The notes under the pieces are model-generated. The model saw only the letters and a list, made by a program, of their open reading frames with translations. It did no database searches and was not told where the DNA came from. A program made the translations under genes and the position numbers. From positions 1 to 52,463 of the forward strand of contig PFCD01000014.1 of the NCBI GenBank assembly GCA_002778455.1: a stretch of DNA of 52,463 bases, given 5' to 3'. Within the stretch, counting starts at the first letter, position 1. Every line of letters starts with the position of its first letter. The DNA comes from Candidatus Micrarchaeota archaeon CG10_big_fil_rev_8_21_14_0_10_45_29 (lineage in GTDB: Archaea > Micrarchaeota > Micrarchaeia > Anstonellales > Anstonellaceae). This document shows positions 1 to 52,463 of this stretch, piece by piece.

Positions 1-398
1 AAAAGCTGGATGGCGGGCACATGCTAAAGCTAATCCAAGGAAAGCACAGCGACGGAAAGCCGTTTTATGAATACAATTACGATTCAGCTTCAAATCTCTG
101 GGTAGTCCAGATAAACCATGAAGACATTCTCATCGCTTCCGGCTTGCTCAAAGATGTTAGAATCCACCGAAATAACGGCTACTACAAGTTTGACGCAAAC
201 CTAATCCCAAACGGGGCGGCATTGCCCAAAGGCAGCAGTGCAGATGACACATTCCGTTATTTCTGGCAAACAGGCGCCTCCTACATCGGTCTCTTCTGGC
301 GCGGCTACGGCGTCGACGGCATCGGCTACTTCAGCCGCGGCGTCTTCGCCTCCGGCGACCTGGGCCTCCGTCTTGGGGTGCTAGTGTATAGTGAGTAG
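1..398 (+). CDS. 3' part of a protein with a DGR-like variable C-terminus (partial)
   Basis: The reading frame is open to the left window edge, so the real start is probably outside; an internal ATG lies at 21. About 132 residues are visible. No family was recognised for the N-terminal part. The last 40 residues are rich in G, Y, F, W, S, R and D and end in the pattern S-x-D-L-G-L-R-L-G-V-L. This resembles the C-type-lectin-fold tails of DGR target proteins, which end in similar G-[FL]-R motifs. Codon use changes sharply at residue 85 (counted from the ATG): 27 of the next 29 codons end in C, while the upstream part has mixed third positions. A hairpin starts just after the stop. It is convergent with uvrA. 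Function as a diversified binding protein is inference. Confidence 0.75.
   Translation, partial: KLDGGHMLKLIQGKHSDGKPFYEYNYDSASNLWVVQINHEDILIASGLLKDVRIHRNNGYYKFDANLIPNGAALPKGSSADDTFRYFWQTGASYIGLFWRGYGVDGIGYFSRGVFASGDLGLRLGVLVYSE
273..380 (+). other. Candidate DGR variable region (NNC codon run)
   Basis: Codons from 273 to 359 are GGC, GCC, TCC, TAC, ATC, GGT, CTC, TTC, TGG, CGC and so on. All but GGT and TGG are NNC, the spectrum expected if AAC codons of a template repeat were randomised at their adenines. The block is followed by an unbiased tail (CTG GGC CTC CGT CTT GGG GTG) in the place where DGRs carry the fixed initiation-of-mutagenic-homology site. No template repeat or reverse transcriptase is present in this window, so they would have to lie outside it. 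Confidence 0.5.
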
Positions 399-400
399 GG

Positions 401-415
401 GCGGGCAAAACCCGC
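401..415 (+). other. Hairpin just after the DGR-like gene
   Basis: GCGGG-CAAAA-CCCGC forms a 5-bp stem with a 5-nt loop, starting 3 nt after the TAG stop. DGR variable regions are often followed by a short hairpin or cruciform that assists retrohoming, which would fit. It could equally be a simple transcription terminator, since T-rich sequence follows at 432-438. Confidence 0.4.
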
Positions 416-518
416 ACCCACGCACGGGGAAAAATTTTTTGAAAAAGAGAAAGAAATAAAAGCAATATCCTGCTTCTGATTTTGCCCCAAAGAAATTTGG
501 AGCCACACTCCCGTTTGC

Positions 519-561
519 CATGCCGCAGGGCATAATATTGCCATTGATTGTTTGCGGCATG
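519..561. repeat. Inverted repeat between the left-edge gene and uvrA
   Basis: CATGCCGCA (519-527) and TGCGGCATG (553-561) are perfect 9-bp inverted arms with a 25-bp spacer. They lie in the non-coding gap 399-595, where no credible gene was seen. It may be a terminator for the two convergent genes or a recombination-related site; the role is unknown. Confidence 0.4.
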
Positions 562-595
562 AAATACAATGCCATTAAAAAATAGTTAGCCAGCC

Positions 596-3418
596 CTATC
601 CTCCCTTCAAATGCTCTTTCAAATACTGCCCCGTGTAACTCTCCCTGTTTTTGCAAATTTCCTCAGGGGTGCCGCAGGCAACTATTTCCCCTCCCTCATC
701 CCCGCCTTCAGGCCCCAAATCAATAATATAATCAGCTGATTTCACAACATCCAAATTATGCTCTATTACAATTACGGTATTTCCCCTCTCCACAAGCTTG
801 TTTAGCACCTCAAGCAATTTTTGCACATCCGCAAAATGCAAGCCGGTAGTCGGCTCATCCAAAATATAAACTGTTTTTCCTGTGCCTCTTTTTGACAATT
901 CTGATGCCAATTTCACTCTCTGCGCCTCACCGCCGGAAAGAGTTGTGGCGCTCTGCCCCAACTGCACGTAGCCAAGCCCCACCTCATTTAGCACCTGCAA
1001 TTTATTTCTTATTGCAGGCATATTCTCAAAGAATTTAAGCGCCTCCTCCACAGTCATGCAAAGCACGTCAGAAATATTTTTTCCCTTATATCTCACAGAC
1101 AAAGTTTCCTTGTCATACCTTTTTCCATTGCATTCATCGCACTGCACATAAACATCAGGCAAAAAATTCATTTCTATGCGAATAAGCCCGTCGCCCTCGC
1201 AATTCATGCACCTTCCCCCCGGCACGTTAAACGAAAACCTCCCCGGCTGCCACCCCCGCGCGCGAGACACTGGAAGGCGCGAGAATAAATCCCTAATAGC
1301 CGTAAATGCGCCGATATATGTTACAGGGTTGCTGCGCGGAGTCCTGCCGATTGGCGCCTGGTCAATATTCACCACAGAATCCACGCTTCCAATTCCGTTA
1401 ATCGCATCATGCTCCCCTACTTTTATGTTTTTGGCTTTGCTAAACATAAGCATAAGCGCAGGGTGCAAAGTTTCCCCGATAAGGGATGATTTTCCTGAGC
1501 CGGAAACTCCGCAAATTGCGCAAAAAACCCCAAGAGGAAATTTCACATTTATATTTTTCAAATTATTATGCGCGCATCCCTTAACTTCCAGCCAGCCGGA
1601 GGGCTTTCTTCTCTCATTTGGCACAGGGATGCTTCTCTCCCCCCTCAAATAAGCGCCGGTAATTGAATTTTTGCATTTTATTATGTCATCAAGAGAGCCT
1701 GCGCAAACAATTTCCCCGCCATGCCTTCCGGCGCCAGGGCCGATATCAACAATATATTGCGCGGCCCTTATGGTGTCCTCATCATGCTCAACAACAATTA
1801 GCGTATTTTGCAAATCCCTTAAATTAAACAAAGTGTTCAAAAGTTTTGCATTATCCCTCTGGTGCAATCCAATGGACGGCTCATCCAAAACATATAACAC
1901 TCCGCTCAAATTTGCCCCTATCTGCGTAGCAAGCCTAATTCTTTGCGCCTCCCCTCCAGAAAGCGTGCGCGAAACCCTCTCAAGCGCAAGATACCCGAGC
2001 CCCACATTTAGCAAAAATTCCAGCCTGCTTTTTATTTCCTTTAGCACGTTTTTTGCAATTTCCTTTTCCATCCCGTTTAAGGAAAGCTTTGCAAAAAATC
2101 CGTAGCACTCGCTTACCGGGAGGGCGCAAAGCTCTGAAATATTTTTCCCTTCCACAAGCACCGACAATGCCTCTTTTTTAAGCCGCTTTCCGTTGCATGA
2201 AGGGCAGTCAAGCTCTTGCATAAACCGCCCTATTTCCTCACGCCTATAAGAGGAATTGGTTTCCCTGAAAAGCCTCTCCAAATTAGGAATTACTCCCTCA
2301 AATTTATTTTTGCCGCTCCACTCATTATCAGTACTTTTGCTTTTGTAATTAAATTCTATTTCATCCTCGCTTCCGTAAAATATGATGTCCCGGTGCTCTT
2401 TTTTCAAATCTTTAAAAGGCACAGAGAGGCTAAAGCCAAATTTTTTTCCAACAGAGCCGAGCATCTGCATTCTGTATGAGAAAAGCTGGTTATTCCACGG
2501 CTTTATTGCCCCGTCAAGTATTGTTTTGTGCGCATTTGGCACCACAAGCTTTGGGTCTATTTCCATCCTTACTCCAAGCCCATGGCACTGTGCGCAAGCC
2601 CCGAAAGGGGAATTAAATGAAAAAAGCCTTGGCTGAATTTCCGCAAAATTAAACCCGCATGCAGGGCATGCGTTTTTTGTGGAAAATATTTCCTCTTTTT
2701 TGCCAAAGCCGACTTTCACAAGCCCGTCAGCCCTTTGCGCAGCCGTCTGCACCGCCTCGGCTATTCTGTCCCGCTCTCCCCTTTTCTCACTCACCCTATC
2801 AACAACCAAATCAACATCATGCTTTTTATTTTTGTCAATATTTGCAGCATACCTGTCAATTATTACCGCTTCCCCGTCAATTCTTGCGCGCGTAAAGCCC
2901 GAGCGCCCAAGCTCTTCCATCAATTTCTCAAAAGTGCCTTTCTGCCCCCTCACAACAGGCGCGTAAATCGCAATATTTTGCGCCCCGTCCCCCATTATCT
3001 TATCAACTATAGAATCCAGGCTCTGGCTTTCTATTTTTATCCCGCAATCAGGGCAATGCGGCACTCCCACCCTTGCAAATAAAAGCCTTAAATAATCATA
3101 AATTTCGGTGGTAGTGCCAACAGTTGAGCGCGGGTTGGAGCTTCCTCCTTTTTGCTCTATTGAAATTGCCGGCGAGAGCCCCTCAATCAATTCCACATCC
3201 GGCTTTTGCATCAAGCCCAAAAACTGCCTCGCATAAGTTGAGAGCGACTCCACATATCTTCTCTGCCCCTCCGCATAAATGGTGTCAAATGCCAGCGTAG
3301 ACTTGCCGCTGCCGGATATTCCTGTAAAAACAATAAGCTTGTCTTTTGGAATTTGCAAAGAGACATCTTTGAGATTGTGCTCTTTTGCGCCTTTTATATT
3401 AATATAATTTTGAGCCAT
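596..3418 (-). CDS. uvrA: UvrA, excinuclease ABC subunit A
   Basis: 940 residues, the normal length for UvrA, the damage-recognition ATPase of nucleotide excision repair that loads UvrB at lesions. It has two ABC modules. The first Walker A is G-I-S-G-S-G-K-S at residues 33-40, and the second lies in C-G-V-S-G-S-G-K-S. Both ABC signatures (L-S-G-G-E-A-Q-R) are present. Zinc-binding CxxC pairs occur in CPDCG, CPACG, CPSCN and CMNCEGDG/CDECNGK. The start M-A-Q-N-Y-I matches family N-termini. uvrB lies upstream on the same strand, separated by 122 bp. UvrABC genes in archaea are generally thought to come from bacteria. No uvrC is in the window. Confidence 0.97.
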   Translation of the reverse strand: MAQNYINIKGAKEHNLKDVSLQIPKDKLIVFTGISGSGKSTLAFDTIYAEGQRRYVESLSTYARQFLGLMQKPDVELIEGLSPAISIEQKGGSSNPRSTVGTTTEIYDYLRLLFARVGVPHCPDCGIKIESQSLDSIVDKIMGDGAQNIAIYAPVVRGQKGTFEKLMEELGRSGFTRARIDGEAVIIDRYAANIDKNKKHDVDLVVDRVSEKRGERDRIAEAVQTAAQRADGLVKVGFGKKEEIFSTKNACPACGFNFAEIQPRLFSFNSPFGACAQCHGLGVRMEIDPKLVVPNAHKTILDGAIKPWNNQLFSYRMQMLGSVGKKFGFSLSVPFKDLKKEHRDIIFYGSEDEIEFNYKSKSTDNEWSGKNKFEGVIPNLERLFRETNSSYRREEIGRFMQELDCPSCNGKRLKKEALSVLVEGKNISELCALPVSECYGFFAKLSLNGMEKEIAKNVLKEIKSRLEFLLNVGLGYLALERVSRTLSGGEAQRIRLATQIGANLSGVLYVLDEPSIGLHQRDNAKLLNTLFNLRDLQNTLIVVEHDEDTIRAAQYIVDIGPGAGRHGGEIVCAGSLDDIIKCKNSITGAYLRGERSIPVPNERRKPSGWLEVKGCAHNNLKNINVKFPLGVFCAICGVSGSGKSSLIGETLHPALMLMFSKAKNIKVGEHDAINGIGSVDSVVNIDQAPIGRTPRSNPVTYIGAFTAIRDLFSRLPVSRARGWQPGRFSFNVPGGRCMNCEGDGLIRIEMNFLPDVYVQCDECNGKRYDKETLSVRYKGKNISDVLCMTVEEALKFFENMPAIRNKLQVLNEVGLGYVQLGQSATTLSGGEAQRVKLASELSKRGTGKTVYILDEPTTGLHFADVQKLLEVLNKLVERGNTVIVIEHNLDVVKSADYIIDLGPEGGDEGGEIVACGTPEEICKNRESYTGQYLKEHLKGG

Positions 3419-3540
3419 AAACTAAACCTTTATTTTGGTTGCCTGATTTCTCATCTAAATTTTAAAAGGGGATAGGGCATTTTTCTAAAATACTTGCAGC
3501 CCCCTATAACTTTTTGCTTATCCTTATTCGCCTCTACCAA

Positions 3541-5502
3541 TTACTTTGCACTCTTCTTTTTTTGTTTAATCTTTTTCTTAATATCAGTTATCTGGTCCCT
3601 TATTGAAATCGCCTGCTCAAAATCCAAATTTTCAGCCGCAAGCTTCATCTCCTCCTCCAATATTATAATTTGCTTTTTCATGTCAGCGCTTGCAAGATGC
3701 CTGGTGCTTACCTGCATTCCTTCAGGCCCAAGCCTTTCCCCTACTTTCTTTTTCACGCTAACAGGCACTATATTGTGCTTTGTGTTAAATGCCTCCTGCA
3801 CCGCCCGCCTTCTATCCGTCTCTTCAATAGCCTCGCGCATTGCATTAGAAATTTTGCTTGCATACATTATTACCTGCGAATTCGCGTTTCGCGCCGCCCT
3901 CCCTATCGTCTGTATAAGCGAAGTGGGATTTCGCAAAAAGCCCTCCTTGTCGGCATCCAGTATCGCAACAAGCCCCACCTCGGGAATATCAAGCCCTTCC
4001 CTCAATAAATTAATTCCAACAAGCACATCATACTCTCCCATTCTCAACTGCCTGATAAGCTCGCTTCGCGTAATAGTGTCAATTTCAGAGTGCAAATACC
4101 TTACTTTCACATCCCGCGCCGCCATATATTCTGCCAAATCCTCTGCCATCCTTTTTGTAAGCGTTGTCACCAGAGTGCGCGAGCCCTCCTTTGTTTTTAT
4201 TTTTATCATTTGCAGCAAATCATCCATCTGCCCCTCGCTTTTTCTCACGCTTATTTTCGGGTCTAAAATTCCTGTGGGGCGCACCAGCTGCTCCACAATT
4301 TGAAAAGAATTTTCCCTCTCATACTGCGAAGGCGTAGCCGAGACAAACACTCCTGTTTTTAGCTTTTTCTCAAATTCTTCCCATTTTAGGGGCCTGTTAT
4401 CATAAGCTGAAGGAAGGCGAAACCCAAAGTCCACCAAATTCTTTTTTCTAGTTCTATCCCCGTGATACATTGCATGCAATTGAGGCAACGTAACATGGCT
4501 CTCATCAATTATGATAAGCGCGTCTTCGGGCAAAAAGTCAATAAGGCAAAATGCCGGCTCCCCCGGCATCCTGTTGTCAAAATGCCTTGAATAATTCTCA
4601 ATTCCGTTGCAATAGCCCACTTCATCAAGCAATTCCAAATCATATTTTGTCCTTTGCGAGAGCCGGTGCGCCTCCATATCCCCCAATCTTGGCAATTGCT
4701 CCTCCAATTCCGCCCTTATGGATTTTGCGGCCCTTTTTCTTGCGTCCTCGCCTACCAAATAATGCTTTGCAGGAAAAAGCGTAAAATGCCTTAATTTTCG
4801 AGTGGGTTTTAAATTAATCGCATCAAGCATTTGTATCGAGGAAATCACGTCATCCTCCAAAGACACTCTTAATAAATAATCATCATATGCCGGAGCAATA
4901 GTAAACACTCCTCCTTTAACAGAGAATTTCCCGTGCGTTACTTCTGCCCTCTCGTTTCTCTCATACTGCATATCAAGCAATTTTATGATAAGCTCTTTTC
5001 TGGTTATCCTCCCTCCCTCATTTAATTCTGCGGAAAATTTCCTGTATTCCTGCGGGTCTCCTATTCCGTAAATGCAGGAAACCGTGGCAACAATTATGCT
5101 CGGCCCGTCAGAGAGCAAATGAGAGGTTGCCTGCAGGCGCATTTTCTCAATCTGCTCATTTACCTTTGAATCCTTCTCTATATACGTGTCTGTTGCAGGC
5201 AAATAGCTTTCCGGCTGGTAATAATCAAAATATGAGACAAAATAGCCAACTTTGTTATTTGGGAAAAATTCCTTAAATTCCGAATATAATTGCGCCGCCA
5301 AAGTTTTATTATGTGAAATTATAAGCGCGCTTTTGCCGCTTTTTGCAAGCATGTTTGCAATAGTAAAAGTCTTGCCTGAGCCTGTTACCCCAAGAAGCGT
5401 CTGCTTCCCCTCTTTCTTTAGCCCCTGCGTTAGCTTCTCAATTGCCTCCGGCTGGTCTCCTGCCGGCTTAAAGCCGCTTTTTAGTTCATAGTTTAATGGC
5501 AT
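3541..5502 (-). CDS. uvrB: UvrB, excinuclease ABC subunit B
   Basis: 653 residues. This is the helicase-like subunit that UvrA loads on damaged DNA and that recruits UvrC. Walker A G-V-T-G-S-G-K-T is at residues 38-45. The damage-probing beta-hairpin region is recognisable as Y-F-D-Y-Y-Q-P-E-S-Y. The DEAD-like motif reads D-E-S-H, and helicase motif VI is Q-T-I-G-R-A-A-R-N. A C-terminal UVR motif (L-E-E-E-M-K-L-A-A-E-N-L-D-F-E-Q-A) for UvrC contact is present. uvrA is directly downstream on the same strand, so the two probably form one repair unit. Confidence 0.97.
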   Translation of the reverse strand: MPLNYELKSGFKPAGDQPEAIEKLTQGLKKEGKQTLLGVTGSGKTFTIANMLAKSGKSALIISHNKTLAAQLYSEFKEFFPNNKVGYFVSYFDYYQPESYLPATDTYIEKDSKVNEQIEKMRLQATSHLLSDGPSIIVATVSCIYGIGDPQEYRKFSAELNEGGRITRKELIIKLLDMQYERNERAEVTHGKFSVKGGVFTIAPAYDDYLLRVSLEDDVISSIQMLDAINLKPTRKLRHFTLFPAKHYLVGEDARKRAAKSIRAELEEQLPRLGDMEAHRLSQRTKYDLELLDEVGYCNGIENYSRHFDNRMPGEPAFCLIDFLPEDALIIIDESHVTLPQLHAMYHGDRTRKKNLVDFGFRLPSAYDNRPLKWEEFEKKLKTGVFVSATPSQYERENSFQIVEQLVRPTGILDPKISVRKSEGQMDDLLQMIKIKTKEGSRTLVTTLTKRMAEDLAEYMAARDVKVRYLHSEIDTITRSELIRQLRMGEYDVLVGINLLREGLDIPEVGLVAILDADKEGFLRNPTSLIQTIGRAARNANSQVIMYASKISNAMREAIEETDRRRAVQEAFNTKHNIVPVSVKKKVGERLGPEGMQVSTRHLASADMKKQIIILEEEMKLAAENLDFEQAISIRDQITDIKKKIKQKKKSAK

Positions 5503-5589
5503 ATGCTAAACCTTATTCAAGAGTTCTGCTGTCCAAATATTTGCAATCTAAAAACTAATTAACTTAACTGTCTTTTTCAAAAAAGTTCT

Positions 5590-7218
5590 CTATGCACTGG
5601 CACTGTTGCCCTTCTCCTCATCCCACATCTTGTGTATAAGCCAGCGCAACTCCTCCCTCTTCTTCTCAAATTCCTTCTCCTCTTTCTCGCTTTTGCTTAT
5701 TTTCTCAACAATAGAGGCAGGCAGGGCGCTTCTTCCCGCAGATGCCTCATCAGCCTCAAACCTTGAATTTGCAGCACTATTATCCGCGCTTCCCATCACA
5801 GGGCTTTTTTGCACTCCTCCGGAATCTTTTCTCCCGCCGCTTCCTGCAAGCTTTCCGCCGTATTTGCCCCACAGCCCTTTCTTTGCAGGTGCATATTTTG
5901 CCTTTGCGCCATTTGGCGCAGCCATATCAACAACCTGCGCCTCCATCATAAGCCCCTTTAATTTGGTGGAAAGCTTTTGCCCCTCTGCATTAAGCTCATT
6001 CACGTTTGAGAGCATCATCTCAATTCTCTTGCCCTTCTCAATAAGCTTCTCATATTCCTCTTTTCGCTCTCCCAAAGCCCCTGTCGTTTTTTTCAAATCC
6101 TCGTCATATTTTTTCTGCGCCCTCTCAAGCGAATTTAGCATGGTGTCAAGTTCGCCGGATTCTTTTTCATATTGTGCTTGTATTCCTGAAAGATGAGCCT
6201 GCAAATTTTGGCTTGTGTATGATACTTTGGAATATTCCTGTATTTGCGAGCGCACGGTTGCCAAATCATTTTGCAATTTCCCCATTATTTCCTGGCTGTC
6301 GGCAACAGCCGTTTTATAGAGCCCTTCCACCTCCTGCCTTAATTTTGCAGGGTCGGAAATTCCCTCTTTTCCCTTTAGCATCTGCTCATATTTTGCATCA
6401 AGTGAATTCATTCTCTCTCCCATTTCCTTTACTTCAATTAAAAATGATTTGGCGGATTTTAGAAGCTCTGAGCGGGCAAACTTCAAGTCATCCATTTCCT
6501 GGCGCATTTGCGCCATTTCTTGCGCGCCTTTCTGCTCATCGACCTGAATTCTCATCTCATTTATTTTTTTGCTTATTTGCTCAAAGCCGGATGCAGTCTT
6601 GTTTACTTTTGCCTCAATTTCCGCAGACGCCTTCTCAAGAGCTTTCATAAGCTCTTGCGGGCTTTCCCCTTTTTTAGAATCTGTTTTAATGTTTTTTGCA
6701 TTTGCCTCAAAAGCCAAAAGTTCCCCTCTTGCTTTGCCAAGCTCTGAGCGCAATTGCTGCAAACTCAATTTCTTTTCCTCAACTATTTTTTGCGCCTGCA
6801 CTCCCAGTGCGCGCGCCTCTTCCAAATCCCCTGCAAGCAGCTGCGCCTGGGCGCTAACCGCCCCCTGCATCTGCTCAAATTCAGCCCCTATCCCTTCAAT
6901 TTGCCCCAAATTCTCATCAACATTTCTCTTCATTGCCTCAAGCTTTGAGAGCGCCTCTTTTTTTCCAATGCCTATTTCTTTTTTCTTCTCAGAATACTTC
7001 TCATTGCTAAGCTGAGCCCACACAAGGAAAATATTTGTAATTTTATATTCTATTTTAATTAGCCCCTCTTCTTCCAAAGTCTTTGCCCAGTCCTCTATCG
7101 TGGTAACAGGCATGCGAAGCTCTGATGCCGCTTCGCGAAGCTCAATTCTCCCTTTTGTGTGCACAAGCTGAATTAAATTATCCACGCCTGTGCTGATAAG
7201 AAAGTCCTCCAACCCCAT
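5590..7218 (-). CDS. Winged-HTH protein with a long coiled coil
   Basis: 542 residues, not assigned to a named family. Residues 1-70 look like a winged helix-turn-helix (V-D-N-L-I-Q-L-V-H-T-K-G-R-I-E-L-R-E-A-A followed by an E-E-E-G-L-I-K-I wing). Residues about 75-415 are rich in K, E, Q and L with heptad spacing, predicting a long coiled coil. The tail is low-complexity and ends in a second short charged helix. A DNA-binding head on a coiled-coil rod suggests a role in chromosome organisation or in tethering DNA, but that is inference. It is divergent from the multi-HTH gene at 7285. A TTTTAAAT box at 7243-7250 lies about 28 nt from its ATG, consistent with leaderless transcription. Confidence 0.85.
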   Translation of the reverse strand: MGLEDFLISTGVDNLIQLVHTKGRIELREAASELRMPVTTIEDWAKTLEEEGLIKIEYKITNIFLVWAQLSNEKYSEKKKEIGIGKKEALSKLEAMKRNVDENLGQIEGIGAEFEQMQGAVSAQAQLLAGDLEEARALGVQAQKIVEEKKLSLQQLRSELGKARGELLAFEANAKNIKTDSKKGESPQELMKALEKASAEIEAKVNKTASGFEQISKKINEMRIQVDEQKGAQEMAQMRQEMDDLKFARSELLKSAKSFLIEVKEMGERMNSLDAKYEQMLKGKEGISDPAKLRQEVEGLYKTAVADSQEIMGKLQNDLATVRSQIQEYSKVSYTSQNLQAHLSGIQAQYEKESGELDTMLNSLERAQKKYDEDLKKTTGALGERKEEYEKLIEKGKRIEMMLSNVNELNAEGQKLSTKLKGLMMEAQVVDMAAPNGAKAKYAPAKKGLWGKYGGKLAGSGGRKDSGGVQKSPVMGSADNSAANSRFEADEASAGRSALPASIVEKISKSEKEEKEFEKKREELRWLIHKMWDEEKGNSASA

Positions 7219-7284
7219 ATATCCTCTCTCTTCTTCTAAGGCTTTTAAATGTTGCCTTAATCTTTTATTTTACAAGGTTATCCC

Positions 7285-8595
7285 ATGGGTTTTGAGGACT
7301 GGAGCGCAGTATATAGACGGCACGAGAGCCAGCCGGTGGACCGCTTCAAAAATAAAAGCAGGCTTCTAAAAGCATTCGGGCCCAACGCGGTGCGGGTATA
7401 CAATTCATTTGACGGGCAAAAAAGCGCAATGCAAATTCAGTCAGAGCTTGAGATGAGCCCCCAGGAATTTTCACAAATGCTAGGCTTTATGCTTGAGAAT
7501 GAGATGCTCTCTCAGGAGGGAAATGCGCCAACTCCATTGCCCGGAGAGCAGCCCGCATACGCTTACAGGCAGCAAATTCACGGCAAAGAAGAAGAGCACC
7601 ACTACTCCCCCATGGAGAAGGCAATACTTGAGCAATACGGGCAGAGCGGGCTTAACGTGTATTCATTAATTGACGGCGAGCGCACCGCAGAGCAAATATT
7701 GCATGAGACAGGAATATCCGAGACGCGGCTTGTGGAAATCCTTGAATTTATGAATAAAAAAGGAATAATAAAGCTTGAGCGCCCGGCAACTGCCCCCTCT
7801 CATCGCCCTGCAGAAGCCATTTCCGGCGGTTTTGTAAACTCTTCAGCCCGCCAGCCTGCTTTCTCACCACAAGCCCCTCCCTCAGCGCAAGGGTTTTCTT
7901 CTGCAAGCAGCCCTCGCCACGGGTATCCCTCAATGCGCACCCCGCCCGCAGGCATCTCCCCGCCTCCAATGCGGCGCCGGGCAATGCCTGGCAAAAGGAT
8001 GCCAACTACAATTCCAAATTATAATGCAAAAAGTGAAGATGATTCAATAGGCTTCAAGCCCATGGTGGAGGAATCAGGCTCATCCTCATTGCCGCAAAGC
8101 GCATTTTCAGATGAAATGGTTCCGATAGATATTCCGCTAATTCCAAAAAAACTCTCATTTCTAAAAAAGGCGCAACTTAAAACCTCCCTCTCAATTGCCT
8201 CGCGCACCATGCACGCCCCTTTCCTTGATTTGCTTGATAATAATTCCGACTTTGTGCAAATTAGCATCCGCTCCGGAATCCCTCTCAAAACGCTTGATAT
8301 GTTTTTTGCAAAGCTTGGAAAAGACGGATTGCTTCAATTCCGCCAGCTTGATAGGGAAGAGGTAAGAAAGCGATACGGGGACGACGGGCTTGCGGTGTAT
8401 AAAAAATACGGGAGAGACGGAATTCTTATTTACCAGCTTATAGGAAAAGCAGAATCATTGAAAAAAATAGTAGAGCAAAGCCACCTTAATGTGGATAGGG
8501 CTGCAGACATTATAGTGTTCGTAAACCAGATGCTTGGGCTTGAAGCGTCAATAGACAGGGAAACCGTGAAAAAATATTTGGCGCAAAAAAACTAA
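7285..8595 (+). CDS. Multi-HTH repeat protein
   Basis: 436 residues. The sequence repeats a module of the form Y/F-G-x-x-[AG]-[VL]-x-[VI]-Y-x-x-[IF]-[DG] followed by an HTH-like segment. Copies are seen at residues about 28-75, 116-165 and 373-425, and a more divergent winged-helix-like segment at about 300-350. Residues 165-240 form a Pro/Ser/Ala-rich linker. The first residues (M-G-F-E-D) echo those of the divergent neighbour (M-G-L-E-D). Tandem HTH modules suggest a DNA-binding or architectural protein; the target is unknown. Its stop overlaps that of the convergent cgi121 gene by a few bases. Confidence 0.85.
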   Translation: MGFEDWSAVYRRHESQPVDRFKNKSRLLKAFGPNAVRVYNSFDGQKSAMQIQSELEMSPQEFSQMLGFMLENEMLSQEGNAPTPLPGEQPAYAYRQQIHGKEEEHHYSPMEKAILEQYGQSGLNVYSLIDGERTAEQILHETGISETRLVEILEFMNKKGIIKLERPATAPSHRPAEAISGGFVNSSARQPAFSPQAPPSAQGFSSASSPRHGYPSMRTPPAGISPPPMRRRAMPGKRMPTTIPNYNAKSEDDSIGFKPMVEESGSSSLPQSAFSDEMVPIDIPLIPKKLSFLKKAQLKTSLSIASRTMHAPFLDLLDNNSDFVQISIRSGIPLKTLDMFFAKLGKDGLLQFRQLDREEVRKRYGDDGLAVYKKYGRDGILIYQLIGKAESLKKIVEQSHLNVDRAADIIVFVNQMLGLEASIDRETVKKYLAQKN

Positions 8596-9119
8596 ATTCT
8601 CGCAGTTGCCATTTTTTCAATTAATTTTTTCAGCTGCTCATCACTCTTTTTTTTCAAGCCCGCCTTTTCAAGCTTGCCGCCACCCTCAAAGCCCGTCTTT
8701 TTCGCATCTGCTTCCGCGCCGCTTTTCCCAATGCCCCAATAGTTTAGGGCTTCTTTATTCTTCCTCACTTTCCCGACAATTTCTATTCCAAGCTTTTTTG
8801 CAATGCGCGCGCATTCTCCCTCTTTTTTGCCAAAAACCGCCAATACGCAATTTTTCCCGCTTTTGGCGCCTGCCCTCGCAATAGCATTTTTCATGTGTGC
8901 ACTGCACCCAAGCCAGAGCAAAAATTCGCTCTCCTCCCTTTTTCCAATAGCTTTTTTTTCCTTTATTGCAAAAGAGGCAAGCTCATATGCCGCCCTCAAA
9001 TGTTGCATAGAATAAAGCGCATCCGCATTTAGCAGGGTGGCGCTTACGCCCCTCTCACTTATTTTCAAGAGCATTTTATCAATATTTTCAACAAATTTTA
9101 CTTCAAAAGCGCAAAACAT
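8592..9119 (-). CDS. cgi121: KEOPS complex subunit Cgi121-like
   Basis: About 175 residues. The middle (A-D-A-L-Y-S-M-Q-H-L-R-A-A then E-F-L-L-W-L-G-C-S-A-H-M-K-N-A-I) matches the Cgi121 pattern. Cgi121 is the KEOPS subunit that binds the tRNA 3' end and Bud32 during N6-threonylcarbamoyladenosine (t6A) synthesis. The open frame continues upstream to 9248, but the added 43 residues are an implausible hydrophobic run for a cytosolic subunit. A TTATTTAAG box at 9142-9150 lies 27 nt from the ATG at 9119, so a leaderless start there is preferred. The C-terminal 45 residues are lysine-rich and longer than usual. No other KEOPS gene is nearby. Confidence 0.75.
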   Translation of the reverse strand: MFCAFEVKFVENIDKMLLKISERGVSATLLNADALYSMQHLRAAYELASFAIKEKKAIGKREESEFLLWLGCSAHMKNAIARAGAKSGKNCVLAVFGKKEGECARIAKKLGIEIVGKVRKNKEALNYWGIGKSGAEADAKKTGFEGGGKLEKAGLKKKSDEQLKKLIEKMATARI

Positions 9120-9141
9120 GAAAAAATAGGGAAAAACAGAG

Positions 9142-9150
9142 CTTAAATAA
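9142..9150 (-). promoter_or_regulatory. TATA box of cgi121
   Basis: Read on the minus strand the sequence is TTATTTAAG, centred 27 nt upstream of the ATG at 9119. This is the spacing expected when transcription begins at the start codon. It decides the choice of the shorter reading frame. Confidence 0.55.
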
Positions 9151-9338
9151 CTGCCTGAAAAACCAAAATCCCAAAAAAACACAAGCAGGCAAAAAATTCC
9201 CGCGCCCGCATAAGCAAAGCAAAATAGCCAATACAAAACATAAAACAATATAGCGCTTGGCGGGCTTAAATTTTTTTTAAGAAAAATAAACTTAGAAAAA
9301 TTATATAAAAATAGAAAATTAAAATAAGAAGAAAAAAT

Positions 9339-9728
9339 TTAGATAAGCATCCCGTTTACAATGCCATCCTGCCCTACGCGGTTTGTTATTTTCGCCTTGC
9401 CGCTCTCGGTGTCTACAATGGCTCCCTTTGTAAGTATGTTCTGCCTTGCGTGGTGGCGGTTGTCAGGCGTCTCAATAACAGTTCTTAGGGCAACCTTTTT
9501 CACCTTGCCGTCCTTGCCACGCAAATTTATGTATTGCGCAGCCTTTATCACAGCCTTTCGCCTGTTGCCGCGGATGCTCACGCTTTTTCTCACGTCCTTG
9601 GCGCCGATTTTTGTGTTTGTAGGTGCGCTGCCGAAATAGCGCAGTTTCTTATCCTTGTTTTTCTTCCTTTTTCCGCCTGTTCCGCTTGTTTTTGTCTTGA
9701 ACGGCTTGTGATAATTGGTCATAAACAT
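9339..9728 (-). CDS. rps8e: Small ribosomal subunit protein eS8
   Basis: 129 residues from the ATG at 9728. This is an archaeal/eukaryotic-specific protein of the small ribosomal subunit. The basic N-terminus (K-T-S-G-T-G-G-K-R-K-K-N-K-D-K-K), the segment S-V-S-I-R-G-N-R-R-K-A and the ending K-A-K-I-T-N-R-V-G-Q-D-G-x-V-N-G-x-L are typical of S8e. The frame could begin with a GTG at 9734, or an ATG at 9722. AGGTGA ends 3 nt before 9728, so 9728 or 9722 is favoured. It appears monocistronic. Confidence 0.95.
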   Translation of the reverse strand: MFMTNYHKPFKTKTSGTGGKRKKNKDKKLRYFGSAPTNTKIGAKDVRKSVSIRGNRRKAVIKAAQYINLRGKDGKVKKVALRTVIETPDNRHHARQNILTKGAIVDTESGKAKITNRVGQDGIVNGMLI

Positions 9729-9921
9729 TTTCACCTTTTCTAACTTTAGGCTCTAAACTAAGAGTTTTCCTACTAACCTTATGCAAATAACGCTTTTTAA
9801 TCCTTTTTATTGCTTTAACTTCCCCCTTAGCTTCCCGCCCGCACCATCCCCCGAATTTCGAGGAACCACAGGCAAGCTAGCGCCCGATGCCTTTATTTAC
9901 CTCAAAATGCATTTATATCTT

Positions 9922-9986
9922 ATAAATGATGATTTGTGGATTCTTGAGCCCATAAAAGGCTATGATGAAATATTAAGTCTGATATA
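9922..9986 (+). ncRNA. Possible C/D box guide RNA
   Basis: The gap 9729-10085 has no convincing gene. Within it the order C box ATGATGA (9926-9932), D'-like TTGA (9944-9947), C' box ATGATGA (9962-9968) and D box CTGA (9979-9982) matches an archaeal C/D sRNA. Guides of 11 and 10 nt precede the two D boxes. The spacer can fold (AGCC/GGCT), and flanking TATA/TATA could form a weak terminal stem. A CTTTATTT box near 9890 is placed to start the RNA near 9920. The D' box is off-consensus and the terminal stem is weak, so it may be chance. Confidence 0.4.
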
Positions 9987-10085
9987 CAATTTCTAAATCT
10001 AAATAACGAGAATGCGCAATGCCACAAAAGCATCCGCCATGCCCGCCCTCTTAAATCCCAAACGCATGTGTCAGAGGTTTCTATT

Positions 10086-11444
10086 CTAAAACCCGAAAGC
10101 ATGCCCTATGGAGGGAATTATCAAGCTGCCCATCACATTGGTCCTACCCACCCCCCAAACACGGGGCAAATAGCCAATCATGGAAGCTGTTGCAAGCACA
10201 AAAAGCCCCGGCATTCCGTCGTTGAAAAATATCATTAATGCCAAATATATTGCAATCAATTTCATTAAAAATGAAAAATCTATTTTTCTTACAAGCAAAT
10301 CCATTCTCTTTGCAAAAACAATAAGCAAAAACGCCCCTATCCCTATTGCAAATAAAAATGCCCCCACAAGGGGCGGCAAATTCGAATTTGTAATAGGCGA
10401 CAATTCATTTGCAATCGCAACCATTCCAACCCGCGCAATTCCCACGCTTGCCCCAGACGCCAAAGCAAATACATTATGGCTTGCCTCAATAGAGGCTATG
10501 TGCGCAAGAAAATTCTTCGCATCATCCATCCTCAAAAATACGGAGGAGAAAACCGCTATTTGCGCGGGGGTGGAAATTCCCGGCACCAAATCCGCAAGCG
10601 CCCCGAATAAAATTCCCAGTATTATATACGCAAAACAGTTTTTTCCTATTTTCCCCCCCTTTTGCTGCTCAGGCAATTTCTGCCCTCCTTTGGCAAGCAT
10701 CAATGCAGGCATTGTAAAAAACCCTACAAATAATGCAAACAGCGGGTCTTTTAGGGGCATATTCAGCACCACAAGCCCCAAAGCCCCTGCAAGCAAAAAC
10801 ACAATTAACGCCTTTGAAATTTTTATAAGCTTAAAGTGCAGCAAAAACTTTTCCTTTTCCCCCAAAATATCTTTGTCTTTCCTACTCTTTTCAGGCATCT
10901 GCCCCCCTTTTTCCGCCAATGCGCCAAATGCAGCCCAGTCACCTTCCTCCGCGCAATATTTTTTTTCTTTTTCAGGCAGCTGCGCATTCTCATTTGTTTT
11001 ATTTTTTTCACGCCCCTCATTTAGCAAAAGCATAACTGAGGCAAAAATCAAAATATAGCCGATAAAGGGGTGCACAAATTCAAAGGCAACAGGAATAAAA
11101 GGCAAAATAAAAGGAATGCTAAGCGCGCTCAATAGCGAGGCAACAATTGCGGAAAAAGCAACTACGCCTGCAGCCTCAACTCCCCGCCCTTCCATAAGCA
11201 TCCTCTGCCCGGGAAGCAAAGCTATTTGCGTCTGCCCTTCAGGCACCCCTAAAAATATGGAAGGCAAAAACGCAAGCGCGCTATAAGCCCCCAAAATAAT
11301 CAATAGCCCGACAGGCAGCCATTCCTCCCCTCCCAGCCATCCTGCCAATACCGCGCCTATGCTGTTTGGATGAAGCCCTGGCAAAATACCTGCAAATATC
11401 CCAAGCAAAAGAAAGAGGACTAAAATAAAAACAGAAATTTGCAT
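10086..11444 (-). CDS. TctA-like polytopic membrane protein
   Basis: 452 residues with roughly ten hydrophobic helices. The start (G-I-F-A-G-I-L-P-G-L-H-P-N-S) and a second internal P-G-I-S-T-P-A-Q-I motif match the duplicated P-G-x-x-x-x motif of the TctA / DUF112 family. Bacterial TctA is the large membrane subunit of tricarboxylate transporters; archaeal homologues are uncharacterised. A charged cytosolic loop of about 60 residues (E-K-K-Y-C-A-E-E region) interrupts the middle. The ATG at 11444 is preferred over a TTG at 11456 because GGAGG lies 5 nt before it. The gene follows the OB-fold gene with a gap of 1 nt, so they are probably cotranscribed. Substrate is unknown. Confidence 0.85.
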   Translation of the reverse strand: MQISVFILVLFLLLGIFAGILPGLHPNSIGAVLAGWLGGEEWLPVGLLIILGAYSALAFLPSIFLGVPEGQTQIALLPGQRMLMEGRGVEAAGVVAFSAIVASLLSALSIPFILPFIPVAFEFVHPFIGYILIFASVMLLLNEGREKNKTNENAQLPEKEKKYCAEEGDWAAFGALAEKGGQMPEKSRKDKDILGEKEKFLLHFKLIKISKALIVFLLAGALGLVVLNMPLKDPLFALFVGFFTMPALMLAKGGQKLPEQQKGGKIGKNCFAYIILGILFGALADLVPGISTPAQIAVFSSVFLRMDDAKNFLAHIASIEASHNVFALASGASVGIARVGMVAIANELSPITNSNLPPLVGAFLFAIGIGAFLLIVFAKRMDLLVRKIDFSFLMKLIAIYLALMIFFNDGMPGLFVLATASMIGYLPRVWGVGRTNVMGSLIIPSIGHAFGF

Positions 11445-11445
11445 C

Positions 11446-11817
11446 CTATCCTCCAATATCTATTTTATGCGCCCTTACAAACCTGTTGCCACTAACTATT
11501 CCCACCTCTCCAAGCACCCGCACATCCCCTTTTGCATAAAGCGGGTCCTCAGCCACCCAGCTGCCGGCGGTTCCATCTGCAGCATAAACGCTCACGCACC
11601 TTGCAAAAGAGTCGCAAACACTGAGGGAATTTCCCTCATCCCTTGCTGTAATTTTCTCAACTTTCCCCGAAAAATTCACCCATTTCTCCTCTTGCGCTAT
11701 TTTTATTTGCGCAACAGTTGTTTGCGCATACTGGCTTTGCACAGGCCAATAATACAATATGAGAATTCCGATAATTGAGAGAAAAAGGGCAAATGCTTCA
11801 ATTTTTTGCAATTGCAT
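11446..11817 (-). CDS. Membrane-anchored OB-fold protein
   Basis: About 123 residues from the ATG at 11817. Residues 5-25 form one transmembrane helix (A-F-A-L-F-L-S-I-I-G-I-L-I-L-Y-Y-W). The rest (V-N-F-S-G-K-V-E-K-I-T to V-R-V-L-G-E-V) looks like a small beta-barrel of the OB-fold nucleic-acid-binding type. The frame can be extended to 11856, but a TATA box 26 nt upstream of 11817 supports the shorter leaderless start. It is immediately upstream of the TctA-like gene, suggesting a joint membrane function. The role of the OB-fold is not known. Confidence 0.75.
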   Translation of the reverse strand: MQLQKIEAFALFLSIIGILILYYWPVQSQYAQTTVAQIKIAQEEKWVNFSGKVEKITARDEGNSLSVCDSFARCVSVYAADGTAGSWVAEDPLYAKGDVRVLGEVGIVSGNRFVRAHKIDIGG

Positions 11818-11838
11818 GCAAAAAAAAGCATTTGAAAA

Positions 11839-11847
11839 ATTTATATT
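11839..11847. promoter_or_regulatory. Shared bidirectional TATA box
   Basis: ATTTATATT (centre about 11843) lies 26 nt from the ATG of the minus-strand gene at 11817 and 26 nt from the plus-strand ATG at 11869. The near-palindromic box can be read as a TATA element on both strands. It would give leaderless transcripts in both directions. Confidence 0.6.
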
Positions 11848-11868
11848 GCCTCCCACCCATATTATGCC

Positions 11869-13152
11869 ATGCCAATATTGCTAAAAAACGCGTTAATTCT
11901 GCTTGGCTCAAAGCCCTGCAAATTCAGGCGAGCTTCTCTTCTTATAGAAAATAATAAAATATCCTCTCTAAACCCGAAAAAGCTTCCAAAAGAGGCTCAA
12001 ATAATAGACTGCTCAAAAAAAATTGTTTTGCCCGGGCTTATAAACGCCCACACCCACTCGCCCATGAGCATATTGCGGGGCATAGGCGATGATTTGCCTC
12101 TTGCAAAATGGCTAAAAGAGGCGATGTGGCCAAGGGAGAAAAAGCTCTCTCCATCCGATATTAAAACAGGCGCATCCCTTGCAATATGCGAGATGCTCAG
12201 AAACGGCACCACCTGTTTTAGCGACCATTATTTTCACATGGATTCTGTTGCAGATGCTGCCAAAGAGGCGGGCATAAGGGCGGTTTTGGGCTACTCAATG
12301 ATAGATATGGGAAATTTTGAAGAGAGGGGAAAAAGCGAATTGAAAATAGCGGATGCGTTTGCAAAAAAAATAAAAGAAATGCGCCATTCGCTTCTCACTC
12401 CCTCAATAAACCCGCACGCAATAAATACCTGCTCAAAAGAATTGCTTGAGAATTCCGCCACACTTGCAAAAAAATATGATTGTGTTCTGCATATACACGC
12501 CGCAGAGACGCGCGCAGAGCTTTCCCATTCACTCAAAACCCATAAATTGCGCCCAATTCAGCTTCTTGAGAAATGCGGCTGCCTCACAAAAAACACAGTG
12601 CTTGCGCACGGGGTATATGTGACAAAAGGGGAAATTTCCCAAATAGCAAAGAAGGGCGCATCTGTGTGCACCTGCCCTGTATCCAACTTAAAGCTTGCCT
12701 CAGGGGGCGCCCCTCCCATACCGCAATATTTGCATAACAAGGTAAATTTGTGCATAGGCACTGACGGCGCGGCAAGCAACAACTCCCTCTCGTTATTTGA
12801 GAGTGCGAAAGTGGGCGCAATAGAGCAAAAAAACTTTCATTTTGACGCATCCGCAATAAAGGCAGATGATTATTTGCATATGCTCTGTGAGGGAGGGGCA
12901 AAGGCGCTGAAAATAAACGCAGGAAAAATAAAAGAAGGCGCTTTGGCAGATATTATTTTGCTTGATGCAAATTCTTCCAACCTTATGCCATTTTCAAACA
13001 ACGCCGGATGGCTCATATATTCGGCAGGCTCGCAAAATATCTCTGATGTAATAATAAACGGGGAATTTGTAATGAAAGAGAGGCAAATTCTTTTCCTTAA
13101 CGAGGAGAAAATATTTGAGGCGGCGCAAAAAATAGCCGAGCGGATAAACTAA
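11869..13152 (+). CDS. mtaD: Amidohydrolase, MTA/SAH (or 5'-deoxyadenosine) deaminase family
   Basis: 427 residues, full length for the MtaD/DadD family of zinc/iron amidohydrolases that deaminate adenosine derivatives such as S-adenosylhomocysteine, methylthioadenosine or 5'-deoxyadenosine. Metal ligands are visible in N-A-H-T-H-S-P-M-S (about residues 59-67), H-I-H-A-A-E-T, L-A-H-G-V and G-T-D-G-A-A-S-N-N. An N-terminal and a C-terminal strand segment (G-A-L-A-D-I-I-L-L-D) make up the usual composite domain. The exact substrate cannot be read from sequence. It has its own leaderless promoter shared with the divergent OB-fold gene. Confidence 0.88.
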   Translation: MPILLKNALILLGSKPCKFRRASLLIENNKISSLNPKKLPKEAQIIDCSKKIVLPGLINAHTHSPMSILRGIGDDLPLAKWLKEAMWPREKKLSPSDIKTGASLAICEMLRNGTTCFSDHYFHMDSVADAAKEAGIRAVLGYSMIDMGNFEERGKSELKIADAFAKKIKEMRHSLLTPSINPHAINTCSKELLENSATLAKKYDCVLHIHAAETRAELSHSLKTHKLRPIQLLEKCGCLTKNTVLAHGVYVTKGEISQIAKKGASVCTCPVSNLKLASGGAPPIPQYLHNKVNLCIGTDGAASNNSLSLFESAKVGAIEQKNFHFDASAIKADDYLHMLCEGGAKALKINAGKIKEGALADIILLDANSSNLMPFSNNAGWLIYSAGSQNISDVIINGEFVMKERQILFLNEEKIFEAAQKIAERIN

Positions 13153-13293
13153 ACTTTTCTGAACCTGCCCGCAAAAACCGCCAAACTTTTCTGAACCTGC
13201 CCGCAAAAACACGGGCTTGCCAAAAACCCTCTATTTTTTTATGCCTGCCCGCAAAAACACGGGCTTGCCAAAAGCTCTCTATTTTTTTTTATG
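13151..13293. repeat. Two nested tandem repeats with hairpins
   Basis: A 32-bp unit starting AAACTTTTCTGAACCTGCCC occurs at 13151-13182 and again from 13183. The second copy runs into a 48-50-bp unit (starting CCTGCCCGCAAAAACACGGG) at 13196-13243, repeated at 13244-13293. Each long unit contains the stem GCCCG/CGGGC and ends in a T7-T9 run. The block fills the gap between a plus-strand and a minus-strand gene, so it can act as a repeated bidirectional terminator. It is not a CRISPR array because there are no unique spacers. Confidence 0.8.
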
Positions 13294-13308
13294 CCTGCAA
13301 ACCCGCCG

Positions 13309-13914
13309 CTATTTGTTATCCTTTTTTTTGCAGGCTTCTATCTGCAAATAAATAAACGAAATTATTGACAATGCCGCAAGCAGCCAGAGCAAATAATGCG
13401 CATATTGCAAATAGCCCAAAACAAAGAAAATAAGCGCTATAAATATTGAGATAACCCTCTCGGTGCGCGGCAAAATAGTTTTCATTTTCGCAGCCGCATC
13501 TGCATCCATCACTCCCCTATGCGATGCATATGCTTTTGAGAAGCTTGTCATGCAGGTGCCGAAAAAAAGCAAAAGCAAAGAGGGGAGCATAAGCGTTGCA
13601 TCAAATAAAAGAGGCAAAAGCGCAAAAAACTCCACAAGCCGATCGCTCATTCCATCTAAATACGCACCAAAAGAGGAGGATAAATTTTTAGCCCTTGCAA
13701 CTGCCCCGTCAAGCCCGTCGCACGCAAAAGAGAGAAATATTAGCAATATCCCGAAAATATTTTTCTCAAAAACAAAATAAGCGCCGGAGGCGGCCAAAAG
13801 TGCGGATAAAATTGTAATATGATTCGGATGAAGTGGCAAAGGCTTTAGAAATTCCCCCACGTTTTTTTGCATCCCTGAAAAAATATTTTTTATCATTTTT
13901 TGCCCCGAAAACAT
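13309..13914 (-). CDS. CDP-alcohol phosphatidyltransferase family membrane enzyme
   Basis: 201 residues with several hydrophobic helices. The hallmark D-G-x2-A-R-x8-G-x3-D-x3-D is present as D-G-L-D-G-A-V-A-R ... F-G-A-Y-L-D-G-M-S-D-R, starting near residue 66. Such enzymes transfer a phosphoalcohol from a CDP-activated lipid. In archaea they make phospholipid head groups such as archaetidylinositol phosphate or archaetidylglycerol phosphate. The acceptor here is not determined. It lies downstream of the HAD phosphatase gene on the same strand, with a 58-bp gap. Confidence 0.88.
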   Translation of the reverse strand: MFSGQKMIKNIFSGMQKNVGEFLKPLPLHPNHITILSALLAASGAYFVFEKNIFGILLIFLSFACDGLDGAVARAKNLSSSFGAYLDGMSDRLVEFFALLPLLFDATLMLPSLLLLFFGTCMTSFSKAYASHRGVMDADAAAKMKTILPRTERVISIFIALIFFVLGYLQYAHYLLWLLAALSIISFIYLQIEACKKKDNK

Positions 13915-13972
13915 TTATCCAAGCCGATTTTCAACTCTTCTCGCCCGCCCCTATTTCCCTGCCAGAGTTTTT

Positions 13973-14752
13973 CTACCCTGCGATTCCCCCGCCAGAATTA
14001 TCTTTTCCCCTCTCTTTTGCGAATTTCTTCAAATCCTTCTCAAATTCCTCATCGCTTGCCTCGGAAAACGGCACCGCCTTTTTCACTATTTTTTCAATCA
14101 TTTTTGCCTCAACAAGCTTTTGCATGGCATCATCAAAGTCTTTTGCAATAATTTTTGCGGCAGAGAAATCCTGCCCCTGCGTAAATTCATTGGGTATTGC
14201 GACAACATAGAGCCCGGCATCAACAGCCGCCCTCACGCCCACGTCCGTATCCTCAAAAGCAACCGTCTCAGAGGGATTTGAATTCATCTTCTCGCAGGCA
14301 AGCGCATAAATATCTGGCGCCGGCTTTGCGTTTTTCACATCCTCAACGCTTATTTTCACATTAAACACATTTTGCGCCCCTATCTGCTTTAGCTTCTCTT
14401 CCATCTCATCGCGCGGGCATGAGGTTGCAACCGCCACCGGAATTTTGCGCAATGAAAAATAATCCACCGCCTCCTTTGCGCCCGGCATTCTTTTAAGAGA
14501 GCCTTGAGCAAACCAATCCTTCACCTGCCTCTCTTTTACTTTAAGCATTTCTCCTTTTTTTATTTTAATAGAGAATTTCTCGCACAATATCCTTTCTATC
14601 TCATCTCCGTGCTTTCCTGCGTATTTGTAATATTCCTCCCTGCTTATCTCCTTTTTATGCGGGCCCAGCGCCACATTCCACGCCATCCAGTGAAACTTTT
14701 CTGTGCGAAGGAGCGTCCCGTCCAAATCAAATACTGCCGCCTTTATTTTCAT
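13973..14752 (-). CDS. HAD-superfamily phosphatase (beta-phosphoglucomutase-like)
   Basis: 259 residues. Motif I is V-F-D-L-D-G-T-L at residues 7-14, with D9 the predicted nucleophile and D11 the acid/base. Motif II is V-A-T-S-C, and motif III/IV is K-P-A-P-D-I-Y ... A-F-E-D-T-D-V-G-V-R-A-A. The helical cap between residues about 18 and 90 is of the class used by phosphoglycolate phosphatase and beta-phosphoglucomutase. Riboflavin synthesis needs a HAD phosphatase that is otherwise missing from the window, but nothing specific links this gene to it. The ATG at 14752 is chosen over an upstream GTG; GTGAT lies just before it. Confidence 0.85.
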   Translation of the reverse strand: MKIKAAVFDLDGTLLRTEKFHWMAWNVALGPHKKEISREEYYKYAGKHGDEIERILCEKFSIKIKKGEMLKVKERQVKDWFAQGSLKRMPGAKEAVDYFSLRKIPVAVATSCPRDEMEEKLKQIGAQNVFNVKISVEDVKNAKPAPDIYALACEKMNSNPSETVAFEDTDVGVRAAVDAGLYVVAIPNEFTQGQDFSAAKIIAKDFDDAMQKLVEAKMIEKIVKKAVPFSEASDEEFEKDLKKFAKERGKDNSGGGIAG

Positions 14753-14767
14753 AAAAATCACATTAGA

Positions 14768-16717
14768 TTACTCAATATTTTTCTTTGCCTCAATAATTTT
14801 CTTAACAGCAAGGATAAATTCCTCCACCCGCATGTTAAACTGCTTTCCGTCCCTCTGCCTTACCTGCAATTCCCCGCTCTCCTTCTCCTTTTTGCCCACA
14901 ACAAGCATGTAAGGGATTTTTTGCATTTGCGCATCCCTTATTTTGGCGTTAATTGTCTCTGTCTTCTCATTAACTTCCGCCCTTATGCCTGCCTCTTTGA
15001 ATTTGGAGGCAAGCTCTTTTGCAAATTCTATCATCTCATCATTTATGGGCAAAAGCGCAACCTGCACAGGCGCGAGCCACACCGGGAATTTCCCTGCATA
15101 ATGCTCTATCAATATGCCCATAAACCTCTCTATAGAGCCAAGCACCGCCCTGTGTATAACTATCGGCGTGTGCTTTTTTCCGTCGCTTCCCTCATATTCG
15201 CATGAAAAGCGCCCAGGCATCTGAAAGTCAAGCTGTATTGTGGATAGCTGCCAAACCCGCCCTATGGCGTCTTTTACCTTAAAATCAATTTTCGGGCCGT
15301 AAAAGGCGCCGTCCCCCTCGTTAATTTCGTATTTTATGCCAGATTTTTCAAGCACGCTTTTAAGCGACTTTTCAGCCGCATCCCATGTTTCCCTCTCGCC
15401 CATGTATTTTGGCGGTCGGGTGGAAAGCTCTGCAAAATATTCAAACCCAAACACAAGGAAAAGCTTTTTCACAAGCTCCATCACTTCCTCCACCTGCGCC
15501 TCCACCTGCTCGGGGGTGCAGAAGATGTGGGCGTCATCCTGCACAAAAGCCCTTACGCGAACCATTCCTGATAGCACGCCTGAGAGTTCATGCCTGTGCA
15601 CAAGCCCGAATTCCGCCAATTTCAGGGGCAAATCCCTATAGCTTCTTGTGGAATTATTAAAAACAAGCATATGCCCCGGGCAATTCATGGGCTTTAGCGC
15701 ATATTCCTGCTCGTCAATTTGGGTAAAATACATATTATCTTTGTAATGCTCCCAATGCCCGGAGGTGTGCCAGAGGGAATTGTTGTAAACAATAGGGCTG
15801 TTTATCTCAAGATAGCCAAGTTTTTTTTGCTCTGCCCTCATATATTGCACAAGCTCATCGCGCACTATCGCCCCTTTCGGAAGAAGAAAAGGCATTCCGG
15901 GCGCAAGCTCGCTAAACATGATAAGCCCAAGCTCTTTTCCTATTTTGCGGTGGTCTCGCGCCTGCGCCTGCTCAAGGCGGTGCAAATATTCATCAAGCTC
16001 TTTTTTTGTTGCAAAGCATGTGCCATAAATTCTTTGCAGCATGTCGTTTTCGCTGCTTCCCCGCCAGTAAGCGCCGGCAACTTTCATCAATTTAAACGCG
16101 CCCACTCTTCCGGTGGAAGGCAAATGGGGCCCTGAGCACAAATCAAAGAAAAACTCCCCAACATGCGGCGGGCTTTTTCCTGTTTTCTTATTATAGTAGA
16201 CGCTTATTTTCTCGCTTGCAGGCAATTCCTCTATAAGCTCCCTCTTATACTTGTTATCAGGGTATAATTTTAGCGCCTTCTCACGGCTTACCTCAATCCT
16301 CTCAAAAGGCTGGTTCTCATCTATTATATTTTGCATCTCTTTCTCAATTTTTAGCAAATTCTCGGGTGTAAATGGCTCTTTTTTTGCAAAATCATAATAA
16401 AACCCGTCCTCAATAACAGGTCCTATAGTAAGCTTTACATTTGGAAAAACCCTTAGCACAGCCTGCGCCATCACATGCGCGCATGAGTGGCGCATCACCT
16501 CAAGCCCCTCAGAAGAATCCGGCTTATATAGCACAAATTTGGCGCTCTTCTCTATTTTGCGCCCCAAATCCACCACCTTGCCGTCCAGCGACCCTGCAAC
16601 AACTGCCTTTGCAAGCCCGGGGCCTATTTTTGCCGCAGCCTCAAGCACCGTGCTTCCCTTAGGCATTTCAAGCTTTTTGCCGTCCGGCAATGTAAGTATT
16701 ATGTTTTCCTTTGGCAT
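14768..16717 (-). CDS. thrS: Threonyl-tRNA synthetase, bacterial type
   Basis: 649 residues. Order of domains: TGS (residues about 5-65), N2 editing domain with H-x3-H (H77, H81) and the C-S-G-P-H motif, class II catalytic core (M-N-C-P-G-H zinc region and V-R-V-R-A-F-V-Q-D-D-A-H motif 2), then an anticodon-binding domain from about residue 545 (V-W-L-A-P-V-Q-V-A-L-L-P). This architecture is bacterial/eukaryotic. Most archaeal ThrRS instead carry a D-aminoacyl-tRNA-deacylase-like editing domain and no TGS. That points to horizontal acquisition, known for several archaeal groups. Confidence 0.97.
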   Translation of the reverse strand: MPKENIILTLPDGKKLEMPKGSTVLEAAAKIGPGLAKAVVAGSLDGKVVDLGRKIEKSAKFVLYKPDSSEGLEVMRHSCAHVMAQAVLRVFPNVKLTIGPVIEDGFYYDFAKKEPFTPENLLKIEKEMQNIIDENQPFERIEVSREKALKLYPDNKYKRELIEELPASEKISVYYNKKTGKSPPHVGEFFFDLCSGPHLPSTGRVGAFKLMKVAGAYWRGSSENDMLQRIYGTCFATKKELDEYLHRLEQAQARDHRKIGKELGLIMFSELAPGMPFLLPKGAIVRDELVQYMRAEQKKLGYLEINSPIVYNNSLWHTSGHWEHYKDNMYFTQIDEQEYALKPMNCPGHMLVFNNSTRSYRDLPLKLAEFGLVHRHELSGVLSGMVRVRAFVQDDAHIFCTPEQVEAQVEEVMELVKKLFLVFGFEYFAELSTRPPKYMGERETWDAAEKSLKSVLEKSGIKYEINEGDGAFYGPKIDFKVKDAIGRVWQLSTIQLDFQMPGRFSCEYEGSDGKKHTPIVIHRAVLGSIERFMGILIEHYAGKFPVWLAPVQVALLPINDEMIEFAKELASKFKEAGIRAEVNEKTETINAKIRDAQMQKIPYMLVVGKKEKESGELQVRQRDGKQFNMRVEEFILAVKKIIEAKKNIE

Positions 16718-16865
16718 GGATTAATTACCCCAGCAACATATTAAAAAGATAAGCAATAGATGCAAAAAACTTTTCCAGCCAAAGCCCAAAAACAAAAATA
16801 GAAAATTGGATGCAGAAAAAGCCGTTTTTTTTGCAAATTAAAAAAGCTGGAAAATAAAAATAATT

Positions 16866-17462
16866 TTATCCGTTTTTCTTCTTTCTGCGAGCCGCCTCTT
16901 TTGCAGAGCGCAAATTCTCGGCATACTGCCTCTCTGCAGGCCAGAATTTCTTTGCCTGCTCAAAATCCTCAATAGCATAGCCGAATTTGCCTTCTTCATA
17001 GCTTTTTACGCCCCTTCCGTTGCATGCAACAGCCAAAGCCTGCAAAATATCCTTGTCATCAGGCTCCATCTTGAGAGCCTCGCGCAAATCGCGTATTGAT
17101 TCCGTGTATTTTCCCTTATTATATCCGTTATACGCATTTTCGCAAAGCATGTCAATTTTCTGCTTTCTGTACGAATCCTGGGTAATTTTGAGGTTTTCCT
17201 TATATTGCTCGTTTGCTTTATCCAGCTCATGCGCCTTCTCAAAATCATTTAGCGCCTTCTCATATCCCCTGGCATCAAATTTTGCAACTCCCCTGTTTGA
17301 GTAGGTGTTTGCCAGCGCCGCTTTGAATTGGGCATTATTCGGGTCAGCATCAAGCGCCGCCCTAAATTCGGTAACTGCCTTGTTGTAATCCCTCTTGTTG
17401 TAAAAAATAACACCGGAATTATATCTTTCAATAGCCACTTTCTTGGATCGTTTTTTTGCCAT
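16866..17462 (-). CDS. Tetratricopeptide repeat (TPR) protein
   Basis: 198 residues, basic at both ends (starting M-A-K-K-R-S-K-K, ending R-R-K-K-K-N-G). At least four TPR units are visible, with consensus spacing such as N-K-R-D-Y-N-K-A-V-T-E-F-R-A-A-L-D-A-D-P-N-N, G-Y-E-K-A-L-N-D-F-E-K-A, G-K-Y-T-E-S-I-R-D-L-R-E-A-L and G-K-F-G-Y-A-I-E-D-F-E-Q-A. TPRs mediate protein-protein contacts; the partner is unknown. It lacks a signal peptide or membrane segment, so it is probably cytosolic. The gap of about 150 bp on its 3' side is AT-rich and holds nothing recognisable. Confidence 0.9.
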   Translation of the reverse strand: MAKKRSKKVAIERYNSGVIFYNKRDYNKAVTEFRAALDADPNNAQFKAALANTYSNRGVAKFDARGYEKALNDFEKAHELDKANEQYKENLKITQDSYRKQKIDMLCENAYNGYNKGKYTESIRDLREALKMEPDDKDILQALAVACNGRGVKSYEEGKFGYAIEDFEQAKKFWPAERQYAENLRSAKEAARRKKKNG

Positions 17463-17589
17463 GCAATCAAAACAAATAGATAGTTTATAAATTTAACTTT
17501 GCCTCCTTTTCCCAGCAAATTATCCGAAACTACACAAAGAAAAAATAAAATTTTCAAAAGGGAAAAAACCCGTGCCTAAATGCCTGGGG

Positions 17590-17676
17590 GCAAATTTGCC
17601 AAAAATGCGGGCGCAAGATTTTTTTCGAAAAAACCGCTTACCTGAATATCCACGGAAGCAAATTTGCCAAAAATGC
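17590..17676. repeat. 19-bp direct repeat at the 3' end of the protease gene
   Basis: GCAAATTTGCCAAAAATGC occurs at 17590-17608 and at 17658-17676, 68 bp apart. The second copy lies in the last codons of the protease gene. Similarity extends about 15 bp further to the left with mismatches, suggesting an old partial duplication of the gene's 3' end into the spacer. Confidence 0.6.
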
Positions 17677-19239
17677 TGCAGAGACGATAATGGAAACTGC
17701 AAAAGAAATCCTCTTGTTTCCAACGCCGGCGTCCATCAGCCTCTGCCCGTCAAAAAGCGGAATCGGCAACAAATTCACCACGCCAACAACCATGTTAAGC
17801 GCAAACGTGAGCGCAAGAATGTTTAGGAAAAATTCAACCCAGCCCCAGCCCTGCTTAAAGGCATACCTAAAGCCAAGCCCTGTTTTCTCCACCAATCTCA
17901 TCTCGACTCCCACTTTTCCCTCTTCATTCACAACTCTCTCAAACTCTCCAAAGCTTGTTTGCACGGCTACGCTCTCCCCGGGCGCAAAGCTCAAATTCTG
18001 CCCGGAGTAATCAATTCCGCCAATTGAATACACCACTGCCCCTTTAGGCAAATTCCCATCCATCACTTTCCAGCCGCTAAGCCGCAAATCCTCTGTGCCT
18101 GCAATGGCAACTGTTAGCAAAAAGAAAAACAGCATGCAAGTCACAAGGTTTGCCGCGCTTCCTGCCACCAGCACCCGGTTTTCCTTGTATTTCTCTATTT
18201 TCTCAAGCTCTTTCTCATCAGGATCAACAAACGCGCCAAAAGGAAGTATTCCGAAAAACACCACGCCCGCAGAATCCAGCCTCACATTCGCAATTCTTGC
18301 AAGAAGCGCGTGCGCCATCTCATGCACCACCAAAAGAATGGAGAGCGCAATTATTCCCTCTACAAAAGGCAAATTAACTCCCGGAATTATGGGCGCGCCT
18401 CCGGGAGGCGGCAGCCCGTCAATATTAAATTCCCCGCCCGTTGCAAATGCCACAATTGCGGCAAAAATTTTCCCAAGCACTGCAGGCAAAGTTATGGCAG
18501 CATAAAAAATAAGGGAAATTGTTATTGAGCCGGCAAGCCCTCCAAATATCATCACAAAAAGCATTGCTATGGAAAATAAAGGCACAACAATTTCCTCTTC
18601 CCCGACTTCAAGAGGCACCTGCCCGAATGAGCTAAAATTCTCGCGCAAATGCACCGAAGCCCCGCTAAAATCCCCGCCGGAGAGCATCCCTGTTATAACA
18701 GACATTGCAAAAGGGGCGACAAATAATGAAAATGCAATAAGCAAAACCATCCCGCCAGCATACATTATTGCAAGGCGCGCGGGCTTTTTCTGCTCTTTTC
18801 CAAGCAAAAGGATGCTAAAGAGCCCGTAGCCGAGCACAAGCCCGATATCTGAGAGCGCAATCCAAATATCCGCGTATTTGTGCGCTATCCTGTCTATGTA
18901 AGCAAGAGTGCTCCTGTTTTTGAAAAGTATAATCCCCCAAAAGCCTTCCCAGCCCATCCAGCCCCGCATCGCCTCCCCGCAAAAAAGAAAAAGCAGTATT
19001 GAAACAATAAATGCGCCCATTGCCGAAAGCCCTGCGCCCAATATAAGCGAGAATAAGTATGCGCTTGCCAAAATAATTATCGCAAGCCCTGCTAATTTTG
19101 CATTTTTATCCTTGGGGGAAACAGATGCGAAAAATTCACGAAACGGACGTGTTGCATCCGAGAGCTCCCATTTTGCAGGGGGTTTATTCTCTTTTTCATC
19201 AGAGTTTTTCAAGTGAGGGCTCTTGTTTTGCTTGTTCAT
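17638..19239 (-). CDS. Site-2 protease family intramembrane zinc metalloprotease (M50)
   Basis: 533 residues with a charged cytosolic N-terminus of about 45 residues followed by multiple transmembrane helices. The zinc motif H-E-M-A-H is at residues 306-310 inside the helix I-L-L-V-V-H-E-M-A-H-A-L-L-A-R. The third ligand motif L-F-D-G (D about 497) lies in V-N-L-L-P-I-P-L-F-D-G. A PDZ-like region sits between them. S2P enzymes cut membrane-embedded substrates such as anti-sigma factors or transcription factors. The roughly 300-residue membrane region before H-E-M-A-H is long, as in several archaeal members. The substrate is unknown. Confidence 0.92.
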   Translation of the reverse strand: MNKQNKSPHLKNSDEKENKPPAKWELSDATRPFREFFASVSPKDKNAKLAGLAIIILASAYLFSLILGAGLSAMGAFIVSILLFLFCGEAMRGWMGWEGFWGIILFKNRSTLAYIDRIAHKYADIWIALSDIGLVLGYGLFSILLLGKEQKKPARLAIMYAGGMVLLIAFSLFVAPFAMSVITGMLSGGDFSGASVHLRENFSSFGQVPLEVGEEEIVVPLFSIAMLFVMIFGGLAGSITISLIFYAAITLPAVLGKIFAAIVAFATGGEFNIDGLPPPGGAPIIPGVNLPFVEGIIALSILLVVHEMAHALLARIANVRLDSAGVVFFGILPFGAFVDPDEKELEKIEKYKENRVLVAGSAANLVTCMLFFFLLTVAIAGTEDLRLSGWKVMDGNLPKGAVVYSIGGIDYSGQNLSFAPGESVAVQTSFGEFERVVNEEGKVGVEMRLVEKTGLGFRYAFKQGWGWVEFFLNILALTFALNMVVGVVNLLPIPLFDGQRLMDAGVGNKRISFAVSIIVSAAFLANLLPWIFR

Positions 19240-19334
19240 AGGCTTTAATGTGCATCATAATCAATAATAAGCATTTGTTTGCAAATCCTTTCATAGCGGC
19301 TATGGGTTTTTGATAAAATTTTTGCGGTGTTTTT

Positions 19335-19829
19335 ATGGATTGCGAAATATGCGGAACAAAACTGGAAGATGACGAATATTTTCTAATAATGGTAGAAGGG
19401 GCAAAAATGAAAGTATGCCATGATTGCCGCGGCTCAGGCAAATTGCTGCACTCCATAAACCGCCCTTCCCCCCAAAACCCCCTCACCCGCCAGGCAAGGG
19501 CTCCTTCCGCCCCGAAAGAGGAATTCGAGCTTGTGGAAGGCTTTGGAAAAAAAATGCAAGCCGCCAGAAATTCCATGGGCTTGCCGTTAAAAGTATTGGC
19601 AGAAAAATTGGCAGAAAAAGAATCCTTTCTTGACAGGGTGGAAAAAGAGCGCACCCACCCCTCCATAGCGCTTGCGAAAAGAATAGAAAAAGAGCTTGGC
19701 ATAAAGCTTGTTGAGGATGCAACCCCAACATCCGGCGGGGATGTGGAGGAACTGCTGAAAAAATCCTCCAAAACAAAAGGGCTTACTTTAGGGGACATTT
19801 TGGAAATTGAGAAAAAGAAGAAAAAATAG
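19335..19829 (+). CDS. Archaeal MBF1 (multiprotein bridging factor 1)
   Basis: 164 residues. It begins with a zinc ribbon (M-D-C-E-I-C-G ... C-H-D-C, residues 3-36), then a flexible basic linker, then a Cro/C1-type HTH from about residue 72 (G-K-K-M-Q-A-A-R-N-S-M-G-L-P-L-K-V-L-A-E-K-L-A-E-K). That order is diagnostic of archaeal MBF1, which binds ribosomes and influences translation or transcription. GCGGTG lies just before the ATG. A strong hairpin follows the stop. Confidence 0.93.
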   Translation: MDCEICGTKLEDDEYFLIMVEGAKMKVCHDCRGSGKLLHSINRPSPQNPLTRQARAPSAPKEEFELVEGFGKKMQAARNSMGLPLKVLAEKLAEKESFLDRVEKERTHPSIALAKRIEKELGIKLVEDATPTSGGDVEELLKKSSKTKGLTLGDILEIEKKKKK

Positions 19830-19840
19830 ACAAACCTCAT

Positions 19841-19919
19841 AGGGGGGCTGCCGCCCCCCTCGCGGTTTTTCGCTCAAGTCGCTTGCGACTTGGCGCACCA
19901 AGGCGCCCAAAGCGCCTTG
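19841..19919 (+). other. Three consecutive hairpins in a GC-rich spacer
   Basis: Hairpin 1: AGGGGGGC-TGCC-GCCCCCCT (19841-19860). Hairpin 2: CAAGTCGC-TT-GCGACTTG (19875-19892). Hairpin 3: CAAGGCGC-CCAAA-GCGCCTTG (19899-19919). A weaker CTCGA/TCGAG pair follows (19925-19952). The first may terminate MBF1 transcription. The rest of the 187-bp gap before FEN1 holds no gene. The spacing suggests a palindromic repeat element or a structured RNA. Confidence 0.6.
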
Positions 19920-20040
19920 TTTGCCTCGATTTCCCCTTCATCCCCCGTCGAGTTAAGTTTCATTTGCAGGGCATTTTTATAAAAAAGAAAAAGCGTTTGC
20001 AGTTAAAAATATTGGCGTGTTTTTGTTAATAGGTTTTTTT

Positions 20041-21096
20041 ATGGGATGCGATTTGGGCGATTTGGCGGATTCAAAAGAGATTTCTTTCACTTACCTCTCA
20101 AACAGAGTTTTGGCGGTTGATGCATACAACACCCTCTACCAATTCCTCTCATCAATCAGGGGGGCGGACGGCACCCCTTTAATGGATAGCAAAGGAAGGC
20201 TTACGGGGCATCTTACAGGATTATTTTACCGCACAGTAAAATGGCTTGAGGCTGGGATAAAGCCTGTCTTTATATTTGACGGCAAGCCCCCGGAATTAAA
20301 GGCAAAAACATTGCAAGAGAGGCGGGAGAGAAAAGAGGAGGCAAAAAAGAAAATGCAAAAAGCGCTGGATGAGGGCGATATTGAGGATGCAAGAAAATAT
20401 GCCCAGCAAACAAGCAAACTAACCCCTGAGATGGCAAAGCATGCAAAATCCCTTCTTGATGCGATGGGAATTCCTCACATACAGGCGCCCTCGGAAGGGG
20501 AGGCAGAGGCTGCGGATTTGGCAAAAAGAAAAATCGCATGGTGCGCCGCGTCACAGGATTTTGACTCCCTTCTTTTCGGAAGCCCCCTGCTTTTGAGAAA
20601 CCTCTCAACTACCGGGAGGCGAAAAGTGCCAAGAAAAAATACTTATATTCAAATAGAGCCACAGCTAATTTCTCTTGAGGATACGCTTAAAAAAAACGAA
20701 TTAACCCAATACCAGCTTATCTGGCTTGGCATCTTATCAGGCACCGACTTTAACAAAGGAATACACGGGATAGGGCCAAAAAAAGGGCTAAAGCTTGTTG
20801 CAGGGGCAAAATCTTTCAAAGAAGTAATATCGCGCCTTCCGCCCTCAATAAAAGAGAAAAGTGAAATGGACGAAATAAGCGGGCTTGAGAATTGGGAAGA
20901 AATAGAAGAATTTTTCCTAAAGCCCCCTGTCACAGGCACCCAAAAAATAGATTTCTCAACTCCAAATGCCGGGAAAATAACCTCCCTTCTCTGCGACGAA
21001 TTCGACTTTTCCAAGGAAAGAGTTGAGCGCACATTAAATGCATTTGAAAAAAAGAGGGAAGAGAGCGGCGGGCAGACTACTTTGGGGGACTGGTAA
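20041..21096 (+). CDS. fen: Flap endonuclease 1 (FEN1)
   Basis: 351 residues. FEN1 cleaves 5' flaps during Okazaki-fragment maturation and repair. The frame opens at 20017, but family members need an N-terminal Met-Gly (M-G-C-D-L-G-D-L), so the ATG at 20041 is chosen. Metal-binding acidic residues are seen at D27 (L-A-V-D-A-Y-N-T), D-G-K-P-P near residue 80, E-G-E-A-E-A near 150, S-Q-D-F-D-S-L near 173, and G-T-D-F-N-K-G-I-H-G-I-G-P with the helix-hairpin-helix. It ends in Q-T-T-L-G-D-W, a PIP box for PCNA. A TTTTTATAAAA box at about 19974-19984 is a candidate promoter. Confidence 0.96.
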   Translation: MGCDLGDLADSKEISFTYLSNRVLAVDAYNTLYQFLSSIRGADGTPLMDSKGRLTGHLTGLFYRTVKWLEAGIKPVFIFDGKPPELKAKTLQERRERKEEAKKKMQKALDEGDIEDARKYAQQTSKLTPEMAKHAKSLLDAMGIPHIQAPSEGEAEAADLAKRKIAWCAASQDFDSLLFGSPLLLRNLSTTGRRKVPRKNTYIQIEPQLISLEDTLKKNELTQYQLIWLGILSGTDFNKGIHGIGPKKGLKLVAGAKSFKEVISRLPPSIKEKSEMDEISGLENWEEIEEFFLKPPVTGTQKIDFSTPNAGKITSLLCDEFDFSKERVERTLNAFEKKREESGGQTTLGDW

Positions 21097-21098
21097 CT

Positions 21099-21623
21099 TC
21101 AAATTCCAAAAAGCCTGCTTACAAAGCCGGAAATTCCTGTATTTAATTTTTTAATTTCGTTATCATGCGCGCGTATATAATCTTTTGTAGCATCATCGTA
21201 TCCTTGCAAATAGTTAAGCGCATCCTCAAATATTTTGGAGTATTTCATCTCTGTTTCAAGCGCTCGTGAAAATTTATTTGCCTTGTAAATTTTAGCCTCA
21301 AGCTCTTTTCCATCAGTGCTATTCTTTTTGATAAGTTTTGCTTCCGGCACCCCGAAATTTGCAGGCTGTTTTGAGAGAAATTCTTGCATAAGCCCGCTTT
21401 TGAACCTGTCTTTTATGGTGTTGTCGTGCCTCTCTTGATTGTCCTTCTTCAAGTCATCCAAAAGCCCGAGTGCCCTATAAAGCTTTTTATCAAAATCAAA
21501 TTCTTTCATGCTTTTTGCGTTCTCCTCAAGCAAAACCGAAATCTTGTTGAAGTTTGCAATTTTTGCCTTAAGCGCAGAGCTATCTGTTGGGGATGGCTCT
21601 AAGCGTATTATTTGTGTTTTCAT
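21099..21623 (-). CDS. Hypothetical charged helical protein
   Basis: 174 residues from the ATG at 21623 (a TTG would add five). No family recognised. The composition is rich in K, E, D and A with long predicted helices and no membrane segment or signal peptide. It is convergent with FEN1, the stops being separated by 2 nt. A CTTTATAAAA box at 21644-21653 lies about 26 nt upstream of 21623, consistent with a leaderless transcript. Confidence 0.75.
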   Translation of the reverse strand: MKTQIIRLEPSPTDSSALKAKIANFNKISVLLEENAKSMKEFDFDKKLYRALGLLDDLKKDNQERHDNTIKDRFKSGLMQEFLSKQPANFGVPEAKLIKKNSTDGKELEAKIYKANKFSRALETEMKYSKIFEDALNYLQGYDDATKDYIRAHDNEIKKLNTGISGFVSRLFGI

Positions 21624-21700
21624 GTTATCCTTACTCAACTATCCTTTATAAAACCCTACTATTAACCATAATTAGCCACATAACAAGCACACGTGCGGCT

Positions 21701-22090
21701 TTATCCCAAAACCTCAACTTCCACTTCATCCCCATCCGATAATTTGTATTTCTCTCGCATATTTTCGGCGCACACAAATTCCGCCACTTCTGCAGGATGC
21801 ATGTTTATCCCCGGAAAAACAAGAGCCCCTTCACTGCCCCTTATCTTTGCTTTGCATGCTTTTATGCCGCAATACTCTTTTCCCTCGTGCGCAAATCCCG
21901 AAATTTTTATTTTGGCATCTTTTTTAATCTCCAAAAGCTTTGGCGCATCTTCCTCTCTAAGCACGATATTCAGGGTTCCCTCGTAAGGCTCAACGCCCAA
22001 AACATCCAAAAACCCTCTCTTATATTGCTGCAAAGAGAGAAAATGCCTGCCCTCGCCCAGCCCGGCTATAACTTTTCCTTTCAAACCCAT
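21701..22090 (-). CDS. ribK: CTP-dependent riboflavin kinase (DUF120 family)
   Basis: 129 residues, the size of the stand-alone archaeal enzyme that phosphorylates riboflavin to FMN using CTP. Family features are visible: L-K-G-K-V-I-A-G-L-G-E-G near the N-terminus, P-Y-E-G-T-L-N-I-V-L, and H-P-A-E-V-A-E-F near residue 100. The sequence starts directly with the kinase domain and lacks the N-terminal HTH found in the fused regulator-kinase RbkR of many archaea. It is about 6 kb from the rib cluster at 28-32 kb, which supplies its substrate. Confidence 0.93.
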   Translation of the reverse strand: MGLKGKVIAGLGEGRHFLSLQQYKRGFLDVLGVEPYEGTLNIVLREEDAPKLLEIKKDAKIKISGFAHEGKEYCGIKACKAKIRGSEGALVFPGINMHPAEVAEFVCAENMREKYKLSDGDEVEVEVLG

Positions 22091-22115
22091 GCGCTCACTT
22101 CATAAATTAGCAAAA

Positions 22116-22178
22116 AGGTCTCAGACGCTGTTAGCCTCATCATAAAATCAGAGGTTGTTCATAAATCATCACAGACCT
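22116..22178 (-). ncRNA. C/D box guide sRNA
   Basis: Read on the minus strand: 5' stem AGGTCT, C box GTGATGA (22172-22166), a 14-nt guide, D' box CTGA (22151-22148), a TTTT spacer, C' box ATGATGA (22143-22137), a 12-nt guide GGCTAACAGCGT, D box CTGA (22124-22121), 3' stem AGACCT (overlapping the D box), then a T run. All four boxes match consensus and the 6-bp terminal stem is perfect. Such RNAs guide 2'-O-methylation by fibrillarin with Nop5 and L7Ae. The D guide would pair with ACGCUGUUAGCC; the target was not identified. A TATA box sits 25 nt upstream. Confidence 0.88.
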
Positions 22179-22198
22179 ATTATCTATTGCATTTGGGG

Positions 22199-22207
22199 CT
22201 TTATAAG
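22199..22207 (-). promoter_or_regulatory. TATA box of the C/D sRNA
   Basis: On the minus strand CTTATAAAG is centred at about 22203, 25 nt upstream of the predicted RNA 5' end at 22178. It supports independent transcription of the sRNA. Confidence 0.65.
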
Positions 22208-22224
22208 ATTGGCTAATGCAAAAA

Positions 22225-22671
22225 TTAGCAGCTTGAGTTTATCATTATATGCACAGGCTCTGTTGCATTATATTCAATTTTAATCCTGTATTTTCCGGGC
22301 ATGGAAGGCCATTGCCCGCAGACAGGGGCGCGCGAAACTGAAAATACGTCCCCTTCGGTGAGCAAATTAATCGCAATTGTCTTTCTTTTGCCCCAATCCG
22401 GCTGTTCTGTGTTGTTTCCAATAAAAGAGGCGGAAATATTTGCGCTCATAGGCACTTCAATCCACACATCTTTTGAGGCGCCGTCCCCTCCCAAATATAC
22501 TTCATTTACTGCCTGTGACAAATCCCTCACGGTTGCTTGCGCGATATTTTTATCCCTTGCCGACTGGCCCGCAACCGCATTAGACGGAAGCACGGCAGCC
22601 AAAACCGAGAGCACAATCACTGCCGCACCAAAGATGACAAGAAGCTCAACCGTTGTTTGGGCAAGCTTCAT
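22225..22671 (-). CDS. Class III signal peptide (pilin-like) protein
   Basis: 148 residues. The N-terminus M-K-L-A-Q-T-T-V-E-L-L-V-I-F-G-A-A-V-I-V fits the archaeal class III signal peptide: a short basic n-region, then Q-x-[ST]-x-E, then a hydrophobic helix. It would be cleaved before Q5 by an EppA/PibD-type peptidase. Residues 30-148 are a beta-rich extracellular domain with two cysteines (C118, C148) that could form a disulfide. AAGGAG lies just before the ATG. Its start overlaps the stop of the upstream membrane-protein gene, so the two are translationally coupled. A surface filament or envelope complex is the likely destination. Confidence 0.85.
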   Translation of the reverse strand: MKLAQTTVELLVIFGAAVIVLSVLAAVLPSNAVAGQSARDKNIAQATVRDLSQAVNEVYLGGDGASKDVWIEVPMSANISASFIGNNTEQPDWGKRKTIAINLLTEGDVFSVSRAPVCGQWPSMPGKYRIKIEYNATEPVHIMINSSC

Positions 22672-23582
22672 TTTCTCCTTCTCTTTTTCTTTGCAGGCAC
22701 CGCCTTTTTAGCAGGCGCGATTGCTCTCACGCCTGCGCCCTTTACAAAGAATGCAAATACGCCTGCCATATATACCATGGTGAATGCCTCTATAAGCACA
22801 AGAAACACAACAACCACAAGCATAAGAATGGCAACTATGCCAAGAATCACGCCTTCGCCAAAGCCGCCTGCTACAATGATGGCTCCAAGTGCAAAGAGCA
22901 AAAGCATGGCGATTGCCTGCACAATGTTCATGGCAAAGGAAACTACCTGCCCCAGAAGATAACTTGCCAAAAACACCTCAAAGGTGTTTCCCTGTATTGC
23001 AGAGTGCGACTTTGAGGGCAAAACATTTTCTTTGCCCATTCCGGCAAGCATCATGTAATATGAGAAGCATGTCCTCAATTTGTGCGCATACACTGCCAGC
23101 AGCCATGCGAATATGCCTACGCCTATAAGCGCAAATCCAAGCCCGGCAGCGCCTGCCAATACTGCCGCTATTCCAAGCAAAACAGCCGCAACAGTCGGCG
23201 CAAGAAGCCGCTTGTCATACCAGCAGCTTATGTTTACAACGTACATTCTTATTGAGAGCATAACCCAGTCAATAAGCTTTGGCATTTTTGCAACAGAGAC
23301 GCCCGCAAGCTGCATTCCCTTTCTCATCACTCTCATGCTCAAAAACATGGTTGCAAGCCCAAGCAAAATCGCGCCAACGGCAATTCCTGCCATCGCATCA
23401 AGCCCTAAATTAAAATTATATGCAAATCCGGCTTCCAGCAGGGGTATTCCCACAAAAGCCGCAATTGCGCCCAAAAACAAAAGGGAAACAACCATATACA
23501 ATGCAGACATTCCTATCAAATATTTGTCAGCAAATTTTTTGTATGATATGCCAAGCCCGCCCAAAACATTGTAGTCAGCCAT
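22668..23582 (-). CDS. Polytopic membrane protein, C-W-Y-D family, member 3
   Basis: 304 residues with about six hydrophobic helices and a very basic C-terminus (ending K-K-R-R-R-K). It shares with its two upstream neighbours the segment S-C-W-Y-D-K-R-L-L-A-P in the middle and G-N-T-F-E-V-F-L-A in the second half, so the three arose by duplication. No named family was recognised. GAGGTGA precedes the ATG at 23582 by 5 nt; a GTG at 23591 overlapping the previous stop is an alternative. The gene overlaps the pilin-like gene by 4 nt. The C-W-Y-D motif lies on a predicted interhelical loop, so it may be a binding or gating element. Confidence 0.85.
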   Translation of the reverse strand: MADYNVLGGLGISYKKFADKYLIGMSALYMVVSLLFLGAIAAFVGIPLLEAGFAYNFNLGLDAMAGIAVGAILLGLATMFLSMRVMRKGMQLAGVSVAKMPKLIDWVMLSIRMYVVNISCWYDKRLLAPTVAAVLLGIAAVLAGAAGLGFALIGVGIFAWLLAVYAHKLRTCFSYYMMLAGMGKENVLPSKSHSAIQGNTFEVFLASYLLGQVVSFAMNIVQAIAMLLLFALGAIIVAGGFGEGVILGIVAILMLVVVVFLVLIEAFTMVYMAGVFAFFVKGAGVRAIAPAKKAVPAKKKRRRK

Positions 23583-23587
23583 CATAA

Positions 23588-24472
23588 TCACCTCTTTTTG
23601 CCCCCCTGCGGGCAGTAAAATTTAAACACATTGGCAAAATATGCCTGATTTATCGCAATTGTTATCACAAGCAGCACAACAACAAGCACCAAATCAATTA
23701 TGGCGCCTATGCAGGGGATAAACGCAAGCGCAAACATTACAGCCCCCGCAATTGCCCAGAGCAGAAGCAAAAGTATAACAAACAAAATGCCTGCCAAAAA
23801 CACCTCAAACGTCTGCCCCTTAACAACATCAAATGATTTTTTGAGCGCATGCTGCTCCTGCGCCTCTCCGCGCAAAAGCATGTAATAGCCGAAGTAAGTT
23901 CTTGTGGAATGCACAATTGCCCCTATAAGCCAGGCAACAAGCCCGAGAAGAAGGAATACCGTCCCTCCAACAACCGCCAATTCATTTCCGTTTATGTTGT
24001 TTCCCTGCGGCACAAGCAAAGAGGTAAATACAAGCATAATGCAAAATGTTCCCAACGCAAGAAAGAGAGCCGCAGGCGCAAGAAGCCGCCTGTCATACCA
24101 GCAAAGCATATCAATTATCGCCTTTCTTGCGCTAAACACAAACCACTCCACTATTGAGGGGAGCTTTTGCCTCACTTTTATCGCATTCACTTCCATCCCT
24201 TTTGACATAAGGCGGGGGATAAGGTACATGGCAGCAATAATCACCACTACCGAGCTGCTGTTTCTAAATGAAATATCATCCAAGCCGCCGCCGCTCTGCC
24301 CCGCAATATACATCAGGGATACTAAAATTATGCCCATTATTACCATATCTGCAATAACAGCTCCAACCATTCCAAAAAAAGTAAAAGCACTCCATTTGAG
24401 AAGCTCGCCATCCCTAAAATTCTTGAAGGCAAACTTCACACCCTTTGCAACATCATAATATTTTTTTGCCAT
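23588..24472 (-). CDS. Polytopic membrane protein, C-W-Y-D family, member 2
   Basis: 294 residues with about six hydrophobic helices. The motif D-M-L-C-W-Y-D-R-R-L-L-A-P is at residues 121-133. A second conserved block, H-S-T-R-T-Y-F-G-Y-Y ... V-V-K-G-Q-T-F-E-V-F-L-A, is near 187-230. The N-terminal F-A-F-K-N-F-R-D-G-E-L-L-K-W aligns with A-M-E-N-I-A-D-K-E-T-L-K-W of member 1. The downstream frame starts within a few bases of its stop. The function is unknown. Confidence 0.85.
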   Translation of the reverse strand: MAKKYYDVAKGVKFAFKNFRDGELLKWSAFTFFGMVGAVIADMVIMGIILVSLMYIAGQSGGGLDDISFRNSSSVVVIIAAMYLIPRLMSKGMEVNAIKVRQKLPSIVEWFVFSARKAIIDMLCWYDRRLLAPAALFLALGTFCIMLVFTSLLVPQGNNINGNELAVVGGTVFLLLGLVAWLIGAIVHSTRTYFGYYMLLRGEAQEQHALKKSFDVVKGQTFEVFLAGILFVILLLLLWAIAGAVMFALAFIPCIGAIIDLVLVVVLLVITIAINQAYFANVFKFYCPQGGKKR

Positions 24473-24584
24473 AATACCACATACCTCTATGAATTAGCTA
24501 CAAACAGGCAAATTATAAAGCTTTCCACACGGCATAACAAATTTTCTCCCGCCGCCAAAAAATCTGCAAAGCAACATCGCCCAT

Positions 24585-25466
24585 CTACTCTTTTTTCCCA
24601 AGGCAAAACACGCGGAACATATCCGAATCAAACAAAATGTTGGCGGCGGCAACAAACATTGCCAAAACAACCGCAACAGGCAGCGCAAGCACCATTCCAA
24701 TCCCGCCTGTAAGAAAAGCTATTGCCATTACTGCAAGCTGCGCCATCTGCCCTATTGCCATCTGCGCAAAAAGCACTGCAATCGAAAATATTAAAAAAGG
24801 CAAAAACACCTCCAATGTCTGCCCCCGCACAACATGGTATGAGCCCTTTATGCTTTGCATATCTGTTTTTCCCTGCATAAATTCAAACCTTGCAAAGCGG
24901 GTTCTTACAGAATGAATATACATCGCAATAAACCAGCACCCTATAACAAGAATAAGCAAAGCCGCACCCGCAATGCCCCGCACAAAAGAATCCAATCCTG
25001 CATTTGCGCCAAGCCCGCCTCCGGCAAAGGCAGCAGAAGCCAAGCCCGCCCCTCCCGCCGCCTGCGCAAAATAGAACCCAATAAAAACAAATGCAAAAAC
25101 GGCAGCGGGCGCAAGCAATTTTTTGTCATACCAGCAAAGCAAGTCAATGAAAAATTTCTTTATGGTAAATAAAAGGTATTCTCCCACTCCCGGCACTCTC
25201 GCCACTTTTATTTTGCTTGCCCTCATGCTTGATGCCAAAAAGCGTATATACGCATAAAATTCTCCAATTAGCAAAGCTATGCAAGCAAAAAAAAGAAACA
25301 AAATTGCAAAAGGCGCAAAAACTTCTGCTCCAAAATACAAATAAGCAGGAACAACTATCGCCAAATAAGCGATTATTATCAAAAACGGAAGCACAACAGA
25401 AATTCCCGCCCATTTCAGGGTTTCCTTATCAGCAATATTTTCCATCGCCTCGCTCATTCCCTGCAT
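24585..25466 (-). CDS. Polytopic membrane protein, C-W-Y-D family, member 1
   Basis: About 293 residues from the ATG at 25466. The frame is open to an ATG at 25577, but alignment with member 2 (L-K-W-A versus L-K-W-S-A after a similar amphipathic stretch) suggests the shorter form. It has D-L-L-C-W-Y-D-K-K-L-L-A-P, H-S-V-R-T-R-F and V-V-R-G-Q-T-L-E-V-F-L-P. About six transmembrane helices are separated by a Gly/Ala-rich loop. A 112-bp gap separates it from member 2, so member 1 may be a separate unit or the first gene of the operon. Confidence 0.83.
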   Translation of the reverse strand: MQGMSEAMENIADKETLKWAGISVVLPFLIIIAYLAIVVPAYLYFGAEVFAPFAILFLFFACIALLIGEFYAYIRFLASSMRASKIKVARVPGVGEYLLFTIKKFFIDLLCWYDKKLLAPAAVFAFVFIGFYFAQAAGGAGLASAAFAGGGLGANAGLDSFVRGIAGAALLILVIGCWFIAMYIHSVRTRFARFEFMQGKTDMQSIKGSYHVVRGQTLEVFLPFLIFSIAVLFAQMAIGQMAQLAVMAIAFLTGGIGMVLALPVAVVLAMFVAAANILFDSDMFRVFCLGKKE

Positions 25467-25692
25467 TGCAATAGAGACGGTTTCTTTAAGCTTTATTTTG
25501 CGCGCCACCAAACCAACCAAAATTATTTTTTCAAACCTGCCTAACTTTGCCTTTTCAATCCACGGCAAAAACATCAAAGCAAGGGGGATTTTGCCCGCCT
25601 ATTCTTTTTCCGCACTGCTTTTTGCATTTCTCAGTTCTGTTTTGCAATTATTTTCTCTTCCCGCATTTTTTTGCCAAAACATATCGGCGCTC

Positions 25693-26823
25693 TCAATCCT
25701 GCGCCGCAATTATTTTTTCCGCCCGCTTTAGCATCTTCTCTCTTGTTTCCTGATGCTTCCCAAGCCATTTTAGCGCAAGCTCAATAACTTCTTTTTTGCA
25801 TTCCCCGCAAAGCATCTTTCCTTTCACGCATCTCTCCCTGCGGAAGGCAAGGGATTTATCATCTGCCTCAAAATGCATTTTGCACAAGTCAAAAATCGCG
25901 CACTCATCAACCCGCCCGCCAAGCTTTCTCTGCTCATCCGCAGTATCGCGCCCGCCGGTAATAGCCCTTTTCAATTTCCCCTCAACGCTTTGCGCACTTT
26001 CCGAGAGCCAAAGCATGGAATCAGGGTCTCTTTTTGACATTTTTGCCTCTCCCTTCAGATTTTTCACAAATTTATGGTAGGTGGCAGAAGGCAAAACAAG
26101 CCTTTCCTTGAAAGCCAAGTCGCGCGAAAGCCTTATGTGCGGGTCCTGGTCAAGCCCGACAGGCACAAGCACTTCTTTAGGCCCTCCAAAATCCTCATGC
26201 TGTGGCAAAAATATATCTGCCATCTGCACAAGCACGCTCATTTGCAAAGAAACCGGCTTGTCCCCGTAAATCGCCTCAAAAGTTGCTCGCGTCACCCTTT
26301 TTGAGAGCAAAAACGCCTTATTCATCACACGGTTCTCTTTTGACTGCCTGTAAATATACGCATTTTTCTCATCAAGCCCCAATGCAAGCAAATCAGCAAC
26401 ATTTGAAACAGCGTTTTTTCGGCACTCCTCCAAAGATAGCCCATTATCCGCGTTTGCCTCCAAATCAGCAATAGCATAATACACTTTTGCGCCAAATTGC
26501 TTTTGAAAAAATATTATCTCTTCCGCAGTTTGCTTGCTTCCCAAATGAAAGTCGCCGGACGGCTTTATTCCCGATAGAACCGCAACCTCTTTTTTCGCAT
26601 CCGCCGCCTTCATCCATTTTGCAAAATCCCTGTGCGCAATTATTATGTTTCTTGAGAAAAGATGCGAAGATGAAAACCTTTTTCTCACTGATGCGGGAAT
26701 TTTCTCAAGCCCGAATTTCTCAAAAAGCTTCTCAACGTCTGCGGGCATGTCCGAGCTCCACGGGTCTATCTCTATCCCTTTCCCCGTTTCTCCCCCTCTG
26801 CTGTTGCCGGGTTCTTTAGTCAT
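25693..26823 (-). CDS. trpS: Tryptophanyl-tRNA synthetase
   Basis: About 376 residues from the ATG at 26823, which lies 4 nt after the stop of the KaiC-like gene and has GGGTG 7 nt upstream. The frame could extend to 26883, but that would overlap the previous gene. Class I signatures are S-G-I-K-P-S-G-D-F-H-L-G-S (HIGH equivalent) and K-M-S-K-R-D-P-D-S-M. The insertion V-P-V-G-L-D-Q-D-P-H-I-R-L-S-R-D matches the archaeal/eukaryotic TrpRS branch. The coupled position with a KaiC-like ATPase is probably fortuitous. Confidence 0.95.
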   Translation of the reverse strand: MTKEPGNSRGGETGKGIEIDPWSSDMPADVEKLFEKFGLEKIPASVRKRFSSSHLFSRNIIIAHRDFAKWMKAADAKKEVAVLSGIKPSGDFHLGSKQTAEEIIFFQKQFGAKVYYAIADLEANADNGLSLEECRKNAVSNVADLLALGLDEKNAYIYRQSKENRVMNKAFLLSKRVTRATFEAIYGDKPVSLQMSVLVQMADIFLPQHEDFGGPKEVLVPVGLDQDPHIRLSRDLAFKERLVLPSATYHKFVKNLKGEAKMSKRDPDSMLWLSESAQSVEGKLKRAITGGRDTADEQRKLGGRVDECAIFDLCKMHFEADDKSLAFRRERCVKGKMLCGECKKEVIELALKWLGKHQETREKMLKRAEKIIAAQD

Positions 26824-26827
26824 TCTC

Positions 26828-27535
26828 TTACACCCTTCTGCCCGTTTTTCTGGGCCCGCTAATCCTAAAGCCGTCCGAGTCAATTACGCAAGGGTGCGCC
26901 CCGTGCTTGTGCGCCGCCCCCCTCAATTTCATAACCTCAAGGGTGCGTATTCTCTGCAATCCCTCAAGCCGCCATCCCAAATGGACAAAGCCGTCAGTCA
27001 TCGCCTCAACTCCGCAGCTTGTGCGCGGCACATGCGGGTCCGGGGGCACCATGTCATCTGCTGTAATTATCGTAGTGGCGCCCCATTTTCTTATGGTATT
27101 TATTATTTTTTGCAAATGCCTCCTTCTCTCCCCGTCCTGGGGCAAAACCGCCAAAGGGGTAATGGAATCAAACACTACCCTCTCAACTCCCAGCGTGTCA
27201 ATAAGCTCAAGCAAAGAGCCCTCCTGCTCAATAAAGCTCTCAAGCTCCATGTGCGGATACTCAATAAAAACAACCTGCTTCTCCCTCTCCATTTTGGGCA
27301 AATCCCATTTAAATCCGCTCATGTTTGAAAAAATAGAGAATTTCGGCTCGTCAAACGTAAGATACATTCCCGGCTCTTTTGAGTGCAATGCCCCGTTTAC
27401 CAAAAATTGCACTCCGAAAGTCGTCTTGCCGCTTCCGGTGCTGCCTGATAAGGTCACAAGGTTGTTTTTTGTAAATCCGCCCCCTATTATCTCATCAAGC
27501 CCGGGTATGCCGCTCTTTACTTTCGGAAACATCAT
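26828..27535 (-). CDS. KaiC-like single-domain RecA-fold ATPase
   Basis: 235 residues from the ATG at 27535; a GTG at 27544 is possible. The start K-S-G-I-P-G-L-D-E-I-I-G-G-G-F is the KaiC/RadA signature. Walker A is G-S-T-G-S-G-K-T-T near residue 32. Walker B is likely V-V-F-D-S-I-T-P-L. Single-domain KaiC homologues are common in archaea, where several act in signalling or in regulating motility; the role here is not known. The gene sits between an uncharacterised gene (27681-28181) and trpS on the same strand. Confidence 0.88.
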   Translation of the reverse strand: MMFPKVKSGIPGLDEIIGGGFTKNNLVTLSGSTGSGKTTFGVQFLVNGALHSKEPGMYLTFDEPKFSIFSNMSGFKWDLPKMEREKQVVFIEYPHMELESFIEQEGSLLELIDTLGVERVVFDSITPLAVLPQDGERRRHLQKIINTIRKWGATTIITADDMVPPDPHVPRTSCGVEAMTDGFVHLGWRLEGLQRIRTLEVMKLRGAAHKHGAHPCVIDSDGFRISGPRKTGRRV

Positions 27536-27680
27536 AAAAACCACTTAAGCATTTACCTAAAAACCCCTCACGCAATGCATAAAAACACACCTGCATTCGC
27601 ACTAAAATGCCGGCGCCTTTTTTTGCACCCGCGCCACTTCTTTTTTGCCTGCATGCTTTATTTTTGCAATGCAAAAGAAC

Positions 27681-28181
27681 CTACTTTTCTTCTTCACTCA
27701 TTTTTTTTATTTTTTTGCCAAGAGCCGCTTTTCTTGCCATCTGCTCCTCGAATTTTTTCCTGTTCTCCTCGCTCATGCCGTTTTTTAATATGTGCTGGGT
27801 GAGCTCCTGATTTGTGGCAGAAATTCCCATAAGCGCGTTTTGCAGCTCGCCTGCGTCAATTTTTGCGTCAAGCGGCTCCTCAACCTCGACAACTATCGGC
27901 GTATATGCAAGCGTAAGGCGCACAAGGGTCGCAAAATCCTCTATAAGCATGCTAACTCGCGCAGTGGTGGAATAATCCCCGTCATACTCCTGCGCCTCTT
28001 CAACTTCCCCTACGCACATTTTCACGCCGTTCTCTTTTGTAAGCTTTGATATGAAGCCCACCATTATCTCCTGCAGCGCCTCTTTTTGTGTTGAGTGCAT
28101 ATCAAAGTGAAAATGCACAAAAAACCCGCCATGAGATATGACATCATGCTTTAAGCGGTCAAATTTATCGGTATTTGCCAT
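27681..28181 (-). CDS. Hypothetical protein upstream of the KaiC-like ATPase
   Basis: 166 residues, no family recognised. Residues 15-110 alternate strands and helices (G-G-F-F-V-H-F-H-F-D-M-H-S, then V-K-M-C-V-G-E-V-E-E-A and A-Y-T-P-I-V-V-E-V). The C-terminal third is a charged helix ending in K-K-M-S-E-E-E-K. His-rich H-F-H-F-D-M-H could bind metal. No signal peptide is visible. It lies between ribD and the KaiC-like gene on the same strand. The spacer that follows (27536-27680) is T-rich with no gene. Confidence 0.78.
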   Translation of the reverse strand: MANTDKFDRLKHDVISHGGFFVHFHFDMHSTQKEALQEIMVGFISKLTKENGVKMCVGEVEEAQEYDGDYSTTARVSMLIEDFATLVRLTLAYTPIVVEVEEPLDAKIDAGELQNALMGISATNQELTQHILKNGMSEENRKKFEEQMARKAALGKKIKKMSEEEK

Positions 28182-28214
28182 AAAATTCCTCTTTATATAT
28201 GGGTAATTTTCTCC

Positions 28215-29375
28215 TCACTTCTTTATATTACTCCCCCCAAAACCTTCCTGAGAGGGGCTTATTTCACATTCTCTCTTTTTTGCAACAACCATCACATCTC
28301 CGCCCACTCTCTCCACTTTCACAAATTCAAAGCATTTGGCATCCCCTATGCTCAGAATTCCCATCCCCCCAAACATTCCCTGCCTCTCCCCTCCTATTAT
28401 TTTGGGCGCAATAAAAAGCATAACTTCATCAGCCAATTCCTCTTTTACAAGCTCTGTTGCAAGCTCTGCCCCGCCCTCGCACATCACATGGTTTATTCCC
28501 ATTTTTGCCAAATCAGCCAAAAGCTCTTGTAAATTAAATTTTCCCCCCTCTCCCTCATACTCAAGCACTTTTGCGCCCCTGTCTATAAGTGCATTTTTCC
28601 TTTGCAAAGGCGCTCCCTTATTGCAGGCAATCACAACATTTTTGTCAAAAAGCGCATTAGCATCCAACGGGGTTTTCAAATTTCCATCAACTATTACGCG
28701 CAAAGGGCTCCTTCCCCCCTCTATTCTGCATGTAAGGTGCGGGTTGTCTGCCAGCACTGTGCCAATTCCAACCATTACGGCGCCAACTTTATCGCGCATT
28801 TTATGCACAACTTTTCGAGACTCCTCCCCGCTAATCCATTTTGAATCCCCTGTTTTTGTCGCCGTGCGCCCGTCCAAAGAGAGTGCAAGCTTTAGCGTCA
28901 AATATGGCATTCCCTTTTCACACATTTTGAAAAACGCCTTGTTAATTTCTCGCGCCTCTCTCTCCAGCACCCCAACATCAACCTTTATTTCTGCTTTTTT
29001 TAATTTCTCAATTCCCCCTCCTTTTACTTTCTTATTCTCATCCCTTATGCCAACAACAACCCGCGCAAATTTTGTTTTTATTATCTTATCAGTGCAAGGG
29101 GGGGTTTTTCCAGCATGGTTGCAGGGCTCAAGGTTAACATAAAGCTCCGCCCCCTCAAGCATCCTCTTCCCTTCCTCTTTGCCAAATTTTTCAAAAACAG
29201 AATTTATTGCCTCAATTTCCGCATGCGGCTTTCCCGCCTTTTTGTGAAAGCCCTTTCCGATAATTTTCCCTCCCTTTACAATAAGCGCGCCCACATAAGG
29301 GTTTGGCGAGGGCCTCCCTTTGGCAGCAAGCAAAAGCGCCTCCTTCATATATTTTTCATCATCAGTCCTGCTCAT
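28215..29375 (-). CDS. ribD: Bifunctional riboflavin deaminase/reductase RibD
   Basis: 386 residues. The N-terminal cytidine-deaminase-like domain has H-A-E (51-53) and P-C-N-H-A-G-K-T-P-P-C (84-94) as zinc ligands. The C-terminal reductase domain begins near residue 150 (P-Y-L-T-L-K-L-A-L-S-L-D-G-R-T-A), with G-D-S-K-W-I-S-G-E-E-S-R and C-E-G-G-A-E-L. Together they turn the GTP cyclohydrolase II product into 5-amino-6-ribitylamino-uracil phosphate. A fused two-domain RibD is the bacterial arrangement; many archaea have only a separate reductase. It overlaps ribA by 14 bp, indicating tight coupling. Confidence 0.95.
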   Translation of the reverse strand: MSRTDDEKYMKEALLLAAKGRPSPNPYVGALIVKGGKIIGKGFHKKAGKPHAEIEAINSVFEKFGKEEGKRMLEGAELYVNLEPCNHAGKTPPCTDKIIKTKFARVVVGIRDENKKVKGGGIEKLKKAEIKVDVGVLEREAREINKAFFKMCEKGMPYLTLKLALSLDGRTATKTGDSKWISGEESRKVVHKMRDKVGAVMVGIGTVLADNPHLTCRIEGGRSPLRVIVDGNLKTPLDANALFDKNVVIACNKGAPLQRKNALIDRGAKVLEYEGEGGKFNLQELLADLAKMGINHVMCEGGAELATELVKEELADEVMLFIAPKIIGGERQGMFGGMGILSIGDAKCFEFVKVERVGGDVMVVAKKRECEISPSQEGFGGSNIKK

Positions 29376-29994
29376 CTAATATATGCCCCATTTTCTCTTT
29401 TTTTGTTTTCAAATAATTTGCATCATGCTCATTTCCATCAATTTGCAAAGGCATTCTTTTTGCAACCTCTATTCCCTCCTTTTGCAATCCCTGCACTTTT
29501 TTCGGGTTGTTTGAGAGAAGCACAACAGAACCCACTTGCAAATATTTTAGCATGTCTGCCGCGCTCTCATAGCTTCTCAAATCATCTGCAAACCCTAATT
29601 GATGATTTGCCTGCACTGTATCAAGCCCCTTATCCTGCAATTCATATGCCCTTATTTTGTTTGCAAGCCCTATCCCCCTTCCCTCCTGATTCATGTAAAG
29701 CAAAACTCCTTTTTCCTGCTTTCCCAAATATTTTATCGCCTTCTCATATTGTTCCCTGCAGTCGCATCTCATGGAGCCGAGCGCGTCCCCTGTAAGGCAT
29801 CTTGAATGCAATCTAACCGGCACTTCCTGCGCATCCTTAACATCCCCTCTCACAAGCGCCAAATGCGTTTTCATCTTTCTGTCCTCAAACGCGTAAATTT
29901 CAAAATCCCCGAATTGCGTGGGCAGTTTTGCCTTTGCAACAAACTCCGCCCTTTCCCTCTCCCCGGTTTTCTCATCTACTTCCTGCGCATCCAT
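29362..29994 (-). CDS. ribA: GTP cyclohydrolase II
   Basis: 210 residues. It opens GTP in the first step of riboflavin synthesis. The zinc ligands follow the bacterial pattern C66-x10-C77-x-C79 in S-R-C-L-T-G-D-A-L-G-S-M-R-C-D-C. The motifs Y-M-N-Q-E-G-R-G-I-G-L and L-G-F-A-D-D-L-R-S-Y and the final S-N-N-P-K-K are also present. Many archaea use the unrelated GTP cyclohydrolase III instead, so this points to a bacterial origin. It lies between ribH and ribD in the cluster. Confidence 0.95.
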   Translation of the reverse strand: MDAQEVDEKTGERERAEFVAKAKLPTQFGDFEIYAFEDRKMKTHLALVRGDVKDAQEVPVRLHSRCLTGDALGSMRCDCREQYEKAIKYLGKQEKGVLLYMNQEGRGIGLANKIRAYELQDKGLDTVQANHQLGFADDLRSYESAADMLKYLQVGSVVLLSNNPKKVQGLQKEGIEVAKRMPLQIDGNEHDANYLKTKKEKMGHILDEQD

Positions 29995-30087
29995 TTATTT
30001 CACCAACATAACAAACTTTCCTATTCCAAACCATTAACATCTGCAAACCTTTTCCGGCACGCCTTCTTTTATGCTGCCCTTTCCCGC

Positions 30088-30510
30088 CTATTTTTGCAAT
30101 TCTTTTAGCGCCCCAAGCATTTTAATTGCCCCCTGCACCGCGCGCTTTGCCTGCCCCTCAGCCCTTTTTTGCGCCTGCTCATGCGTTGCCCCCGGCCCAA
30201 TCACTCCAAACATCACAGGTTTCCCTGTTTCCAGTGAAATTTCAGAAAGAGATTTTGCGCACGCAACCGCAATTACTTTATCATGCCCTGTTTCTCCCTT
30301 AATAATTGCCCCAAGCGCCACAATTGCATCAACATCTTTTCTTTCTGCCATTTTTTTTGCAATTAAAGGAATATCATAAGCGCCAGGCACATGCATCGCT
30401 TTTACTACTTGCGCGCCCGCCTTCTTCGCCTCCTCAACCGCAACCCGCTCCATTTTGCCGGTTATCTCGTCATTGAAGTCAGAGACAATTATTGCCAATT
30501 TTTTTGCCAT
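30088..30510 (-). CDS. ribH: 6,7-dimethyl-8-ribityllumazine synthase
   Basis: 140 residues from the ATG at 30510, preceded by AAGGAA; an upstream start at 30525 is possible. It condenses the ribitylaminouracil with dihydroxybutanone phosphate. The motifs S-D-F-N, V-P-G-A-Y-D-I-P (substrate pocket), L-G-A-I-I-K-G-E-T-x-H-D (catalytic His) and V-M-F-G-V are typical. Length fits an icosahedral or pentameric lumazine synthase. It is followed by ribA. Confidence 0.95.
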   Translation of the reverse strand: MAKKLAIIVSDFNDEITGKMERVAVEEAKKAGAQVVKAMHVPGAYDIPLIAKKMAERKDVDAIVALGAIIKGETGHDKVIAVACAKSLSEISLETGKPVMFGVIGPGATHEQAQKRAEGQAKRAVQGAIKMLGALKELQK

Positions 30511-30561
30511 AAAAATTCCTTCCATTAATATTTATCTCCCCCCTCATCTGTGCATCTGCCC

Positions 30562-31053
30562 TCATTGCGCCTCAATTCCGCCCTCGTCTTCCCTTCCCTG
30601 CCTTCTTCCGGTGCCTGCCCTCTCAATTAATTTTTCCGGGTTTTTCACAAGCCACACCGCATTATGCACATGCTTCCTTACCCTGCCTTCAGTTAGCGCA
30701 ACCAAATCCTTTTCATCCAACTTTCCGTCCCGCACGCTCTCTTTCATATGCACAAATACCTCTATTATATGCCTTGAATTTGCAAGCATCACTCCCTGTA
30801 TCGCGGTTGATGCCTCGTGGGCGCACACTCCGTCAACATCCTCTGCCCCTACCATCCCCAAAGCCATCACAATATCACAATCCTCAAGCTCAAAAAGAAG
30901 CTGGCACTCAACAGGCAAATCCTTTATGCCTGGGGCTGTTTTTCTTATAACCTCTACCTTGCCGAAAATATTTTTGTTTTTCTCAAGCTCGTCCAAAGCT
31001 ATTTTGCCCATATTAATGCGAGAAAATGTTGTATCCACTATGCCCAATTTCAT
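30562..31053 (-). CDS. ribC: Archaeal-type riboflavin synthase
   Basis: 163 residues. It dismutates dimethylribityllumazine to riboflavin. The sequence (M-K-L-G-I-V-D-T-T-F-S-R, K-T-A-P-G-I-K-D-L-P-V-E, A-H-E-A-S-T-A-I-Q-G-V-M-L-A-N, R-K-H-V-H-N-A) matches the archaeal enzyme, which is related to lumazine synthase and not to bacterial RibE. The C-terminal 25 residues are an R/E/G-rich tail. The mixture of this archaeal enzyme with bacterial-type RibA and RibD is notable. The HTH gene lies 42 bp upstream. Confidence 0.94.
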   Translation of the reverse strand: MKLGIVDTTFSRINMGKIALDELEKNKNIFGKVEVIRKTAPGIKDLPVECQLLFELEDCDIVMALGMVGAEDVDGVCAHEASTAIQGVMLANSRHIIEVFVHMKESVRDGKLDEKDLVALTEGRVRKHVHNAVWLVKNPEKLIERAGTGRRQGREDEGGIEAQ

Positions 31054-31095
31054 GAATAAATAATGGAAAATGAATAATTAAAGCCTATGCCTGAA

Positions 31096-31437
31096 TTATT
31101 TTCTCTTGCCTGCACGGGCTGAGGAAACCATTTTAACTTCTTCCTCTTCAGCCGCATTTTTTATGAGCAAAAGCTCCATTTTCCTCAATTGCTTCACCAT
31201 GGGCGCGCCCTCGTCCAGCTGGTATAATATAATTTTTCCAATGCCCCTAGTCGGCTTCACTATATTATTTTTCTCAAGCTCTTCCCAGTGGTTGAAGAGG
31301 CTTGCCCAAGAAATGCCCGCCCCTTTTGCGATTTCTGTCTTCGTGAAATCCTTCAATCTATTCTCAAGCAAAAAGTCAATTATTCTAAATTGCGGCGAAT
31401 TGCCGAAAAATTCAAGAAATACTGATTCTTCCGCCAT
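31096..31437 (-). CDS. Winged-HTH transcriptional regulator in the rib cluster
   Basis: 113 residues. A winged helix-turn-helix spans residues about 12-85: F-R-I-I-D-F-L-L-E-N-R, T-K-T-E-I-A-K-G-A-G-I-S-W-A-S-L-F-N-H-W-E-E-L as the HTH, and I-G-K-I-I-L-Y-Q-L as the wing. A basic tail follows. It sits inside the riboflavin cluster between ribB and ribC, and its own promoter contains palindromes that overlap the TATA box, as expected for autoregulation. In many archaea the riboflavin regulator RbkR is an HTH fused to riboflavin kinase. Here kinase and HTH are separate genes, so this could be the detached counterpart (inference). Confidence 0.85.
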   Translation of the reverse strand: MAEESVFLEFFGNSPQFRIIDFLLENRLKDFTKTEIAKGAGISWASLFNHWEELEKNNIVKPTRGIGKIILYQLDEGAPMVKQLRKMELLLIKNAAEEEEVKMVSSARAGKRK

Positions 31438-31447
31438 CCAGACACCT

Positions 31448-31482
31448 GTATATATTAGTATATACGCATGTTTATAATTATA
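31448..31482 (-). promoter_or_regulatory. TATA box with overlapping palindromic operator candidates
   Basis: GTATATA-TTAG-TATATAC (31448-31465) is a 7-bp inverted repeat whose right arm, centred at about 31462, is also the likely TATA box 25 nt from the ATG at 31437. A second perfect palindrome, TATAATTATA, lies at 31473-31482. Dimeric HTH binding here would block TBP. AT-rich palindromes can arise by chance, so this is a candidate site only. Confidence 0.5.
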
Positions 31483-31546
31483 TATACAAAAGAAAAGAAA
31501 TTCTTGAAATAATTGAAAAATACAATGGAAAGCAGCATTGGTAATC

Positions 31547-32200
31547 CTATTTTATCTCCTTCCCCTCTATCGCTAAAAAGCCGTTTTTCTTCGCATATTC
31601 AAGCGCCCCCTTCCACGAGAGCGCCTTCCCGTCATCGCCAAGCATCTCGCAAATAACAACTGCAGGCGAAAGCCCTGCTTTTAAGCACAATTCAACAGCC
31701 ATCTCGGTGTGCCCCCTTCTTTTTTCAATTCCGCGGGAGGCAAGCAAAGGCACATGCCCCGGAGCATAAAACTTTTCTGAAAATTCATCAAGCTTTTTGC
31801 CTGAAACCATTTTCTCAAATTCGCGCACAGTCATGCTCCTATCATCATCAGAAATTCCTGTATAGCATTTTTTTGAATTTATATAGGTGCAAAAAGAGGG
31901 CTCATCCCCATATGGCATTATTTTCATCGCGATTTTTCGCAATCCCTCACGCTTGCTCTCCCTTAGCAGCTGCGAGTAAAAGCAAAGCCCCAGCTTATCT
32001 GTTATCTCCTGCGTGGTGCAAAGGCAAATCATCCCGCCGGCATCCTTCCTGAAAAGCCTTGCCATATTTGGATTAAACTTTGAGGCATGCACAACAATGT
32101 CTGCCTCCCCCTCTCTTTTGGGGTCATCAAGCAAAATAACGGGAGTGCCCTCCCTAACAGCTTTCAAAACTTTTTCAATTTCCACATTTCCCACTTCCAA
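31547..32200 (-). CDS. ribB: 3,4-dihydroxy-2-butanone 4-phosphate synthase
   Basis: 217 residues as shown. It converts ribulose 5-phosphate to the four-carbon unit for lumazine synthase. Family motifs: D-D-P-x-R-E-G-E-A-D-I-V (acidic metal site), R-K-D-A-G-G-M-I-C, T-G-I-S-D-D-D-R-S-M-T, A-P-G-H-V-P-L-L and R-x-G-H-T-E-M-A-V-E-L. The insert and C-terminus resemble the archaeal enzyme. The first codon of the longest frame is TTG (32200); a GTG at 32185 with GGAAGTGG upstream, starting M-E-I-E-K-V, is more likely. hisS ends 57 bp upstream. Confidence 0.94.
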   Translation of the reverse strand: MEVGNVEIEKVLKAVREGTPVILLDDPKREGEADIVVHASKFNPNMARLFRKDAGGMICLCTTQEITDKLGLCFYSQLLRESKREGLRKIAMKIMPYGDEPSFCTYINSKKCYTGISDDDRSMTVREFEKMVSGKKLDEFSEKFYAPGHVPLLASRGIEKRRGHTEMAVELCLKAGLSPAVVICEMLGDDGKALSWKGALEYAKKNGFLAIEGKEIK

Positions 32201-32256
32201 CTCTCAAAATAAATTCATAGCCAAAGAAGGCGTTTTTCTGCAATCTTTCCGCCGGC

Positions 32257-33531
32257 TCACAATCCCTCTCTTATCTCGCGCGCCTCCTCAAGGTTTTCAA
32301 GCACTTCTTCAATTCCAATCTCCTTTTGCTTCCCGCTTTTCAAATCCTTTAATGCAAATTTGCCGCTCTTCATCTCCTTTTCCCCTATTATGAGCGCAAA
32401 AGGAATTTTGCACGCGTTTGCGTATTCAAGCTGATTTTTCACCTTTCTTCCCATCAAATCCGTTCTGCAGGAAAAGCCCGCCTCCCTTATCCTCTTTGCA
32501 GCCCGCACCGCACCTCCATAACTCTTATCATCAAATGTGATTATCATCACATCACAAGGGGAAATTTTCTCTCCTTTTCCTTTTTTGAGCGCAAAAAGCC
32601 TCTCAACTCCCAAAGAAATTCCCACTGCCGGCTCTTTTTTCCCGTACACGCCTGCCAATTCGTCATACCTTCCCCCGCCGGCAACAGAGCCGATTCCGCC
32701 GCCCGCGCTTATCTCAAATATCGGGCCTGTGTAATACCCAAGCCCGCGAACAAGCGACAAATCCACCTTCACATTCTCAATCCCATAAGCATATTTTAAA
32801 ATGCACAAAATATTCTCAAGCTCGCCCGCCCCTTCCTGCGAATATTTTTTTGCCAATTCAAGGGCTTTCTCATTTTCTTTTTTGCCTGGCATAAGCACTT
32901 GCAGCAATTGCTCAATATCCGCCCTCTTTACTTTGCATGCCTCAATTTCCTTTTTCACGCCTTCAATTCCGATTTTTCCAAGCTTATCAAGCGCGCGCAA
33001 TATCGCATTCTCCGCATTTTCAATTTTCAATGATTTTATTATTCCGTTAAGTATTTTCCTGTTGTTTAGCAATATTTCAAATTCCCCGAAGCCGAGTGTT
33101 TGCAGTGCTTCGCATGACATTGCAAGCAATTCCGCCTCGCACCTCATGTCCGCGCTTCCCACAATATCCGCGTCCGCCTGCAAAAATTCGCGCATTCTCC
33201 CTTTTTGCGGCTCCTCCCGCCTCCACGCGTTTGCAATAATATAGCGCTTATACGGCTTTGCCATATTTGCGCCCGCAACATAGCGCGCCAATCCCACCGT
33301 CTGGTCAAAGCGCAAGGCAAGCTCGCTTTTCTCAATTCTAAAAAGCTGCCCCGCAATTTCATCTCCCGACTTTGCGCACAATGTTTTTACATTCTCAATC
33401 GCAGGGGTTGAGAGCGGCTCATAGCCCCATTTTTTGTAAACCTGTTTTATGCTCTCCAGCATCCGCTCGCGGTAAATTGCATCTTCCCCCCCGAAATCCT
33501 TCATGCCTTTTGGAGTCTCAAAGTTTGCCAT
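32257..33531 (-). CDS. hisS: Histidyl-tRNA synthetase
   Basis: 424 residues, normal for HisRS. Class II motif 2 is N-A-W-R-R-E-E-P-Q-K-G-R-M-R-E-F-L-Q, followed by the HisRS histidine signature L-V-R-G-L-G-Y-Y-T-G. Motif 3 is V-G-I-S-L-G-V-E-R-L. The anticodon-binding domain occupies the last 95 residues. It is on the same strand as ribB and may be the first gene of a long transcript. Confidence 0.96.
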   Translation of the reverse strand: MANFETPKGMKDFGGEDAIYRERMLESIKQVYKKWGYEPLSTPAIENVKTLCAKSGDEIAGQLFRIEKSELALRFDQTVGLARYVAGANMAKPYKRYIIANAWRREEPQKGRMREFLQADADIVGSADMRCEAELLAMSCEALQTLGFGEFEILLNNRKILNGIIKSLKIENAENAILRALDKLGKIGIEGVKKEIEACKVKRADIEQLLQVLMPGKKENEKALELAKKYSQEGAGELENILCILKYAYGIENVKVDLSLVRGLGYYTGPIFEISAGGGIGSVAGGGRYDELAGVYGKKEPAVGISLGVERLFALKKGKGEKISPCDVMIITFDDKSYGGAVRAAKRIREAGFSCRTDLMGRKVKNQLEYANACKIPFALIIGEKEMKSGKFALKDLKSGKQKEIGIEEVLENLEEAREIREGL

Positions 33532-33718
33532 ATATTAATTTGGCTATTCCACTTTAAAACCCATTCGCAACCGGCTTTTTTATAGATGCCAGCTTTCCAG
33601 CCGCAAGAAAAAAGCGAGGTTTGCAAAAAACATCCCAGCACCAAAGCCATGTTTGCAAAGAAAAATAAATCAAAACTAAAAAGCAGAAAATAAAAAACTC
33701 AAAAAAGTAAAAAATAAA

Positions 33719-34033
33719 TTATTTTTTCATATGCTCCTCAAGCCAGCCCTTTATGCCCGCTTTTGTGCCGGCGCCCACGCGCTTGTCTATCATTTTGCCG
33801 TCCTTAAAAAGTATCATTGTGGGTATTCCGCTCACCTGATACTCTGCCGACAATTCGGGATTTTCATCCACATTTACTTTGCCTATTTTGACGCCCTTCA
33901 TCTCTTTGGAAAGCTCTTCAATTACAGGCATAAGCATCTGGCACGGGCCGCACCACGGCGCCCAAAAATCCACAAACGCAAGCCCTGAGGAAATGTGCGC
34001 CTTAAAATTTTCTTTGTTCAATTCTGTTGCCAT
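33719..34033 (-). CDS. Thioredoxin
   Basis: 104 residues from the ATG at 34033, preceded by GGGTGAT; a GTG at 34042 is an alternative. The active site W-C-G-P-C is at residues 27-31 in D-F-W-A-P-W-C-G-P-C, and the cis-proline motif is V-S-G-I-P-T-M. It reduces protein disulfides in the cytosol. No thioredoxin reductase is in the window. The 187-bp gap towards hisS is AT-rich with no gene seen. Confidence 0.95.
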   Translation of the reverse strand: MATELNKENFKAHISSGLAFVDFWAPWCGPCQMLMPVIEELSKEMKGVKIGKVNVDENPELSAEYQVSGIPTMILFKDGKMIDKRVGAGTKAGIKGWLEEHMKK

Positions 34034-34135
34034 ATATATCACCCTAAAGAGAGGTTAATAGCTAAAACTTGCACTTTTCCATACTTAAAGCTTTGCCAAA
34101 ATCTTTCCCAAATTAAAAAAACGCCTTCCAAAAGA

Positions 34136-35092
34136 TTAAATTCCAAAATACTGCTTGAATTTCGCCGTCGTCTTTACCTTCTTCGTTCTGCCGTATGCAA
34201 AGCTTGCCAAAAACCCCTTTTCCTCAAGTTCGGAAACATCTGTATATATCCCTCCCCCAAGGCGCTTGAAAAGCTCCCTTTTTGTTATCCCTTCGTTTTT
34301 GTGAATATATGCAAGCGTTCGTAATGCATGCCTGCTTATTTCCGCCTCCCCGGCAAACTGCCTTACGCAGGGCGCATGCGTAGCCCGCACGCGCATCATA
34401 TAATGCCCGCTCTTATCCTCGCTTATCTCAAGCGCAGAGCCCCTCTCCTCAAACTTTTGGGAAAGCTCTCCAATCATTTTCTGCACATGGGATGCCGACG
34501 CCACGCCTATAAGCTTTCCCAAATTAGATGCAGATACGCTCTGCCCGCTCATAAATAAAGCCGCCTCAATTACATGCAAAGGGTCCTTTCCCTCAATATA
34601 GGGCGCAAGCCCTATCTGCCTCTCCTCCTCAACAGGCGCATTTACTTCCAAATTATAACTTGTCTGCAACTCCTGCCCCACAAAATGCGCCCCCCCGCCT
34701 CCAAGCAAATGCGCACCTATGATGTCTTTTTCATGCTGTGCACTTATTCCCACGTTGTGCATTTTAGAATCAGAAATCTCTTCTCCCGCATTCTCATTCC
34801 CGCCTTTTGCGCCCTCATACAACTCCTCGCGCGCTTCCGCTTCTATCTGCTCTTTTGTTTCTCTCCCTCTCTGCGGCGGGCTTTGCGTGCCTTCAAACGC
34901 CCTGCTCACAATCTCTTTTAGCTCCTGGGCGCTTACTTCCTTTTCCTCTTTTTTCTCTTTTTGCTTTACAATTTCTCCTGTGGCGGTTGTTTTTATAACC
35001 CCTGGCAGCAGGTGCTTTGCCTCCTTCGGCTTAACATATATATGCACCTTTCCCTTGGAGCCCCCTGTTTTTTTTCCAGTTTTTTTGGACAT
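34136..35092 (-). CDS. scpB: Segregation and condensation protein ScpB
   Basis: 318 residues. The last 165 carry two winged-helix domains typical of ScpB (P-L-H-V-I-E-A-A-L-F-M-S-G-Q-S-V-S, then E-I-S-R-H-A-L-R-T-L-A-Y-I-H-K-N-E-G-I-T-K-R-E-L). ScpB dimers bind the ScpA kleisin that bridges SMC heads. The first 150 residues are an unusual charged, low-complexity extension not found in bacterial ScpB (about 180-200 residues). It directly follows scpA without a gap. SMC is not in the window. Confidence 0.88.
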   Translation of the reverse strand: MSKKTGKKTGGSKGKVHIYVKPKEAKHLLPGVIKTTATGEIVKQKEKKEEKEVSAQELKEIVSRAFEGTQSPPQRGRETKEQIEAEAREELYEGAKGGNENAGEEISDSKMHNVGISAQHEKDIIGAHLLGGGGAHFVGQELQTSYNLEVNAPVEEERQIGLAPYIEGKDPLHVIEAALFMSGQSVSASNLGKLIGVASASHVQKMIGELSQKFEERGSALEISEDKSGHYMMRVRATHAPCVRQFAGEAEISRHALRTLAYIHKNEGITKRELFKRLGGGIYTDVSELEEKGFLASFAYGRTKKVKTTAKFKQYFGI

Positions 35093-35884
35093 TTATCCGC
35101 CTCTTGCTTTTACTCCTTTCACTTTTTTCTTGGCATTAGTATTATCGTTATTGAGCCTTATGAATATTTCCCCGAAAAACGGGTCCTGCTTTAAGGATAT
35201 TTTTCCCTCGTTTGCCAAAAAAAGCACAGGCAATAAAGTATATACTATCTCCTGCCTGTCTTTTTTGTTAAGCAAATTTGAAAACGTCACAAGCCCGGCA
35301 GAATCCAGCCGCTCGCAAATTCTCTCATGAATTATGCCTATCTCATCGTCAATATTAAATTCAGACATTTTAATTTCCAGCGGAGCTATTTCCACGGGGT
35401 GAGATGCCCTCTCCTGCATTTTTATTTCCCTTTTTCCCTCCTCCTCAAAAACCTGCTCAACCGCCTCCAAAAGCTCGTCCAAAGTAACCCTTCTTTTCGG
35501 AGGAATCCTGCCGCGCAACTCCATCATAGGCAAATCCGAGTGCGCCACAGGCTCGAAAAACTCATCCAGCTCCGCCTGCACCGGCTCATCCAAATTAATC
35601 ATATCTGATTTAAAGCGCAGCAAAATAGCCGCAGCCAAAATAAGGTTTGCAGGAATTCTCAAGTCATCCATTTGCATTTCTTTTATTTTTAAGAGGTATT
35701 TGCCCGTAACTTCCACGACATCAATATTCCACGGGTCCATTTTATCCTGTGCAACCATGTCCATAAGCACTTCACGCCAGGTGGGAAGCATCACAATATT
35801 TTCCAAATTAGTGTCTGTTGCAGTTTGAAAATTAGGGCGTTCCTCCTCTAGCATAACCTCAAGCTGCCGTGGCCTATCCGACAT
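35093..35884 (-). CDS. scpA: Segregation and condensation protein ScpA (kleisin)
   Basis: 263 residues. The N-terminal block T-W-R-E-V-L-M-D-M-V-A-Q-D-K-M-D-P-W-N-I-D-V-V and A-A-I-L-L-R-F-K-S-D contact the SMC neck in known ScpA. The C-terminal winged helix is seen as V-F-L-A-N-E-G-K-I-S-L-K-Q-D-P-F-F-G-E-I-F. It links SMC heads in the condensin-like complex. The gene abuts scpB, so the pair should be cotranslated. Confidence 0.92.
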   Translation of the reverse strand: MSDRPRQLEVMLEEERPNFQTATDTNLENIVMLPTWREVLMDMVAQDKMDPWNIDVVEVTGKYLLKIKEMQMDDLRIPANLILAAAILLRFKSDMINLDEPVQAELDEFFEPVAHSDLPMMELRGRIPPKRRVTLDELLEAVEQVFEEEGKREIKMQERASHPVEIAPLEIKMSEFNIDDEIGIIHERICERLDSAGLVTFSNLLNKKDRQEIVYTLLPVLFLANEGKISLKQDPFFGEIFIRLNNDNTNAKKKVKGVKARGG

Positions 35885-35952
35885 ATTGCTTAAAAGAGGG
35901 GCAAATAATATAAATTAGAAAGAAAACGGTGTCAAAAAATGAAAATAAGAGT

Positions 35953-36387
35953 TTAATTCACATATTCAAGGAACATAAGCCCGTTCTCATTCATAAGCTC
36001 GGTTATCTGCAAATGCATCGCTTGCTTATACTCCTGCCTTTTGCCCTCATCCTTGCCTACAAAATGAGTCTGCCTGCTTAGGTATAACGCCTTCTTTTCC
36101 TGGTTAATTTCGCATTCTGCAAACATAACTAGCTCATTCTTCCCATGCTCGCCTGCAGAATCCAGCACCATAAGGAATTTTCTCCCCTCTATCCCCTTAT
36201 TGCCCATAATTTGCATGACTTTCTCGGTAGTGCCGTTTGCGCGCGCAAGAATCTCCTTAGCGCTAAAAAGCCTGGCAAACACATTTGAGGCAATCGGCAT
36301 CTGCTCCTCAAAGTAGCCGTTTCTTCGCCTGTTGCCGTTCATTTTGCTATGCGGGTTATAATTTTCATTAAGGTGCATTCTAATCAT
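35953..36387 (-). CDS. Hypothetical protein
   Basis: 144 residues, no family recognised. The N-terminal 30 residues are Asn/Arg-rich (M-N-G-N-R-R-R-N-G). The rest looks like a small alpha/beta domain (R-K-F-L-M-V-L-D-S-A-G, E-L-V-M-F-A-E-C-E-I-N). There is no membrane segment. It follows EndoQ (36501) on the same strand, with a 113-bp AT-rich gap containing several TATA-like sequences, so it probably has its own promoter. Confidence 0.75.
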   Translation of the reverse strand: MIRMHLNENYNPHSKMNGNRRRNGYFEEQMPIASNVFARLFSAKEILARANGTTEKVMQIMGNKGIEGRKFLMVLDSAGEHGKNELVMFAECEINQEKKALYLSRQTHFVGKDEGKRQEYKQAMHLQITELMNENGLMFLEYVN

Positions 36388-36500
36388 CTTTAAGCTAATT
36401 AAAATTTACTACACTATTATTTATCTTTTATAACTTTATAAACCTATTCAATTGCTTTGGGCATTTAATTACTGCCAATTCTCATATATAAATAATTGTA

Positions 36501-37712
36501 TCAAAGCCCCACCACGCCAAATTTTCCGTCATAGCCCGGCTCTATGATTAATTCCCCTTTTCTCATCCTAAAAATAGCGTTTGCAACCGCTTCCAAATAA
36601 TCTTTTTTTTCATATTTTATTTTTTTTATTTTTTCAATATCAGCATTTAGCAAAACAAAAAATTCATTTCCAAACTCTTTAATCAATTTCAAATAAACCT
36701 GCTCAACAGATGCTGTTGCAACTCCCTTTCCTATCGCCATTGAAATTATCTCTTTTAAGGGCACAATGCTCTCATATGCAGGCGCCCCTTTCGGCTTTTC
36801 CCCCTCTTCCCTGTCAGCCAGCTCATCTATTCTTCCCAATACTCCTTTGGTAATTTTTTTATTGCATTTGGGGCATCTTCCGCCATATTTTTTTGTCTGC
36901 GCCGGAGTGCTTCTCAGAAGGCAGTTTCTGCATCCGTCAGAATAATATTTTCCCTCCTGCGGAAAAAACTCAATAGTTTTTTTCAAGTTTCCATTTCCCT
37001 TTTTTGCAATCGCATCAAAAAGCGCATTATATGAAATTTCCTCCCCTTCCACAACAGTCGCCTCTCTTCCCAACTTTTGCGGCGAATGCGCGTCAGAGAA
37101 AGAAACCAGGCTCACCTTGTCAAGCCATGAGCATCTCCAATTCATCTGCGGATCCGAGGAAAGCCCTGTCTCTATGGCATGCACATATTTTTCAGCCCCC
37201 TCAAAAGCATCTGCAAGAGAATCAAACCCCCCCTTTGCCCCAAATATCCCATACCACGGAGTCCATGCATGCGCAGGAATCAGAAGGGATTTTTTTGAAA
37301 TAGAATAACACTCCTCCGCCGTCTCTGCCAGGCTCATTCTCACCCACGGGCGCCCGTCAACCCCTAATTTTGATTTTTTTGAAATAAACTCATTAAACTG
37401 CTCCGCCTCCTGCAAAGAGGGCATCACAATAAGGGTGTGTATTCTTCTTTTTTTTCCTGCAGGCTGCTCAAAAGTGTTGTTTATTTCCACCGTAGGCACA
37501 AAACAAGTATTATCGCACAAAAGAAGCCCGTTATCGCTCTCTTCGCACTCTTTTTTTATCTCTTCCAAATACTGCGGATGCGTAAAATCCCCTGTGCCCA
37601 TTAAATGTATCCCTTTTATTTTTGCCTCGCGTGCCATTTCCCTTATTCCCATCCTCGGCGAGCACCCGCGCGCATATTTTGAATGCACATGCAAATCGCA
37701 AATTATTTCCAT
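36501..37712 (-). CDS. Endonuclease Q (EndoQ), PHP-domain nuclease
   Basis: 403 residues, matching archaeal EndoQ, which nicks DNA 5' of deaminated bases such as uracil and hypoxanthine and of abasic sites. The PHP metal motif is C-D-L-H-V-H-S-K-Y-A at residues 5-14, followed by G-T-G-D-F-T-H-P and P-A-H-A-W-T-P-W. S-F-S-D-A-H-S-P supplies later ligands. A zinc finger is visible as C-R-N-C ... C-P-K-C near residues 265-290. It is one of several DNA repair genes in the window. It appears to be transcribed alone. Confidence 0.9.
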   Translation of the reverse strand: MEIICDLHVHSKYARGCSPRMGIREMAREAKIKGIHLMGTGDFTHPQYLEEIKKECEESDNGLLLCDNTCFVPTVEINNTFEQPAGKKRRIHTLIVMPSLQEAEQFNEFISKKSKLGVDGRPWVRMSLAETAEECYSISKKSLLIPAHAWTPWYGIFGAKGGFDSLADAFEGAEKYVHAIETGLSSDPQMNWRCSWLDKVSLVSFSDAHSPQKLGREATVVEGEEISYNALFDAIAKKGNGNLKKTIEFFPQEGKYYSDGCRNCLLRSTPAQTKKYGGRCPKCNKKITKGVLGRIDELADREEGEKPKGAPAYESIVPLKEIISMAIGKGVATASVEQVYLKLIKEFGNEFFVLLNADIEKIKKIKYEKKDYLEAVANAIFRMRKGELIIEPGYDGKFGVVGL

Positions 37713-37778
37713 GCCAAAAATAGGGCGGCTAAACTAATAAGCTATGCTAAAATTTTCTGGGATGATATTTTCGGGCGT

Positions 37779-38492
37779 TTATATGTCTGCCAAATTATCT
37801 TTATTCGCCTCTATTATCTTCTCTCTGCGCTCTTTCCATTTTTGTGCAAACTCTTCCCTCTCCTTTTTTGCATAATCTTTTCCAAATATGTTCTTTTTGT
37901 GGATATGCTCAATCTTATCCATTATCTTCTGCGCGATCTTTTCATAATGTGCTTTATTCGCATATCTTATCTCCCGCCTTTTGTTCATCTCATTGCGCAC
38001 TGCCTTGAGCATATCCGCAACAATCGCATATGGCACAAAATACAATCCAAACTCAAGCAAGCTGGTTGCGTTAAGCCCAATTGTTATCAATGCAGCAACA
38101 TCTGCTACCAACAAAATGCTGCCTGCAACTACGGATTTAACCGCCGTATTTAGCGGCAAAATAAGATAATCGCTGCGCCTGTTATCTACAGAACTTCCTA
38201 CGTCCCACCTGTCAATCCTTGAAATCTTTGAATATTTCTGCTTAATGCCTATATTATCTTCTATTTTCATTCCGTTTTGCTCAAAATTCTCGTATTTCAG
38301 GCTCTCCCTCACCATCTCATCAATTGCCTGCTTCATAAGCTTCTTGTTTTTGTGCCTGTGAATAATCGCCTTGAAAAAGTTTTCCTGCGGATAGCGAATT
38401 TGCTTCAATTTCTTTGCCATTGAAACATAGTACGCTTGCCTCTCAACGGCCGGTGCAAAGCCATTTTGGTTGCCTTTTCTAATGATTGCCAT
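37779..38492 (-). CDS. Hypothetical protein with a central membrane hairpin
   Basis: 237 residues, no family recognised. Two hydrophobic helices lie near residues 115-165 (A-V-K-S-V-V-A-G-S-I-L-L-V-A-D-V-A-A-L and L-L-E-F-G-L-Y-F-V-P-Y-A-I). They are flanked by long, highly basic/acidic helical arms, predicting cytosolic N- and C-termini. A TATA-like TTTATAAAG lies about 25 nt upstream of the ATG at 38492. Confidence 0.75.
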   Translation of the reverse strand: MAIIRKGNQNGFAPAVERQAYYVSMAKKLKQIRYPQENFFKAIIHRHKNKKLMKQAIDEMVRESLKYENFEQNGMKIEDNIGIKQKYSKISRIDRWDVGSSVDNRRSDYLILPLNTAVKSVVAGSILLVADVAALITIGLNATSLLEFGLYFVPYAIVADMLKAVRNEMNKRREIRYANKAHYEKIAQKIMDKIEHIHKKNIFGKDYAKKEREEFAQKWKERREKIIEANKDNLADI

Positions 38493-38602
38493 GCAAACAT
38501 TACTCTTCCAAAGTTTATAAAGTTATCTTTTATAGTAATATGTGTATTAACCACTATATATGCAAGCAAGCCCAACAAACAAGTTAAAAGCCGCCCGCCT
38601 TC

Positions 38603-40276
38603 CTATCCCGTGTATTTGCAAACCAGCTCAACAAAAGGATTTACAAAAGGCACAGCTCTTGAAAAGCCCCTTTTCTCAAGAAACACCAGCCCCAGCGCAA
38701 AATCCCTTCTTTTGAGCCCTTTGAGAAGCAAAAGGGCAATAGAATAAACAATGCAGGTAATGCCCATCCCCACTACAAGCTGCAATATTCCAAAAGTTGC
38801 CCACGCGGAAAGCATTCCCGCATACGGCAAAGAAATATATCCTGCCCCCACGGCAACCGCTCCCGCCGCAATTCCTTTCAAAATATCATAATGAAGCTTT
38901 GCGCCAAATTTCGCGCGCGCCGCCCACACCGCATACCCCTCTCCAAACACCGCCGCAACAGAGCTGGCTATTGCCGCGCCGGCAACTCCTATGACGGGTA
39001 TAAGTGCAACATCCATTCCGAAATTGAGTGTTAGCGCGATAATACTTGCTATAAGAAGGGTATATACATGCCCGCGGGCGATAAGCGCGTTTCTAAAGGA
39101 CGCCGAAATAAGCGTAGCCAATACAAAGGGCACAAACAGCCACATCAAATAAGCGTTTTCAACATAATCCTTTGCAAGAATTCCCAAAAGCGCGTCAGCA
39201 TAAACCAAAAATACGCAAAGCACCGGAATTCCCAAATACACGCTCCAGCGAGATATCTCTTTTGTCATTTTCGCAAACATGGGCGTCTTTTTCTCAAACT
39301 CCTCCACAAGCATGGGAAGCTGTACGTCTGTTATCGGCCCTATTATAACCGGACCTATATTTCTCACAAACGCGATAACGGCGGCATACCCGGTCACAAT
39401 TCCCGGATGCTCCCCCAAAAAAGCCCCTACAAGTATTACGTCCATATATGTAATAAGCGACTCAAGCATGGCGCTGGCATAAATAGGCATCCCGAATTTT
39501 ATGTCTTTTTTAAGGATTTTTACTGATATTTTCGTCTCGCCGGGGATTTCATTCCATTTTTTCCATATTGCCCATGCAAAAAATACCAATATTATAAAGT
39601 AAGTGGCAGCATACGCGCCCATCATGCTGTTCGCAGTTGCCGCCCCGAAATATATCAGCGCCCCTATAAACAAAAGCCGAAGGATTTGAAACGCGACATT
39701 TCCTATTGCCCCTATTTCAAACCTTTTAAACGCGTTAAGGGTCGCCCCAAGGTATGCCCCTACAACGGAAAACAGGGCGACTACCCCCGTAATGGCAAGG
39801 AGGGGAAGCCCCAGCCGGTGCAAATAATTGCTTGCCTTTGCCGCCTCTGCAAGCGCGGAATCAATTATTCCCCCTCCCGCGCCCGCGGGAATTTCAAGGG
39901 CAACATAATCAAGCAAATAATAGGCGCCGATAATGGCTATTATAATAATTACGCTCATCAGGGAAGAGGCCACAATAGATGTCCATATGCGGGTTTTTGC
40001 CTCTTCATATTTTTTCCTAAGCATGCATTCTGGTGTAAATTTAACCACCGAAATTCCAAGCCCCAGGCTTGCTATGGAAACAAGCCCCAAAACATATGCG
40101 TTTGCCTGAAAAAATAAGTCAGATTCTGCCGTCGCAAAGAAATTTATTATTATAAATGTGAAAACAAGCCCCAGCACTTTCACAAATCCCATGGAGCCAA
40201 GCTTTACAAGCGCCCCTCCGGCAAAAGTGTTTGTAACCTCTGTTTGGTTTTCCCTCTCTTCTTTTTCATTTCCCAT
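38603..40276 (-). CDS. Polysaccharide/lipid-linked glycan flippase (MATE/Wzx-like)
   Basis: 557 residues with about 14 hydrophobic helices. The start F-A-G-G-A-L-V-K-L-G-S-M-G-F-V-K-V-L-G-L and the pattern of polar residues inside helices match the polysaccharide-transporter branch of the MOP superfamily. These flip lipid-linked oligosaccharides across the membrane. Nearby genes for a phosphohexomutase, a sugar nucleotidyltransferase and a GlcNAc-1-P transferase support a role in N-glycosylation or surface polysaccharide export. It is divergent from the phosphohexomutase gene. Confidence 0.88.
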   Translation of the reverse strand: MGNEKEERENQTEVTNTFAGGALVKLGSMGFVKVLGLVFTFIIINFFATAESDLFFQANAYVLGLVSIASLGLGISVVKFTPECMLRKKYEEAKTRIWTSIVASSLMSVIIIIAIIGAYYLLDYVALEIPAGAGGGIIDSALAEAAKASNYLHRLGLPLLAITGVVALFSVVGAYLGATLNAFKRFEIGAIGNVAFQILRLLFIGALIYFGAATANSMMGAYAATYFIILVFFAWAIWKKWNEIPGETKISVKILKKDIKFGMPIYASAMLESLITYMDVILVGAFLGEHPGIVTGYAAVIAFVRNIGPVIIGPITDVQLPMLVEEFEKKTPMFAKMTKEISRWSVYLGIPVLCVFLVYADALLGILAKDYVENAYLMWLFVPFVLATLISASFRNALIARGHVYTLLIASIIALTLNFGMDVALIPVIGVAGAAIASSVAAVFGEGYAVWAARAKFGAKLHYDILKGIAAGAVAVGAGYISLPYAGMLSAWATFGILQLVVGMGITCIVYSIALLLLKGLKRRDFALGLVFLEKRGFSRAVPFVNPFVELVCKYTG

Positions 40277-40398
40277 AAGCTTTACCCTATTTTTTTCTGG
40301 CAGATACTTCGGCTTGCTTTCTTTTCAGATTTTTGCAAATTAAATTCCCGCCCGCCCTTTTTTTTCCAAGGCATCAGAGGTTAAATTTGTTTGCTATG

Positions 40399-40407
40399 GT
40401 TTATAAC
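40399..40407 (+). promoter_or_regulatory. TATA box of the phosphohexomutase gene
   Basis: GTTTATAAC, centred at about 40403, lies 27 nt from the ATG at 40430. This is consistent with a leaderless transcript and supports that start over the upstream in-frame codon at 40391. Confidence 0.55.
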
Positions 40408-40429
40408 AATTCCCTGCAATTTAAAGCCT

Positions 40430-41884
40430 ATGGCACTCTCGCTTGGCACCAACGGGGTAAGGGCAACTTTTAACAAACTAAACCCGCAGGCGGCGGCGGA
40501 CTTTGCGTTCGCATTTTCACGCTCAATTTCAAAAAAAAGAAGCTCTATGCCCACAATAGCAATAGCGCGCGACATGCGCAAAACCTCCCCCTGCCTTATG
40601 CAGGCGGCCGCCTCCGCAATTATGGAAGGGGGTGCAAACGCACTTGACATCGGGCTTCTTCCCTCCCCGGTGGCAGAGTGGGCAAGCATGCATTTCAAAT
40701 GCGCGGGGCTGATAATAATTACGGCAAGCCACAACCCCCCAGAATATAACGCATTAAAATTTGTGGATGGCAGGGGAGTTGCCATTTCCCGCGAGAGGGG
40801 CGCCTCATACTCAAAATTCTTGGGAAAAACGCATTCCCCTTCCCTTCCATGGCAAAGCGTGGGAAAGCTGATAAAACAAGAAAACGTTTTGCAGGAATAT
40901 GAAAGGGCAGTGCTTGACGCCGTGCCAAAAAGTTCCATCACCCGCAAATTGAAAATAGTGGCAGACCCCGGAAACGGCACCGCCACCATCATCGCCCCCG
41001 CGCTTATGGAGAAATTCGGGGCAAAAGTAATAACAATAAATGAAAAGCTTGACGGCACCTTCCCCTCCCGCCCTTCCGAGCCGGCTGAGAAAAACGTCTC
41101 CGCTCTGATAAAAAAAGTAAAAGAGGAAAAGGCGGACTTCGGGGTGGCGTGGGACGGGGATGCTGACAGGGTAATATTTGTTGATGAAAACGGGCAATGG
41201 CTCAACGGAGACAAATGCGTCGCCATCTCCGCATTGCATGCCCTCAAGGAGGCGCAAAGCGCAAAAGGAAAATTTGTTGTAACAACAGCCGCCACCAGCA
41301 TGGCAGTGGAGGCGGCGGCAGTTTCCTTCGGGGCGAAAATAAAATACACCGATGTCGGTGCCCCATATTTGGCGGAAGAGATGCAAAAACTCGGGGACGC
41401 GGCAGTATGCGGCGGAGAGGAGGTAGGGGGAATAATATGGCCCGAATTCTCCCTTGCAAAAGACGGCATCTTTGCAGTATGCAAACTGATGCAAATGGCA
41501 TCCATAAAGCCGATAAGCAAATGGGTGGAAGAGCTTCCAAAATATTATAACGCAAAAACAAAGATTAGCGCGGGCGCAAAAGAGAAGGCAAAAGTTATCT
41601 CTTCTTTGCAAAAAAAGATTTTAGCGGAAATAAAGGCGGGCGCAAAAAGCCAGGCAGGAAAAGCCGAAAGGCGTGAAAAGGCGGGAAAAGGCGGCGCAAA
41701 TGAAAAAATGAAGTTAATCTCTTTAATAGGGGGCTTGCGCATCTCATTTGAAAATTCATGGGTGCTTGTGCGCGCCTCAGGCACAGAGGAGTATATCCGC
41801 ATATTCGCGGAAAGCCCGTCTCAAAAAGAGGCGCAAGGGCTTATGAATAAGTATAAAAGCATGGCAAAGCAATTTATAGCGTAA
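40430..41884 (+). CDS. Phosphomannomutase/phosphoglucosamine mutase family
   Basis: 484 residues. It interconverts hexose 1- and 6-phosphates through a phosphoserine. The catalytic loop T-A-S-H-N-P-P-E-Y-N carries S100, the metal loop D-G-D-A-D-R is at 242-247, the sugar-binding loop is G-E-E-V-G-G, and the phosphate-binding loop R-A-S-G-T-E-E-Y-I-R is near the end. A Lys/Ala-rich insert (about residues 400-430) precedes the last domain. Whether the substrate is mannose, glucose or glucosamine phosphate is not decidable. It is followed after 16 nt by a nucleotidyltransferase gene, a natural next step to a sugar nucleotide. Confidence 0.92.
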   Translation: MALSLGTNGVRATFNKLNPQAAADFAFAFSRSISKKRSSMPTIAIARDMRKTSPCLMQAAASAIMEGGANALDIGLLPSPVAEWASMHFKCAGLIIITASHNPPEYNALKFVDGRGVAISRERGASYSKFLGKTHSPSLPWQSVGKLIKQENVLQEYERAVLDAVPKSSITRKLKIVADPGNGTATIIAPALMEKFGAKVITINEKLDGTFPSRPSEPAEKNVSALIKKVKEEKADFGVAWDGDADRVIFVDENGQWLNGDKCVAISALHALKEAQSAKGKFVVTTAATSMAVEAAAVSFGAKIKYTDVGAPYLAEEMQKLGDAAVCGGEEVGGIIWPEFSLAKDGIFAVCKLMQMASIKPISKWVEELPKYYNAKTKISAGAKEKAKVISSLQKKILAEIKAGAKSQAGKAERREKAGKGGANEKMKLISLIGGLRISFENSWVLVRASGTEEYIRIFAESPSQKEAQGLMNKYKSMAKQFIA

Positions 41885-41900
41885 AGAAAAGGTGTTATTT

Positions 41901-42608
41901 ATGAAGGCAGTTTTATTGTGCGGAGGGCTGGGCACCCGCCTGCGCCCATACACATACGCGATTCCAAAGCCGATGCTTCGCCTCGGCAACAAGCCTATTC
42001 TTGAATATGTGATAGCAAACACAAGAAATTACGGAATAAGGGACATTTACATAACCGTGGGCTACCTAAAAGCGCAATTTCGCGATTATTTCGGAGACGG
42101 CTCAAAATTCGGGGTAAATTTGAAAATAAAAGAGGAAGAGGAAAGCCTCAACACCGCCGGCTCAATTCTTGATTTGAAAAAAGAGCTAAACTCAACTTTT
42201 CTTGTGCAGATGGGGGACCATTTCTCAAACATCAATTTGAAAAAAATGCTTGAATTTCACAAAAAGCAGGGGGGCATAGCCACAATAGCGCTAAAGCGGC
42301 AGGGCGTGCCCATAAACTACGGGCTTGCGCAAATAGATTCCCATAAAAGAATTTTCGCGTTTGAGGAAAAGCCGATTTTGCAAAATTTCATAAATTCCGG
42401 AATTTATCTTTTTGAGCCGGAAATATTTGACTACATAAAGCCAAAGCAGGATTTTGCAAAAGACGTGTTTCCAGCTCTTATGAAGGCGGACAAGAAAATA
42501 AACGGCTATGTGTTTGACGAATTCTGGATGGACATAGGGCATGCAAAGGATTACGAGGAGATGGACAAGTCGGTCACTTTGGTGGAAACCGTAAATTCAC
42601 TCCTTTAA
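41901..42608 (+). CDS. Sugar-1-phosphate nucleotidyltransferase
   Basis: 235 residues from the ATG at 41901, with AAAGGTG 6 nt upstream (a GTG at 41892 is less likely). The N-terminal G-G-L-G-T-R-L-R-P-x-T and I-P-K-P-M-L form the nucleotide-binding site. Q-M-G-D-H and F-E-E-K-P complete the nucleotidyltransferase fold, and W-M-D-I-G is near the end. It would make a UDP-, GDP- or dTDP-sugar from the product of the preceding phosphohexomutase. It lacks the left-handed beta-helix acetyltransferase domain of GlmU-like enzymes. Confidence 0.92.
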   Translation: MKAVLLCGGLGTRLRPYTYAIPKPMLRLGNKPILEYVIANTRNYGIRDIYITVGYLKAQFRDYFGDGSKFGVNLKIKEEEESLNTAGSILDLKKELNSTFLVQMGDHFSNINLKKMLEFHKKQGGIATIALKRQGVPINYGLAQIDSHKRIFAFEEKPILQNFINSGIYLFEPEIFDYIKPKQDFAKDVFPALMKADKKINGYVFDEFWMDIGHAKDYEEMDKSVTLVETVNSLL

Positions 42609-42699
42609 ATTTTTTCAAAACCGCCCTAGCCAAAAGCCTTTTCAGCCAAGCGAGTTTTTTCCATTTTTCCCTAAAATTATTTTTCGCCCTTTTTTAGTT

Positions 42700-43290
42700 T
42701 CAGGCAAAAAACATCTCCATTGCCTTTTTCAAATCCTTTTTCTCAATAAGTATGTATGTGGTATCCCAGGCGCTGAAAAATTCCATTATGCTAATATCCT
42801 TCTCGTAAAATTTGCCTAAAATATGAAAAAGCACACCTGCGTCATCCTCAATGTTTTTGCTGTGCTTTAATTCAAGCAATACAAGCCCGTCGCGGTAATA
42901 CACCGCGCCTTTTTTGTATTTTGAAATATTATCAGCATTCCCTATAACTACTGATATTTTGCCGAATGAGAGAACCGCGTCCGCCTTTTTTGAAAATTCC
43001 CCCTCAACCACAAGCGCGGCATAATTTGATTTTACATTAGTGCTGGTGTTTTGCATTATTTTCTTCCCAGAACCCTTTCCCCCCGACCATTTTTTGCATT
43101 TTTCAATATAGCGGTAAAGTGAAATCATCACTGCTTCTTCGCTTCTTGCAACTCCTGCCTCCTCGCGGATTTTTCTTGCAAGCGAGCTTATGTTAATTAT
43201 TCCTTCGCTTGCGTGCGCAAGAAGCATCGGGCGCTGCTCTATATATTCCTCCACTATTTTTGAAACCGGCTTTGCTTTATCTTTTCTCAT
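42700..43290 (-). CDS. HTH plus ACT-like domain regulator
   Basis: 196 residues. The N-terminal 70 residues look like a small HTH (I-N-I-S-S-L-A-R-K-I-R-E-E-A-G). The C-terminal 70 have the beta-alpha-beta pattern of an ACT domain (V-L-L-E-L-K-H-S ... D-D-A-G-V-L-F-H-I-L-G-K-F-Y-E-K-D-I-S-I). ACT domains commonly bind amino acids, so this may be a ligand-sensing regulator. The name is tentative. It is convergent with the sugar nucleotidyltransferase gene. Confidence 0.75.
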   Translation of the reverse strand: MRKDKAKPVSKIVEEYIEQRPMLLAHASEGIINISSLARKIREEAGVARSEEAVMISLYRYIEKCKKWSGGKGSGKKIMQNTSTNVKSNYAALVVEGEFSKKADAVLSFGKISVVIGNADNISKYKKGAVYYRDGLVLLELKHSKNIEDDAGVLFHILGKFYEKDISIMEFFSAWDTTYILIEKKDLKKAMEMFFA

Positions 43291-43389
43291 ATGTAATATT
43301 TCTTACAAATTCTTTATAAATATTGGTAATTTTTGCAATTTTATTTAAATACTCCCCAACTCACATTTTCTTAAAACGAGGTGGAGATA

Positions 43390-43743
43390 ATGGTAACATT
43401 TAATCAAAACGTATTGAAACAGGTGGCAAGCGCCATAGGCGCAACAAAAAGCGAGGTTTCGGCAGCTCTTGGGAAAAGCGACTCCATGCAGCTGGCGCTT
43501 CAGGAAGGGTGCGGCGTTTACTGCCACGCAAAAGTATTTGACAACGGCAAGCACGGCAATAAGGGAGAGTGCACCCTTGAAATTCCAAGCGGAATAAAAT
43601 TCAAAATCCACAAAAACGGCAGCGGAATTGAAATACAAAAAACATACAGCCCATTCACTCTGAAAAAGCCGGCGCTTAAAAAGCCGCTAAACCTTGCAGG
43701 AAAGGGCGCGGTGCCCCAATTCTTGGCATTTGGCAAAAAATAA
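43390..43743 (+). CDS. Small protein, tandem paralogue 1
   Basis: 117 residues from the ATG at 43390; GAGGTGG lies about 5 nt upstream. No family recognised. It shares with the next gene the N-terminal pattern L-x-x-[VI]-A-x-A-I-G-A-T-x-x-E-V, then a beta-rich part with G-x-C-T-[LI]-E and a common S-P-F-[TS]-L-K. It has two central cysteines (C-G-V-Y-C) absent from its paralogue. The C-terminal K-K-P-A-L-K-K-P-L stretch is basic. No signal peptide is visible. A small cytosolic binding protein is possible. Confidence 0.8.
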   Translation: MVTFNQNVLKQVASAIGATKSEVSAALGKSDSMQLALQEGCGVYCHAKVFDNGKHGNKGECTLEIPSGIKFKIHKNGSGIEIQKTYSPFTLKKPALKKPLNLAGKGAVPQFLAFGKK

Positions 43744-43763
43744 GCAAAAAACAACCGTAATTA

Positions 43764-43783
43764 AGGGGCTAGCAGCCCCTTTT
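43764..43783 (+). terminator. Terminator-like hairpin between the paralogues
   Basis: AGGGGCT-AGC-AGCCCCT (43764-43780) is a perfect 7-bp stem with a 3-nt loop, followed by TTT. It lies 20 nt after the first stop and just before the GGGTGA ribosome binding site of the second paralogue. It could be a terminator or an attenuator that sets the ratio of the two products; no TATA box for the second gene is obvious. Confidence 0.6.
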
Positions 43784-43797
43784 CACGGGTGAATATT

Positions 43798-44127
43798 ATG
43801 TCGAAATATTTTAATAAGGAAACCCTTGTAAAAATTGCAAATGCCATCGGCGCAACAGTCAATGAGGTGCACACAGCTGTTTTGGAGAGCGGCATGCTAA
43901 ACCTTGCAGCCAATAGCACTAGCGGGTTTGATGTAGTTGCACCTGTGAAAGTTTTTGGAAAAGAGCAAAAAGGGCGCTGCACAATAGAGTTTGCCGACTC
44001 CGGCCGCTTTGAGGCAAAAGTATGGGGAAAGAAAATCCTTTTCACAAAAGAGAAAAGCCCATTTTCCCTAAAAATAGTAAAAAAGGGGCAGGAAACAACT
44101 CAACAACTGCTAAAGCTTGCCAAATAG
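43798..44127 (+). CDS. Small protein, tandem paralogue 2
   Basis: 109 residues from the ATG at 43798, with GGGTGA 5 nt upstream. It is a diverged duplicate of the preceding gene: L-V-K-I-A-N-A-I-G-A-T-V-N-E-V, then G-R-C-T-I-E-F and S-P-F-S-L-K. The second half is beta-rich and basic. The function is unknown. It is convergent with the GlcNAc-1-P transferase gene 27 bp away. Confidence 0.8.
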   Translation: MSKYFNKETLVKIANAIGATVNEVHTAVLESGMLNLAANSTSGFDVVAPVKVFGKEQKGRCTIEFADSGRFEAKVWGKKILFTKEKSPFSLKIVKKGQETTQQLLKLAK

Positions 44128-44153
44128 TTTCTTTTTTTTCTTATTCTAATTTT

Positions 44154-45128
44154 TCACGAGCTTCCAAACACAACTACCACAATTACAGCAATTACTGCCT
44201 CAATTCCAAGCAAACACAAAACAAGATTTCTCTCGCGCATTCCGCCAAATATTTTCAAAACCAAATCCACAAGCCCGCGAATTTTCCCCTCAGGCGCATA
44301 AAGCTTTCCATCTTTTAAAATTGCAAAGCTTTTCGGGAATTTATTATATGCCTTGATAAACCAGTCAACAATAAACGGCGCCATCAAAATTACTCCCGCG
44401 CTTTTGAAGCTTGAAACAATTACGGCGGCAGCAATAGCCGCCCCTATCGTAAATGTGCCAACATCTCCGATAAATATTTTGGCAGGATACCAGTTGAAAT
44501 AAATAAAGCCCAACAGCGCCCCCATCATCGCAGCGCATATTAGCGCCATCTCATTTTGCCCCTGCATTATAGCAAGAGCGCAAAGGGCCGCAAAAATAAT
44601 TATTCCCATTCCCGCCTCAAGCCCGTTAAAGCCTGCAAGCATATTTGTCAAATTCGAGCATACCGCAACCGCCAAAGGAATTAGCAGAAGAGGATAAAGC
44701 AGCCCAAAATCCACCATCCCCAAAAATGGAATTGAAATAGAATTATTTCCCCACATAAGAGCAATCGCCACAAGGGGGGCGGATGCCAAAAGAGGCAAGG
44801 CGGCTTTTACCGATTGCCTAATATCATGAATATCATCATAAGTGCCGATAAGGGCTGTTATGGCTATCACAAGAAGAGCCGCAACCATCCCCTCAAGCGA
44901 GAAAGCTATCCCAAAATTCATATACAGCAGGCTTCCAATCAGCGCAGTCGCCAAAAACGCGCCAACAACCGCCATTCCCCCCATTTCCGCAACTTCGGGC
45001 TTTCCCTCCTTATGCATATCCTGCCCGACTATTTTCTCATTTTTCATTTTGGCAATAATGTGCTTTGTGAGAAAAAATGAAAAAATAGCGGCAAAAAGAA
45101 AAATTATTGCAAGAAACAAAATTTCCAT
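44154..45128 (-). CDS. GlcNAc-1-phosphate transferase (MraY/Alg7-like)
   Basis: 324 residues with about ten transmembrane helices. Family motifs: G-T-Y-D-D-I-H-D (Mg-binding Asp pair), N-M-L-A-G-F-N-G-L-E-A-G-M-G, and F-I-G-D-V-G-T-F. These enzymes move a HexNAc-1-phosphate from UDP to a polyprenyl phosphate. In archaea this usually starts lipid-linked oligosaccharide assembly on dolichol phosphate. The neighbouring HMG-CoA reductase supplies the isoprenoid precursor, and the flippase at 38.6 kb could translocate the product. Confidence 0.9.
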   Translation of the reverse strand: MEILFLAIIFLFAAIFSFFLTKHIIAKMKNEKIVGQDMHKEGKPEVAEMGGMAVVGAFLATALIGSLLYMNFGIAFSLEGMVAALLVIAITALIGTYDDIHDIRQSVKAALPLLASAPLVAIALMWGNNSISIPFLGMVDFGLLYPLLLIPLAVAVCSNLTNMLAGFNGLEAGMGIIIFAALCALAIMQGQNEMALICAAMMGALLGFIYFNWYPAKIFIGDVGTFTIGAAIAAAVIVSSFKSAGVILMAPFIVDWFIKAYNKFPKSFAILKDGKLYAPEGKIRGLVDLVLKIFGGMRERNLVLCLLGIEAVIAVIVVVVFGSS

Positions 45129-45173
45129 GAAAAATACTCCCTCATTAATCTTTTAAGCCAATTCCACGGCCAA

Positions 45174-46433
45174 TTATTTTTTTCTAAGCTTGGCAAGCGC
45201 TTCCTTTGCCCCTGCCGCACTTATTTTTCCCCCTTTTTGCATAAGCGCAACAACTTTTTCCATCTCCCCCTCTTTTGCCCCTGCCGCGGATGCCAAATGC
45301 CTTGCATGCAATTTCATATGCCCTTTTTGTATTCCTTCATCCGCCAAGGCGCGCAAGGCTGCAAAATTTTGCGCCAACCCCACTGCCGCCATCACCTGCG
45401 CCAATTCCCCTGCGCTTTTTACTCCCAATATTTTCAAGCACATTTTGGCAGTAGGATTCACGCCCAAAGAGCCGCCCACAGTGCCAACAGCCATTGGCAA
45501 AACAATTTTTCCCTCCAAATTCCCATCAGCATTTTTCCTAAAAGTTGTAAGCGCCCCGCTCTTTAGCGCAGAATATGTGTGTGCCCCTGCCTCAACTGCG
45601 CGCCAGTCGTTTCCGCAGGCAATGCAAACCGCGTCAATTCCGTTCATTACTCCCTTATTATGCGTGGCTCTTCTGTATTCATCTGCCATAGCCATTGCCC
45701 AGCAATCCAATATCGATTCAACCACTTGCTCGCCGCCAATATCCTCCTTTTTCCATATTGCAACCGCGCTTGCCATTCTTGCAGTTGCCAAATTGCTCAA
45801 TATTTTCAGGCGTGTTTTCCCTCCCGTTATTTCCTCCAAAAGAGGGGCTATGCCCTCCAGCACCGTATTTACAGCATTCGCGCCCATGGCATCGGCAGTA
45901 TTTATGAAAAATTCAACAACAAGCATTTTTCCCCTTACTGTATTTATGCTTCGCGGGCTCATGCCTCCCACTCCCCCTCCATACGGGTGCAAATGCGAGG
46001 CATTCTCATCCGCCTTTTTCACTATTTCCTCCCTTCTCTTCTCAATTTTAATTATCGCATCATCAACATCTTTTATTCCAACAAGCTGTATTTGCCCAAT
46101 CATTATAGAGCCGGTGTAATTTGTCCTAAACCCGCCCGTATTTTTGCAAAGCTTTGCCCCATTGCTCGCCGCCGCTACCACCGAGGGCTCCTCAATCGCC
46201 ATAGGCACAACCGTTTCCTTGCCGTTTATTATGAAATTCGGGGCAAGCGAGAGAGGCAAGCCTATAGTGCCAATCACATTTTCGCTCATCTTATCCGCAA
46301 CACTTAATGGAAGAGCCCCCTCTTTTTTTAGAAGCGCCAGCTCCTCCTTGCCAAGCTTTAGCAGCTTTGCCGCCCTCTCCTGCCTTTCCTCAATAGTTAA
46401 TTTGTAAAATCCAGACCATGGGCTTTCAACCAT
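45174..46433 (-). CDS. hmgA: HMG-CoA reductase, class II
   Basis: 419 residues from the ATG at 46433, preceded by AGGTG at 6 nt; a TTG at 46457 is possible. It reduces HMG-CoA to mevalonate for archaeal isoprenoid lipids. The start (S-G-F-Y-K-L-T-I-E-E-R) and E-N-V-I-G-T-I-G-L-P-L-S-L-A-P-N-F mark class II, the form found in Pseudomonas and a few archaea such as Archaeoglobus; most archaea have class I. G-M-S-P-R-S, G-x-D-A-V-C-I-A-C-G-N-D and H-A-R-H-L-A carry conserved active-site residues. It is next to the GlcNAc-1-P transferase gene. Confidence 0.93.
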   Translation of the reverse strand: MVESPWSGFYKLTIEERQERAAKLLKLGKEELALLKKEGALPLSVADKMSENVIGTIGLPLSLAPNFIINGKETVVPMAIEEPSVVAAASNGAKLCKNTGGFRTNYTGSIMIGQIQLVGIKDVDDAIIKIEKRREEIVKKADENASHLHPYGGGVGGMSPRSINTVRGKMLVVEFFINTADAMGANAVNTVLEGIAPLLEEITGGKTRLKILSNLATARMASAVAIWKKEDIGGEQVVESILDCWAMAMADEYRRATHNKGVMNGIDAVCIACGNDWRAVEAGAHTYSALKSGALTTFRKNADGNLEGKIVLPMAVGTVGGSLGVNPTAKMCLKILGVKSAGELAQVMAAVGLAQNFAALRALADEGIQKGHMKLHARHLASAAGAKEGEMEKVVALMQKGGKISAAGAKEALAKLRKK

Positions 46434-46533
46434 ATTTACACCTGCAATAATAGCCAAAACAAGCTATAATAAACCTCACTATTAACATGCTAATTTTTCG
46501 TCATTTGGCTATTTTTAACTCTCCTCTCCAAAA

Positions 46534-47802
46534 CTATTTTTTCTTTCCCATCTTCTCAGCTATTTTTTTCACAGGCGCATCCGTCCTTATTCCTGTATTC
46601 TTAAAATGGGTGCGCGAGGCAAAATAGCCCTCTCTCTTTAGGGAATTTATCAAATCTTCGCTTTTTGGCAGATTCACAAAATATTTTTTCGCAATTTTGT
46701 GCACATCATAATATAGCGAAGGCCCGCCAATTTCCCCGGAAATAATCTGCAAAAATTGGGCCAGAGAATGCTTGTCCAAATAATTTCTTTTTGCAAGAAG
46801 CTTATTCATTTCCTCCAGTTTTTCCCTCTCGCACCATTTTCCAGCCCATAGCGGCCCTGCCCATTGCATGCTTTTGCCGCATTGCGGGCATTTCTCGCGA
46901 GGAAAATTAGTAGATAAATTATGATGCATGCAAAAAGGGCAATATTCAATATATCCTTTAGCCAATTTGGCACTTTCCGCCGCCGCGTCCGCCCCTTGCT
47001 TGACTTTTGCCAAAATTTTCAGATAATGAAAATGCGAAAAGCAAAATTGAGGCTCCAAAGCCCAATTATACGATGCCGCCACAGAGGCGATTTTTCCAAG
47101 CAAAATGCGCAATGCCGCCTCATGGCAAAACTCATTGTTTATTGGCTGTGTTGAATAATTTTTTATGCATGCTTTTTTTTGCGCCCCGCACAGCACAGCC
47201 ATGTCTGTGGCGGTTATTGAAATATATTTCTCCCTCTCTCCCCCAACGCATGAGAAAAGCGAATCCAAATAAGGCATCGGGGTGCCGAAAGGGTCAATTT
47301 CAGCAAAAGAGAAAGTTTTCATTCCTCCCTCTTTGCATGCAAATGAGGGGTTGTCATAAAAATACCTGTTTACATCCCATTCAAATATTTCATATTTTTT
47401 CTTTGAAATTTTATTTGCTTTCAAATTTTCCCGCAGGCTTTTCAGGGCATTCTTGCTTCTGTCTATAAAATGCACTTTTTCAATATTCTTATTCTCAAGC
47501 AAATACCTTATTCCCCGCGCCCCGCTGGCGCAAAAAGCATCTACTCCTAAATCTATCTGTGGCAAAGTGCCTACCCACAAAGAAGTCAAATCCCTGCATT
47601 GGCGCATCCTCTCATTAAAAAACGTGCTTTCAGACGCATAAATTTTTGCAAGCCCTTCCTTGGAAAATTTCTCTTTTCTCGCCTTTTCAATCCCGCTTAT
47701 TTTCATGCTTTCTTTTTTTGCATCTTTCTTCTTTTGCGCATTTTTCACATTGCCAATAATATGTTTTTTCTTATTTTTTTCTTTAGCGGGTTTGGAATTC
47801 AT
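46534..47802 (-). CDS. trm1: tRNA (guanine26-N2)-dimethyltransferase Trm1
   Basis: 422 residues. Trm1 dimethylates G26 of tRNAs using S-adenosylmethionine. The AdoMet site is D-A-F-C-A-S-G-A-R-G-I-R, the catalytic motif is E-I-D-P-F-G-T-P, and the C-terminal zinc region has C-P-F-C ... C-P-Q-C. The first 35 residues are an extra lysine-rich extension (K-E-K-N-K-K-K-H) that may bind RNA. The start codon is only 8 bp from that of the divergent gene at 47811. Confidence 0.93.
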   Translation of the reverse strand: MNSKPAKEKNKKKHIIGNVKNAQKKKDAKKESMKISGIEKARKEKFSKEGLAKIYASESTFFNERMRQCRDLTSLWVGTLPQIDLGVDAFCASGARGIRYLLENKNIEKVHFIDRSKNALKSLRENLKANKISKKKYEIFEWDVNRYFYDNPSFACKEGGMKTFSFAEIDPFGTPMPYLDSLFSCVGGEREKYISITATDMAVLCGAQKKACIKNYSTQPINNEFCHEAALRILLGKIASVAASYNWALEPQFCFSHFHYLKILAKVKQGADAAAESAKLAKGYIEYCPFCMHHNLSTNFPREKCPQCGKSMQWAGPLWAGKWCEREKLEEMNKLLAKRNYLDKHSLAQFLQIISGEIGGPSLYYDVHKIAKKYFVNLPKSEDLINSLKREGYFASRTHFKNTGIRTDAPVKKIAEKMGKKK

Positions 47803-47810
47803 GAACTAAT

Positions 47811-49124
47811 ATGGATAAAAACCGCTTAAAAAGCCTGCCCTCCTATCTGAAAAACATGGGCATAGCAATAGTTTATCCAAGTGTGCTATCAGGCAGGCTG
47901 ACCCCTCCGCCAAGCAATGAAATGGCTATAAGGCATTTGTGGGCAGCATGCCTTGGCGCAGGGGGGGCAATTGGAAACTGCCCTGCAACCGATGACGTGC
48001 GCGCAATACTAAAGCTTGCAACCCAATTCGGCGCAGACATAAAATTCTCGCACCATGTTGCAGACATCCTCTCCCCGGGGCTTCCTTTCCCCACATCTCC
48101 GCTCACATGCTATTCAAATTCGCGTGCTTCCAGGCTTGCGGTTCCGCTTGCTATGCTTTTTGGCACCAGCACCTCCATAACAGGCGCAAAAATTCCTGAT
48201 TCTGCTTTAGCGCAAATAGACTCTTATGCAATGCAGCTTGATTTAAGGATAACAAAAACAAGCAACGAGCTCTCTGTACAGGGCCCTCCGACAAATGACT
48301 GGCTCGAGCTAAAAAACCGCGAAGGGCTTTACTGGGCTTCGGGCTTTATGATGGCATTTCCTTTGGCAAAGTTTGAGATGAAAATATTTATGGATGACTT
48401 TGTAGCCTCCCACCCCTCCACAAAGCTTACTATTAACACATTAGAGCTTTTTGGAATAGGGTATCAATTTGACGAGGATGCCGGCGCGCTTACGATTGCC
48501 GCGGAGCAGCAATACCCCCCAATTTACTCTGATATAGAAAACGATTACAAAACAGGCTCATATTTTCTCGGCGCGCTTGCAATGGCGGGAGACGGGCAGG
48601 TGATTCTTCCCAAGGACTCGCTTCAGCCGCAAAGAAATTTCTGGAAAATATTTGAAGAGGCAAAAATTCTCACCTTTTCTCCAGAAGGCAGTGAGGCGCA
48701 AATAAACTCCTCCTACCCCCTGCCGCTTGAGAAAGAGATAGACATTCGCCATTACCCTTCTCTTTTGCCTTTGGCAGCAGTGCTTGCCACTCAGTCATCT
48801 CATAAAATAACCAAAATAGGGCCTCTCTTTCCCGTCTCTCCAAAAACCCTCGCGCGCGCAAAATTAATTTCCACTGCCCTAAACGCGCTTGGCGCAAATT
48901 CCCATATTCAGGACTCTTATCTTTATGTGCACGCCTCTTCCCTAAAGGGCGCTTCCGTGGATTGCGGGTATGACGGAAGAGTAGCAATGGCACTTGCTTT
49001 GGCAGGATTGGTTGCAAAAGGGAAAACCTCCATAAGCGGCGCCGAAGCCGCCTCGCGCATATGCAGAAATTTCTGGTCGGATTTGAAATCAGTAGGCGCA
49101 AAAATAAGTTTTGCAAATAAATAA
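47811..49124 (+). CDS. EPSP-synthase-fold protein lacking catalytic residues
   Basis: 437 residues. Its length and whole-length pattern match 5-enolpyruvylshikimate-3-phosphate synthase: S-G-R-L-T-P-P-P-S at 27-35, D-D-V-R at 61-64, S-R-A-S-R-L-A-V-P-L-A near 104, N-D-Y-K-T-G-S-Y-F-L near 244, and D-G-R-V-A-M at 388-393. But the P-x-S-K-S motif reads P-P-S-N-E (N36, E37), the catalytic Asp of P-D-A-A is S317, the K-E-T-D-R motif is gone, and the late Lys is R416. It is therefore probably not a working EPSP synthase. No other shikimate gene is near. A non-catalytic or altered-substrate role is inferred. Confidence 0.8.
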   Translation: MDKNRLKSLPSYLKNMGIAIVYPSVLSGRLTPPPSNEMAIRHLWAACLGAGGAIGNCPATDDVRAILKLATQFGADIKFSHHVADILSPGLPFPTSPLTCYSNSRASRLAVPLAMLFGTSTSITGAKIPDSALAQIDSYAMQLDLRITKTSNELSVQGPPTNDWLELKNREGLYWASGFMMAFPLAKFEMKIFMDDFVASHPSTKLTINTLELFGIGYQFDEDAGALTIAAEQQYPPIYSDIENDYKTGSYFLGALAMAGDGQVILPKDSLQPQRNFWKIFEEAKILTFSPEGSEAQINSSYPLPLEKEIDIRHYPSLLPLAAVLATQSSHKITKIGPLFPVSPKTLARAKLISTALNALGANSHIQDSYLYVHASSLKGASVDCGYDGRVAMALALAGLVAKGKTSISGAEAASRICRNFWSDLKSVGAKISFANK

Positions 49125-49212
49125 CAAGAAACCCTTTGTTTCTGCTTAAAACACAAGATACATTTATAAACATCATCTAACACTATATCCTGTATAATCT
49201 GTGGTGTAATAT

Positions 49213-49989
49213 ATGGATGTTCTAAGAAATTATAGAGGTGTTATAGGAAACCATATTCACGCAAATAACAAAACCTTTACAGTCAGGCATTCCTACGGCA
49301 GAACAGCTTCTTCACCTCATGGTACGGGGGGCATAACCGTCCCCGAGGCATTCAAAGAATACGGCCCCTCCATAATCAAACACAAAGATTTGGATTTTCT
49401 TTCCACGAACAAGCAGATAAGTAAAGACCTCCACTATGGCAGAGTCATGCTTGAAATCTCTCCTACAATGTCAAAGCTTATGGGCGCCAATTCAGTTGAA
49501 AATGGAGAGATAGCTTCTCTTCCTCTTGGTGATATGGGGAGGGAAAATGGAAAAATATTTATAGAAGGGAGTTATGAGGGCGAAACCACCCGAATGCTTC
49601 TTTTCAGCGAAGCGCAGGCAAAGAAAATGGGCATAGACCTAAACAAGCCCGCCTTTGTGGCAATAGAAGACGGCTATAACATTGTGGATGTGCACAAGTA
49701 CGGATATGCAATCGATGTTCCTGAAATAGCTCTTCCAAACCTGCGAATATACTATGGCTCTTTCTACAACGGGGCGCTAAGGCATGTTGATGGCGAGTTT
49801 TCAATCCCTGTAAAGGAAATCGCGCAAGCCTTTGATGCAGAAACCACGCGTTATTTCTATTATTTCAAGCCCGGTCCTGCCGTCCGCGAATACTCCGGCG
49901 ACCCCTCAGACAATTTCCGTGTATCTTTTGGCCCCGTCGACCGGCTCTTATGGCACGGCCGTTTCGGGGTGCTGAGCGATGAGAGCTAA
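49213..49989 (+). CDS. Hypothetical protein
   Basis: 258 residues, no family recognised. The start is set by GGTG about 7 nt before the ATG and by a TTTATAAA box at 49161-49168. The N-terminal 50 residues are His/Gly/Thr-rich (H-I-H-A-N-N-K, A-S-S-P-H-G-T-G-G). The middle looks like alpha/beta folding (A-F-V-A-I-E-D-G-Y-N-I-V-D-V-H-K-Y-G-Y-A-I-D-V). The C-terminus is Tyr/Phe/Gly-rich. It has no membrane segment. A small hairpin overlaps its stop (GCTAA/TTAGC). Confidence 0.8.
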   Translation: MDVLRNYRGVIGNHIHANNKTFTVRHSYGRTASSPHGTGGITVPEAFKEYGPSIIKHKDLDFLSTNKQISKDLHYGRVMLEISPTMSKLMGANSVENGEIASLPLGDMGRENGKIFIEGSYEGETTRMLLFSEAQAKKMGIDLNKPAFVAIEDGYNIVDVHKYGYAIDVPEIALPNLRIYYGSFYNGALRHVDGEFSIPVKEIAQAFDAETTRYFYYFKPGPAVREYSGDPSDNFRVSFGPVDRLLWHGRFGVLSDES

Positions 49990-50019
49990 CCGGTGCAACT
50001 CTTAGCCGGAAAATTCGCA

Positions 50020-50253
50020 TTATTCTTTTTTCCTGAACGCGTCAATAAGCCCGTGCGCATAATTTATTGCCCCAAACGCAGTTACATAATCCTTTTTTTC
50101 CAAAAAGAATTTCGTATCCTCGCAATAGCGCGCAGCCAAATCCAGAATATGCGCATTTGAAGAAGTTTTTTTCACTTCCTTTGCATTGGCATAAAATTGC
50201 TCAATATCCGAGAGAATTCTTCTCTTTTGCCCATCTTCCCATTTTTTGTCCAT
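50020..50253 (-). CDS. DUF357 family protein
   Basis: 77 residues. The C-terminal segment (A-A-R-Y-C-E-D-T-K-F-F-L-E-K-K-D-Y-V-T-A-F-G-A-I-N-Y-A-H-G-L-I-D-A) matches the archaeal DUF357 family, a small helical domain of unknown function widespread in archaea. It is predicted to be an all-helical cytosolic protein. It is convergent with the gene at 49213, 30 bp away. Confidence 0.88.
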   Translation of the reverse strand: MDKKWEDGQKRRILSDIEQFYANAKEVKKTSSNAHILDLAARYCEDTKFFLEKKDYVTAFGAINYAHGLIDAFRKKE

Positions 50254-50349
50254 ATCCTCTTTCCTCTTCTTGTAATCATGCTTATAAACTTATATTTGCA
50301 ATAAGATAAACCATCCTTAAATTAAAATAACAGTACTTTAGGTGAAACT

Positions 50350-50463
50350 TTGGGATCAAGACCGCGAAAATGGAAGAAAAAAGGGCGTATGCGCTGGAAA
50401 TGGCTAAAGAAGCGAAGAAAGCGCCTCAAGCGCAAGATGAAGAGAAGGGTAGGCGAGCTGTAG
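50350..50463 (+). CDS. rpl41e: Large ribosomal subunit protein eL41
   Basis: 37 residues, almost entirely Lys, Arg and Trp, reading [20 protein letters not shown] and continuing with a K/R-rich helix. Archaeal eL41 has this composition and size. The start is a TTG at 50350, with GGTGA 4 nt upstream; an ATG at 50389 would give a 24-residue form. A TATA-like stretch (CTTATAAACTTATATTT, 50281-50297) lies upstream. Such a short TTG-started frame is easily missed by gene callers. eL41 sits at the interface of the two ribosomal subunits. Confidence 0.82.
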
Positions 50464-50564
50464 GGCTAACCTTTCTTTTATGCATTTTTCTTTATCATTT
50501 TTTATTTATTTCTCTCTTATCAATAAGCTTATAAACCACCTTTTTAAACCACTAAAACCACAAT

Positions 50565-50573
50565 ATTTAAATA
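50565..50573 (+). promoter_or_regulatory. TATA box of the CAP-domain gene
   Basis: ATTTAAATA (centre 50569) is 27 nt upstream of the ATG at 50596, consistent with leaderless transcription. The rest of the gap 50464-50595 holds T-rich terminator-like sequence after eL41 and no gene. Confidence 0.55.
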
Positions 50574-50595
50574 CTTACAACACCCTATTATATTC

Positions 50596-51381
50596 ATGAA
50601 AAAGATCCATTTCATGGCAAAAGCGCTCCCCCTAGCCCTGCTTCCCATTCTCTTCCAGGGCGCCCGCTGCCAGATTCCGGATTCCTTGCAAAAAAAGGCG
50701 CCAATCTCATACGAAAAAGCAGGCGCCTCAAACACAGTCCCTATATTGCAAAGCCCCCATCTTCTCTCAATGCCTGTTGCCTCAAATGCAAAAACTTCCT
50801 TTACCCCGGATAATTTTTCTCCAAAAGCTGAAAACATCCAACCCGCAAAAAAACAAATATTGCTTGATAGCGCCTTTGTGCAAAAGCTTCGCCTTGCCTT
50901 CCTCGGCGAGGTAAACAAACTAAGAAAAGAGGGCGGAAAAACTTCCTCTCCCAAATTAAACGGCGATTACTCTCAAACCGCCCAGGATTATGCCCAGCTT
51001 CTCTCAACCCTTCCCATGCATGAAAGAGGGCATTATGCAACAAACATACAAAAACGCCTCCGGCATTTGCAAATGCAGGAAGGCACAGACCCCTTTAGCA
51101 TTCGCGAGTGCATCCATTCCCACGTTTCCTTTGCAAGCATAAGCGACACCGCCGCCATGCTTGAGGAGGCAAGAATAAGCGCAAGGGCGCTTTTCAACGC
51201 CCTTACCCGAAATAATATGGGGGAAATGGTGCGTGCCCACAGGCAAATTCTTAACGGAAATATCTCTGACGCAGGCATCGGAATATCTATTAATGCTTAT
51301 ATAACGCCCTTAAACGGCAGCGAAAGCGCATATTGCCTTGAATTTACAATTGTCTCAATAACAGGCAACAAAAAGAAATAA
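50596..51381 (+). CDS. Secreted CAP-domain (SCP/YkwD-like) protein
   Basis: 261 residues. A signal peptide is visible (M-K-K-I-H-F-M-A-K-A-L-P-L-A-L-L-P-I-L-F). Then comes a Ser/Pro/Lys-rich linker to about residue 95. Residues 96-256 fit a CAP domain: F-L-G-E-V-N-K-L-R-K-E-G-G, A-Q-D-Y-A-Q-L-L, E-R-G-H near 143, and A-G-I-G-I-S near the end with a C-terminal strand. The two classical catalytic-like His residues are only partly conserved. CAP proteins act outside the cell, with varied and often unknown roles. Lipoprotein anchoring at C25 is possible but uncertain in archaea. Confidence 0.7.
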   Translation: MKKIHFMAKALPLALLPILFQGARCQIPDSLQKKAPISYEKAGASNTVPILQSPHLLSMPVASNAKTSFTPDNFSPKAENIQPAKKQILLDSAFVQKLRLAFLGEVNKLRKEGGKTSSPKLNGDYSQTAQDYAQLLSTLPMHERGHYATNIQKRLRHLQMQEGTDPFSIRECIHSHVSFASISDTAAMLEEARISARALFNALTRNNMGEMVRAHRQILNGNISDAGIGISINAYITPLNGSESAYCLEFTIVSITGNKKK

Positions 51382-51442
51382 GCCAACCCTGATTCCATTT
51401 TCCGCCAGGCAAAGCACATCCCATAATTTAGCCAAGGCAATA

Positions 51443-51469
51443 TTTTTTCCCGCTTTCCGCAGGAAAAAA
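51443..51469. terminator. Inverted repeat in the spacer after the CAP gene
   Basis: TTTTTTCC (51443-51450) and GGAAAAAA (51462-51469) form an 8-bp stem with an 11-nt loop. It is a plausible terminator for the CAP gene. The spacer 51382-51594 holds nothing else recognisable apart from the next promoter. Confidence 0.45.
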
Positions 51470-51563
51470 CAAATAATGATTGCCATAATCTTTTTTAGGC
51501 GCAAGCTTTTCCCTCCCCCTGCAGAAAAAAACGCAACTTTTTCAGAAGAGCGCCTCTGCATAT

Positions 51564-51572
51564 ATTTATATT
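51564..51572 (+). promoter_or_regulatory. TATA box of the right-edge gene
   Basis: ATTTATATT, centred at about 51568, lies 27 nt upstream of the ATG at 51595, the spacing seen for other leaderless genes in this window. Confidence 0.55.
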
Positions 51573-51594
51573 CCTCATCTGCCCATTCGCCTAT

Positions 51595-52463
51595 ATGCAA
51601 AAGTTTGCCCAAGAAGAGCAGAAGCAGAGCGCGTTTGGAAGCATGCATCTGCAAAACGAGAACGTGATTTTGCTAAGCTTGGACGACCTTCTTTTCCTAA
51701 ACAAATATTCCACGCAAAATCAATTTCAATCCTTAAGCGCCCTTGCCGGAGTAAGCAGCCAAAACACCTATTCTGAAAACGAGAGGTTTGTATCCCAATT
51801 CTCATATTCGCGCGAATATAAGCAAGAGAGCGGAGAGAACGCCCACCTAATCACAGACCAATACATAACCTTTTACCCGAAAGCGGTAACCCTCCCCTCA
51901 TCTGTTATCGGTCCGCGCAAATACATCAGCAAAGCTTCAGACAAAAAAGTCATCAGCTCCTCAGTTTCAGAATTCCTAGAGAGCATAAAAGCGCAATTCG
52001 GAGGAATCAAAGAGGGAATGAGCTTTGCGGTACGGGTGCCCATAGAGCAGCCAACCACAAAAGGGCTTAACACGCAAATAAAAGAGGCATATGAGCAGGA
52101 AGTAAGGGACCAGCTTATGCTAAAATTTGGCATAACAAAAAACGTTTACATAGAAGCAAAGGCGTTTTACATAAGCTATGCAGAATTTGCAAAAAACCTC
52201 AATGAAAAATATGACAAATTCGGCTCAAAAAGAAAAACAAGCGATTCATGGCAAAATTTGCGCGATGACCTAATAACATATGGGCGAACCGCCTCAAACC
52301 AGAAGCTTGATGAAAATTTTGCGGCACAGCTAAATAAAGCAACAACATTTGAAGAATTTCAAAACACTCTCTCAAAAAGGGAAGGCAATATCCATTTTGC
52401 ATACGGGCACCACAACATTTCCTCCATAAACGAGCAAATGCAAAAATACCGCACAGGGAAGGC
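51595..52463 (+). CDS. Unknown protein, cut by the window end (partial)
   Basis: The frame from the ATG at 51595 stays open for 289 codons to the window edge. No family was recognised. It is rich in Ser, Gln, Lys, Asn and Phe, with no signal peptide in the first 25 residues (M-Q-K-F-A-Q-E-E-Q-K-Q-S). Alternating helices and strands suggest a soluble protein (for example F-L-E-S-I-K-A-Q-F-G-G-I-K-E-G-M-S-F-A-V). The start is supported by the TATA box 27 nt upstream. The protein could be much longer. Confidence 0.8.
   Translation, partial: MQKFAQEEQKQSAFGSMHLQNENVILLSLDDLLFLNKYSTQNQFQSLSALAGVSSQNTYSENERFVSQFSYSREYKQESGENAHLITDQYITFYPKAVTLPSSVIGPRKYISKASDKKVISSSVSEFLESIKAQFGGIKEGMSFAVRVPIEQPTTKGLNTQIKEAYEQEVRDQLMLKFGITKNVYIEAKAFYISYAEFAKNLNEKYDKFGSKRKTSDSWQNLRDDLITYGRTASNQKLDENFAAQLNKATTFEEFQNTLSKREGNIHFAYGHHNISSINEQMQKYRTGK

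Follow-up and report, generated by a model that had tools for sequence, protein, structure and literature searches.

A contig-edge gene in a small-genome archaeon as a probable target of a diversity-generating retroelement

The contig-edge gene and its C-ending codons

The window, by which we mean the whole 52,463-nucleotide stretch of DNA that was analyzed, begins at base 1 of contig C9 in a 1.146 Mb assembly (G000) of 20 contigs that is 84.65% complete. This genome contains Dph2 (arCOG model) and CDC48, which supports an archaeal origin. The gene of interest, an open frame on the window's left edge, lacks its 5′ part, which lies beyond the contig end. The features in and beside this gene are as follows.

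3–398, + strand: C-terminal 131 aa of a putative target protein of a diversity-generating retroelement (DGR), based on the open frame, paralogues on contig C19, and homologues within DGRs of relatives
291–374, + strand: putative variable repeat (VR) of NNC codons, based on the codon pattern; paralogues A, B, and C vary here solely at codon positions 1 and 2
374–384, + strand: IMH-like site TGGGGTGCTAG at the 3′ end of the VR; GGGGTGCTAG is common to the seven targets identified in this genome
398–419, + strand: hairpin GGGGCGGG-CAAAA-CCCGCaCCC, located where the stop codon ends, from a DNA fold of 381–425
596–3418, – strand: uvrA, a flanking gene outside the DGR (NCBIfam UvrA)

The initial annotation had reported a block of C-ending codons near the 3′ end of this gene. 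Our codon count confirmed that 27 of the 29 codons at 273–359 are NNC codons, the two exceptions being GGT (288) and TGG (297). By contrast, 33 of the 90 codons upstream in the same gene (37%) end in C, and the binomial probability of 27/29 relative to this upstream part is about 3e-10. Among the window's other stop-free frames with 100 aa or more, none surpasses 20/29 codons ending in C, and the neighboring genes for UvrA and UvrB have C at the third position in 18% and 13% of codons, respectively. It had also been argued that each of the NNC codons can be derived from AAC by changes at adenines. This is true, but it holds for any NNC codon and was therefore not counted as evidence. The placement of the variable block at 273–359 needed revision. 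Paralogues A and C conserve the codons at 273–290 (GASYIG), which shifts the variable block to about 291–374. The 5′ boundary of the VR was set at the point where identity to these two paralogues stops.

The VR is terminated by TGGGGT at 374–379. Folding of the DNA at 381–425 gave –11.8 kcal/mol with z = –4.1 and none of 200 shuffles was equally stable, so the hairpin described earlier after the block is real. Thus, the window target has both the IMH-like site and the downstream hairpin looked for in a DGR target, and the hairpin at 398–419 is a candidate retrohoming cruciform.

Annotation of the target with Pfam, NCBIfam, and PHROGs yielded no domain, and archaeal DGR targets that likewise have no known domain have been reported (PMC8144416). 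A search of PDB with the target-family profile gave no sequence match. A single-sequence AF2 model of the window protein, for which no alignment was given, had a pLDDT of 36 and was unusable, so it lends no fold support, for instance for a C-type lectin fold of the VR domain. By analogy, the target may bind variable ligands. Relatives were not found by a peptide-pattern search of genome_contigs and viral_contigs, and a search of viral_contigs for the VR-family pattern was also negative.

Paralogous targets in the same genome

Searching the same genome showed that contig C19 has, at its right end, three tandem homologues (A, B, and C) plus the beginning of a fourth (D). Identity to the window target is 56% for A, 40% for B, and 51% for C. 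Across 93 aligned codons of the A, B, and C gene bodies, 33 first, 21 second, and 58 third positions are variable. By contrast, the 24 codons of the VR have 20 variable sites, with 11 at first positions, nine at second positions, and none at third positions. This difference between VR and body is significant (Fisher p = 2.8e-6), and all of the codon differences in the VRs are nonsynonymous. Because third positions vary at 0/24 codons in the VRs and at 58/93 in the bodies, the VRs were rewritten after the bodies had diverged. Neither point mutation nor selection leaves third positions untouched to this degree, but a template with many AAC-type codons, copied with errors at its adenines, does. 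The codon positions of A, B, and C therefore fit a hypervariable 3′ block that changes only where a template has A; this specificity is judged from the pattern in this genome, and the direct proof from paired template repeats (TRs) and VRs comes from relatives. The window VR differs from those of A, B, and C in length and at non-adenine positions and so needs a separate, unseen template.

A search with the target protein of a relative uncovered additional copies at the start of contig C1, at the start of C7, and in the middle of C17. This genome therefore has at least seven targets (the window gene, A, B, C, and the copies on C1, C7, and C17). The C17 target (L105:7255-8022; C17:38254-39021) is a complete gene of 255 aa, well inside its 75-kb contig, with a VR, an IMH, and a hairpin. 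NNC codons make up 28 of the 34 codons that precede its IMH, and no RT-like gene is among its listed neighbors. In the stretches read, every one of the seven targets has a single GGGGTGCTAG after its VR, and the sequence has no other occurrence. Hairpin strength is variable. The C17 hairpin, which is placed similarly to that of the window gene, has a GCAA loop and z = –5.1; the hairpins at B and C are weak, and DNA folding detected none above shuffle background at A and C1.

The copies at the start of C7 (L017:1-153) and the start of C1 (L104:1-183) share their first 92 bases exactly and diverge beyond them. The IMH of the C7 copy does not continue the reading frame that precedes it, which leads to a stop at the IMH. 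We considered whether this copy carries a two-frame RRPSxRLGVL motif, but comparison with its C1 sister shows an out-of-frame IMH instead.

Target genes are found where the assembly has gaps. Contig C19 stops within one, the first bases of C9, C1, and C7 each lie within one, and runs of N interrupt the target gene bodies on C19. On C19, uvrC adjoins the array, and on C9, uvrA adjoins the window gene. In relatives, uvrA and uvrC are close together; in G006, for example, they are adjacent and on the same strand. Because these two genes are close in relatives and are split here beside targets, the end of C19 and the start of C9 most likely flank one target array between uvrA and uvrC.

Complete retroelements in relatives and the search for a reverse transcriptase

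Besides G000, matches to the target-family profile (A1) were found in eight of 98 related genomes. In G013, G014, and G025 a target of the family and a reverse transcriptase (RT) are on the same contig, and in G070 a TR/VR pair is beside the RT on C81. An adenine-aware scan detected TR/VR pairs of 69–96 bases in relatives, with a similar cassette in G097. In G013, G014, G025, and G070, 14–18 of the mismatches between TR and VR are at template A and three to four are elsewhere. The TRs of relatives end in GAAATG or GGAATG and the VRs mostly in GGGGTG. Targets on other contigs also match the TR, namely one on C79 of G025, and two on C70 and one on C1 of G070. These have 15–18 adenine mismatches and three to five others, so in this lineage remote targets are commonplace. 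Hairpins placed like that of the window gene occur at the VR loci of G025 and G070. An RT profile built from G013, G025, and G014 carries LGNLTSQ and YVDD. Its best match in PDB is 8ub7_A (E = 1.7e-54, over positions 1–345 of 361), which we take to be the DGR RT of a Bordetella phage; group II intron RTs rank below it.

The DGRs of relatives have phage-type integrases within a few kb (L075:1503-2702 and L074:8172-9392), which bear a zinc ribbon at the C terminus. Their location suggests integrative elements.

By the initial annotation's own standard, the lack of a TR and a DGR RT throughout the genome would count against its reading of the locus, and neither was found on the available contigs. 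In this assembly of 20 contigs (84.65% complete), neither the RVT_1 domain nor the RT profile from the relatives' DGRs had a match. Pattern searches of the same assembly for a TR of the A, B, and C VRs and for one of the window VR returned the VRs alone. However, these results are not decisive because the genome is incomplete, the array is broken at contig ends, and relatives have remote targets. The RT and TR may lie in unassembled sequence or at a remote locus, or they may have been lost. Their absence is probably an assembly gap, yet it is possibly real.

Readings of the locus and comparison with known systems

Together, the codon positions of A, B, and C, the complete DGRs of relatives, and TGGGGT at the end of the block support the earlier proposal that the window-edge gene is the target of a DGR, here in a small-genome archaeon. 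We assign this reading a probability of about 0.9. An RT of the DGR clade would copy the TR RNA with errors at adenines. The VR at about 291–374 would then be overwritten by the resulting cDNA, with priming at the GGGGTGCTAG site and assistance from the downstream hairpin. AAC-rich template codons would in this way become random NNC codons in the C-terminal domain, with the randomized residues presumably on a ligand-facing surface. The gene would be one of at least four tandem targets sited between uvrA and uvrC; the genome has three more at other places. We infer that the RT and TR are in the unassembled part of the genome and act in trans, and that the system is still active.

A second possibility is that the targets are fossil or stranded, the RT and TR having been lost or having departed, with the VRs now being fixed paralogues. 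This differs from the reading as a DGR target solely in present activity, and the confidences in the two overlap. It would account for the failure to find an RT or TR in this assembly and for the out-of-frame IMH of the C7 copy. It is also consistent with the integrases near the relatives' DGRs, from which the RT cassette may be mobile, and with the interpretation of RT-less loci as possible fossils in an earlier study (PMC4372165). Against this, some 15% of the genome is absent from the assembly, where contig ends interrupt the array. In addition, the VRs of A, B, and C have no third-position differences compared with 58 in the bodies, so they were rewritten later. On balance we regard fossil targets as somewhat unlikely. 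A further, distinctly doubtful reading is that the archaeon maintains a repertoire of at least seven targets, four or more of which form a single array, but itself encodes neither RT nor TR and relies for diversification on the RT of a transient integrative element or virus acting in trans.

An ordinary family of paralogues, shaped by positive selection and cassette gene conversion with no retroelement involved, would also have tandem copies with conserved bodies and variable tails. But selection alone would not spare synonymous sites in the VR (0/24 third positions) while 58/93 vary in the body, and the homologues in relatives are located in DGRs; this alternative is very improbable. A local artefact of GC3 or codon use, as would arise from a piece of foreign DNA, a chimera at the contig end, or an overlapping gene on the antisense strand, might be suspected of a block less than 400 bases from the contig start, but it is refuted by the same pattern at the mid-contig C17 target (28/34 NNC codons, GGGGTGCTAG, and a GCAA-loop hairpin) and by the codon-position signature of A, B, and C on C19, and we give it virtually no credence.

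Considered as a DGR, the system in this genome is of a known type. Three points are unusual: the large number of targets, the tandem arrangement of some of them, and the failure to find RT or TR in the assembly. As a comparison, the DGRs of G013, G014, G025, and G070 share with it a homologous target family, a VR that follows RYLW...Y.GL, and GGGGTG at most VR 3′ ends, but they differ in having the RT and TR on the contig of a target and in their VR sequences and templates. In sequence, the RT of these relatives is closest to 8ub7 among PDB entries, which links them to the DGR of Bordetella phage BPP-1 (Mtd/bRT). Features shared with BPP-1 are adenine-directed change in a VR at the 3′ end of the target, an IMH, and a downstream hairpin (PMC4372165). 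By contrast, the system described here is cellular, archaeal, and multi-target.

The DUSEL4 Nanoarchaeota DGRs have an IMH of TGGGGT, a template IMH* of TGGAAT at the end of the TR, and a hairpin after the VR, and RT-less target loci in Nanoarchaeota were interpreted as possible fossils (Paul et al. 2015, PMC4372165). In common with them, the present genome has archaeal targets with no known domain, TGGGGT at the VR end, a hairpin following the VR, several targets per genome, and loci that have a target but no RT. It differs in its tandem array of at least four targets flanked by uvrA and uvrC, and in that neither RT nor TR was found in the assembly (84.65% complete). The window hairpin is at and after the stop codon and has a CAAAA loop, whereas in DUSEL4 the hairpin has a GRA loop and is inside the gene.

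These data show that repertoires of DGR targets are recognizable without an RT or template, from paralogue differences that are restricted by codon position together with a shared IMH. Such target loci are overlooked by surveys that start from the RT, and remote targets are known to escape RT-based surveys (Roux et al., PMC8144416). This locus extends the archaeal DGRs, in which targets have no annotated function, by an array of tandem targets located between DNA-repair genes.

There are two minor observations. On C19, a gene for an AAA_5 (MoxR-like) ATPase (L016:12583-13926) is directly upstream of the tandem target array and on the same strand. A link between this ATPase and the targets was rejected; among 19 relatives a homologue occurs in G022 only, and that genome is without the target family. 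In another genome, G081 (L020-L043), 11 matches to the target family are distributed over many small contigs, a large repertoire.
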